Assembly: GCF_052324685.1 (NCBI RefSeq) | Contig: NC_135226.1 | Coordinates: forward strand, 21,550,251 to 21,614,250 | Reading direction: 5' to 3' | DNA: 64,000 nt | Source: Brachyhypopomus gauderio | Lineage: Eukaryota > Chordata > Actinopteri > Gymnotiformes > Hypopomidae | Shown here: positions 1 to 64,000 of the stretch, one piece after another | Numbering within the stretch: position 1 is the stretch's first letter | Layout: each line of letters starts with the position of its first letter | Notes under the pieces: model-generated | What the model was told of the DNA's origin: nothing | The model's input: only the letters and a program-made list of their open reading frames with translations | Databases searched by the model: none | Program-made: the position numbers and the translations under genes

Positions 1-2139
1 GAACGCCAAAGGTCATTGCACGGACCTCAGCAGAAAAACACCCAGGAATGGATTTTTCCTCATCCGCTTCGTTTCCTGTGTCAGAGTTTTCATGGCTCTC
101 CCCACAACGGGGGGAAAACTCACCTCCAGAATAAAAACGCAGTCCTGCTGAGGGTGCATTATCCTCCAGGAAGCCACGAGTGTGGAAACCTAGAAAACCC
201 TTCAGAGGGATCCGCCTGGTGCTGGAGTTATCACACACCTTTAAGGAACAATGGAACATTCCTTTGTTCTCATTAACTGGACCGTGGAGCAGTTTGTGAG
301 TTCATGTCCGGATGAACGGAAAGCGATGCCGAACACACAGAGTGCCCAGAGAAACTGTTTCATTCATAAATCTGCCAGCACTTAAACAGTGTCAGTCTCC
401 ACCATGAGAACGTCTATCATATCCACGGGGGATCGGTACTGAGTGCCATGGTCACTTTAGTGCCTTTGTCACATTAGTGGGTGCACTCACTTCTCACCAC
501 ATTCTGTCCACACTGGTCCTGAAGACAGCAGAGTCCTGAACCATTCGCTCATAATTCTCCTTATGCTCTAAGGACACTGAGACCAGCGAACGTGTTTTCA
601 TGCTTTTTCCCACACCTAAATGGCTTTGCCCACATTTGATGAGACACAAAATGCCCTCTCACCCTCCTTAAAATGAACCCTGAGCTAATCTGAGAAATTT
701 GCATTTACAGAGACCAGTCAGCAGGAAATCAGACAGGGCTTTATTTGGTTGTACGTCGTACCGCATTGCACTACATTACGAACCAAGAGGCTAAAACCAA
801 ACATACAGCAGAGGTTCATTTGAGCTTTTTTATAGCAACTACAGCCTCTTCTAGGGGCGACTGCATCGTGTGCGATGAGAAAGCACTTTATCTATACCTA
901 ACCCTACAGCACACAACAATACAGATGATAGAAGTATATTATTCTAAAAGGGATCATAACCTGGATGAGTAAGCAGGACTCCGCTCTAGAGACCGACTGC
1001 TCAACCACCTCCTCGTCTCTCTTGCACCACAGACAGCTTGAGGACTACCTGCTATACTGCAGCGAGCCCCATAATCCCCCATCAGGGCTCAGCACGCCGC
1101 CACACCGATAACTGTGAAGTGTCTTTATGAGATCGTAAGAATGAACAAGTGCAAACAAGGCAATATGTGTATTTTAATTTTGTTAATGAACACAGACCTG
1201 CGGACACTCCAACACTGGAGTGGGAATGTGCTGTTCCTGGGTGTGCTGAAGTTACAGGGGGGGATTAATGGTACATCAGAAGTCGTCCTGGAAATATGCT
1301 CGATGGCTTTAACTGGATTGGCTAAAACTCAACTGCATGTCCTGCTGTCTGTAGGAGGCGCTGTTCAATGCCAAAACAGCAAAGCTCGGTTAAAAAGAAC
1401 AAACGTTCTTTTTAAAAGTCACTTATAGATACTTTCAGAGATTAATAAGGATGGAAAGTGTTCTGAGGTGTTCAGTGATTTCAGTGGTGGGTCCTGAATT
1501 AATAATGAAAAGCCTAACATTCAGATTTTTTACTTTAATTTACGGAGATTTAAGTATGTTGTGCAGACATTTACTTAATTTCTGAAGTGCTTATTTTGGT
1601 GTCCTGCAGACTGGTTGGTTGTGCTCACACTCTTTATACAAACAGCCTTTTATAGTGGGGTTCTGATCACTTCTAAAGCATTTTTGCACATTTTCTACAC
1701 ATTCAGTAAATAAAAAACAAAGCAATCCATTTATTTGTCTATTTACACCAACCAAGGAGTATACTCATCCTAAATCAAATCAAATCAAAATCAAATGCAG
1801 TATTTGATGAAAATATGATGAATATATTGGTTAGATATTCATATTTCTCATTTGATGAGTAATATTAAGATGCGTGGTGTGAAGCAGTGATGGTCTAGCA
1901 CCTCGCTATGACACAGTCTCGACACAGTCTCACCGCCATCTCACCGTCACTCCCACACAACAGGCAGGAGCAGGAGAAGCTGCAGTGGACCAATCAAGGC
2001 TCAGACCATTGACGGAGCCGCAAATGATCGCCAGCCTAAGTTTGGCAAAGGTCATTTCACAGAGAGCCAATTGGTTAGGTCAGTGCCATGCAGGAGACAC
2101 ACAGGCTCACATGAGAATTAATGACTGAAGAGAGCCCAG
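1..2139. other. igsf9b intron 1, no gene seen
   Basis: This AT-rich stretch has short frames only, none with recognisable domains or paired splice sites. A small TCAAA repeat lies at about 1785-1797. It is inferred to be intron of igsf9b on the minus strand. Confidence 0.4.
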
Positions 2140-2315
2140 CAGGTCTGTGCAGCTAGACAGGTCTGTTCAGCTAGACAGGTCTGTGCAGCTGGACAGGTCT
2201 GTGCAGTCAGGCAGGTCTGCGCAGCTGGGCAGGTCTGTGCAGTCGGGCAGGTCTGCGCAGCTGGACAGGTCTGTGAAGTCAGGCAGGTCTGCGCTGCGTG
2301 GCAGGTCTGCACAAC
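2140..2315. repeat. 18 bp minisatellite, about 10 copies
   Basis: The unit is CAGGTCTGTGCAGCTAGA with scattered changes. Because 18 is a multiple of three it stays open in several frames on both strands, producing false proteins such as repeated QLDRSV. Confidence 0.9.
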
Positions 2316-4276
2316 TGTGGCACTTCAGCCCCTGACTGTTTGACCTTCACATGCAGCAAAAATGGTACAAATTAAGCCGCCTATAAAGATGGAGATGGCT
2401 TCACCCCACCAGAACTCCAAAATGCTCCGCACTCCAGTACAGAAGCTGTTTAATAAACGCAGCACACTCCCTTCAAAGGTTCTGCTCCACTCAGCTCAAC
2501 CCAAATCCTTTCAACATTGCATCATCAAAGTTACAATAGTTGCAGAACACACTCCCCCCAGACTCCAGAACTGCACAAAACCAGAAGAAGGAGAAAAGGA
2601 AGTGTACTGGAACCGAGACCTCTGGGATAACAGATGGTCACCCGCTCCTTTGGAAACACAAGACGCGGTCGCTTTAACAGGGTCATAGGTGCCCGTCTGA
2701 CGCCCCACGAACGTCCCCATCACCCCATGCCATCTGGAGCCTGGTCTCCCTTCACAATCTGCTCAAGACTCTCACAGCATTACACACTAAACGGTCTTTC
2801 CCGGTACTAGAGAGAATTTTGAATATTATTTTCTCTTTTGCACAGCTAAAAAGGCTATTGTAACATAATTAAAAAATGCTTGTTAATTTGAGTGAAATGC
2901 TATGAAATAGCAGTAGGAGAGGCAGTGCTCATGGGAGATCCGTCCAGACCGGACAAACAGCTCCGTCTAGAATCCATAGAGAGGCGTCTGATTACACATC
3001 AAAGTGATGACAATGGAGAAAACAGCATCCTCGGCAGGAAAGACCATCTTGAGCAAAACAAAGTGGTGAATTGGCGGCATTCTCGTCATTAGACTGAAGT
3101 GTGATAATTATCAGCAAAAATGGCAGTGAAGCCCCACTGCGGTCCAGTCATTAGTCATCTGGCACGTGGTCTATTGTACAACAAAAGGAATATAATGTCC
3201 AACCCTGTGGAGGAAGCAGCTCCCCTTTAGGACAGCACCTTGTGCACAGACCTTGTGATGGTCCCATGAGGGCAAATCTTCAGGTGTGCTATCACCAAAA
3301 CAAGGCGATCATTATAGTGCCTCACCAGAACAAAGAGACATGCCCAGCGGAAAATGGACCGGATGTAAGTGATCGCCAGACTTCCTGCTACAGAAGAGCT
3401 GATCCGTGCGGCACCTGGCAGGGTCAGAATAGGAGCCCGGTTTAACGTGGAGGGCTTTCCAGAGGTTAGCACCCCTCACCGAGCATGCAGGAGAGCAGTC
3501 TGGACTCTGCAAACGTCCTGATGAATATTTCATGGCCCTGGAGAAGAGGGCGTGGGCTGAGCTGACACGGCCCCGGCTGACGAGGGGGAGGTGGAGACAG
3601 GCTGTAAGGGGAGACGGTGGGGGATATAGAGGGTGGAGCAGGGGAGGGTGGAGCAGCTCGGGGGCCACGCCACACACCCTGACAGGAGGCTCCGCTCCAC
3701 CCGCTCCGGGGCCACGGGGCACCAGACTCGCTAACCAGCGCACAGTCAGACTGGCCCCACCAACACACTGCTCCAATCACTGGATGTGTGGAGGGTATGA
3801 GGGGTGTGTGTGTGTGTGTGTGTGTGTGTGGGGGGGGTAATGTGGGGTGGTGACTGGCTGCACAGTTTGATTTCTTAATTCCAGACACAACCTTCAGTTA
3901 TTCATCCCACAGCTGAAGTAGAATTGGGCTTTTTAACTGAGTAGTGTAGTAGCTGCCTGTGTTTGCTAATGCTAAGTGTATTTCATGATGAAGAATGTCT
4001 TCTCCTACATGGAATTCAAAGTGAAGGACTTCAGGGAATGTGTAGTGAAGAATCCCAACTTCCATGCAGTATTCCATTTTGTGTCAGTTTTTTAAGGCTG
4101 GATGTATTTAAACCTGCAAACTGCAGTGGTGCTAAATGTAAATGGATGTAATCTCTGGTAGAAGCAGAGACGCGTGTCCAAAGCACCACACTGCAGTTAA
4201 AACAGACAGAACGGGGGAAACGTGGGTCCATCATTTCAGGTAAAGGAACCTTGGTGAACTGGAGATGGAGAACCCT
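2316..4276. other. non-coding stretch between arrays
   Basis: No exon or RNA gene is recognised. A GT microsatellite followed by a G-run lies at about 3806-3838. The 3480-3800 part is GC-richer and open on both strands, but the translation is low-complexity Pro/Ser with no homology I recognise. Confidence 0.4.
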
Positions 4277-4815
4277 CCGCCCACGTGGTGTCCTCCGCCC
4301 ACGCTGTGTCCTCCGCCCACGCTGTGTCCTCCGCCCACGTGGTGTCCTCCGCCCACGTTGTGTCCTCCGCCCACGCTGTGTCCTCCGCCCACGTTGTGTC
4401 CTCCGCCCACGTGGTGTCCTCCGCCTACGTGGTGTCCTCCTCCCACGTGGTGTCCTCCGCCCACGCTGTGTCCTCCGCCCACGTTGTGTCCTCCTCCCAC
4501 GTGGTGTCCTCCGCCTACGTGGTGTCCTCCTCCCACGTGGTGTCCTCCGCTCACGTGGTGTCCTCCGCCTACGTGGTGTCCTCCGCTTACGTGGTGTCCT
4601 CAACCCACGTGGTATCCTCCGCCCACGTTGTGTCCTCCGCCCACGTGGTGTCCTCCGCCCACGTTGTGTCCTCCGCCCACGTGGTGTCCTCCGCTCACGT
4701 GGTGTCCTCCGCCCACGTGGTGTCCTCCGCCCACGTGGTGTCCTCCGCCCACGTTGTGTCCTCCACCCACGTGGTGTCCTCCGCCCACGTGGTGTCCTCC
4801 GCCCACGTTGTTTCC
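4277..4815. repeat. 18 bp minisatellite, about 30 copies
   Basis: The unit is GTGGTGTCCTCCGCCCAC. Variants at one or two positions (GTG, CTG or TTG; GCC, GCT or TCC) are mixed along the array. All three plus frames and two minus frames stay open, which explains the long low-complexity frames here. CACGTG E-box cores recur in most units. Confidence 0.93.
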
Positions 4816-5082
4816 TCACAGCACTCAAGGGTCTGTGCCAACACGCGTTCCTCTTACCTCACTTTTTAATGATTTTATAATTCATGTGTTTTATATATCA
4901 TTAAAATGTATATCTGCCCTTTCAAAAAAGCTTATTCCATACTTGATTTATCTCATTTTACAGAAACAATCCTAATCAGAACATTTGGAATTAGTTTAGA
5001 TTTCTATTTCTTTATAAAAGGCAATTGATTTTTACAGAGATTTCTAACTAACACCTTTATCAGCTGGGCACATGGAGGAGGC

Positions 5083-5250
5083 AAAGAGCACAGCCCCATG
5101 GGTAATGACCCAGTCCAGCAGCACAGCCCCATGGGTAATGACCCAGTCCAGCAGCACAGCCCCATGGGTAATGACCCGGTCCAGCAGCATAGCCCCATGG
5201 GTAATGACCCGGTCCAGCAGCACAGCCCCATGGGTAATGACCCAGCACAA
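5083..5250. repeat. 30 bp minisatellite, about 5 copies
   Basis: The unit starts CAGCACAGCCCCATGGGTAA and ends TGACCCAGTC. Copies differ at one or two sites. It is open in several frames, with no sign of real coding. Confidence 0.9.
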
Positions 5251-5540
5251 CACCCAGTCCACTCTGTGCAGTCTTTTAAACACAGATGGCATCATTTCAT
5301 ATTTCTAGAAGACATTTCTTCAAATTGCAATCAAAGGTTTATTATAAATTATAAGTGTTCTGCAGAAATCCATGATTGCTCCCCAAACGTCTAATCCTAT
5401 AGATATCACCCAATTAGATCTCTCAAAAAATAGCTTTGGATAGAATTACTGTTGTCATTATTGCTCTTATTTGCATATTTGAGACCTCACAGCTTGTGAT
5501 GAAATCAATTTTCACCTTCACTGCTTCAGCTGTGTTTGCA

Positions 5541-5564
5541 CCCCCCCCCCCCCCCCCCCCCCCC
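5541..5564. repeat. 24-base poly-C run
   Basis: An uninterrupted run of 24 C, then CACCCAACCCAC. It is prone to sequencing and assembly length error, and is G-rich on the minus strand. Confidence 0.95.
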
Positions 5565-5770
5565 ACCCAACCCACAGTGCGGCACTTGTCAGGTGTTCTC
5601 TGACTCAGTCAATTCAGCACTTTTCCTTTTTACCTTCTTTAGTATTATTAAATATGGAACATTGGAAGTACCTGAGCATTTTGACAGGCTGCACTGATAC
5701 GTCACTACAAATTTCTTCAAGATGGCCTCTGAAATTACTTTGGCAATCATGAGAGCCCACTGTGTGTCAA

Positions 5771-6618
5771 GTGTTAGGATCTAATTCTGATGATGAGTGT
5801 TAGGTTCTAATTCTGATGATGAGTGTTAGGTTCTAATTCTGATGATGGGTGTTGGGTTCTAATTCTGATGATGAGTGTTAGGTTCTAATTCTGATTATGA
5901 GTGTTAGGTTCTAATTCTGATGATAAGTGTTAGGTTCTAATTCTGATGATGGGTGTTAGGTTCTAATTCTGATGATGGGTGTTAGGATCTAATTCTGATG
6001 ATGGGTGTTGGGTTCTAATTCTGATGATGAGTGTTAGGTTCTAATTCTGATGATGGGTGTTAGGTTCTAATTCAGATGATGAGTATTAGGTTCTAATTCA
6101 GATGATGAGTGTTAGGTTCTAATTCTTATGATGGGTGTTGGGTTCTAATTCAGATTATGAGTGTTAGGTTCTAATTCAGATAATGAGTGTTAGGTTCTAA
6201 TTCTGATGATGGGTGTTAGGTTCTAATTCAGATGATGAGTGTTAGGTTCTAATTCTGATGATGGGTGTTGGGTTCTAATTCTGATGATGAGTGTTAGGTT
6301 CTAATTCTGATGATGAGTGTTAGGTTCTAATTCTGATGATGGGTGTTAGGTTCTAATTCAGATGATGAGTGTTAGGTTCTAATTCTGATGATGGGTGGTA
6401 GGTTCTAATTCTGATGATGAGTGTTAGGTTCTAATTCTGATGATGAGTGTTAGGTTCTAATTCTGATGATGGGTGTTAGGTTCTAATTCTGATGATGGGT
6501 GTTGGGTTCTAATTCATATGATGGGTGTTAGGTTCTAATTCAGATGATGAGTGTTAGGTTCTAATTCAGATTATGAGTGTTAGGTTCTAATTCTGATTAT
6601 GAGTGTTAGGTTCTAATT
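5771..6618. repeat. 26 bp minisatellite, about 32 copies
   Basis: The unit is roughly GTGTTAGGTTCTAATTCTGA then TGATGA. Recurrent variants (GATGATGGGTGTTGGG, TTCAGAT) are interspersed, which suggests repeated unequal exchange. It ends with a degraded copy near 6620-6650. Confidence 0.93.
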
Positions 6619-6649
6619 AAAATGTTCTAATTTGGATGATGACTGTTCT

Positions 6650-7995
6650 AATTCACTGATCATTCACTTTACTGTCTCTTTGAACCATTTAGCATCTGAC
6701 GTTCCAGAGTCTCATCATTCTGTTCACATCTGTTGATGTGTAAACATGTAGTGGCTATTTTCACAACAGTGAGTTAATGTTGAGTAAGATTTTGTGTAAG
6801 GGGTTTAAAGAGTCACATAATCACATTCTGTGGTCATAAACCCATTTCGAGTATCAGCACAGGGAAAGAAAATACATGGATATGTATTTGAGCCTGAGAT
6901 AAGAAATATGGCCTGCAGTATTTTTTCCATAGACATGCAAAGATTTTTGTAAGCAACAACACCTAGTTTGCACACAGCTGGTCCAACAGTCTACATTACG
7001 CATATAGCCTAATCACAACGTCCTTATAAATCAATATAACCCTTGAGCAAGTTTTAAACAGAAGGTAGGTTTACTACTATAATAATTACAAACTCAGCAT
7101 GTGTGAGATTACTTAAGTATTTAACGAGTTCTGACTCCTTACCGAACCTCCCATTCAGCCCAATAGTCTAATTATACAGGCTCCGAATTCACCCTCGCAA
7201 TTAGCGCTTTACGGTACCGAGGGAACAACCCCTCCTTCTGGGTACGTGCGGAAATACAAGGTTAAATAAGTCCATTGGTCAACAGGCTTCTTCACAATAG
7301 CGAAAATACGCGATTCGTCTAATCTCCAGTCTAAAACACACAACAGCGGTGTGTGTCCACGGCGCCAGCACGCACACACACACACACACCGCCTCATGCA
7401 CGATGGCCACCGCGTCACATCACATCACACATGAGGACGGCGCTGGTTCCGAGATTGCGTCTACACACAACAGTAGTAAGAAAACAGCACGCAAGCACTA
7501 TAGTCGGTGTAAATGTCAGAGCATCGTGTCCCAGCCTGCGACTCCCTCCATGTCATGCACGCCCCTCTCACACGAATTTGAATTCAAACGTGGATCCGTG
7601 CAGGACAACCCTTCATCTGCGAGGCTATCACGTGTGTATTTCACGCTGACATTTTCATTTAATATAATTAACCAACGGTTTGACAATGATGATCGATTGA
7701 CGGTGAATGGTTTTAATAGCGCATAAAATCCTCTAAGAGCCATTTGTCATCCCGGGAGCGGTGGAGAGTGTGTGTGCACGCTGGTAATACGCCTTGTGTC
7801 TGCGCGTCTCTCCTGGCCTGGCCACACAATACATCTCCACGCGAATGGGCTTTCACTCTTTATTCATGCGCCCATTTTAGGAAAAATGAAAGAGATTCGC
7901 ACATCGGCACACGTCAAACGGGAGAGCATAAAACCCCAGGCCAGCGTTAATAACACCATCCCTCAGACAATTAGACATCCTGCACTTCGACTCAC
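6650..7995. other. igsf9b intron 1 next to its first exon
   Basis: Unique sequence with a small AC repeat at about 7371-7389 and moderate CpG content after 7340. No other exon is recognised. Confidence 0.4.
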
Positions 7996-8059
7996 CTTGA
8001 GCTGACGTTCCTCGGGTGCTGAATACACTTGCTATCAAAGTGGCCACATACCAAATCAT
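7996..8059 (-). CDS. igsf9b: igsf9b first coding exon (signal peptide), partial gene
   Basis: This 64-nt exon begins with ATG at 8059 and reads MIWYVATLIASVFSTRGTSA plus Gln before a GTGAGT donor at 7995. It ends in phase 1. The residues closely match the signal peptide I recall for vertebrate IGSF9B, a synaptic-adhesion immunoglobulin/fibronectin protein of the turtle/dasm1 family that acts at inhibitory synapses. No later exon is visible to the left, so the whole of 1-7995 is inferred to be intron 1 and the rest of the gene lies outside the window. A CpG-rich block lies directly upstream, and jam3 starts about 9 kb away in the opposite direction, as in human 11q25. The call depends on one short exon plus synteny. 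The ortholog copy (a or b) cannot be told. Confidence 0.78.
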
Positions 8060-8880
8060 AGTACTATTGCCAACCACAAATAATAGCTCAAAGTGCCCCT
8101 TCCGATAATTTGCTCATATTCAAATTCCTGGCACCGCTCCGCGTCCGTCCGACGGCCGGATGTTCATATCCTGCGCTCGGTCCGTTCAGCGGGTCCCTTC
8201 ATGCCGCCCCAGCCCGTCCTCCCTGTGCATCCTCCCCGAACTCAGCGCACCTGCACCAGCGCGTTTGTGGAAGACGGAGACGCTCGAGCGCAAAGCGACA
8301 CCGAGTGTGGGAATGTAGCCGCCGGGCCCGCCTCCTCCGCCGTGTGATTGGCTGCCGTCCCGGGGCTTTGGGGCGTGTATTGGTTAATCACCCGCCCCCT
8401 GGTAGTGAAACGGCGTGGCAGACGCTCCTATTCAAGGTGAGTTGGAGCGTGCCAGTGCAACCGCAGTATCATGCGCACTGACACACACTCGAGTCCGCGC
8501 CTTTATATATTCTCCGTTTTGTCTCTGTTTGCAACCGACCGTCGCTGCACTTTGCGTTACAAACCACCGCAGGGAGGATGCGATCCCCTCCATCGCTCTC
8601 CGCACCCGCGGATAACGTGATTTCGAGCCCGCACGGACGGCGAACATCTGTCGCGCACCTAAACGTTGAATCCCAGACACGCGCTCCGGTCTTTAGACAC
8701 GCGCGGTTTGGAAGGGTGTGGCGCGCGCCTTGACGGACACGGCACGGTAAACCCAATTTTGACAGCAGTTGCACTAGACCTTCGCGCCACGCACTGCACG
8801 ACACACGTTCATCTACCGTACACGTCCTCGCTAGGTGAGACTGAAGGTGCGAACTGCTTGGACAATTTCTAGATCTTTAA
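8060..8880 (-). promoter_or_regulatory. CpG-rich promoter and 5' UTR region of igsf9b
   Basis: The stretch is GC-rich and CpG-dense, unlike the AT-rich DNA on both sides. Two ATTGG boxes (CCAAT on the minus strand) lie at 8347-8351 and 8379-8383, 32 bp apart, with GC-rich stretches around them. They are about 290-320 bp upstream of the igsf9b ATG, which suggests minus-strand transcription starting near 8250-8300. A TATA-like stretch near 8503-8512 could serve plus-strand or divergent transcription. No coding exon is supported here despite several short open frames. The promoter role is inferred. Confidence 0.6.
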
Positions 8881-10079
8881 AGTAGATTCTGGCTTTCAAA
8901 TCTTTTTTATTATTATTTTATGAAAGCAAACTAAATCATGAGTAAGGTGTTGGTCCTGACACAGCTGTGTACTAAATCCACAGGGAGATGTGGAGTGAGA
9001 ACGTGGTGATCGAGGATAATGAATGATCTGGCATAAATAATGGCCAGTCACACTGGGGTCTGCACAAATTTTGTCACTTTTGTCAACAGGGAATTCACAG
9101 TGTCATCTGCACATCACATTAATTGTCCCTAATTGGAGGGGATTAGTCTACAACATAGTTGAAAATGCAGATATCACAAAAAAAGGTTTGGTTAGCATGC
9201 AAACAGTGTAATGAAACAAACTATTACAAATGATAATGGGTGTATAAAACAAGGTGTGTCCATACAGTACATGAGTGTAATTGGGAGAGGATGCAGGATT
9301 TCACCAGGTGTCTGTGTCTTCTGTGTTCCTCTGCAACAGAATGTGTGAAGGTAGGAAAATGTATGTCACGTGTACATGAGTGTGTCTAAAATATGGGTCA
9401 GTCATTTTCTTCTAGCAAGTGGCATGATTGCAGTGGTGTGTGCTTCCTGTGTGTATGTTCAGAGTGACTGAGGAGCGTTGCCAAATCCAGTCAGCCTTAA
9501 GACAATAAACATGTTCCCTTTAACTACACACATCTTCATAGCGGAGTACTAATAAACCCCTGGAAACACGCTCTTTCAAACAAACTGGTAAAGTCACAAT
9601 CTTCAGACTCGTGGACCATTTTCATAAGGTGGCAAATATTGTTGGCAAATATTTATACGGTGGGAGAGAAGATGAATTCTGAGCCACAGAAAGTTCACTG
9701 AGGCTGGTCTTTAGTTTCATAGGTGTCCAGCTCTTTGAGTTTGGAATGTTTCCTTGTCTAGGTTCAGATGCCATAGCACTACTTGCCATGGAAACCCTCA
9801 CCATGGTACCCATTCTGTGTCTGCCGTTTTGGGAGGTTAGTGTAGGGCTGTAGGAACAAACCGCTGGGTCCATTCGTCTCCATATTTAAGATGTAATCTG
9901 TGCTTGAAAGGTGAAATTGTCGTAGCTGTTAGAGAAGAATCTGTTACAAATGTGGGCGTAAAACATAATTAAAAGATGAGTTTACTGTCAGATGAGCTGA
10001 GCTAAATCATGGCAGCAGCTGGTATCTCTGCTCTGCACTGAGGTAGGACTTGGTGTTCCAACCCCTCCACAGAACTGCT
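8881..10079. other. igsf9b-jam3 intergenic, no gene seen
   Basis: AT-rich unique sequence. Open frames are short and show no domain or paired splice sites. Confidence 0.4.
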
Positions 10080-10585
10080 GTCTTTTACAGACCTGCTCCT
10101 CTCCACAGACCTGCTCCCCGCCACAGACCTGCTCCCCTCCACAAACCTGCTCCCCTTAATAGACCTGCTCCTCTCCACAGACCTGCTCACCGTAACAGAC
10201 CTGCTCCTCTCCACAGACCTGCTCACCTTAACAGACCTGCTCCTCTCCACAGACCTGCTCCCCTTAACAGACCTGCTCCTCTCCACAGACCTGCTCCCCT
10301 TAACAGACCTGCTCCCCGCCACAGACCTGCTCCCCTCCACAAATCTGCTCCCCTTAACAGACCTGCTCCTCTCCACAGACCTGCCCCTTGACAGTCCTGT
10401 TCCTCTATACAGACCTGCTCCATTTCACAGACCTGCACCTCCACAGGCCTGCTCCCCTTAACATACCTGCTCCTCCCCACATACCTGCTCCTCTCTACAG
10501 ACCTGCTCCTCTCCACAGACCTGCTCACCTTAACAGACGTGCTCCCCTTCCAGACCTGCTCCTTTCCACAAACCTGCTCCCTCAT
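10080..10585. repeat. 18 bp minisatellite, about 27 copies
   Basis: The unit alternates ACAGACCTGCTCCTCTCC with ACAGACCTGCTCCCCTTA, giving a 36 bp dimer in places. The right third is more diverged. Frames of repeated PAPLHR are artefacts. Confidence 0.92.
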
Positions 10586-11019
10586 TAAAGTGCTGCTCAT
10601 ATTTAGAAAGGCTGACCCACCCCGTCCTGACAGGGACTAGAGCATCTCCCCTGACCCTCTGGGGGAATAATGCCCAGTTTTGTAGGTCCAAGCCTGTGAC
10701 TTCCCTTATGCAGGCGTGACATAATGACACTTACCCCAGTTCCACTGAGCAGGGGTGACACGCACGGGCTAATTAGGGTGTGGTCGGTTCTGCAGGGCAC
10801 GCTGCAGACACAAATAATAGAGCTAAAGAAGACATAAAGATCTTCTAAATGAGGTCAGTGAAATCACACTGGCGGCGCTTTATCAGTACTGAACAAGTGA
10901 GCCAATGACATCATCTCTGTTTCTGCATTTAAGACTTCATCTGTCATGGTTGAAATGCCAGCATATAATCACTTCAGTGCATGTAATCCCTACAGAACAC
11001 CACCACAAAAACACGCATA
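10586..11019. other. intergenic, no gene seen
   Basis: Unique sequence between two arrays. No exon or RNA gene is recognised. Confidence 0.4.
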
Positions 11020-11022
11020 TTG

Positions 11023-11078
<56 letters not shown>

Positions 11079-11101
11079 ACACACACACACACAAACATAC
11101 A

Positions 11102-11132
<31 letters not shown>

Positions 11133-11171
11133 TTCCAACTCATCAGTGTTACCACAGCATCCCCCCCCCCC

Positions 11172-11216
<45 letters not shown>

Positions 11217-11231
11217 ACACACAAACATACA

Positions 11232-11262
<31 letters not shown>

Positions 11263-11570
11263 TTCCAACTCATCAGTGTTACCACAGCATCCCCCCCCAC
11301 ACACACACACACATACATACACACACACACACACACAAACATACACACACATACAGACACACACACACACACACACAAACATACACACACACACACACTT
11401 CCAACTCATCAGTGTTACCACAGCATCCCCCCCCACACACACACACACACAAACATACACACACACACACACAAACATACACACACATACAGACACACAC
11501 ACACACACACACACACTTCCAACTCATCAGTGTTACCACAGCACCCCCCCCCCCCCACACACACACACAC
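11020..11570. repeat. compound AC microsatellite with four interspersed islands
   Basis: Long AC runs with ATAC and AAAC interruptions contain four copies of one island, ACTTCCAACTCATCAGTGTT then ACCACAGCATC and a C-run, near 11130, 11260, 11397 and 11515. It is therefore a higher-order repeat of roughly 120-135 bp, not a plain dinucleotide tract. Confidence 0.93.
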
Positions 11571-14500
11571 ATGTATTTATAATACATATATTATATAGTA
11601 TATATATGCACAAAGGAATCCACCATTACCACTACCACATGTCATACACATGAGCAGTTTGAGTTTAAAATTAAATAATCTTTCCAAATGCTGACAGTCA
11701 ACTTTTTCAGTGCTTGGTTATTGATTTTGCACCACACCTGGTTCTAAATCAGAAAGCACATGCTAAGTCTTTAGCAGTGGACTTCTACTCTCTGCTAATC
11801 CAAGCAAGAGAGCATTCTTCATGTTCAATTCCAGAACCAGAGATACATGTGACCTTTAACCTGACTTGAGGCTCCAGTGTGTGTGTCTCCATAAGGGGTG
11901 TGTCCTTGACTCTTCCTCCTCTTACAGCTTAGCTGAAAATAAGCAGCGGGCATTTGCCCTCCAGTGTGTTTGATGTAGAAAAGTGGGTCTTTGTAGCCCT
12001 CCTCCTCTCAGACGTCACAGGGCTGCCCGGTGATGCCAGGAAAAAACCCACTTCTGGCATTTTAGAACCACCAGATCTCACACTTTAAAGGGGAACAGCG
12101 TCTGTTGTGTGGGGCACGTTTCATGTTTCAGAGTGTGTAAACGCGGCAGACCGAGTCTCATTCACAGTGAGTCTGCAGCTACACACAGACGGTCTGCTTG
12201 GGTTCACAGATCAAGCACAAAACTGCAATGATTTGAGTCTTTATGTCAGACAGAAATAGAAATACTGAGACATTTTACTAGTCAGAAGTGTTGCTTCGAC
12301 AGCTACATTTTACAGGCATTGACTGATGTGTGTCACTCAGTTCTAGCACACAGTGACGCGTCTGTGCACACTTATTTGGTCCACATAAATTCCACCTGTG
12401 ACAAAATATTCACAAGCAGCTTGCAGTGCCTTTGATGGATGGCAGTGAGTTCAGTATAATTCACCTCAAACAGAAGTGCTAACAGTCTCTGTGTTGCACC
12501 TCAGACTCATCGAACAGTGAAAGGACACAGGTAGCTCCGACACACACAAGGCAGTCAGGGGATTGAAAGGTGCACCTCAGGTTCCCAGCTCCGGCTAACC
12601 TTCCCCGGCACAGTGTGGCCCACGGCGTGGGGGCTCTGCAACTCTGGGGTGAGCAGGAAATGCCCAATGTTTGATTCTCGTCCCTCTTCTAAAGGAACAA
12701 GAGTGTAACTCATTCTGCGAACTGCAGATAAGCAGAAACCATGCTCTGTTCTCTTGAAAGGAGCAATAACTCATTTTTACCACCAAAATATAGCAAAGAG
12801 TATTTATAAAAGATTATTTATCATTTTTACTTTTTGAGATCAAAATCAAATTTCTTTGTATTTCTCAATGTCGCGGTGGTCCGGTCCCAATCCCCAGGGG
12901 ACCCCTCCCTCACCCAGACACACCCACACCAGACTCCTCCCTCACCCAGACACACCCACACCAGACCCCTCCCTCACTCACAGTCCCCACCTACTGACAC
13001 ACCTCGTTTCGCTACTCCTCTTTCTGATTCTCTCCTTCCATAAACCTGCAGGTGCTGGTGTCCAGTGCTGTGCTGCTCCTGAAGAGAACTCAGTCAGCTC
13101 ACCTCGTTACTCTTTATTCTGTTTCTGAGCACGTAAACTATTTAGTGTTTTGCGCTACGAGACATATTTAAGCACAACAACATTTTTGTTATTTGTTTCG
13201 TTGGGCATTATGGATATTAAAGAAATGCCACGACCACCCTCACCTCCTGCTGTATCCATCATTCACTCTCAAATGAACCGGGCTCCCAGCACGAAGGCGG
13301 CCATGGTTTAGATGTCTGAAACTTCCAGGCCACTAGGTGTCAGTATAATGGCTATTTCTTAATGTTCTTGCTCCTTTAAACTTTGAGATCATGTAAATGG
13401 GCAGCAGTGAAGGATGGCGTGGACAGATGAGAGATGTCATTGCTGAATAATTAACCCTAGCTGCAGAAATTATGTGCCTTAATAACCCAACAAACTGTTT
13501 TGCTTTAATTGACCCCTCTAGATGAGAAGACATGTTAAAAGTCTGTCGGTCGGTCTGATCCTTTACACAGAAAAAAAAGACACAAAGACATTTTCCCTAT
13601 AAGTATGTATCCCAAAAATACCATTTGAAGTGTCTTTATTATTAGATTTCTATCCTCACAAATATACAGTACATAAGAATAACGAGAAGTTTCATTTTGT
13701 TTCGTTTGTTAATCTATTTGTGTATTTCACTCAGTCCTGTGTACAACATTACATAACATTACACAGTGAACGGTGTAGAGGTAATTAATACAAGGACCGT
13801 TTGGCTGTGCTGGAGTAATGGAATACATTATAGTGTAATGGAATACATTATAGTGTAATGTATGTAATGTATATAGAGGGTGTCATACATATTGCATTTG
13901 GTTTACAGTTTAGGTCACAGGTGAACTGTCACTGCTGCACTCTGAAAAGGCCCTTAAGTTGAGCTCAGAAAGCCCTGTTACCTGGCAACCGAACACACCA
14001 TGTTAGAGAGTATTAACTGGCTCCCACAACAGTGATATGATGGGGGGGGGGGGGGGGGGGGGGGGGGCTCCAATGCAGAATATTGTGAAAGTAATCTTTG
14101 GCTCAAGGAGTGAAATGGCATTTGGTCTAGTGTAGAACAAACACGTTAACATCCCTATGGGATTGTTATAGGACCGAAATATGTGTCTGATTCACACTGT
14201 CCCCTGCACGACCCTCACAGGGACGGAGAGAGCAGAGACCCAATACCCGTAAGTCGATCTATAATCCAGTTTTATCCAGTAACGATGCAACTTGCAATAA
14301 GCCAGCTGTGTTAATGACACTGTCCAGCCGTGTTCAGGACTGGGGTCTGTGTGACGAACAGGTCACGTGATGCTGGTCACCAGCGTTTGTGATGACATTA
14401 TGAGCAGCGCCAGCCATGCACACAGCCCGGCAGGCAGGACACAGGACCAGTCTAGCACCGGCACTGACGGTGTCACACCGGTGTTTGTGTAGAATAAGAC

Positions 14501-15185
14501 AATTCTGCTGGTGACCGAGTTTGGGTCACACCTTTACAAGTAATTATTTTAGCCTGCCAAAGTACCCGAGGGACGGTTGCCATGGTTTCATGTTGACATT
14601 GTGCTCACGTGATGCCCACAGCTCCCAGAACTGCCTCTAAATCCATTTGAGCTCTTAAGAGCCCCCAAAATATTTTTGAATCTTCTGAATATGGAAAAAC
14701 TTTCAAATGGAGATCATCCTCACCAGCTCCTCTCCCTCTATGTTTGGGCAACATGAAGACACGTTCTGCTGGTCGCTAAATGTGCCGGTTGGTGTGGCGT
14801 TGGCACGCGGACACGCTAGTGCAGTAACGGCCGATGTTAGCGTTGTCTCCTTGGCAACATCCACCCCTGGCAGTGTACCACTCTCCTGTCCAGACATATT
14901 TCTCTCTTTCATCCCCCCCACCCCGCCCCATTCGCTCTGCAATCATAAACCAAACTTCTCAGAAGCTGACAGCACGAACACGGGTGAGCGTATGGAGATG
15001 TAATGAAGGACCATAACCCAAGCATGGAACCCTCTCATCTGAAGAATGTTGGCTCCCCCGTTAACTGACGTAAAGAGCATTCATCCAATTCCTTCAATTT
15101 ACAGGTGTCCATCTTCTCGGAAGATGTGGCTCATAATAAAGAGAGCTCAGTGAAGTCTCGCTATAATCACATAATGTTTCTAATG
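11571..15185. other. igsf9b-jam3 intergenic, no gene seen
   Basis: Unique DNA with small repeats: a roughly 32 bp unit twice at 12900-12975, a 20 bp duplication at about 13813-13860, and a poly-G run of 26 at 14042-14067. No conserved exon was found on either strand. Confidence 0.4.
14042..14067. repeat. 26-base poly-G run
   Basis: Uninterrupted G homopolymer. The length is likely unstable and hard to sequence. Confidence 0.95.
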
Positions 15186-15189
15186 ACAG

Positions 15190-15767
15190 TGTGTAGTCAC
15201 ATAGTCTAATACAGTCATAGTGTAATACAATCATACTCTAATACAGTCATAGTGTAATGTAGTCATAGTCTAATACAGTCATAGTATAATATAGTCATAG
15301 TATAATACAGTCATAGTCTAATACAGTCATAGTGTAATACAGTCATATTCTAATACAATCATAGTCTAATATAGTCATAGGGTAATATAGTCATAGTCTA
15401 ATACAGTCATAGTCTAACATAGTCAAAGTCTAACACAGTCATAATCTAATACAGTCATAGTATAATACAGTCATAGTGTAATACAGTCATAGTCTAACAT
15501 AGTCATAGTATAATACAGTCATAGTGTAATACAGTCATAGTATAATACAGTCATAGTGTAATACAGTCATAGGGTAATACAGTCATAGTCTAATACAGTC
15601 ATAGTCTAATACAGTCATAGTATAATACAGTCATAGTGTAATACAGTCATAGTCTAATACAGTCATAGTGTAATGCAGTCATAGTCTAACATAGTCATAG
15701 TATAATACAGTCATAGTGTAATACAGTCATAGTATAATACAGTCATAGTGTAATACAGTCATAGTCC
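15190..15767. repeat. 16 bp minisatellite, about 36 copies
   Basis: The unit is ATAGTGTAATACAGTC with variants ATAGTCTAATACAGTC and ATAGTATAATACAGTC. It is AT-rich and non-coding. Confidence 0.92.
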
Positions 15768-16974
15768 ATTCCCATTGCTGAAGAGCTCTGAATTCCCTTT
15801 TTGTAGGCTCTAACACCAGGTCCTCTGTATTAGAGCACAGTCATGTAGGAGGGCCCTTTAAGCAGTGGTAAATCTCAGAGGTTGGACCCCATACTGTGAC
15901 CCCGTACCCAATACCGACTACACCTCTGCAGTGCTAAGAAGAACCTTTACTACACCACTCTGTGGCACTCCTTCTGACTTTCTTAAGTTGGCAATCACGC
16001 ATTCTCCAGAGCAATTAGCATATAGTAGATGAGTGTTAATGCTCTCTGGCTCTCATAATGCATATCACATGCAGTACTGTCAGCACAACCGTGTCCCACT
16101 CTGTGTCCCATCAAACCATCAAAGGGGACTAATGTCATGTGAATTGGTGCACTTTACTTTGACAGTCAGTATATATGAAGCTGTACATGTTTTAGAGATG
16201 AAAAGAAAGGCTTGAGCGTATGACAGTTTCACAGCTGAACCACTTCACGCTCTCAGTGAAATGATATGAGACTCATGGATCGCAATTTTCATTTAACAGT
16301 GAAATGCATCTCCGTGTCCCTTACACAAAGCTGCTTCATATGTGATATGAAAGCTTGTCATGATGTGCTGATTGCTGACTCCGTACTGGTGTACCCTACA
16401 CTCATTCAGATTAATTCAGCATTCAGTACCTTTCCTAGCCCGGCAACCCAGGGTAATTCTACAAAACCCAGTGATGTAGAAACTCCAGTTAAAACCACCA
16501 CAAAAAGAAGAACTTGAATAACATTAATACATGACATTCGTTGTATTGTATTTCATAATGTTTAATAATTCTACTTAATTATAATCATTATTGTTATAAC
16601 TATAATTAGGATTGTATCAATATTATAATGAGTAGTAGTATTAGTATTAGTAGTAGTATTAATCAGTAGCAATCAAATGAACAAAGAAGACCTCCCTTTG
16701 GGTTGTTTTAATTAATCTCTTTTTTTAATCCATTTAATTTTTCAACTGTTGGAGTAGTGTATGATACCTACTTAAGCCACTGTCGTTAGTTTATGAATCA
16801 AAGAATATTGTATGCATATGTAGGTTACCAAGTGCCATTTTGCTATCAAACAGTGACATCTGCTGTTTGGATTCGGGATTTTATATCATGTGATGGAATA
16901 TATGGCCGTGGGGGCTTTTTGCATTTAAAATAAAATTCACAGCGTATATATACGCTAAATATAGATGCAATTAT
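15768..16974. other. jam3 upstream region, no gene seen
   Basis: AT-rich unique sequence with a short TAGTAT-type repeat near 16630-16665. Nothing coding is recognised before the jam3 promoter. Confidence 0.4.
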
Positions 16975-17144
16975 TAGCAATCTGCATTTTCACACGGATG
17001 CTCTTTCTCGCGAGCACGCCTACAGGAAATGACGTTTCACCGCAGCCTCTTCCGCGCGAACGTCCTTGTAGCTATGGAAACACGAGCGGCAGCATCCTCC
17101 CGTTCGTCCACCGCGCGCTGAGTGTGTGAATCACCGCGTTCAAA
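16975..17144 (+). promoter_or_regulatory. jam3 core promoter and 5' UTR
   Basis: A short CpG-rich island precedes the jam3 ATG. It holds TCTCGCGAG at 17006-17014, close to the palindromic TCTCGCGAGA element of CpG-island promoters. An ETS-like CAGGAAATGACG follows at about 17020-17035. No TATA box is evident. Transcription probably starts between these motifs and 17145. The role is inferred from position and motifs. Confidence 0.5.
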
Positions 17145-20100
17145 ATGGCGCTGGGACGGCACACGGTTGTGTTCGTGCTCTTCTGCTGCCTGTGTAAGTG
17201 TCTCTTCTTCATTACCCGCTACCTGGTTTGGAGTGAAGGGTGTTATTACGGTGAACGGTGTGTTACCCGACCGGGTGAGTCTGACTGACCAGCTGGCGAG
17301 CTGCCTGGTTCTGGGTATTACATTTAGATTAATGTTATTTACATGGAGGTTATTTAGATGAATGTCCACGTCCTCCTAGCTTATATAGTGTGTGCTTATA
17401 TGTGCATGTTTGCACTACTGGTCAGAAATGTTACTCAGCCCGGCCAACAGTACACTGGTATATAGTACAGTAGTATCTAGTACATTGGTATATAGTACAC
17501 TTGTATATTAGTGCACTGGTATGTAGTACAGTAGTATTTAGTACATTAGTATATAGTACAGTAGTATTTAGTACACTGGTATTTAGTACAGTAGTATTTA
17601 GTACACTAGTATATAGTACAGTAGTATTTAGCAGAGGTGGGGACTCGAGTCACATGACTTGGACTCGAGTCAGACTCGAGTCATTAATATTAAGACTTTT
17701 GACTTGACTTGAAAAAATATTCAGAGACTTAGACTTGACTTGGACTTTTACACCAATAACTTGGGACTTGAATTGGACTTGAACCTGTTTACTTGCAAAG
17801 ACTTGATTTTTTTTTTTTTTACCCCAAATCTAAATTTTAAAACGCATATTAATATTTATAAAGTGTGCCCCATTAATTTCATTTCCGTCCTTCTGACGCA
17901 GACCAGTCCTCTGCTTTTCCACACTCTGTACGTGTGTGTGTGCGTGAGCTGCAGCACAACCAATCAAATGGGGGGTTGGCGAACGTAAATTTTTACCGGG
18001 CGGGGTGTAAAATGGACACAAATTAAGTATTATATCGCGGTCGATCGATCGCCAGTGGTTGGTGCCAGAGCGAACTAGTAACTCATTGAATCATAGATGT
18101 GGATCAGAGGTAAATAAACTAGATTTTTTTCCGGCGTGAGAAATCGGATGTGTGGCGTGAGAGCGTGTGAAGACGGTCAAATGCGTGTGTCTCACGCTTA
18201 ATGCGTGAGAGTTGGCAACCCTGGGTTCTGTATCTGAACTCGGGGAAGAGAGCCTCTCTCTGTCACCATCATAATATCCAGTTCTATCTCAGCATGGATT
18301 GTGTATTTGAAGACATCTACGTCGAGAAAAAAATATATTGACAAAAGTGGAGCGAGTTTTCAGCTATGGGGACATCATTCATCATGCACAAATGACATAC
18401 AGACTTTTGGCCAGCAAATGCAATGCAGAATAGTTTACTGAAATGTCAAAAGTTGCAGATTCCTGTTAATTGTTCAGTTCTTATATTTGTTTGTCTTGTG
18501 TCACTCACACATGGACACACATGTTCTCCAAGAAACCAGATAAGAGAAGAGAGGGAAAATGCTGGTTCTTTGTATTGTACTGTGAAAATATCAGCACTTT
18601 TTATTTGAACATGGAGTTCTACTTATGACTTTTTCACAGAATATTTATTTCTGGTAAATTGTAGTTTAAAGTATGAATATTTTTGCAGCTAAGTTTAACA
18701 AATTGAACTGTGCAATAAAGAGGTGTAATTTTAATTTTTTTTTATACTTCATGTTTTCAGTTGCACATGTTTTATCAAGATTTGAGGAGAATACAGATTT
18801 AAAAAAGAACGCATATTTACATTTAAAATATACCTGCAACATTGGTTAAATAAAAAAAAAGACTCGAAAGGACTTGAAATTCCAAGTTTCAGACTTGGGA
18901 CTTGACTTGACTGTTGCCTGTCTTGACTCGAGACTTGACTTGACTTGAGTGTCTTTGCTTGAGACTTGACTCGGGACTTGAGGTATAAAGACTTGGACTT
19001 ACTTGAGACTTGCAAAACACTGACTTGGTCCCACCTCTGGTATTTAGTACACTGGTGTATAGTACAGTAATATTTAGTACACCGGTATATAGTACACTTG
19101 TATATTAGTACACTGGTATGTACACTTGTATATTAGTACACTGGTATATAGTACAGTAGTTTGTAGTGCACTGGTATATAGTACAGTTGTATTTAGTACA
19201 CTGGTATTTAGTACAGTTGTATTTAGTACACTGGTATTTAGTACACTTGTATATAGTACACTTGTGTTTAGTACACCGGTATATAGTACAGTAGTATTTA
19301 GTACACTGGTTTTTAGTACACTACTATTTAGTACACTTGTGTTTAGTACACCGGTATATAGTACAGTTGTATTCAGTACAGCAGTATTTAGTACACTGGT
19401 ATATAGTACACTGGAATTTAGTACACTGGTATATAGTACACCCGTATTTATAGTACACTTGTATATAGTACAGCAGTATTTAGTACACTGGTATTTGGTA
19501 CACTGGTTTTTAGCGTTTCACCACTACTGCCCAGCACTGGGGTTACACTGTGCTTCCTATATATAACTCTATGTTCCTCTATGTTAAAAACACAGTTTAA
19601 AGTGGAAATATATTATTAGTGTGTCCCTGTTTCTTTGTTACTGATGTTTAACAGCAAAACGGGAATGTGAAAAAAAGGTTTTTGGTGTCTCAGCGCTTGT
19701 TACTGAAATGTGTGTGTGCCTTGAATGTTGAAATGTGGATATTCAGCTAATGAGAGTGTTTACTCCGCAAAGACCAGCGACCTAACGCCACAGCGCCCGT
19801 GTGATTATGTATCGTAGCGGAGAGGCGTGAAACTGTTACAGCTTTACTTAACAACAAATCATGCCACCAAAACAATGCCCAGTACTTAATACTGAATCAA
19901 TTTGACACTGTCTGGCTACATTTGCCTGGTTTATTTGTAATTGAAGCCTAACTTTTGAACCCAGACATCAGAAGTTTCTTCTGTGCACGCCTGTCTCAGT
20001 ACGTGCTGCACCTTTAATGGGAAACGCATGTTAGAAACGTGTAGTAACAGTATACATAGTTTCACCACAGTTTTAGTCCATTAAAATGACTTTGATTTGA

Positions 20101-23100
20101 ATAATAAGGAAACTAAAAAATGAAGTGTCGAAGTGTCTCGATTGCGCACTCGTGGACACCTGACGGGCTTTAGCGGAAAGTTCTGGGTCGTTTTCTGAAG
20201 TTCTGCAAGGTTGCAGGCCTGCGAGCGTGTAAAATATTAGGTTGGTTCAGGTGACCCGTCCCCAGCCCTGCGGTTCGGTGGTGTTAACACACCCTCGTCC
20301 ACTTCACCTCACCTGTTCCTCTCGGATCATCCCTGACACCATTTTAAGGGCTGTTTCAATTCTGTGTTGACGTAAATCAGACGTGTGAGGTGTAATCTGT
20401 AGCAATGCTGTAATGATGATGAGGAAATCTCCGCTGACACCGTCTTAGTTGTATATAATAAGTTTATCACAATGAAGATCAGCATCAAATCAAGCACTGT
20501 GGACTGCTTCAGGCTAACTGACTGAATCTGCTCTACCATACAGCTGAATGTCTCTCACATATGCTTGTTGTTTTTTACAAAGCTGGAGACCCACATTCCA
20601 GCACAATATCTGTTTCATATAAAACAGATTTATGAAATGGAGAGAGAGGTTTCACAATACTGAGACTAAGAGAGAAGGAGAAAGATCGGGGTCCTCCAAA
20701 CCTGGACCTTTGCCTTTTTAAATGAGGCCCCTCACTAAATGATTACCATATGGAGCCCCAGCGTTCCTAATATCTACACAATACGCTACCTAAACTGAAT
20801 GTGTGACCTGAACCCTTGGAAGTGAATGTGTGGACATAAATGTCAGCTGCAGAATTTGCCCAGAATGAATGGCGACCTGACACAGTTTCCACTTCAGTGG
20901 CGACAGAGTTGGCAGACAAAGCCATTTATAAGTGTAAGAACACAGAATCTTAACTTTAACTTCAGTCCGTGCGGTTTCTCATTGCAATCATCCCCCTCTC
21001 ATCGATATGACACTGTAAATCAGGTCAGCTCCTCCATGTGCTCTGTCAGTGTCCACCACTGTTACTCGTGTGTGGGTCTCAGACATGATACAAATACTAC
21101 TGAAACGGGCCCCTGCTTAACGGGGATGCTGGTGGTAATTAAACATAGATGAATGCCATGCTCGTTAACATTATTTAGCATTTGATACCCGCATAAATCA
21201 GAGGCAGAAGGTTTTATTACCCAGTCCCATCATTCAGGCTCTTGTCTTATAGGACTAGAAGTTAGAGGTGTGCAATTTATTTTAATATTGGTTACAGAAC
21301 AATTTACAGTGTTATAACAAAAATGTTATAGCCTGATATAGTTTAAAACAGTTACAATTTAACACACCTTATGTAACATATACTAAATAAATTGAAATAA
21401 AAGAATCTCTGGTCAAAATAATTACTTTTTTTGTTTACTTCATCACATCCATGTTTGAGAAATTCCACAAGCCAGGTTTGCTGAAGCCTGCATCGTAAGT
21501 GGACTATCTGGGAGTTTGCAGAAAATGTGCTCTATACCCTTAGGACATAGATCATCATCAGCCTAACTGGACACAGCCTTGGGAGCCTGCATGTGAATCT
21601 GTGAGTCAGCAAGAAGACTGAAGACAGGAGATTTAGAGTGGGAGTTAGTGTCTGACCTGTTGTCTTTCTTGACACGTTTCCCTCAATATCCATAAGTTCT
21701 TGAGTCTTCCTAAGTGTGGTTTATAATACTGTATACCGAAGGCCAAACATTGTAGAATCCGTACATGCTTTGCCAAAGAAAATAAAATAGGGCCATGGCC
21801 TTTCCATGGTTAAATGTCAACAACAAAATATAAATAGCCCAAAACCCATTATGAGGAAGTCTGGGAAATGTCATCTGAGACCTGAAGTCCCATCTGTCCC
21901 AGCTGTGGTAATATGACGGCCTGCTTCAGTTTCTCATGGTTTGTATATTAGTGGAATGTTTAGTTTTTGTAAGAATGAAAACACTGCATGACTCTTCATA
22001 GGGAAATGCAAAAAGAAATACACAGCACCCAGACCAAGGCTGTACTCTTACACACACCATGAAGCAGTCCAACAGTTCTCCACAGCACCCAGACCAAGGC
22101 TGTACTCTTACACACACCAAGAAGCAGTCCAACAGTTCTCCACAGCACCCAGACCAAGGCTGTACTCTTACACACACCATGAAGCAGTCCAACAGTTCTC
22201 CACAGCACCCAGACCAAGGCTGTACTCTTACACACACCATGAAGCAGTCCAACAGTTCCCCACAGCACCCAGACCAAGGCTGTACTCTTACACACACCAT
22301 GGAGCAGTCCAACAGTTCCCCACAGCACCCAGACCAAGGCTGTACTCTTACACACACCAAGAAGCAGTCCAACAGTTCCCCACAGCACCCAGACCAAGGC
22401 TGTACTCTTACACACACCATGGAGCAGTCCAACAGTTCCCCACAGCACCCAGACCAAGGCTGTACTCTTACACACACCAAGAAGCAGTCCAACAGTTCCC
22501 CACAGCACCCAGACCAAGGCTGTACTCTTACACACACCAAGAAGCAGTCCAACAGTTCTCCACAGCACCCAGACCAAGGCTGTACTCTTACACACACCAT
22601 GACCCAGTCCAACAGTTCTCCACAGCACTTGGGAGACCGGTGTTCCTTTTTAGAAGTGAGCCAAGTGTCTTGTAATAAAACACTGGAGCATGAACAAAAG
22701 TAAATCAGTAAACAGAAAATCAGAGTTTTAACAGAAATATTCTGTACAACATCCGAAGACACATAACAATAATTTCACCACTCTTTATTTCTGTATTATT
22801 TAGCAACCTTAGTTTTTTCCTGTGTTTTGTGTAAAAGAAGTTCTAAGCCACCCATCAGGGTCACTATGCAGTCTGTGGGTTGCCTGTGATGCTACAAATA
22901 GCACATGCTAGTCTGCTGGCTGGTCCATTTTTAAGGCTGTTGGGGAAGAATCTTAGGTTCTGCTGAAATTGCACTAAATCTGTCCGCATTCTTAATATTG
23001 CTCCAGTGCTGTGTGAAGTTTCCTTAAAACAAACGAGGATGAACAACTGCATGGTTTGGGATGAACACCAGAACCCCTAGCAAGGGTTTCATAAATAATG

Positions 23101-26100
23101 TCTGTGCATTCAAAGGTACAAATCAACATATTTTAGAAAGATAAGAGGAAAATTAGGCTAATATGGTTTTCCAGTAAGTAGTAAGCAGAGAGAAGAACTA
23201 AACTGGAAGGAAACCATCTTAAATAAATACCTCATATACATTCATTTTTCAACCCTATCAAATCAATACTGCACACCAAGGAACCTAAATCTGTGTTTTC
23301 TTTCTAATTAGGTTAAACTCTCTCTTCTAAATAGACAATGTACACATACAAAGAATGTCCTATAAACACACAAAGACGAGTCATTGTAAAATTGTTCAGA
23401 ATTTCTCCCCCTTTTGATGTAAAATGTAATGGAGTTGTGCAAGACTTTGCTACCAGCAGTCAGAAAGCTGATGCCCACCTACATAGGCCCTGTCCTTCGG
23501 TGTCTCCTCCCACACACTCTGACTCCTCCCACACACCATGTCTCCTCCCACACACTCTGACTCCTCCCACACACCATGTCTCCTCCCACACACTCTGCAT
23601 TTTTGCTTTCTCGGCCATTACCAGTCTGTGCAACCTAGCAAGAGAAAACTATCTAGCAAGCAAAGCTCTAGTACAGCCAGGCCAGTTGTACAGTGACCTA
23701 TAACTGGTGTCTGTTGGATGGCTTTTCTAAGGGTGCATGTTTAGCACATGCTTAAGCAGTGTTTTGTAATATTTTTATTTTTATTGTTTATTGCTGTGCT
23801 GAATGATGTATGATATATCACTCTAGTTCAGTATCATACAAACGTTCATATTTTTAATATGTATTCTGGATCTTTAAAGTTATATATTAAATTGCAATTG
23901 TCAAGATGCTAAAGAGCTTCCAGTTTTAAACCAATGTTTAACCAAACAGGAAGCAAATATCAATGAAAGTCATATGTCAGGTCAGAAAGCAGGCGGTATC
24001 TCTAATGCCACCGGCGCTGAGTGAACGGATGGTGGACACAAACGCTGAGAAGAGTGAGATTTAATACGGGCAAATCCATAATCACGAACATCGTCATGGT
24101 CCAGTATCAAATAGCCAGGGAGATCAGAACAGAAACACGACTAACACGAACTACAGGGGCATACAACAGGGAGATCAGAACAGAAACACGACTAACACGA
24201 ACTACAGGGGCATACAACAGGGAGATCAGAACAGAAACACGACTAACACGAACTACAGGGGCATACAACAGGGAGAAAACAGACCAAAATACCAGACAGG
24301 GCAAAAACAAACCACCAAAGACTCCTAGAAACTGTAAACCAGACCATACCTGCAAATAACTATAAGGCTGTATAACAAACAAATGATCACAAGGGGCGTG
24401 GCTACAAATGACTGGGGCGTGGTAGGAGAACACATGGGAAAACCAAAACATGAGCACATGGAAAAACAAAACAGAGGCATGACTGACAGGTGGGCGGGGC
24501 TAAACGTGACACTATAATGAACTGGTTCTTTGGCCGTTCTAATGATGTCCTGCAGATCCAGGTTAATCTTCACATATGTCCCTGATACTACTGCCAATTC
24601 ATATGTTTGGCTGATACAAGTTCTGTTTTTTTTTCAGGCTACATTACAGCGTTTGCTGTAATACTCAGAACTACAAACAAAGACGTGTGGGCAAATGAGT
24701 TTGAGCGTAAGTTAAAAAGCAGACCTAGTACAGACCTAGTAGACCTTATACAGTTCATCATACCTGTTCATGCTGTTCATCACCCTGCTGGTGAAACCAT
24801 TAACACTGTTTACTCTTATTTATTTCTTATTTGAAGCAATTGAATTGACCTGCCTGATAGAATCGATATCTACAAACAATCCCAGGATTGAATGGAAGAA
24901 AATAAAAAATGGGGTTCCCAGTTATGTATATTTTCAAAGCAAAATATCAGGTAACTACTAACATTCAGATCTTGATATTTGATATTAAAGGAGACATAGT
25001 AAACAAAACCTGTCGAGCCAACTCCTGCATGGCACAATGGATCTATAAGCTCAGAAATCTTGGAGTGATTCCTTTTTTATGGAGAGCACGAGATTCTCCA
25101 AGCTGTTGGGATCTGCTGCCTAGTGTGACATCACATGTAGCAGATGTAGTCACGCCCTCACAGTAAGCACTCACAGTAAACACAGTGAACACTCACAGTA
25201 AACACTCACAGAGAACACAGTGAACACTCACAGTAAACATTCACAGTAAACACAGTGAACACTCACAGTAAACAGTGAACACTCACAGTAAACACAGTAA
25301 ACACTCACAGTGAACACTCACAGTAAATGCAGTGAACACTCACAGTAAACACAGTGAACACTCACAGTAAACACTCACAGGAAACACAGTGAACACTCAC
25401 ATTAAACACAGTGAACACTCACAGTAAACATTGAACACTCACAGTAAACACTCACAGAGAACACTCACAGTAAACACAGTGAACACTCAGAGTAAACACT
25501 CACAGAAAACACAGTGAACACTCACAGTAAACACTCACAGTAAACACAGTGAACACTCACCGTAAACACAGTAAACACTCACAGTAAACACAGTGAACAC
25601 TCACAGTAAACACAGTGAACACTCACAGTAAACACTCACAGTGAACACTCACAGGAAACACAGTGAACACTCACAGTAAACACAGTGAACACTCACAGTA
25701 AACATTCACAGTAAACATTGAACACTCACAGTAAACACTCACAGAGAACACAGTGAACACTCACAGTAAACACTCACAGTAAACACAGTGAACATTCACC
25801 TTAAACACAGTAAACACTCACAGTAAACACAGTGAACACTCACAGTAAACACTCACAGTGAACACTCACAGTAAACACAGTGAACACTCACAGTAAACAC
25901 AGTGAACACTCACAGTACACACTCACAGAGAACACAGAGAACACTCACAGTAAACACTCACAGTGAAAACTCACAATAAACACTCACAGTAAACACAGTG
26001 AACACTCACAGTAAACACAGTGAACACACAGTAAACATTCACAGTGAACACTGACAGTAAACACTCACAGTGAACACTGACAGTAAACACTCACAGTGAA

Positions 26101-29100
26101 CACTCACAGTAAACATTCACAGTAAACACAGTGAACACTCACAGTAAACAGTGAACACTGACAGTGAACACTGACAGTAAACACTCACAGTGAACACTCA
26201 CAGTAAACATTCACAGTAAACACAGTGAACACTCACAGTAAACAGTGAACACTCACAGTAAACACTCACAGTGAACACTCACAGTAAACACTCAAAGTGA
26301 ACACTCACAGTAAACACTCACAGTGAACACTCACAGGAAACACAGTGAACACTCACAGTAAACACAGTGAACACTCACAGTAAACATTCACAGTAACCAT
26401 TGAACACTCACAGTAAACACTCACAGAGAACACAGTGAACACTCACAGTAAACACAGTGAACACTCACCTTAAACACAGTAAACACTCACAGTAAACACA
26501 GTGAACACTCACAGTAAACACTCACAGTAAACACAGTGAACACTCACAGTAAACACAGTGAACACTCACAGTAAACACTCACAGAAAACACAGTGAACAC
26601 TCACAGTAAACACTCACAGTAAACACAGTGAACACTCACCTTAAACACAGTAAACACTCACAGTAAACACAGTGAACACTCACAGTAAACACTCAGTAAA
26701 CACAGTGAACACTCACAGTAAACACTCAGTAAACACAGTGAACACTCACAGTAAACACAGTGAACACTCACAGTAAACACTCACAGTGAACACTCACAGG
26801 AAACACAGTGAACACTCACAGTAAACACAGTGAACACTCACAGTAAACATTCACAGTAAACATTGAACACTCACAGTAAACACTCACAGAGAACACAGTG
26901 AACACTCACAGTAAACACTCACAGTAAACACAGTGAACACTCACAGTAAACACAGTGAACACTCACAGTAAGCACTCACAGTAAACACAGTGAACACTCA
27001 CAGTAAACACAGTGAACACTCACAGTACACACTCACAGAGAACACAGAGAACACTCACAGTAAACACTCACAGTGAAAACTCACAATAAACACTCACAGT
27101 AAACACAGTGAACACTCACAGTAAACACAGTGAACACACAGTAAACATTCACAGTAAACACAGTGAACACTCACAGTAAACACTCACAGTGAACACTGAC
27201 AGTAAACACTCACAGTGAACACTCACAGTAAACATTCACAGTAAACACAGTGAACACTTACAGTAAACATTCACAGTAAACACAGTGAACACTCACAGTA
27301 AACAGTGAACACTGACAGTAAACACTCACAGTGAACACTGACAGTAAACACTCACAGTGAACACTCACAGTAAACATTCACAGTAAACACAGTGAACACT
27401 CACAGTAAACAGTGAACACTCACAGTAAACACTCACAGTGAACACTCACAGTAAACACTCAAAGTGAACTCTCACAGTAAACACAGTGAACACTCACAGT
27501 AAACACTCACAATAAACACAGTGAACACTCACAGTGAACACTCACAGTAAACACTCACAGAAAACACAGCGAACACTCACAGTAAACACTCACAGTGAAC
27601 ACTCACAGTAAACACTCACAGTAAACACAGTGAATACTCACAGTAAACAGTGAACACTCACAGTGAACACTCACAGTAAACACAGTAAACACTCACAGTG
27701 AACACTCACAGTAAATACAGTGAACACTCACAGTAAACACAGTGAACACTCACAGTAAACACAGTAAACACTCACAGTGAACACTCACAGGAAACACAGT
27801 GAACACCCACAGTAAACACAGTGAACACTCATAGTGAATACTCACAGTAAACACAGTGAACACTCACAGTAAACAGTGAACACTCACAGTAAACACTGAA
27901 CACTCACAGTAAACACTCACAGAGAACACAGTGAACACTCACAGTAAACACTCACAGTGAACACTCACAGCGAACACTTACAGTAAACATTCACAGTAAA
28001 CACTGAATACTCACAGTAAACACTCACAGTAAACACTCACAGTAAACATTCACAGTAAACACAGTGAACACTCACAGTAAACACTCACAGTGAACACTCA
28101 CAGTAAACACAGTGAACACTCACAGTAAACACAGTAAACTCTCACAGTGAACACTCACAGTAAACAGTAAACACCGTGAACACTCCCTTGCTGCAGCTGT
28201 AGATTCAGTGTGCTTCTGTATGAACAGCAGGGCTTTACACCTTTACAAAGTGCACCATGCCCGTCACTCAGGCAACCAACGAGTAGTGTACACCTTCACA
28301 GTCTAAAAATAGAAGATTAGAATATCTGAATATATTTTTTATTCTGCAGATATATTTCAAAGAGCTGTGTTGTGAAAGAAAAAAATGTGTCTCCTTTAAT
28401 ATTACTGCAAGTTAAGCTAAACATCCAAAAATTAAACCTCTTAAACCATTCGGTTTGTTAAAAGGACAGCGCTGGTCTTGAAGAATGATACATGTTCCTC
28501 CTCCAGGAGACCTCGAGGACAGAGGTGTGTTACGAGAACCTGCTAACCTACTGATCCTGAATGCCAGTAGATCAGACAGCGCCCTCTACAGGTGTGAGGT
28601 CGCCGCCATCGATGACCAAAAGCCCTTTGACGAGATACTCATCAGCTTGGCTGTAAGAGGTACTTTCCTCTGCTCCTGATTGTGGGTGTCTCTGTATCGT
28701 TGGTGCGCGGTGGTCTCGGCCAATAGCAAACGAACGCTCTGCCTCTCATTGGGATGCACAGTGAAGCCGGTGGCCCCCAGGTGCAGCGTGCCGGACTCCG
28801 TCATCGTGGGCTCCACGGTGGAGCTGCGCTGTAGTGAGAACGAGGCCTTTCCCCCGGCACACTACCAGTGGTACCGCAACACAGAGGAGCTGCCCGAGGA
28901 GCCCAAGACCAGCGCCCGCTTCTACAACTCCTCCTACGTCATGAACACCCAGACGGGCTCGCTGGTACAGCTACACAATCGTTTGCTTTTTCTAACATTT
29001 ACATTCTACTTATTACTCCATTTGATGACCTTACAGAAACCAATGTTTTTATGATACTAACAATTTCATGTGTGTGTGTGTGTCTATGTTTATTATAACT

Positions 29101-31025
29101 TGTACCCTGGGCATAGGAAAGATGTTATATAAATGAAACAATGTTATTATTAACCTTAATAAAAGAGACCGACGAATGTGTACTGCTTATTGAAGTATAC
29201 AAAGATACTTGTTTTATAGTGTATTGTATACATCTTGTCTTCTCTTTCTCAGAAATTTAGGACAGTGAAGAAAGAGGATGCAGGGGAGTACTACTGCCAG
29301 GCCAGGAACGAGGCAGGAACCTCCAGATGTTCCTCACAGCCTATGGAAGTCTGTAAGTCAGGGTTCCTCAGGTCTCTGGATAAGAGTCCCACTCCAAACA
29401 ACAAAAATGTATGAGGTTGCAGGTGACCAATACTAACATGGATTCTCACTAAATGCCAGTAGGCGTCCGTGAGAGAGCCACCAACGAATGGAGGTGATCA
29501 GGGCCAAACCATTCAGGATCTTCCTGTAGTTTAAAAATATGTATTACACTACAAATACCAACGAAAACATACCTGGAGATTTCCTTCCTTTCTGCAGCAA
29601 CCGGGCTGTGGGCAGCAGGACACTAACATCTCTGTGGGCATCAGGACACTAACATCTCTGCTGCTCCTGCGTCAGCTCACCAACCAATCAGCACTCAGGA
29701 GCAGAAATACTAGTGTTGGCTGTAGTAAAAGGAAATCTACATTTCAAAAGTACAGGAAGATCCTGGCAATGTGTTGAGAAACAAATCAAATCTTTCATTT
29801 AGTTCTATTGCACCATGTTGGTGTTGGACTCCTGCGGGTGCCTCTAGTGTCTGACAGACCCAGAGGTCATAACAGAGGCACCTCTGCTGTCTAAAACTGT
29901 CTGCTGGCTCCTCGGCTGTCCATCACACTCGGGGGTTGTGTTCCTGAAGTCCTGCTGTGATTTACCAGTGTGAGGTGTGAATGCCATGAACTGTAAAATA
30001 ATAATAATCATCATCATCATAATACAAGCTGTGCATGGCCATCTCAACACTGACAGGAGCGATGCCTGAGATTAGATAGGAAATTTTTATTCAATTAATC
30101 AGTTTGATTCTTGATTTTTCCTCACACTGGTGTATGTTTCCATTCAAAGACTACAGTCTGAATACCTCTCTCCTCTAAAGACAACGTGTCTAGTCTTTAG
30201 TTACAGACCAAGGTTGTGCAAAATCTCAGGATTTTCACAGAGAACCTGAAAAATGTCCCAGTCTTTGCAAAATCATAGTCTGTGACTACACTGTCTTTAG
30301 AAGTGTTCTAGTGCATGATTAGCATTACATTACTACACAAGCCCTGTGTCTGCCTTTTGATGTGATTAATGATTTTGACCTGAGATTTTATTAGGGGTCC
30401 CAGGGTCACTTGTAACTTTTGCTGAATTTAAAACGGTGAAATACAGTGAAAGTGGATCCATGTAGTGCAGGCTCATCTCTTCGCTTCTCCTCTCCAGATG
30501 ATCTCGACATCGTGGGGATTTCTCTAAAGGTCTTGGGTGTGATGATCGCCGTCATCTTTGTGACAGTCGGCCTGTGTCGCATTCAGAAACAAGGCTACTG
30601 TTCCTGCAAGGACCATGGAGACAGCAAGTGAGTAAAGGTTACGGGAAGAAACGAATGTACTGCGATCCAGGGGTCTGCAGCATACAACACCTCCACTGTA
30701 ACACGTATGAAACCATGCAATGTTGGATGTAACGATCAGAGCTACTAATAACACACTCTTTGTTTCAGCTATAAAGTCCCTCAACACAGCAGTGGGATGG
30801 ACTATGTGAGTGCGGATGAGGTGAGAATATGTAAAGGACTCTTCATGTAATTTAATCGAGCTTTGATCAGAATTTGTTTGTTTTTTTATCCAAAATCTTT
30901 CCGTTTTATAAAGGTGGACCTATATAAATAGCAAATCTGTTTTACCTTTGCAGTAAATGTTTGCGTTTGTTGTTGTTCTTTCCTTTCAGGGGCATTTTCG
31001 CCACAAATCCTCATTTATCATATGA
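17145..31025 (+). CDS. jam3: jam3, junctional adhesion molecule C (nine coding exons)
   Basis: Exons: 17145-17193, 24638-24706, 24837-24950, 28507-28659, 28762-28964, 29253-29352, 30498-30627, 30769-30820, 30990-31025 (TGA). All junctions are GT-AG and phase-consistent, giving 301 residues against about 310 in human JAM3. Residues 1-20 are a signal peptide. A V-set domain spans about 37-128 (Cys45, Cys107) and a C2-set domain about 130-228. The membrane segment is near 234-256, and a short tail ends SSFII, a PDZ-binding motif. The Arg-Ile-Glu dimerisation motif of JAMs is at 56-58 in PRIEWKK. NAS at 96-98 and an NSS in the C2 domain are likely glycan sites. JAM-C binds JAM-B at cell junctions and in myoblast fusion. 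JAM2 fits less well: the V-domain string [10 protein letters not shown] is JAM3-like. Intron 1 holds a hAT element and intron 3 a 3 kb minisatellite. The paralogue (jam3a or jam3b) is undecided. Confidence 0.93.
17450..17631. repeat. 15 bp minisatellite, left part
   Basis: Units like GTATTTAGTACACTG and GTATATAGTACAGTA. The array is interrupted at 17631 by the hAT element and resumes at 19040. Confidence 0.9.
17632..19039. mobile_element. non-autonomous hAT-type DNA transposon in jam3 intron 1
   Basis: The element begins CAGAGGTGGG at 17632 and ends with the inverted CCCACCTCTG at 19030-19039, a 10 bp perfect terminal inverted repeat with a hAT-like CAG start. It is flanked by identical 8 bp GTATTTAG copies at 17624-17631 and 19040-19047, the target-site length expected of hAT. 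Both ends carry subterminal repeats of GACTTG and GACTCGAG. The 1408 bp interior has no transposase-length frame, so it was probably mobilised in trans. It sits inside a 15 bp minisatellite that continues unbroken on both sides, so the empty site is easy to reconstruct. Confidence 0.85.
19040..19515. repeat. 15 bp minisatellite, right part
   Basis: Continuation of the array beyond the hAT insertion, about 30 more units of the same GTA-rich 15 bp type. Confidence 0.9.
19516..22020. other. jam3 intron 1, no extra exon seen
   Basis: Unique sequence. Short frames lack domains and splice support. Confidence 0.4.
22021..22628. repeat. 60 bp minisatellite, ten near-identical copies
   Basis: The unit begins CACAGCACCCAGACCAAGGC and ends GCAGTCCAACAGTTCTC. 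Copies differ almost only in the CCATGAAG, CCAAGAAG or CCATGGAG segment and in TTCTC against TTCCC. Low divergence suggests recent expansion. Long frames are open on both strands because 60 is divisible by three. Confidence 0.95.
22629..23999. other. jam3 intron 1, no extra exon seen
   Basis: Unique sequence with a short CTCCTCCCACACA repeat near 23505-23600. No supported exon. Confidence 0.4.
24000..24520. repeat. probable interspersed repeat with three 51 bp tandem units
   Basis: Three near-identical 51 bp units, from GGGAGATCAGAACAGAAACA to GGGGCATACAACA, lie at about 24118-24273. GC-richer sequence surrounds them (GGGGCGTGGCTAC, GGTGGGCGGGGCTAAACGTG). The composition differs from the jam3 intron around it, which suggests a mobile element. 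No termini or coding frame are clear. Confidence 0.4.
25157..28186. repeat. 3 kb minisatellite in jam3 intron 3
   Basis: Irregular mix of related units ACTCACAGTAAAC, ACTCACAGTGAAC and ACAGTGAAC (about 9-13 bp), running for about 3.03 kb. Blocks of several hundred bases recur in the same unit order (compare 25640-26030 with 26760-27150), so it has higher-order structure. It lies between the exons for the two halves of the V domain. The true array length may differ from the assembly. Confidence 0.93.
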
Positions 31026-32451
31026 CCAAGAAGCGAAGCCAATGACATGACGCTCACCTGTGTGAGTGTGGACGTGCCCTTCTGAGCTATCACACTGTGC
31101 ATTCTTGTCACAGCTGCACACACACCAGTGCTGTAGCTTGCCAAAGTTCTCAGTAACTCTCTCAACTACACTCTTACAGTTTGGGGACGTTTTAATCCCT
31201 TGTAATCTTCTTTTCATTTGAAAAATCATAAAAGACTCAACCACACATATTCCGCATTCTGCATTCAAAGACGACTATTGAAGGTGAATGATACTCACAT
31301 CTGTAGATATTAAAACGTGCCGCTCAGATAGTGTGAGGCAGAGAAGTGCACGCAGAGTGTTTTTCGTGTTTTGTCATAGACCTGGATGTTGAACGTGTGT
31401 GCAGTCAGAAGCGGGTTGAGTGATGGTGTGGTGTGGTGCCGTGTGCAGACAGCATGGCTCATGAGAGTTAGCACAACATCAGAGCACAGGGCTGCTTATT
31501 TCTCTTACTGTGAAAATTCAGCTTGCCATGTATAACTGGCTAAGATGTCAAACTAAAGATGACTGAGCAAGATTTAGTTCATCGTTGAGCTAAATACGCT
31601 GTGTTCAGACACACAAAACGTCTGACGCCATACCAAGCAACTGAATGCACAATACAGATGTGTCCAGTGCAGACGTGTCCAATGCAGACATGTCCAATGC
31701 AGACGTGTCCAATGCCATGCTGTGACTGTTTTAGATGGCTTACTTTTGATGTTATGGAGGTAATGGGATGTCATGTGTTGGTGTTTAGTGCTAGTTTAGG
31801 CTGTACATTAGGATGTAAAATAGATTAACACTGTTTAGCCTCAAGTTCAATCAAAATACTTTAAGTCTACAGACTTGGTTCCATATGTCTGATTTCATCT
31901 TTATTTCATAGTTTCATTTTTTTAAAGAATTCTATAGATACAGATTTTGCACTTACACATTTCCAAGTGCTTTCTCTGTGTTTAAATGAACTTCTATACA
32001 TTGTTGGACATATTGCCCTGCCTTTGTTTAAATCTGGTGGTGGTTGTATGTGGTGGCGTTGTAGTACACTCAAACTGAATTGTTGGGAAGGTTTTGTGCC
32101 ATGAATAATAAATAATAAGAAAGATTTTAATGATTCTGTTCAGCCTTTCCCCTTCTAACTTTTTTGGTTGCTCTCTCTGTTTCTAACCAATGACCTAGCT
32201 GTTGAATTAGCTTTTTACTTGACATTAGTAACTTTCACCAGGACTCTGGCCTTGTTATCTATGGTTAGTGAATGTGCAAACAACTTTGCAAACAACTGTA
32301 ATGTAAAATCTGCTATTTTTATTTTTTATATTCCGAAAAAGCTGTTGTTGACTGTTATTTTTCAAGTAGTCTTAGAATTAAAAGAATAGTGTTCAATCAT
32401 GGCATGTTCCACTGTATATGAAGTAGCATAACTCACATTTTAGTTTGAATT
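31026..32451 (+). other. jam3 3' UTR and downstream DNA
   Basis: No further coding exon. A run of GTCCAATGCAGAC-type repeats lies at about 31660-31715. The likely 3' UTR extends to the AATAAA at 32107. Confidence 0.5.
32107..32112 (+). terminator. likely jam3 polyadenylation signal
   Basis: A canonical AATAAA lies about 1.08 kb after the jam3 stop, before a T-rich stretch. It would give a 3' UTR of roughly 31026-32130. Other weaker signals could also be used. Confidence 0.45.
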
Positions 32452-32468
32452 CAGAGATGACCACTCGA

Positions 32469-32965
<497 letters not shown>

Positions 32966-33356
32966 TTGAAACTCATTCCAAATGACAATCGACTCAGACT
33001 CATCCAAAATTACTAAATAATACGAATAATAGAATAATAATAATTAGAATAATAGGAGTAATAAGAACAATAAGAGTAATAAGAACAATAAGAGTCAGTC
33101 CGTTATCCAGACGCTGTATGCGGATTATAGAAAAAATACTTTCTTAGTGTATTATTTTTGACATTATTTAGAAATTGGAGAAAAGCATCAAATGTAAACA
33201 ATCGAGGTTGCCATGGCTACGGCTGGAGTATCACACGCGGAGCCTTTGGCTACAGGGGGTTTAAATCATTGGACAAAACTGAAGGAAGAAAAGAATGTGT
33301 AAAGAATGTGGGAAACAAAAACACTGGGACGACCACATCAAACTTCATGAGCACTT

Positions 33357-33610
33357 GAAACACACCTGGATAGGTTAGTTTAGTTAGACACGTAGTCTTT
33401 ACAGTTAATATACAGCATAAAACACACCCGGATAGGTTAGTTTAGTTAGACACGTAGTCTTTACAGTTAATATACAGCATAAAACACACCCGGATAGGTT
33501 AGTTTAATTTACGTTAGACACTTAGTCATTACAGTCAATATATAAAACACACCCAGATAGGTTTGTGTAGGTTATGCTAGTCACTTGGCTGTCAGCTAAT
33601 ATATAAAATA
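33357..33610. repeat. 61 bp tandem repeat, about four copies
   Basis: The unit starts AAACACACCCGGATAGGTTA and includes GTTAGACACGTAGTC. The first two copies are almost identical and later ones decayed. A related single unit occurs near 62560-62620. Confidence 0.8.
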
Positions 33611-33726
33611 GTTTTTCCATCTCCTGTCCCTAAAGCTTATCCTGGTATTGACTTGAGACTTCACTTTGACTCTCGCCAAAAGACTCATGACTTGACTTGG
33701 ACTCTGACCTAAAAACTCGTAACTTG

Positions 33727-34640
33727 ACTTAATAATAACAATAATAATAATACATTTTATTTGTAATGCACTTTACATTTGAAACAAACCTCAAAGTGCA
33801 ACATGGTAAAGTACATAGTAAGAAACATGGTAAAATATATGATCAAATATATGGTAAAATATATGGTCAAAATAATTCATTATTTTAATAGTTCATTAGG
33901 TACGGTGTTTAAAAGAAAGTCGTAATAAGTCGTAAAATTTCCTAAAGAGAAAAGTTTTAAGTCCCTTTTTAAAACATTCATTTGACTATGGTGACCTAAG
34001 ATGGTCAGGGAGGGCATTCCACAGCCGAGGGGCAGCAGACCAGAAGGTCCGATCACCCATAGTGCTGAGCGTTGTCCTTGGTAGCGTGAGACAATGTGTG
34101 TTTTCAGAGCGGAGTGATGGTGAAGAGGTTAGTGGTCTGAGTAGTTCTTTTAGGTAGGTGGGTGTGTTGCCGTAGATGCACTGGTGGGTGAGGAGGGAGA
34201 TCTTGTACTCTATTCTGGCAGAGATTGGAAGCCAGTGAAGAGAACGCAGGACCGGAGTGATGTGTTCATATTTACGAACTCTCATCAGGACACTTGCAGC
34301 ACTATTCTGGATGTTCTGTAGCTGCTGAAGGCTCTTGTTAGGGATCCCGATGAGAAGTGCATTACAGTAATCCAGTCTGGAGGAGATAAAAGCATGAACC
34401 AGTGATTCTGCATCTGATACAGTCAGAGTCTGACGAAGTTTGGCAATATTTCTGAGGTGGTGGAAAGAGACTTTGGAGAGGTGATTGATATGGCTGGTTG
34501 TGGATCAAAATGGACACCAGGGTTAGTGAGTGAAGAAGAGAGTGGGATGTTCTGACCAGAGAAAGTGAAGCTGGTTATAGATGTAGACTTTGTCTGGTGT
34601 GTTAGCTGTTGGCTGTGGGAGGAATGCCGAAATAACCCTC
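33727..34640 (-). mobile_element. LINE (non-LTR retrotransposon) 3' fragment
   Basis: On the minus strand an open frame at 34285-33986 reads RKYEHITPVLRSLHWLPISA and later APRLWNALPDHLR, the standard C-terminal end of reverse-transcriptase proteins of fish LINEs. The same protein continues upstream in broken form to about 34600 (SRLDYCNALLIGIPNKSL). The 3' end at 33727-33765 is a TTATT-type simple-repeat tail after a GTAAAGTGCATTAC motif. The 5' part is missing, as is usual for LINE insertions. The clade (L2, Rex or I-like) is not settled. Confidence 0.8.
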
Positions 34641-34940
34641 CAACTCTGTGAAAAAACAGCAGCAGTTCAGCAGGGGGAGACTTGATGAATCACGGCGTCA
34701 AGGCAGATTTCAGCATGCAAAGCCCAAAAGGAAGGAAACGCTAACTTGGTGTGCATCAAACAATCGCTGCAACGTTCTGATTAAAATGTCAATAATATGT
34801 AAGAATACAAATCCAAAAAATGAGGGTAAAATAAAGGTAAAAAATAAAAAGGAATCAAATAAGTATTTAAAAACTAAGAGGTTAAGTTAAGTTGGACTTG
34901 ACTTGGACTTGTATTTTGCAACTTTTGAACATCTATGGTA

Positions 34941-36060
34941 TGAATACTATAAAAATGCACCCTGAAAATGATTTAGCTTGGGTGAAGTCAGTGCAGTGTT
35001 GAGATTTCTCAGATTAGACATGATGTATTACTGAAACTTGAACCAAATTCACCGTGATGTAACGTTTAATACTGTGCCGCGTAATGTCAGATGTAATCAG
35101 TGTCAGTTTAAATTGGAAAATAAGCTTGAATATGCATGCAGATTGGTGGCAGATTCATTATTCAAAACAAATGCTTACAATTATTTACTGAAAAATGTAT
35201 ATAAAGTATATAATCTCACCACAAATGCCTGTTTGATACTAAAGTATTTGGTGTGTATTATCAGAGCATTAATTAGAAATAATAATATTTATTACCCTCT
35301 TTTGAAACACTGTGTACCAATCATAGACGGTGTTTGTAAAGTTGGCTTTGCTAGTCGATTTGGGTATTTGGTATAGCAAGGTGCATTACTGACCAAACCC
35401 ATTCTATAATTACAATAATGATTGTTTCAATTATAAATCTATTCAAATAAATTACAGTATAAGGCATAAGATATGTGTGATCTTCCAGATATAATACAGT
35501 ATTAGCTAGGCATCATTTATGAATGAAAATTACAAGCTTGACTGCTGTCTAGTTCATTTTCTGTTGTCCACATTGTATTTTATGTGCTGCTGGGGAATAT
35601 ATTGTAATATTAAACATTGTAAAATTAATATGTATTCAGTCTATAAAGTATATTCTAATATTTCTCAGGAACGGTTTAAAATGCTATTTGTGTACACTGG
35701 TAAAGTTTTAATTATTTTTACCTTTTCATTTTAATAATAAAGACATACTTGTAATAGAACACATTACTGTCTCTAATAATAACATTAATAACATACAATA
35801 CACAACGATCTGTTTTTGTGGGGTTGTTATTATTATTATTTTTTTTGCACTTTTATTATGAAATGCCGTGGTACTTTTGTTTTGCTAAAAAAAAAAAATA
35901 GTAAAAAAACAGACGTTAATACCCGGAAGTGTGTTGCACTTGTAAGACTATGGTTGATCACTAGCTAACGTTACACTGAATCGTGCGTCTTTTATTATCT
36001 GTATTCATTTAAAACAAATATCCATCCGCTGATATTGGGCAAAATATACTGATATGAGAA
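34941..36060. other. jam3-vps26b intergenic, no gene seen
   Basis: Very AT-rich sequence. Short frames at 35038-35376 and 35519-35734 have no recognisable domain. No ncapd3 exon was seen here. Confidence 0.4.
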
Positions 36061-36291
36061 TATCTTTAAACAGAAGTACGTACCCAGAGGATATAACAGG
36101 TCTTGTCTTTAGGTGACTTGCTAGCGTAGCTAACTCACCTGCTCACACCTGCACAGGTAGGAGAGTCTGAGCCAGAACAGGTGTGATACATCTCCGCTCA
36201 CATCAACACTCACCTGGTCTGATCTGTGTGCCACATCCCAGCGTGGCGAACTAACTAAACCTGCCAGTGTGTCCTCGGTACAAACACAGAC
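36061..36291 (+). promoter_or_regulatory. vps26b upstream region and probable 5' UTR
   Basis: The 230 bp before the vps26b ATG are less AT-rich than the preceding 1 kb and hold CAGGT-rich repeats and scattered CpGs. They are the likely promoter and 5' UTR. There is no TATA box and no clear conserved motif, so this rests on position only. Confidence 0.35.
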
Positions 36292-37140
36292 ATGAGCTTT
36301 TTCGGGTTTGGCCAGAGTGCAGAAGTCGACATAGTGCTGAGTGACGGAGAGACGAGGAAGAGAGCGGAGCACAGGACGGAGGACGGCAGGAAGGACAGAT
36401 ACTCCCTGTTTTACGACGGAGAAACGGTCAGTGGGAAGGTGAACGTCACGCTGAAAAACCCCGGAAAGAGACTCGAACATTACGGGATCAAGATCGAGTT
36501 TATTGGCCAGATCGGTGAGTACAGACTCGTCCTGGAGTCCTGGTGAGAGGGGAGGTGGTGGGTCCGTACACTGAACAGAACCGACCAAAACTGACCAGAA
36601 CCGACCTGTGTCCAGAGCTCTACTACGACCGAGGTAACCACCATGAGTTCGTGTCGCTTGTGAAGGACCTCGCACGACCTGGTGAACTTTCCAACTCCCA
36701 GACATTTGACTTTGAGTTCGCCCATGTGGAGAAGCCATACGAGTCCTACACCGGCCAGAACGTGAAGCTAAGGTGAAACAGCACACACACACACACACAC
36801 TCCCACACACTCCCACTAGTGTATTGGTACACTGTATGTACCTCTTACATATGTGGAGTGTTAATGGCACAAATGTGTCCGTGTGCACTTTTTGTTCATC
36901 ACCATCTTGTCCTTCGTAAGAGGTCAGTTACAGATCACAGGGTTACAGCTGGCTGTGTCATTTTTATGTTGCGAGTGCCTCTAAACTTAGTGAGGCTGAT
37001 GTATGTAAACACTCCAGAGTCGTTACGACTTGTACCAACACAACGCCCACTGTCGTGCTGCTGTCACAGCTGTCTTGTGTCTGCTACTGTGATCATGAGT
37101 GTAGAAAAATGGTCTGTGCTTCTAATAAAGCAGTTGCTCC

Positions 37141-37188
<48 letters not shown>

Positions 37189-38808
37189 ATGTATGTATGT
37201 ATGTATGTATGTATATGAACTACAGATGATGCGGACTACAGCCTGCGGTCCCATGCCAGGATACACATCTGAACGTCCTCTGTGAAAACAAAGTTCTTCT
37301 TAATGCCAGCACAGAGTTTGTTATTTGCGTTTGTGGTTGGCTGTAGTTTATGTGTGTTTGTGGTATTTGTAGGTATTTCCTTCGGGCAACCATAAGCCGG
37401 AGACTCAATGACATCATCAAGGAAATGGATATTGTGGTGCACACCCTTTGCACATACCCGGAGTTAAACTCCTCAATCAAGATGGAGGTCGGGATTGAAG
37501 ACTGTCTGCATATTGAGTTTGAGTACAACAAATCCAAGTGAGTACTGTACTGACCTCAGATCAGACCCGTGGCAGCTCCCTCTATATTAGTACTGTACTG
37601 ACCACAGATCAGACCCGTGGCAGCTCCCTCAATATTAGTACTGTAATGACCACAGTTCAGACCATGGCAGCTCCCTCTATATTAGTACTGTACTGACCAC
37701 AGATCAGACCATGGCAGCTTCCTCTATATTAGAACTGTAATGACCACGGATCAGACCATGGCAGCTCCCTCTATATTAGTACTGTACTGACCACAGATCA
37801 GACCATGGCAGCTCCCTCTATATTAGTACTGTAATGACCATGGATCAGACCATGGCAGCTCCCTCTATATTAGTACTGTACTGACCACAGATCAGACCCG
37901 TGGCAGCTCCCTCTATATTAGTACTGTACTGACCACGGATCAGACCGTGGCAGCTCCCTCTATATCAGGACAAACCCTAATCTAACACATTTGATTTGGG
38001 CTCAGAGGTTCTTAAAGACACTTAAAGCAAACCATTTCAGCTGAAACTATAAAGTAATATTTCTTTATTCTTTAGAGTAATGTACCATTATTTGTTTCAC
38101 TTAGATATCACTTAAAAGACGTAATTGTGGGGAAGATCTATTTCCTTCTCGTGAGGATAAAAATTAAGCACATGGAAATCGATATAATAAAACGAGAGAC
38201 CACGGGCACGGGGCCTAGTGTGTACCACGAAAACGACACCATCGCAAAATACGAGATCATGGATGGCGCACCAGTGAGAGGTAAAGCTACACAGCTCTAG
38301 GTTAATATTTTTAAAAATGCAAGCAATCGTAGTCCAATTTACCCATTTTTCCCATTGGTTAATTAACAACTACGACATTTTCTTAATGGCGTTTTTCATG
38401 TATTGCATGCAAATCTCCACTAGGTGAATCAATCCCAATCCGATTATTTCTTGCTGGCTATGAACTGACCCCCACCATGAGGGACATTAATAAGAAGTTC
38501 TCTGTGCGATATTACCTGAACCTAGTCCTGATAGATGAGGAGGAGAGGCGGTACTTCAAACAGCAGGTATAGTGACTTTGATAACGTTCACACCTCACAC
38601 ATAGCTTCACCTGTGGCAGGTGGATGTGGGGGGCGGGGTCTTACAATCTGCTGATTTGGTGCCACTCGTTCCTGACTCCCTGAAGGAGGTGACACTCTGG
38701 CGTAAAGGAGACATCGTGAGACGGAGCATGTCCCAGCAGGCCACGGCAGCGGCCCAGAGATTCGAGGGCTCACGTACAGACACGCTAGCCAAGGAGGACA
38801 ACTCCTAA
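36292..38808 (+). CDS. vps26b: vps26b, retromer subunit VPS26B (six exons)
   Basis: Exons: 36292-36514, 36616-36772, 37373-37537, 38105-38280, 38424-38566, 38686-38808 (TAA). All splice sites are GT-AG with matching phases. The product is 328 residues (human VPS26B 336). It opens MSFFGFGQSAEVDIVLSDGE and is nearly colinear with vertebrate VPS26B through its whole arrestin-like fold, including the blocks YYDRGNHHEFVSLVKDLARP and YHLKDVIVGKIYFLL. VPS26B joins VPS35 and VPS29 in the retromer, which retrieves cargo from endosomes. The tail after RFEG is short and diverged (ends AKEDNS), which is where VPS26A, VPS26B and fish duplicates differ, so vps26b-like (vps26bl) remains possible. The gene converges with thyn1. 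Intron 3 is mostly a 48 bp tandem array. Confidence 0.93.
37143..37213. repeat. TA then GTAT microsatellite in vps26b intron 2
   Basis: About 40 bases of TA followed by a run of GTAT units. Confidence 0.95.
37541..37975. repeat. 48 bp tandem array in vps26b intron 3, about nine copies
   Basis: The unit runs from GTACTGTACTGACCACAGAT to CAGCTCCCTCTATATTA. It starts within a few bases of the exon 3 donor, and copies differ by small substitutions and one-base indels. Confidence 0.9.
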
Positions 38809-39603
38809 GTACCTGCGCTGGAGGCCAAGGGAGGCGCTGTGGCCCCCGCTGACACGTTTACCCGTTTATCCTGAAGGGTCAGACGCAAGGTGAAGGTGTT
38901 TGGGGAGGTGGGGAAAAACATCAACCACAAATGCCAACCAGGTGCTGAGCTCTTAAACACATACACCACTTAAGTACCTGTCAACTTATGACACTTCTCT
39001 CAAATCTGCATGGCTAAACTACTTCTTTTTTGAAATATACAGTTTTTTAACCTAAGCATTTAAAAAATGATTTTTCACATGTAGTTTCTGAAACATTCCT
39101 ATCTTTATGATGAAGTTACTATTTTTATGTAGCGTGTTCTGGTAAGTGAGCCTTAGGTAAACACTGGGGGACTGGTGTGTGGTGTTGGTGTCAAATGTTT
39201 ATTTCAGTTCTTGATCTTATGGAATAGATGTCTGTGCAGTATTATTCTAGAACAGTGAACTTGGACAGAAAGGACAGCAGTACTGGCTCATCCATCCACC
39301 GAAAGGGAACAGTTCTCACAGGAACAGCAGTGGAAGAGCTTTTGAAATATTTGTACTCTCGTCAGAATTGTTCACCTTTCTTGAAAGACAAATTTTAATT
39401 TAAGAGTTCTCTCAAGCTCGCTGTATTCCAAATGGGTAATCTCTAAAATAATTTTATTATATGCTGCAAAGTCTAAGTTTTCTGATGAGACTAAGCTTTC
39501 TAATCATGTCTGGCTCTTCTGACCTGGCTCAGGAGGAGAGGTCATTCATGCTCTTATTCTGGAAAACACTTTGCACAATGAAAGCTTGATGAGCCATGGT
39601 GTA

Positions 39604-39609
39604 AATAAA
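39604..39609 (+). terminator. likely vps26b polyadenylation signal
   Basis: AATAAA lies about 0.8 kb after the vps26b stop in non-coding DNA. It would end a 3' UTR near 39625, about 100 bp from the inferred thyn1 mRNA end on the other strand. Confidence 0.45.
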
Positions 39610-39718
39610 CTTTGCTAATTTGGGGGTCAATGAAACTGATCAGTTGCCTTAAAATGCCTATGATGTAATTCATATTAATGTTCTTTTAAAGTGCTTGGAA
39701 TTTGCCATTTACTATACT

Positions 39719-39724
39719 TTTATT
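39719..39724 (-). terminator. likely thyn1 polyadenylation signal
   Basis: TTTATT on the plus strand reads AATAAA on the minus strand, about 175 bp past the thyn1 stop. The thyn1 and vps26b mRNAs would therefore end tail to tail. Confidence 0.4.
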
Positions 39725-39896
39725 TTCAAAAATGTTTATGTACAGAATTACAATAAGTCTGACATGCCAACATAATCCTGGTAGCAGAATGTATTTTGAG
39801 AATATGAGATGTAATTCAGTGCTTGGGCTGCTGTGTAAATAGCAGCACAGTTGCATAAACTTGAGATATTTTCCAAAAAAAAAAATGTTGTCCTTG

Positions 39897-41277
39897 TTAT
39901 ACCGGATCAGTGTCTTCCAAAGTCAAGACAAAGTCAAATTCATCTAAGAACAAAAACAAACAAAAGCCAATCACATCATGAAAAAATTGTTCTCAAAATA
40001 TTTGATGAATATTGCTTTGTGGTGTTTCAAATGCATTGTTACATTTATTGTAAGGCAACATTACAGTTTTTTTTAACAATCCAAAATGTACCTTTACAAT
40101 GCTACTGAAGTGTTTGACAAAAATATAAGTATACCAATAAAGAATGGGAGGTTCTGGCTGTGTGACTGACCTGGTGTTAACGGCTGGACCGACAGTCTGG
40201 GCCTGGTGAAGAGAGCCAGGCCTCGGAGTGGACCACCTGTGCTCTTGTGTTTCAAGTGATATTTCTTCAGCTCAGCGAGTGGAATGAAACGCTTGGTCAT
40301 CCTCTCAAACTTGACATCCACCTACACACACATGAGTTGACCGGTAGAATTCAGCGAACACTCATCTGTGAAACACCATCATTAATGATCATTATAAGTT
40401 ACATTGACTGCTATCTTATTTCTTGCGCCTACCATAATCCATTTAGGATTTTCTGGTTTGCTAGAAGGATCGTAATGCACATCTTTCTTGTCAAACTGTG
40501 TGTGGTCAACGTATGCTTCCTTCACAATCTGGAACATTAATTGCACAGTTGGCTTCTTCAAAAGATGAAAAGAATGAACGCTGGATTGTGATCTCTAGAG
40601 AGGCACGTTCACCTTCATTAACCCAGCTATGCCAGGTTCTTTACAGTTGCTGTGATAGAAGAAGGCCTGGTGGTCCACCCTCATCTCCTTCATGAAGTTA
40701 CGCGCCTGGACGGAAATGAAATGGACTGGAATCAAATATAAACAACATCAATGTGTGAAACGCTGCACTGCTGATGGAGAGATGCATCATTTCTGTTTTT
40801 TTTTTTTACCTGGTAGTTTCTCACTCCATCCCAACATCCAGTCTGACCAGGAAGACCTTTGAGGTCTTCAATTCCAAACTGAAACATGAATTTATGGGAC
40901 ACCCATGTAAACACTACTTTCTGCAAACACTTGATGGAGATCTTGGTGGGGTGGTTCACCTTCACATCCACTCCGTTCTCAAGCCGACTCTCTGGTTCAG
41001 ACTTCATTAACCAGTGACTGTATGATGTTCCTGACGAACCGTCTCTGGTGTTTCTCTCACCCTCGGGTTGTTCTGCCGATTCCTCCCTCTTTCTTTTGCG
41101 GGTTACGTTCCTGGCCACAGTGGTCTCTGAAGACCCTCCAGGGACAACATCACCTGCGGGGCCGAGAACATTTGTTTCACCACCACATAGTGCAGTTTTA
41201 CTTCAACACACGTGTGCACATCTCTCACTTTTCTTACCGGGTTTCTGCGCCACTCGTGTTCTTTTCTTAGGCGACAT
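39897..41277 (-). CDS. thyn1: thyn1, thymocyte nuclear protein 1 (seven exons)
   Basis: Exons in order of transcription: 41277-41238, 41153-40960, 40878-40810, 40705-40613, 40528-40433, 40321-40171, 39943-39897 (TAA). Phases agree at every GT-AG junction, giving 229 residues (human THYN1 about 225). The N-terminus is basic and low complexity (KKRTR, RKRKRE), a probable nuclear signal. An EVE domain then starts at SHWLMKSEPESRLENG and runs through CWDGVRNYQ, FFYHSNCKEPGIAGL and KRFIPLAELKKYH to LSVQPLTP. The tiny last exon encodes EFDFVLTLEDTDPV. EVE domains resemble YTH folds and are thought to bind modified nucleic acid; THYN1 is nuclear and linked to apoptosis. It is head to head with acad8 over 334 bp. 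An in-frame run-on past exon 2 and exon 6 is intronic, because splicing restores the conserved protein. Confidence 0.93.
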
Positions 41278-41611
41278 GTTTCTCACAGAACCGAAACGTT
41301 AGTTAACTAACGCTAGATGTCTCATTCAAGACAAGGATTGTTTCACCAAATGTTTAAGACGTTAGTGGCACACAAAAATACTACAATGAAACAACTTGCC
41401 AAAGCTGGCGCCCATTATAAAGTAGCCTCATAAAAAATATATTCAACGTATATGCGCAAATGAAGCGCGCACTTGACGTTTTTGGAGTGGCGTGACTTAC
41501 GCGGAACTACAAGTCACGTGACGCCCAATCAGATCCCGTCCCATGAGTTTCTAGTTCAACTACATTTCCCGTCAGCAACGTCACCGTGAACCTCCACTAC
41601 TGTGAGTCAAC
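41278..41611. promoter_or_regulatory. bidirectional promoter between thyn1 and acad8
   Basis: Only 334 bp separate the divergent thyn1 and acad8 start codons. The stretch has no TATA box. It carries a perfect palindromic E-box GTCACGTGAC at 41513-41522, a CCAAT box at 41525-41529, and ACTACATTTCCC at 41559-41570. The last is one base away from the ACTACAATTCCC core bound by ZNF143-type factors at housekeeping promoters. All three motifs lie within about 60 bp, nearer to acad8. The shared-promoter role is inferred from this arrangement. Confidence 0.7.
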
Positions 41612-46045
<4,434 letters not shown>

Positions 46046-47477
46046 TCACGTGAGACGTGAGGGCCGAACGACGTCTCACGCTGCTGCTGCGTCTGCCGTC
46101 ACCATCAGTCTGTTACAGGAGCGCAGGCTGGAACTTCTGTTTCTGGTCATACGTGGGATCTGAAGATTTGAGTTCACTCCCCAGAAGTGAAGAATGTTCT
46201 AGAGAGTTTTTTACCAAGCTGGAGAACAATTCTGCTGTACTTCACAAAACTCCTTCGAAAGCTGAGGCATAACTTTTAACCAACGTAACACTTGTGGTTT
46301 GAGTAAAGTTGAACAGACTTGTCTCAGTTTTGTATATTTCCTAGAATAAATATAAACTTTGTCATTTCTTGATAAATTATAAAATGATGCTGTTCAGACT
46401 TTCAGATCCCACTGTATAGTTTTTGTCTGTATATTTCCATGAACTTGTCCAAGAAGAAATGTTGATGTGGACATTGGTCAGATTACACTGCAGGGCCACA
46501 CACCCTCCTGTTGTGATTTGTGTAGCGTTTCGTTTTTTTTTTTTGTGGTCTTCACTTTAGATGCCTCATATGTCCATTTGTACATACACAGGCCTGTTCC
46601 TCAGTGTGAAGATTCATTGTATACAGCAATAAAAATGTACTGAGCTTTAAGGATTTAAGAAACACTACATATGTGGTTCTGTGGGGAAACCAAATGATCA
46701 GGAGAGAGAGGATGAGGAGAGAGAGGAGAATGAGGAGAAAGTTTTGCCCTTGAAGTGTTTGGGTGGTTGAACTGTTCAGAACGTTCAGCTTTTTCATGGC
46801 TAATCCTGTAATTATGACCAGTAACTGCAATAAAGGGGTCCAAGCACGAAATTACAGTGATGATTGGATTAGGAATTAAGCAGTTTGCCAGTTCCAGAAC
46901 TTGAGTTCACAGACACGTCCACCATGGAATGAGAGGAGTCACCCTGATTGGTTGTGACGTGTGCATCACGACTCTTCCATGGAGCCCCTGGACTGACGAA
47001 TCAAAGTAGTTTTAATACTAGTGTCTTCGTTGTTATACTGGCCTTGATTCCCAGAGGTCACCACAGAGTTCGTGTAAAATAAATATTGACATGAGTATAA
47101 GGTATTGGCTCAGTTTCAGGTAATTACTTTAACAAAACGGTGTTCACATTACAGGACGTTAATGAAAGTTAAAATGTAACCAACCCTTGCATTCTTTTGT
47201 ATGCACACAAATGTTTTTATTATTTTATACTTGAGACAATATCAAGTTCAGTAACAGTTGGAACTTAGAACAGTTGGAAAAGCCACGTCATTAATAAGAT
47301 CTTTATAACTAGCCATCAAATATAATTTTTGTTACACACTGAAGTACCTACTTACTTCATGATGTTTTATCATTCAGGTTCTTACATTTTGCACACAATG
47401 ATACACTGCAGTATTAAAAAAGTAAACAATTTACAAACTAGTACGAGTGGTGGAGATCCCATTAGAAGACTGTGTCC
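46046..47477. other. acad8 3' UTR and spacer to vsig2
   Basis: The acad8 3' UTR occupies the left part; the vsig2 3' UTR probably ends near the minus-strand AATAAA at about 47217. No other exon is recognised. Confidence 0.45.
46345..46350 (+). terminator. likely acad8 polyadenylation signal
   Basis: AATAAA lies 300 bp after the acad8 stop in AT-rich sequence. Further AATAAA copies near 46628 and 46829 could give longer mRNAs. Confidence 0.45.
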
Positions 47478-50297
47478 TTAAACGAGAGGGCTAAAGTGTG
47501 ACACTCTGAGCTGTTGAGGGTGACCATCACTGAGATTAGCAGAGAGCAACGAGCCCTTTGACTGACGTCTCTCCGATGGATCCATAATCATCCTGAAGAA
47601 AAAACAAAACAAAAAAAAACTGATTTGTACTAGTACCTGATCCTGCAGGCCCGGGCTGGTATTTGACTAACACACCTGAAGTGGTTCTCGGCGTGTCGCT
47701 GAGGCCTTTTCTTGTAGCAGAGGAAGTGTGTGGTCACCGCCCCCACCAGTAGCAGGAGAAGGAACACCCCCATCAGCACCCCACCAACCAGCGCTGCGTC
47801 ACCACCATCTGACACACATCACAGCTGCAGGGAACGCTCCGGGCTATAGAACACTCTTCAACTGGACTCTGGTGAGGAGGGTGTGATGTGCTACTCACGG
47901 GCCACTTTAACCGCTACGCTGCATGCCTCCACGCCCAGGGCGTTAGACGCGTGGCATATGTACGTCCCCGCGAAGGCGGCCGAGAGGTTGGTCAGGATGA
48001 GGGCGCCGGTGTGCCGATCTGGAACACAACGTTTACATGTTTCCCTTTAAGCGGACACTCCTACCCAGATGTCCCTGTGGTCAATAAACGAATAACGTCA
48101 TTCGTTCCAAATCGCACAACAGTATGATGAAATGTACGTGAGACTGGACCACACAGGTCACAGAAGAGCACAGAGGATTTAAAATATCAAGAGACGTCTA
48201 AAAGTCTCGACCGAACAAGCCAAGCAGTTTAATGTTTGGTTGGCAAACAACCACCCACTGATTTCAAAAGGTCGCGATACGGCAGGAGTGGACTGTGTGT
48301 GTCACGCTGACCCAGAGGGCTTCAGCTGAGGACAGAGGTCTCCAAAGGTATCAACACGTATTTATAGACATTTAAGGAATTTAGTTGGTGCCTCGATTCA
48401 AAATGACTTCGAATTATGAGTGAATACAATTTAGAAGAAACTTGGTGTGGCTCAAACTGGTAACTGCTTACCAACCAAGTAGCTTAACCCTTGTGCTAAC
48501 CATAGACATACAGCACCTTCCACAACACTGCTGGAGGGCAGAGGCTCTGACATCTCTCGACTCCAGGAATAGATGGGTGTTGGAAACCCCTCTGAGCTCC
48601 GACACGTCAGTGTGACGTCGTCTCCCACGTAGGTGCTGCCAGTCAGCTGACATTCTGGCACAGACGGTGCAACTGCAGGAGACGTGAGAGACGTATTTAG
48701 GTACACGTGAGAGACGTGTCCAGAGTATTTAGGTATAGGTGAGAGACGTGTCCAGAGTGTTTAAGTACACGTGAGAGACGTGTCCAGAGTGTTTAGGTAC
48801 ACGTGAGAGACGTGTGAATATTTAGGTACACGTGAGAGACGTGTCCAGAGTATTTAGGTACACGGTGATGCAGACTGATGTTACATAGTGGTCTTCATTG
48901 GTCACCTTTTTAACTGATATATTGAAATATGCAGTGTTTATGTAGGAATAGCACAGTAGCACAACAGAAGCACCTCATCAGACTTCTCACCTAGTGTAAT
49001 CAGGCTGATCAGACACTGTCCCACCTAGCACAGTCAAGTTGATCAGACCCTGTCCCGCCTAGCACAGTGTTAAGTTGATCAGACCCTGTCTCACCTCTCA
49101 CCTACCACAGTTAGGCTGATCGGACCCTGTCCCACCTAGCACAATTAAGTTGATCAGACTCTGTCCCGCCTAGCAGTTAAGTTGATCAGACTCTGTCCCG
49201 CCTAGCACAGTTAAGTTGATCAGACTCTGTCCCGCCTAGCACAGTTAAGTTGATCAGACTCTGTCCCGCCTAGCACAGTTAAATTGATCAGACGCTGTCT
49301 CACCTAGCACAGATAAGTTGATCAGACCCTGTCCCACCTAGCACAGTTAAGTTGATCAGACCCTGTCCCACCTAGCACAGTTAAGTTGATCAGATGCTGT
49401 CTCACCTAGCACAGATAAGTTGATCAGACGCTGTCTCACCTAGCACAGTTAAGTTGATCAGACCCTGTCCACTGCCAGCCCAGTTGTTCGGATTGGTGAC
49501 GTCACATATATACAGTCCGCTGTCAGATGGCTGAACGTTGAGGATCTTCACAGAAGCAACGCCGTACACTGGAGGGTTCTGCACCAACACCATCCTCTGC
49601 TCCCACGAGTCCGCCCAGTAGAGTCTCCCGTTGTAGTACAACACCTACATGAAAAACAAGTCCCACTAATTAAAAAGCATTACAACTGCTAGTGATTGGT
49701 TGAAGTCTGGGTCTGACGGGACAGCTCACCCTCTCCGCGTGGACGGCGGGCGTCCCGGGGGCAGCGTAGCGCCACTCCAGGGTGAAGCCGGGGGAGATGA
49801 GGGTGGTGTAACTGCAGGGGAGCTCCGCTGGGTATCCATCACGGGCAAACACTGAACTTTTCACCACAACCGCCTCCCACGACCACGCCTCGTCTGCCAG
49901 AGCAAAGGGACGACTACTGTTGTTTTCACGTTCAGACTTGAAGATCTTGGTACAGATGTTCTCAAAGAGCAATATGCTATCACATTTGAGCTGATAACTG
50001 ACATTTATTGGTCAACCTCCAATATTAGTCAATCATGTAAATAGTACAAATCAGACAATCTATGCCTGAGAAAGCACTAGATAAATGCTACTGAAACAGA
50101 CAAATTTTTCAGAGAAACCTAACCTTCAAGACTAGCTTTATACAGCCCGCAAACTTTATTTAGTTTTGAAAATGAAAAGACTAAGACTGTTTCTAACCCA
50201 TGTTTTCCGGAAGCAGTGAATGTCAGGGAAATAATTCTCACTTACCAAAACACTGAATCAAAATCCACAAGACGAACACTGTGTAATGGTGAGCCAT
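47478..50297 (-). CDS. vsig2: vsig2-like, V-set and immunoglobulin domain protein (seven exons)
   Basis: Exons in order of transcription: 50297-50246, 49893-49730, 49644-49440, 48672-48517, 48018-47899, 47808-47676, 47592-47478 (TAA). All phases agree, giving 314 residues (human VSIG2 about 327). Residues 1-18 are a signal peptide. The V-set domain runs to about 140 (Cys in ELPCSY and YICDV), with VLVQNPP and GLINLTVL very close to human VSIG2. A C2-set domain spans about 141-232, with the canonical pair in LTCRSS and YICHAS and the additional CTX-family pair in PECQ and EACSV. A membrane segment lies near 237-261. The short cytoplasmic tail ends HFSPLV. VSIG2 is an epithelial surface protein of poorly known role. 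Adjacent esam on the same strand repeats the human VSIG2-ESAM pairing. The last exon is the least conserved and rests on phase. Intron 3 holds copies of the exon 3 end. Confidence 0.82.
48690..48865. repeat. 32 bp array next to the vsig2 exon 4 acceptor
   Basis: About five units like GTGAGAGACGTGTCCAGAGT plus GTTTAGGTACAC, starting about 20 bp upstream of vsig2 exon 4. Confidence 0.85.
48995..49439 (-). repeat. 34 bp array derived from the vsig2 exon 3 end and donor
   Basis: About 13 degenerate 34 bp copies lie directly downstream of vsig2 exon 3. On the minus strand each carries GTCTGATCAACTTAACTGTG and then CTAG with GTGGGACAG, GTGAGACAG or GCGGGACAG. The exon itself ends in the same coding sequence (for GLINLTVL) and donor. 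The exon is conserved in VSIG2, so it is the likely source of the array. Confidence 0.88.
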
Positions 50298-52188
50298 GTT
50301 GGGTTGTTTCCTTACAGGCAGGCTTCGTCACCTTTCCTTAAGATAAAGCAAGGCTCCCTCCTGCTTGCTCCTGGTTATCAGTGAGGACAGACCTGCCCTG
50401 GTTGTGCTTAGTAAACAGGCAGTCAGGTGTATTCTCATGCCAAAAAGTTCAACTGTGAACTCTGCAAGGTTTCTCTTACAACTTTTAGGGATTTAATTTT
50501 ATTCTGTACTTCTCTAAAACAAATGTGAGTGACTGCTTCAGTATATATCATATGTCATAATCGAAAAACTATAATGCATAGCAACAAGTCTTAAATGAAC
50601 CAACAAGTACAACTGTGGTTTACTCAAAACAACATGATGGTTTATTGAACAGAACATCACAGACGTGGGCGTTGTGTTCCCAGCCCAGTAAAGCAGACAG
50701 ATCCTTTACATCGCTTTGCTTCCATCATGTGGACAATCATGGAACAAATTCACGTCTCCAATCAAAAACTACTGAACTTCTCGTGGAAATCTGAGAAAAG
50801 AAGAAAGCACGAACGATTCGACGCACACAGCCACAGGACTGACATCATCAGTGTCTTTCAGAAGAACAAATGAATCTCAACACCCTTTTTTGGTCCAGGA
50901 GAACAGGAAGACCACAGCCTCCGTAATGTTGTCTTACATCCTGCAAAAAATACCATCTAGCATCTGACCATATAAACATTTTAATTGAAACCTACTGGTC
51001 CAACTGAAGAATCTGAGAATATTTCTGTGATTCACAGTCTGTGAATGTTTCAGTGAACACTTTTCAAATATAGAAACTCCTGAGTAAAAAGAGGCACGAT
51101 GTAACATTTAACGTTTTAGGAACATTACTAATGTAGCACTGTTCAATCTAGTCAAATAAGCAGAACACAGACATCTATAACCATTCAAATGACTAATGGA
51201 CCACTCAAACCATTCAGGAAACATTCAGAATCAGTACTCAAAGGGACTCTGGTACTCAAAGGGACTCCGGTGCTCCGAAGACACTGACCTAATGGTGATC
51301 AACAAAAATTGAATGAATGAAATGAAAATATCAAATAAAGATGGAACAAAATGAATATATCATTCTTCATGTCTTTTACACATCACGGCATACTTGTAAA
51401 ACACATGAAAAATAACAAACATATTACAAAACAATAACTTGCCAGAATTGTATATATATGTGCATATACACACACACACACACACACATTTGAGTCTAGA
51501 ATAGAAAAGTAATTTTGTAATTTTAAAGAACTCAACCCATAGATTATTAATTGCTATTTGCCCTCATTGTTTATTTTTGTTTTTAGTGTTGAACCTTCAT
51601 GATAGGAACGTGCCTCTTAAGATGCCCCTGCTGGCCTTCCAACGCAGTCCAGCAGGGCAACTCTGACAACCCAGAGAAACGTCTGATAACCCAGAGAAAC
51701 GTCTGATCAAAACTCAAGTACTCAAGTACCGTCAGCTGATGGCCTACAAAAACAAATGAAATCAAACAAGCTGTTTTTTAATGTCAGTTTTAACTGACTT
51801 TATTGTAGCAACTGCTAAAATTCTAAGTGTTTAATATTAATTACTAATATTATCAATATTTCAAAACAGGTATTTTGAGTTCCCACTATATGTTAGAAAA
51901 GCTGAGATGTTCCTGCAAAAGTTCCTCCTCACCCAAAACTGCCCCGTTGGACTGGGCTTAAACCCAGTGAGGATCTAAAGCAGAATGGCGAGTTTCTTAG
52001 TACAAGAGTGATAAAAGTTCTGTGCATGACCGGTGGTTAGTAAACTGTGCCTTTAAGTGACCTCTGTGACCTGTTAACTTCCGTGGCTCTGACGCCGTGA
52101 GCCGGGACTCTGCTCCGTCACCAGCAGAGGCGAAAACGCTGGTGTGTTGGTCACTTCAGTCACAGGCTGGACATGTGTGTTGTTTGGG
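50298..52188. other. vsig2 promoter side and esam 3' UTR
   Basis: No exon is recognised. The DNA left of about 50640 is the vsig2 upstream region. A minus-strand AATAAA at 50641-50646 could end a 1.5 kb esam 3' UTR. A small AC repeat lies at about 51469-51488, and a 21 bp duplication at about 51668-51707. Confidence 0.4.
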
Positions 52189-55100
52189 CTACACGAGCGA
52201 CCCGGCCTGATTCGGACAGGGCAGCACGATTGGCACGGCGCCCATGTGAGACAGCGCGGCACAGACGGTGAAGGGCAGGGCGGGGCAGAGAGCCCTGGGT
52301 ACGGAGCCACTGTCTGAGATCACGGTGGGTGGTTGTGGGCGAGCTGGGCGGTGGTGAGTGAGGGTGGAAGCCTTACCCCCGTTATACCCGGGCAGCCCGT
52401 GGAGCGGGTTACTGCCCGCTGGGTCCCCCGGGCCTAAGGGGTAGGCTACGGTGCTGCCGGACGCTGTGAGCACGGAGGAGGTGTGGCATGTCCCAGGGGG
52501 GTATGGGTACAGCACATGGGGCGTGTCCTGTGGTGGAGGGCTGGTGGAGAACAGTGGGCCGTTCTTGGAGACGATGTCGGAGCTGGTGGCGCTCCGGGCC
52601 CAGGAGACCATCTTTGGAGCTTGGGCATCTTCCCTGTAAGAGGAAACCACACCCATCAGGGGGAAACCACACCCATCAAGGGGAAACCACACCCACCAGG
52701 GGGAAACCACACACCGCAGACCCCAAAAACTTTTTTTTTTTTTTACATGGGAGTAACCAATATTCCATTTAATGCAGGATGCAGCACCATTGCACTGATC
52801 ATGAGGCTGACAGGACTACAGACCTGGGCTTGGGAAGGGGTGTGGCTTACTTTATGTCATTGGCTGTCTCCTCCTCCTCGTTGTCGTGGCTCCTCCTCAG
52901 GATGAAGGTGAGGAAGAAGAGGAGGCCGGCGAAGCCCACCAGCGAGCCCAGGGCGGCTCCAGCGGTCAGCCAGGTGTTGTTGGCTACACCCGGTGGGTGG
53001 GGGTGGGGGGAGGGTGGTGTTAGTTACTGGGGTCCGGGCGACAGGGCGCTGCTGGGAGAACTGACCTGTGACGGATACTTACGCGTGGACACATCCAGGA
53101 TGACGTGGCAGCTGTCGCTGCCGGCCGTGTTGCTGGCCCTGCATACGTACTTGCCCGACATGCCGAGGGACAGGTTGACCAGCCTGAGGGTTCCCTGCTG
53201 CTCGTCTGGAAACACGACAGAACCGGGCGGCCTTAACCAGCGCCACACTCCCCAACACAACCGCACCGCACAAGCTGGACGTGATTCAACACATTAAAAA
53301 ATAATAATCCTGCCGGTTGTGCCAAGACTGTCGTCCTAATGAGTCCCACGGTGTTCAGTAGCGGAGGAAATACATACAAAAACATAGAAGTGAAGAGGCA
53401 TTTAAAAGACGGACCCTCCCCAGGGAACAGAGCCATGGAGACCTGCTGCTCTCTGACAGGCAGACAGAATGTCCCACACGCTCACAGCATCATAGGGACA
53501 GGAGATCTGGAGGATGAGATGATTTAAGTTATAAATAGACCCGGGACACTATGGCAGTTTTGCTAGTATTACTGGACAGGCAGAGACTTGCACACACTGA
53601 GCACCTGTCTGCTAAGGTGAGTCTCGTCTCTCTCTGATTGGCCAACTGCCTGTTGGAGGTGAAGAGCTCTAAGAAGCTGGAGTTTAGCTGCTGAATCTAA
53701 TCTTTCACTGGTCATTGTAATTTTATTCACTGACATAAAAAAAAAATACAGATCAATCTAAAGCAATATCTACAAGCCAACGCACACCGAGTTCTCAAAG
53801 CACAGGCAGTATATGTCTCTGCACTACTGGTTTAACCTCATTTATCTATCTGACACAAAGAGATCCTATTAGAGGATTGATGTAGGTCTATACACAGAAA
53901 TGACATGTGCTACCACCTCAGCCAAGAGCAATACTTAATATATTTTCCTACAACGATTCAGAATTAATGGGGATTTATTTGAAGAGCTGCAGTAGAACGC
54001 TCATTCGCACAGAAACATCTGCCTGTACGTTGGGAGTGACACACAGACTTAGGAAGTTCTAATGCCACGTGTAGCTCAAGCAGAATTGGACGGGTTTTCC
54101 TGTAGGCTACATGGGCGGACGGGCAGGGAACATGACCCGGGGCCTTACCCAGGTAACCCAGCACGAGCTCGGGCCAAGGACACGACCTCACCTCTGCAAA
54201 AGCGGTAGAGATAAAGAGTGTCAAGGTTGTGTGTGTGCGCACGTGTGTGTGTGAGACAGGGAAAGAGTAGAGACACGGAGGAGGAGAAGGAAAGATGGGG
54301 AAGACAGACAGAGAGAGAAAGAGAGACGAGCAGGACAGCACAGGAGATGCATTATTTATTCAGAGGAGACTGACAGTGATGGTGTGCTGGGTTCGTTCCC
54401 CTCAGTACTGCAGGTTGAAAGAAACGCCAGTCCACATGAGTCCCAGGTGTCTGGGAGAGGAAGGTATTCAGCGCAAGACTGAGGAGATGCAGCACACAGC
54501 TGGCACTGACGTTTATGATCACTCAAGATTTGCACTAAAAATAACCAACATTAAAACATTCAGAAGACCTAAAGACCTAAAGACCTAAATGACCTAAAGA
54601 CCTAAATGACCTAAAGACCTAAAGACCTAAAGACCTAAAGACCTAAAGACCTAAAGACCTAAATGACCTAAAGACCTAAAGACCTAAAGACCTAAATGAC
54701 CTAAAGACCTAAAGACCTAAATGACCTAAAGACCTAAATGACCTAAAGACCTAAAGACCTAAGACAACAAGACCCAACAAGACCTAAAGACACAAAAATA
54801 GTTCTGCTTTTAATTCAGGTGTTTTTTTTATGGTAAGATTTCAGTTGGTCATTCCGTGAATGAAAAATACAGTTTATATGATAAAAACACATCTGTAATA
54901 CTGATCATTAAGTACAAAAAAGGAAATAACAAAAAGTAAAGAAAAAACAGAAAAGAAAGCACATAACCCTTTATGCGACTGCAGGACCGTTCAGAAAGCC
55001 GTCAGCCAGTACACGACAGGACACACGACAGGACACACGACAGGACACACGACCGACTGGCTAAACGATCACCAGCTGAGATATAGAGGCAGCATCTCAT

Positions 55101-57279
55101 ATGATTTTCAGGATCTCTGCTATCTCAGAGAATTAATGAGCTCGCCCTGAGCCGAGGGGCTGGGACGGTGTCCAGTTATACACATATGACCACAAAACGC
55201 CCTCTGGTTCTGTTTTAGATTGAGGCTGTAAACCAGCGTCCCATTTGGATTTAATTCATAATCCCTGCCGACGGCTAGAGAGACTTCTCCATAAAGTGAA
55301 TGCCATTATGTCATAAACTTTTCCAGTAACTGTTACAATAACCAAATAGTTCTCTGTAAGAACATCCATTATTCTAGTTGTTTAGGAAATGATGCGTCTC
55401 TTGTTAGACTGGAGGTATTAGATATAGTTATAACTGTTTTAGATTATTATTATGGAGAATGGGCTCATGTAATTAGAAGTGTTCAGTCACACAGAAGGTA
55501 AAAGGGAACTGGGTATGTAGCGCTATAAAAGATGAAACAGACTCACTCTGCGTCGGAGAGAAGAACACCTCTGAGAGGGGAGCCGCCCTGGTCCAGCGGT
55601 ACTGAGGGACGGGTTTTCCGTAGCTGGACTTACAGTTGAGCGTTACGTTGCCCGTCACCACAGGGTCACCAGTCACGGAGCACGTGGGGGTGGAGGGCGG
55701 CACTAGAGATACAGAGAGGCACCACAGATCCCATCACCACCTGTTCCAGCCATACTAAGTCTAACAGTCATCCTGCTAGGAACACCAGTCATATAAACGA
55801 CAGTAACGGGACATGGGGTCCGGACCCGGCCGCGTACCCTTCACACTCAGCCTGAGCTCCCCAGACAAGCCCGGCGCCCCGGGCACGATGACGTTGCAGA
55901 GGTAGCGGCCCGAGTCCGTCTCCTCCGTGCTGTTGATGTAGATGGATAGATTGGCCGACGGCATGGGTGCAGCAAAACCCACACGCCTCCAGAACTCAGG
56001 GCTTCCCATTCCAGTCTGGCCTGACGTGTAGGAGATGATCTGTTCCATGACGAGACATAAACGACACCATCAGCAAAGCCTCGGAGAGCACGGACCTGGT
56101 ACTGGAACCGGTACAGAGATACGCTGCCTTGGACTGGTTAGTACTGACCAATTTTTCACCTGAAATGAACGCTCTAGCAAAGCAGTGAGTGGGCAATAGC
56201 AGAATAATTAATGTTTAATTTGGAAAGCATATGCTTTGAGGACATTAACGTAACACTGAACCATTTAGTTTAGCACAGATAATTGTCCTAATAATCTAAC
56301 TGCAGTTAATCTTTACTGACGGTCCCTTCAAGGAGGGAGACCAGTGTGAGTTCATTATAATTATATTCATGCGATGCGCACCAGTGATTACAGGAGGCCA
56401 CAGTTACGATTTGTAATTTGAGATAAGCGGAAGAGTTTCACTTGTGTTCGGGCTCATCATAATCACCACACAGATGACACAAGCATGACAACATAGAGGC
56501 AGAATGCGTAGTGGAGATGTAATGATGAAGCTCACCATGAAAACATCAACTCTGCTTTAATATATAAAACAAAGGTATTTGACATCAATCAGAAAGGTCT
56601 GGAGTTACCAGAAGGAGGCAGCCTGTGTCTGGTCTAAACATCCATATTACATATTACACACGTCTATTGTAATCCCTAAATTATCACTTTATGATTCTGA
56701 TTAAATCATGTATGACAGTACATGAATTTCCAAGAAACTACAAGATGTATTTCCTATTCTAAAAGATTTAGGATAACTGCTCCAGATCATCCTGACATTT
56801 GGCCGTCATTTTTATCCAGAGCAAAACACATCTTTAAGTTTGATAACAGCCATACTTCCTTGGGAATGAACCCACTGACTTTGCTGGTTTTAGCACTCTG
56901 GACTACAGTAATTCATGGGGGATGGAGTCCAAACTCTCATATTGTTCACATCTGAACTGCACTCGTATGATGGAGGTCCTACAATAATGAAATGATCCCA
57001 CAGGGAGTCACGGTGAAACACAGGAACATCTATATCAGCGTCAGCCTTCACGATATTAGAGGCTGAGAACAAGTACTAAGAATGAAAAGATGTCAGGATC
57101 CTTCATCAGAGACGTGGAGATGTCGACACTCACTTGTTTGGAGTCGTTGGCCATGAAGTTCCAGATGACGGTGTTCTTCTCGATGGCGGATGTGGGCGTG
57201 TACCAAGCCTCCAGAAACACCACCTGGCCCCTGATTACCTCCAGGTCCTTCTTTGGCATTTCCACTCGCAGCGAATCAG
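52189..57279 (-). CDS. esam: esam, endothelial cell adhesion molecule (six exons seen, 5' exon missing)
   Basis: Exons in order of transcription: 57279-57134, 56039-55838, 55702-55547, 53205-53083, 52983-52851, 52633-52189 (TAG). Phases agree at every GT-AG junction, giving 401 codons plus stop. The V-type domain spans the first two exons (VVFLEAWYT, WNFMANDSK, SGRYLCNV). The C2 domain spans the next two (VPPSTPTC, VTLNCKSSYG, GKYVCRASN, DSCHVILDVS). The fifth holds the membrane segment (GSLVGFAGLLFFLTFIL) and ends ETANDIK, joining ED in the last exon. The proline-rich tail ends NQAGSLV, as in ESAM, whose tail binds MAGI-1. ESAM is a homophilic adhesion protein of endothelial tight junctions and platelets. 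The first seen exon starts mid-codon, so a signal-peptide exon is needed upstream. I searched donor-like sites on minus to 64000 and found none convincing. Confidence 0.88.
54560..54765. repeat. 8 bp GACCTAAA array in an esam intron
   Basis: About 25 copies of GACCTAAA, with interspersed ATGACCTAA spacers. It lies in the intron between exons 55547-55702 and 53083-53205. Confidence 0.93.
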
Positions 57280-60200
57280 CTGTGGATGGAGGCGGAGTAG
57301 AGCAAGTTAAGGGTGTGTTTAGGGTGTGGTTAGGGCGTGTTTATGCGAAAACTGACACAGTCAGTCTGACACAGTCCTCTCAGTCACTATCATCTAAAGG
57401 TAAACACAGATATGCACACATACACAATGCCCAGACCTACAGTGTCCAACATGGACATCAAAACTACTGTACAGAACAGAAGATAAAATATAAACCAATG
57501 CAAATATCAACATATTACATATGGTGTTTAAACTGGAGCACTTCTCCAGCTGATGGTGTAAGGGTCACTTCATATGTCACCAGGACAACAATCACTCTGG
57601 ACACTACACAGTGCACTCCTCTCAAATAAAATGCAAATAAATAACTTAGCAAAGTAAATAACAGCTAAAATGTTCTGGAACATTTCTAGAATGCTTTTAT
57701 GCTTATAGGTATTATGCATTACATCTTCAGAACTGAGGTAATACACCTCAGTTGTATGTATAAGCAACTTCTGCAGATTCACAAAAAGGAGCAGGAAACT
57801 GAAGCTGGATCAACTGATCCCAGGTCAGCCGGCGTGGCTGGATCAGCAGATCTCTGCTCTGCTGAACTGCTCCACCATTCCTCCTGTACTTTAAGGAATT
57901 AAAGTGAGTTCAGCTGTGGGCGTTAGTGGGGTGTCAGATGTCTTGTTTCGACATACTGAGTCTGGCTCTTCTTAGTGCTCACAGGAGTCTGTGACCTCTC
58001 TGCTGTCTCCATCTTATTTTTTCATTTCAGTCGTAAATCTGGTCTTCACTGATATACCCTCTAATCCGAACAATCCCTCTGCTCAATCTTTCAAGCCATT
58101 CTTGAGCCTCACGTGAATTAAGAACGGCTCGATCAGACTAAACTCGGATGTAGTGTGACTGCTTTGATACACTCCAACAGAGGATTGTCACATTCTCAGC
58201 GTGATGGGAAAGATGGTATCAGTACCAGCGCACTAAGACAGGACAGGGCACATAGCAAACTCCTGGACATGCTGAGAGTTCTGGAGGACTCCTCAGTGTG
58301 TGAACGTGCCATGGAAGTTTTATTAAACCAATATCTACCCTAATCCCCCTGCTCCAGCTCCACCTGCTCCCCCTCCAGCTGCCCGGGGTACGGAGCAGGA
58401 CCGAGTGGTGTGTCTGGACCAGGGTCTGCACAAGGAAACAGGCCCCTCACAGCTGAGCTCCAGTAATACCGCCTACAGAAGCAGGCCGGACTCCACAGAC
58501 AACCTGTATCTCATGCTTACTAGGATATCCTGGTTGTAAATGTCATGTCAAAGATCGTTAATAGGAGATTCCATATTTAATTACACTGAAGGATAATTAA
58601 AAACTAACATCCACAATGATTAACTCAAACACTTAAAATCTGAACTTAGGGTGAGCATAATGAGGACAGCACCATGCTGACCAGATAAACAGATTCTGGC
58701 GGAAGAGGCTGGAAAAAACCATGAAGACCATAACATTGATCCTGAAAGAAACATTTGTTTTGATGATAGTGTCTAGCATATATACTATATATGTCTAGCA
58801 TAATAATACACATGTACTGTGCATTCTTGTTCTAGGTTTTGGTCTTTCGGTTTCAGCTCATTTTAAGAGTGTGCAAATTGATTTTGATTTTGTTTTAGAA
58901 CAGAGAAACATTAAAGATCACGATGACCACAAGTATTTATATTTCATGCTAGATTAAATAGGTGTTGTACACACAAAAATCTAATGGTAATGAATCAAAA
59001 CTAGGGGCTGACCATACGTCACTCTCCAAGAAGCCACTGATGCTTTGGACATTTGGAGTGATTCTGTCATTTTCTTTTCAGTTAATGAGTGTTTCTGATA
59101 GATTTCGTTAACAACAGACCTGACACAGATAGCTTTGAAACAAATGAAGGAACCCTTCAAGCACCTACATGTACGGTAATTCATCCATTCCAGTATCTGT
59201 TGACCTCATTCTACTTAACGAGGTGCTAATTAGTTGATCACCTAAACCAAATCTGATTTAACGAGCTGTGGGATGCACGAAAGCTCTGGAAAATCATAAT
59301 TTTCATTATTTCATATAGGGTTAGTCACCAAATATCGATTTCTAAAGTCTAACTTAAAACATGCTAATTGTGTTATGAACTTGTTGATTGTGTTAATTTT
59401 TTTACGAATTGTAATTTTTTTGTAAATAAATGCAATAAATGACTGCATTTTTATTTGGAATCTGGGACAAATGTTGTTAATAGTTTATTAAATGAAAAAG
59501 AAGTGTTTATTTTACTCAACGACAAACCAGAGAAACTTGATTTTGCTGTGGTCTCTTAATTTATCTAGTTGTATATATAACAAAATGAAAACACCCTTAT
59601 GTTGTACGGTCAGACCTCAGATAATAGTTTTGTTTTGTGATATTTGTTTTTCGATTTATTTACTAAAGCTTTTATTCTAAAGGACATGCCACAGGTGTTT
59701 TACTGAGCCTAGTAGTGTGGGAATGTTTCAGTGTGAATTATATCCAGCACAGTGTGTTTCAATACAGAGATAATTAGTTTCTCAGAACGGTGCGTGCAGT
59801 GGTGCACCTAAAAGCCCTTGTAAACATGCGGATTTCTAATTGCACCCCAGGTGTTTGAGTGAACCTACAAGCCTCCACCAAATACCTGGATGAAAGCACT
59901 GAGATTACAAACACACACAGGATACACTCTCATTAAGCAGACATGCACTGCCGTCCAAAATAATCTTCTCTTTCATTCTTTTCCAGCTCACAAGGGTCCT
60001 GGAGATAAAACCTCAGTGCAGACACATGGCCTCTGGCCTCTGAGCCTCGCCTTAAAAATAACCGTTAATCTCTAGCGAGTGTGGGCGGCAGGTTCACATC
60101 AGAAAGCACTTTAGAGAGGAGGGGTCACCTCCACCCCTACACACGGACCCTCTCCTCCACCCTGGACCCTCCCATGCATGGCCCGCCGTTCATTTTGGCC

Positions 60201-61430
60201 TCAATGGTCTCCATTGTTGTGTGGACGGTGGGTTTAATTACCAGAGGGCTTTCTGCTGCATGTCTTGGAGTGCGGAGGAGGGGAGGGGGTCTCAGGACCT
60301 CTGGAGCCCGAGACGGAGCAAGGCTGGGCCCAGTGAAGTTTGCGGGAACTTGGGGAGTGGCTCCGGAGGCGTGGCTGGCTGGCTTGAAACAATGGTGTTT
60401 GTTGGTTGACCTGGAGTTTTTAGCCAGATGGTGCTTCAATAGTAAGTAGGAGAAGGCTCCGTTAAATGGGATTACATTAGCTTAATCTGACCTGCTATTT
60501 TAAGCAATTTTGAATGTGCTATCTTATCACAGGGCCTGTAAATCCCCGCTTACGTTTTGATGGTGTTTAGATTGATTCTTCATGCACACATGGACACAGC
60601 AATCTTTCTCTCTCTCTGTCTCTCTCTCTCTCTGTCTCTCTCTCCATCCCATCACTCTGTGACTGGCTCTCTCCCTGGACCACCGTATAAACCACATGTC
60701 CATATACTTACTGCTGCATTACAATACAGTGTGAAAGAAAATGACAACAGGGAATAAGAAAACAATATTAAGAGCAAATCTGACCTCAGATCAGTCTGTC
60801 CTCGGCACTATTGATCTGTGCCTCCATTAGCTGTGTTCCTAGAGCCTGCACATGGCTCCACACCTCACCTGAATGTTAATAAATCGTGCCATCACTACAG
60901 ATGGCACAGTGATAAGCAGCTGATACAAACACATACTGCAAAATGCCTTACGGTTTGTTTTTATGTTTAACAGGCTGAATAGGGATCATTCTTATTAGCT
61001 TATGTGCCTCTCTCGTCTTAGCAAAGCACAAAGGTTTTGTTTTTATTTGCGTGGCGTTCGGTGAGAGCTCCATAAATCCATAGGGGGAAGTTTGGATGTG
61101 ACCCAGAGCATCAATCATGCTGAATATGACGAGGCTGAGAGGTTCTCCATCTCTGCCCTGCAAAGTCTCAGGGAAGAAAATGATAGCATTTCACAAAGCC
61201 CCTCTCTCCCCTGCCTCTGGCGTATGAAAGCAGTCTCCTCCCACAAAATCTGTGCAAGAAATATTAATCCATGCAACAGGCAGATGGCCTAGGCTTGAAT
61301 TATGGATTGCGAGAGATGCTGAAGAAAAAGTCCCAGTAGGGCAGAAGAAGCGAATACTGCTTCCCCACAAAACCATGAGCTCCGAACCACTACAGCAACA
61401 CAGAGACTGACCAGAACAGTCACGTCTTAG
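57280..61430. other. upstream/intron 1 DNA of esam, no exon found
   Basis: Unique and AT-rich apart from a GC-richer part at about 60080-60450 and a TC repeat at 60606-60645. The missing esam signal-peptide exon was not identified. Donor-like sites checked near 58508, 60711, 60868 and 62709 lacked a hydrophobic leader before them. Confidence 0.35.
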
Positions 61431-61436
61431 AGACGT

Positions 61437-61835
61437 TCATCCCTGCAACACCACAGTGAAACGTGAGACGTCCATCCCTGCAACACCACAGTGAAACGTG
61501 AGACGTCCATCCCTGCAACACCACAGTGAAACGTGAGACGTCCATCCCTGCAACACCACAGTGAAACGTGAGACGTCCATCCCTGCAACACCACAGTGAA
61601 ACGTGAGACGTCCATCCCTGCAACACCACAGTGAAACGTGAGACGTCCATCCCTGCAACACCACAGTGAAACGTGAGATGTCCATCCCTGCAACACCACA
61701 GTGAAACGTGAGATGTCCATCCCTGCAACACCACAGTGAAACGTGAGAGACGTTCATCCCTGCAACACCACAGTGAAACGTGAGACGTCCATCCCTGCAA
61801 CACCACAGTGAAACGTGAGATGTCCATCCCTGCAC
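61437..61835. repeat. 35 bp array, about 11 copies
   Basis: The unit is ACGTCCATCCCTGCAACACC followed by ACAGTGAAACGTGAG. Copies are almost identical, which points to recent expansion. Confidence 0.95.
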
Positions 61836-62529
61836 ACAGACACAGTCCAGAGACACTTGCTAAATGGTTGTGAAGGGAAGGAGAACAAGTGCACATGCTG
61901 TCTTAAGCTGTCCAGATAAGCAGAGATGAGCACTAAGTGCCCCATGGGGAGATGCAGCAGGCACCTGTGTTCTCAACAGCTCCCCCACCCCATCAGCCTC
62001 TTTTGATCTCTGTTCAACGTAGCGTCCCCATGAGTGTTATGTCCCCCGTCCCCATGAGTGTTATGTCCCCCGTCCCCGTCGTTTCCTGTGTACTTAAATG
62101 GATGTAAATCATGAAGTCACTTTGAAGAGGGCATGTTCTCATGATTGCTTTGGATGAGAATCAAACCTTTGATATCCACTATATGGACCACATATTTACC
62201 ATTAAACCAGAATCCTTAAACTCCCAATCCCAATTAATCACATTATAAATTTAGTGAAAGACAGGAATCAAACATATTCAATGCTCCTTTAATATCACAA
62301 ATAACAAATCAGTTCACTAATTAATGACTTTGTTAATGACTCCTTCACCCTGGTTTATTGCTCGGAGACCCTAATACATGGTTAAAATTCCCCGACTGAT
62401 CAAAAATTTCAAAAATTCTAAAATTAAACATCCTGTCATCTCTTTTGATTCAAGGATAATTATACTTCCCCCACTTTCAGAAGGGGCATTCATCCAACAT
62501 CATTGCCACTGGCACCTGTTCTCACCTAT
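61836..62529. other. right-flank DNA, no gene seen
   Basis: A 25 bp duplication (CCCATGAGTGTTATGTCCCC) lies at about 62028-62075. Nothing else is recognised. Confidence 0.4.
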
Positions 62530-63205
62530 GAGTTTACGCTAGTCACTTAGCCATTACAGCTAATAAATAAAACACACCTGGATAGGTTTGTGTAGTTTAC
62601 GTTAGACACTTAGCCGTCAAAAAGCCACAATTAGTGTTGCCACTTATAAACAAACATCAAAACAACCATTGACATTTTAAGTTAACTGTAAATTTAAATA
62701 TTTTACTCACCACAATTATTGTTTTACAGGAGGGATACAGGTGTAAATTCATGTCCAAGACTCATTTAACTTCATGAGAAAACTTTTCTCTAATGATATT
62801 TTTGTTTACTTTGACGCTAGTATCTCGAATTAAGATGGTCGTCCCCCAATATCACAAAGACAAAAACAAAGAAGCCAAAAAACATCACGGAAGGAAAATG
62901 AGTGATGTGTTCTATACGTTTTTCAGCACACAAAATTACTCCATTGTTATTACACCATTGATGTTTCAACAGTTTTCCAATTTTTTGCTAGTTTAAATGT
63001 CATTCTAAGACAGGAGCGTACTTTTATTCTCAATGGTATTGGCGATAAGAGACACAGAAACTATGAAATACGTGGAAGTGGCTGATAATCGGGGACGTTG
63101 GACAATAGGAGCGTTATTTTCAATCTGCTGTCCCTAAGCTTATCCTGGTATTGACTTGGACATGACTTGGACTTGTATTTTGTGGCTGTTGAACATCTCT
63201 GGTGT
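62530..63205. mobile_element. dispersed repeat related to the 33.4-34.9 kb element
   Basis: Two blocks match the region at 33.36-34.94 kb. One is the ACACACCTGGATAGGTTTGT block with GTTAGACACTTAG. The other is the end CCTAAGCTTATCCTGGTATT, followed by GACTTGGACTTGTATTTTG and GAACATCTCTGG. Subterminal GACTTG repeats resemble those of the hAT element in jam3 intron 1. The family is a likely old hAT relative, without a coding frame here. Confidence 0.5.
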
Positions 63206-63659
63206 GTTGTGTGAGTCCTTCATTGGTGTTCCTAGTTAATGTACTTAGTCACTGTAAATTCTGCTTTTCCCTCATAGTTTAGAAATTATCGTATATTGTC
63301 CATTAAGCACTGTTATTGCTTGTTAGGTTGTGTTAGTCTATGAGTTCAGTCCTGAGTGTTTAAGCCTAGTTGTGTGTCTTGAAAGCTGTGCTGTATATCT
63401 ATTCTCCTAGTAACATTCCTAGCTTATGTTTCCATTGTTCACCTACTGATAGATACAACACCACTGAACTACGAATGCACTTCTAGTTGTGTTCTTGGTA
63501 AGAGCCTTAGTCCTGTACCTCATAAAATCTATTTATGTCTGTGTTGCTCTTTGAATAGGAGTCTATGATCTAGGAAGTTCTTCCTTACTGTAGGTGCACA
63601 TGTGCTTTTCACATTCCATTTAGGATGTTTTGTATAATGCTTAATGTTCTATTTAGTTT

Positions 63660-63775
63660 TATTAACCTTATTTTATGTTTGCTTTCTTCTATTTATTCCG
63701 TGAAGCACTTTGAGTTGCATGTATGAATGAAAGGTGCAATACAAGTAAAGATTATTATTATTATTATTATAGCAT
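63660..63775 (+). mobile_element. LINE-like 3' tail
   Basis: The stretch GTGAAGCACTTTGAGTTGCA, then GAAAGGTGCAATACAAGTAA and a run of ATT repeats, is the usual 3' terminus of an L2/Rex-type LINE on the plus strand. No coding part is recognised upstream, so this is a short truncated insertion. A similar degenerate tail lies near 29118-29160 in jam3 intron 5. Confidence 0.55.
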
Positions 63776-64000
63776 TCTATTGCGAAATCCTCTGTGTATG
63801 ATTATCCTATTGTGTTATCTCTACAGATCTTGTGTGTGTTTGTGTGTGTGTGTGTTACTTGGGTTTTATGTCATGTTTCTTGGAGTACCTGTTTGTAGTC
63901 TTGTCTCTATTTGATTTTAAGAGGCGGCCAAGAAAGTGGCACTCTAATCATGAATAAACCTGCAATTGTGTTTGCTCATTCACAACCGATCATTACAGAG

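Follow-up and report, generated by a model that had tools for sequence, protein, structure and literature searches.

The vsig2 gene and the end of its third exon

The window, that is the whole 64,000-nt stretch of fish DNA that was analysed, carries a vsig2 gene on its minus strand. With a presumed human VSIG2 protein sequence as the tblastn query, we found 36 of 69 residues identical in exon 3, with the LTVL end at 49441, and 26 of 56 in exon 4, with the VPPS/VAPS start at 48673. Pfam, applied to exons 2-4, placed a V-set domain over exons 2-3 (E 7.9e-14) and an Ig_3 match starting in exon 4. As expected of vsig2, the product has a V domain ending in GLINLTVL, followed by another Ig domain and by a membrane segment that was recognised by eye in the translation. 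The gene model is as follows.

End at 49730, minus strand: vsig2 exon 2
49440..49644, minus strand: vsig2 exon 3, coding for the latter half of the Ig V domain, ending ...GQGLINLTVL + G in phase 1 (tblastn, splice sites, frame, Pfam)
49438..49439, minus strand: presumed authentic intron 3 donor GT (TAG/GTGAGA, 9.3 bits; phase-1 join to exon 4)
48673..49439, minus strand: vsig2 intron 3, 767 nt, of which 606 nt lie inside two minisatellites
48517..48672, minus strand: vsig2 exon 4, starting (V)APSVPEC (tblastn, splice sites, frame)
47899..48018, minus strand: vsig2 exon 5 (splice sites from sequence)
47676..47808, minus strand: vsig2 exon 6 (splice sites from sequence)
From 47592, minus strand: vsig2 exon 7 (splice sites from sequence)

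Joining 49440 to 48672 gave a single frame across exons 3-7, with 242 aa to the stop. The end of exon 3 is conserved between human (GLGLINLTVLVPPS, presumed) and fish (GQGLINLTVLVAPS), and the top PDB match, the coxsackievirus and adenovirus receptor (CAR, E 1.7e-14), aligned across the same IxLxVLVxPS stretch. The adjoining gene, which we take to be esam-like, has by reading a phase-1 intron of ~136 nt at the equivalent place, and the TRF list contains no array in that intron. As VSIG2/CAR homology, the open frame and the esam-like phase-1 intron agree, 49440 is very probably the true end of exon 3.

Five of the ten ORFs of the window that were searched had a Pfam match. The matches of the esam-like ORFs at 53027-53293 and 55476-55733 fell below Pfam's cut-off, and two ORFs that we presume to be jam-like had none; a 3-kb array of the CTCACAGTAAACA type lies between these two at 25157-28185. 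Acyl-CoA dehydrogenase domains were found by Pfam on the plus strand at 42294-44835, in what we assume is probably acad8, and an EVE-domain ORF at 40385-40594 on the minus strand is presumably thyn1.

A 34-bp minisatellite includes the exon-intron boundary

Two tandem arrays were found to occupy most of intron 3, and the first of them begins inside exon 3.

49006..49470, minus strand: 34-bp minisatellite, 14 copies with the exon counted (TRF, units read directly)
49440..49470, minus strand: array copy 1, made up of the final 31 nt of exon 3, presumed source copy (TRF edge at 49470; identity with copy 4)
48693..48864, minus strand: second minisatellite, 32 bp, in intron 3, ending 20 nt before exon 4 (TRF)

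The original prediction held that the end of exon 3 and its donor recur about 13 times at 34-bp steps, and TRF bears this out, with 13 further copies in the array (34 bp x 13.5 copies, 87% matches, 4% indels). These 13 copies take up more than half of intron 3, and copy length ranges from 31 to 41 nt where indels are present. Units that stand head to tail and fall within ~6-100 bp make this a minisatellite, a class in which length polymorphism among individuals is frequent but not required. A 24-nt core pattern matched 10 times at no more than 3 mismatches, always on the minus strand and between 49024 and 49462, with 0 matches in 100 shuffles. The exon-intron boundary itself, placed by homology and frame, lies within the array, 31 nt of exon 3 belonging to the repeat.

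In the second minisatellite, the last unit resembles the pyrimidine tract of the acceptor (by eye). There is no sense-strand AG in this array, hence no decoy acceptors, and none between the AG at 48875 and the exon 4 acceptor. Tandem arrays cover 11,753 of the 64,000 bases (18.4%), counted from 21 merged arrays that were hand-picked out of 69 TRF rows and include dinucleotide runs; for medaka, stickleback, tetraodon and zebrafish, 1.7-5.0% tandem repeats, obtained by differing methods, are given in a killifish paper (PMC2688266). With random placement, the probability that at least one of the ten vsig2 splice sites falls in an array is 0.87, assuming independence, which is not quite true. At this density it would not be unlikely for an array to cover a splice site, and the overlap as such is unremarkable.

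The unit was best read in a register starting GGACAGGG, which comprises 31 exon nt (codons GQGLINLTVL + G) and the intronic GTG. Read in this way, the exon copy with its GTG is identical to copy 4 at 34/34 positions and to copies 5 and 13 at 33/34, while copies 2, 3 and 6-10 share 30-32 of 34; the more divergent copies are 11 (30/41 aligned columns), 12 (32/36) and 14 (23/34), after which there may be a degenerate fifteenth piece (23/39). The exact exon head GGACAGGG is present in 4 of the 13 intronic copies (4, 5, 11 and 13), which favours this register over the unit first proposed, about 24 exon nt followed by GTGAGACAG. The older register, in which the original intron would have begun GTGAGACAG and the unit would combine ~24 exon nt with 10 intron nt, is the less probable choice. 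Copies 2, 3 and 6 have AGACAGC heads, as at the present intron start, and the exon GTGGACAG and the intron GTGAGACAG are alike and may have mediated slippage, but the GGACAGGG heads would then demand repeated convergence or conversion. The exact 9-mer GTGAGACAG follows only four sites, 49440, 49406, 49304 and 49095.

In the 31 nt + GTG register, what follows GTG in the real donor (AGACAGCG, +4 onwards) would itself be a repeat head, and the +4 to +11 bases of this donor resemble repeat DNA. It is thus conceivable, though rather unlikely, that the array overwrote the donor that it copied, the present donor being GTG plus a repeat head (AGACAG, from the exon codons GGACAG).

Several copies carry donors as strong as the real one

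All donors in the array were scored, in bits, with an approximate human matrix. The sites are listed below.

49404..49405, minus strand: copy 2 decoy donor GT, 9-mer as in the authentic donor, 9.3 bits; +34 nt, frameshift
49302..49303, minus strand: copy 5 decoy donor GT, full strength (site 49304, 9.3 bits)
49093..49101, minus strand: pair of decoy donors closing copy 11, with last exon bases at 49102 (9.3 bits) and 49095 (9.97 bits)
48989..48990, minus strand: copy 14 decoy donor GT (GTGAGAAG), full strength (site 48991, 9.3 bits)
49372, 49338, 49136 and 49025, minus strand: four GTGGGA sites, 6.74 bits each
49106, minus strand: extra weaker site within copy 11, 7.14 bits
49270, 49236, 49202, 49170 and 49059, minus strand: five GC sites, 0.11 bits each

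Five sites in four copies score at least as high as the real donor (9.3 bits), so several units carry the donor consensus. The intact donor foreseen in the nearest copy, 34 bp beyond 49440, was found with the same TAG/GTGAGA, and decoys outnumber what had been stated. GC in place of GT, earlier stated for the other copies, is found in 5 of the 13 intronic copies, and the remaining eight keep GT. U1 duplex energies of the five strong decoys were -9.5 to -9.7 kcal/mol, compared with -9.5 for the real donor. Sites of at least the real donor's strength number 49 across both strands of the 64,000-nt window, from which 0.19 are expected in 485 nt; five, including the real donor, were counted in the 485-nt region of the array, and site 48991, cut by the edge of that region, raises the number to six. 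The donor of vsig2 exon 4 (AAG/GTGCTG, 48511-48519) is weak by this matrix at 3.67 bits, and all nine GT copy-end decoys are stronger.

The 13 copies show no sign of a purge of decoys. The change from GT to GC (T to C at +2) is only one of 19 distinct derived states, a count that includes two gap columns and excludes the inserts of copies 11 and 12, and 8/13 copies have GT; selection against decoys is thus unsupported.

Use of a decoy would lead to a premature stop

Translation from 14 copy-end donors gave a premature stop in every case, with 177-820 nt left to the last junction. The frameshift of +34 nt that was originally predicted applies to the nearest copy (donor 49406), whose stop falls in exon 5, whereas the other 13 reach a stop inside the extension, at a TGA made by the copy 2 donor itself. 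Retention of intron 3 ends at the same TGA, and site 49106, which lies beyond it and was not among the 14 translated, would presumably reach that stop too. Under the usual 50-nt rule, stops this far before the last junction would be targets of decay. A decoy-spliced message would thus carry a premature stop and would probably undergo nonsense-mediated decay (NMD). Since all 14 donors lead to stops, decoy use would cost message without yielding a new protein, and the idea that the array adds new in-frame protein repeats was rejected.

Donor choice and origin of the array

Most likely, 49440 does most of the splicing and the decoys give low-level mis-splicing at most; this dominance is assumed because the coding frame is intact. 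No feature favouring the real donor over the decoys was found. The real donor had a predicted unpaired probability of 0.0017, and ten array sites (GC sites 49236, 49202, 49170 and 49059 and site 49106 being left out) ranged from 0.0004 to 0.023. The full-strength decoys 49102, 49095 and 48991 are predicted to be roughly ten times as open as the real donor (0.017-0.023 vs 0.0017), so local RNA pairing is unsupported as a means of concealing decoys. In DOK7, where two donors lie close together, SRSF1 is reported to be able to promote use of the intron-proximal one, nearer the acceptor. Both the open decoys and this precedent were counted against dominance of 49440.

A rival reading is a putative splicing rheostat, in which decoys would shunt a sizeable share of transcripts to decayed messages and array length or variants would set vsig2 output. 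In its favour, five decoy sites equal the real donor in strength, each with copied exonic context, three of them are predicted to be less paired, stops follow all 14 copy-end donors, and in human ABCA7 the length of an intronic VNTR is reported to track splicing and expression. The intact coding frame indicates instead that productive splicing is frequent enough to be kept, and we consider such a rheostat improbable. An assembly artefact, with the array or its copy number wrong, is very improbable: tandem arrays are commonly mis-assembled, but distinct variants, insertions and deletions set the copies apart, which simple stuttering would not yield. Least credible of all are ratchet (recursive) or dual AG/GT sites, for although all 13 intronic copies end in TAG followed by GT or GC, with AG abutting the donor, the pyrimidine tracts are weak (9-10 of 16 vs 13/16 at the true acceptor) and the distances short.

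We therefore prefer a minisatellite born from the exon end, with the donor at 49440 dominant and the decoys causing low-level mis-splicing at most, followed by NMD, and give this explanation a probability of roughly 0.78. The founding event would have been a tandem duplication that took in the final 31 nt of vsig2 exon 3 and the first intronic bases, and the minisatellite would then have grown to 14 copies by slippage or unequal exchange; the exon copy would have retained its coding role, the remaining copies becoming intron. The exon end is conserved protein sequence, and is thus likely the source of the array rather than its product. The earlier proposal that the exon boundary seeded the array agrees with the conserved Ig V-domain exon end (shared with human VSIG2, as presumed, and CAR) and with the copies that have intact donors. 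Similarity to the exon showed no gradient with distance among the 13 copies (Spearman -0.20, p 0.52). As the nearest copies are not the most exon-like, no simple outward growth is visible and homogenisation must be assumed. The best reading is that the minisatellite is neutral or mildly harmful.

Relation to known systems and implications

Repeat units of the human IFI6 (6-16) minisatellite are 12 bp long and add codons in frame. The vsig2 unit differs: its 34 bp are not divisible by three, and stops follow 14/14 copy-end donors. Frame-keeping alternative donors, a trait of IFI6 and no requirement of the wider kind, are thus absent. The IFI6 exon 2 minisatellite is reported to supply several splice donors (Turri et al. 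1995), and according to a citing paper two downstream repeat units are used and three mRNAs result. The vsig2 array is similar in having tandem units at an exon end, several of them with donor signals, but donor use is reported for IFI6, whereas the vsig2 decoys are candidate donors. Variable internal tandem repeats with units averaging 30 bp, some of them at exon-intron boundaries and altering splice patterns, are described in genes of human segmental duplications (PMC2812944). The vsig2 minisatellite is of similar unit size and also lies at such a boundary; those repeats belong to recent primate paralogs with transcript support, while the present one was read from the DNA of a fish gene. Length of the ABCA7 intronic VNTR is reported to correlate with splicing and expression (PMC5954066). 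Both it and the vsig2 array are intronic repeats, but the abstract on ABCA7 concerns exon skipping and mentions no repeat derived from an exon and bearing copied donors. Among the matches listed from the open-access literature, no title or abstract start names this vsig2 array. Because arrays cover 18% of the window, and multi-donor and boundary minisatellites are already in print, the vsig2 array is a clean case of a known type of event and its kind is unsurprising.

The array provides a natural ladder of near-identical donors in near-identical exonic context, in which position alone as the decider between equal donors would become measurable. Should all splicing go through the real donor, the array would give a measure of the resistance of exon definition to decoys. 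If alleles vary, a coding gene would have its splice donor under minisatellite turnover. If the donor was overwritten, this turnover would set both how strong an essential donor is and how many poison donors compete with it, and alleles could differ in productive splicing by A or G at +4 beside the exon (9.3 vs 6.7 bits).
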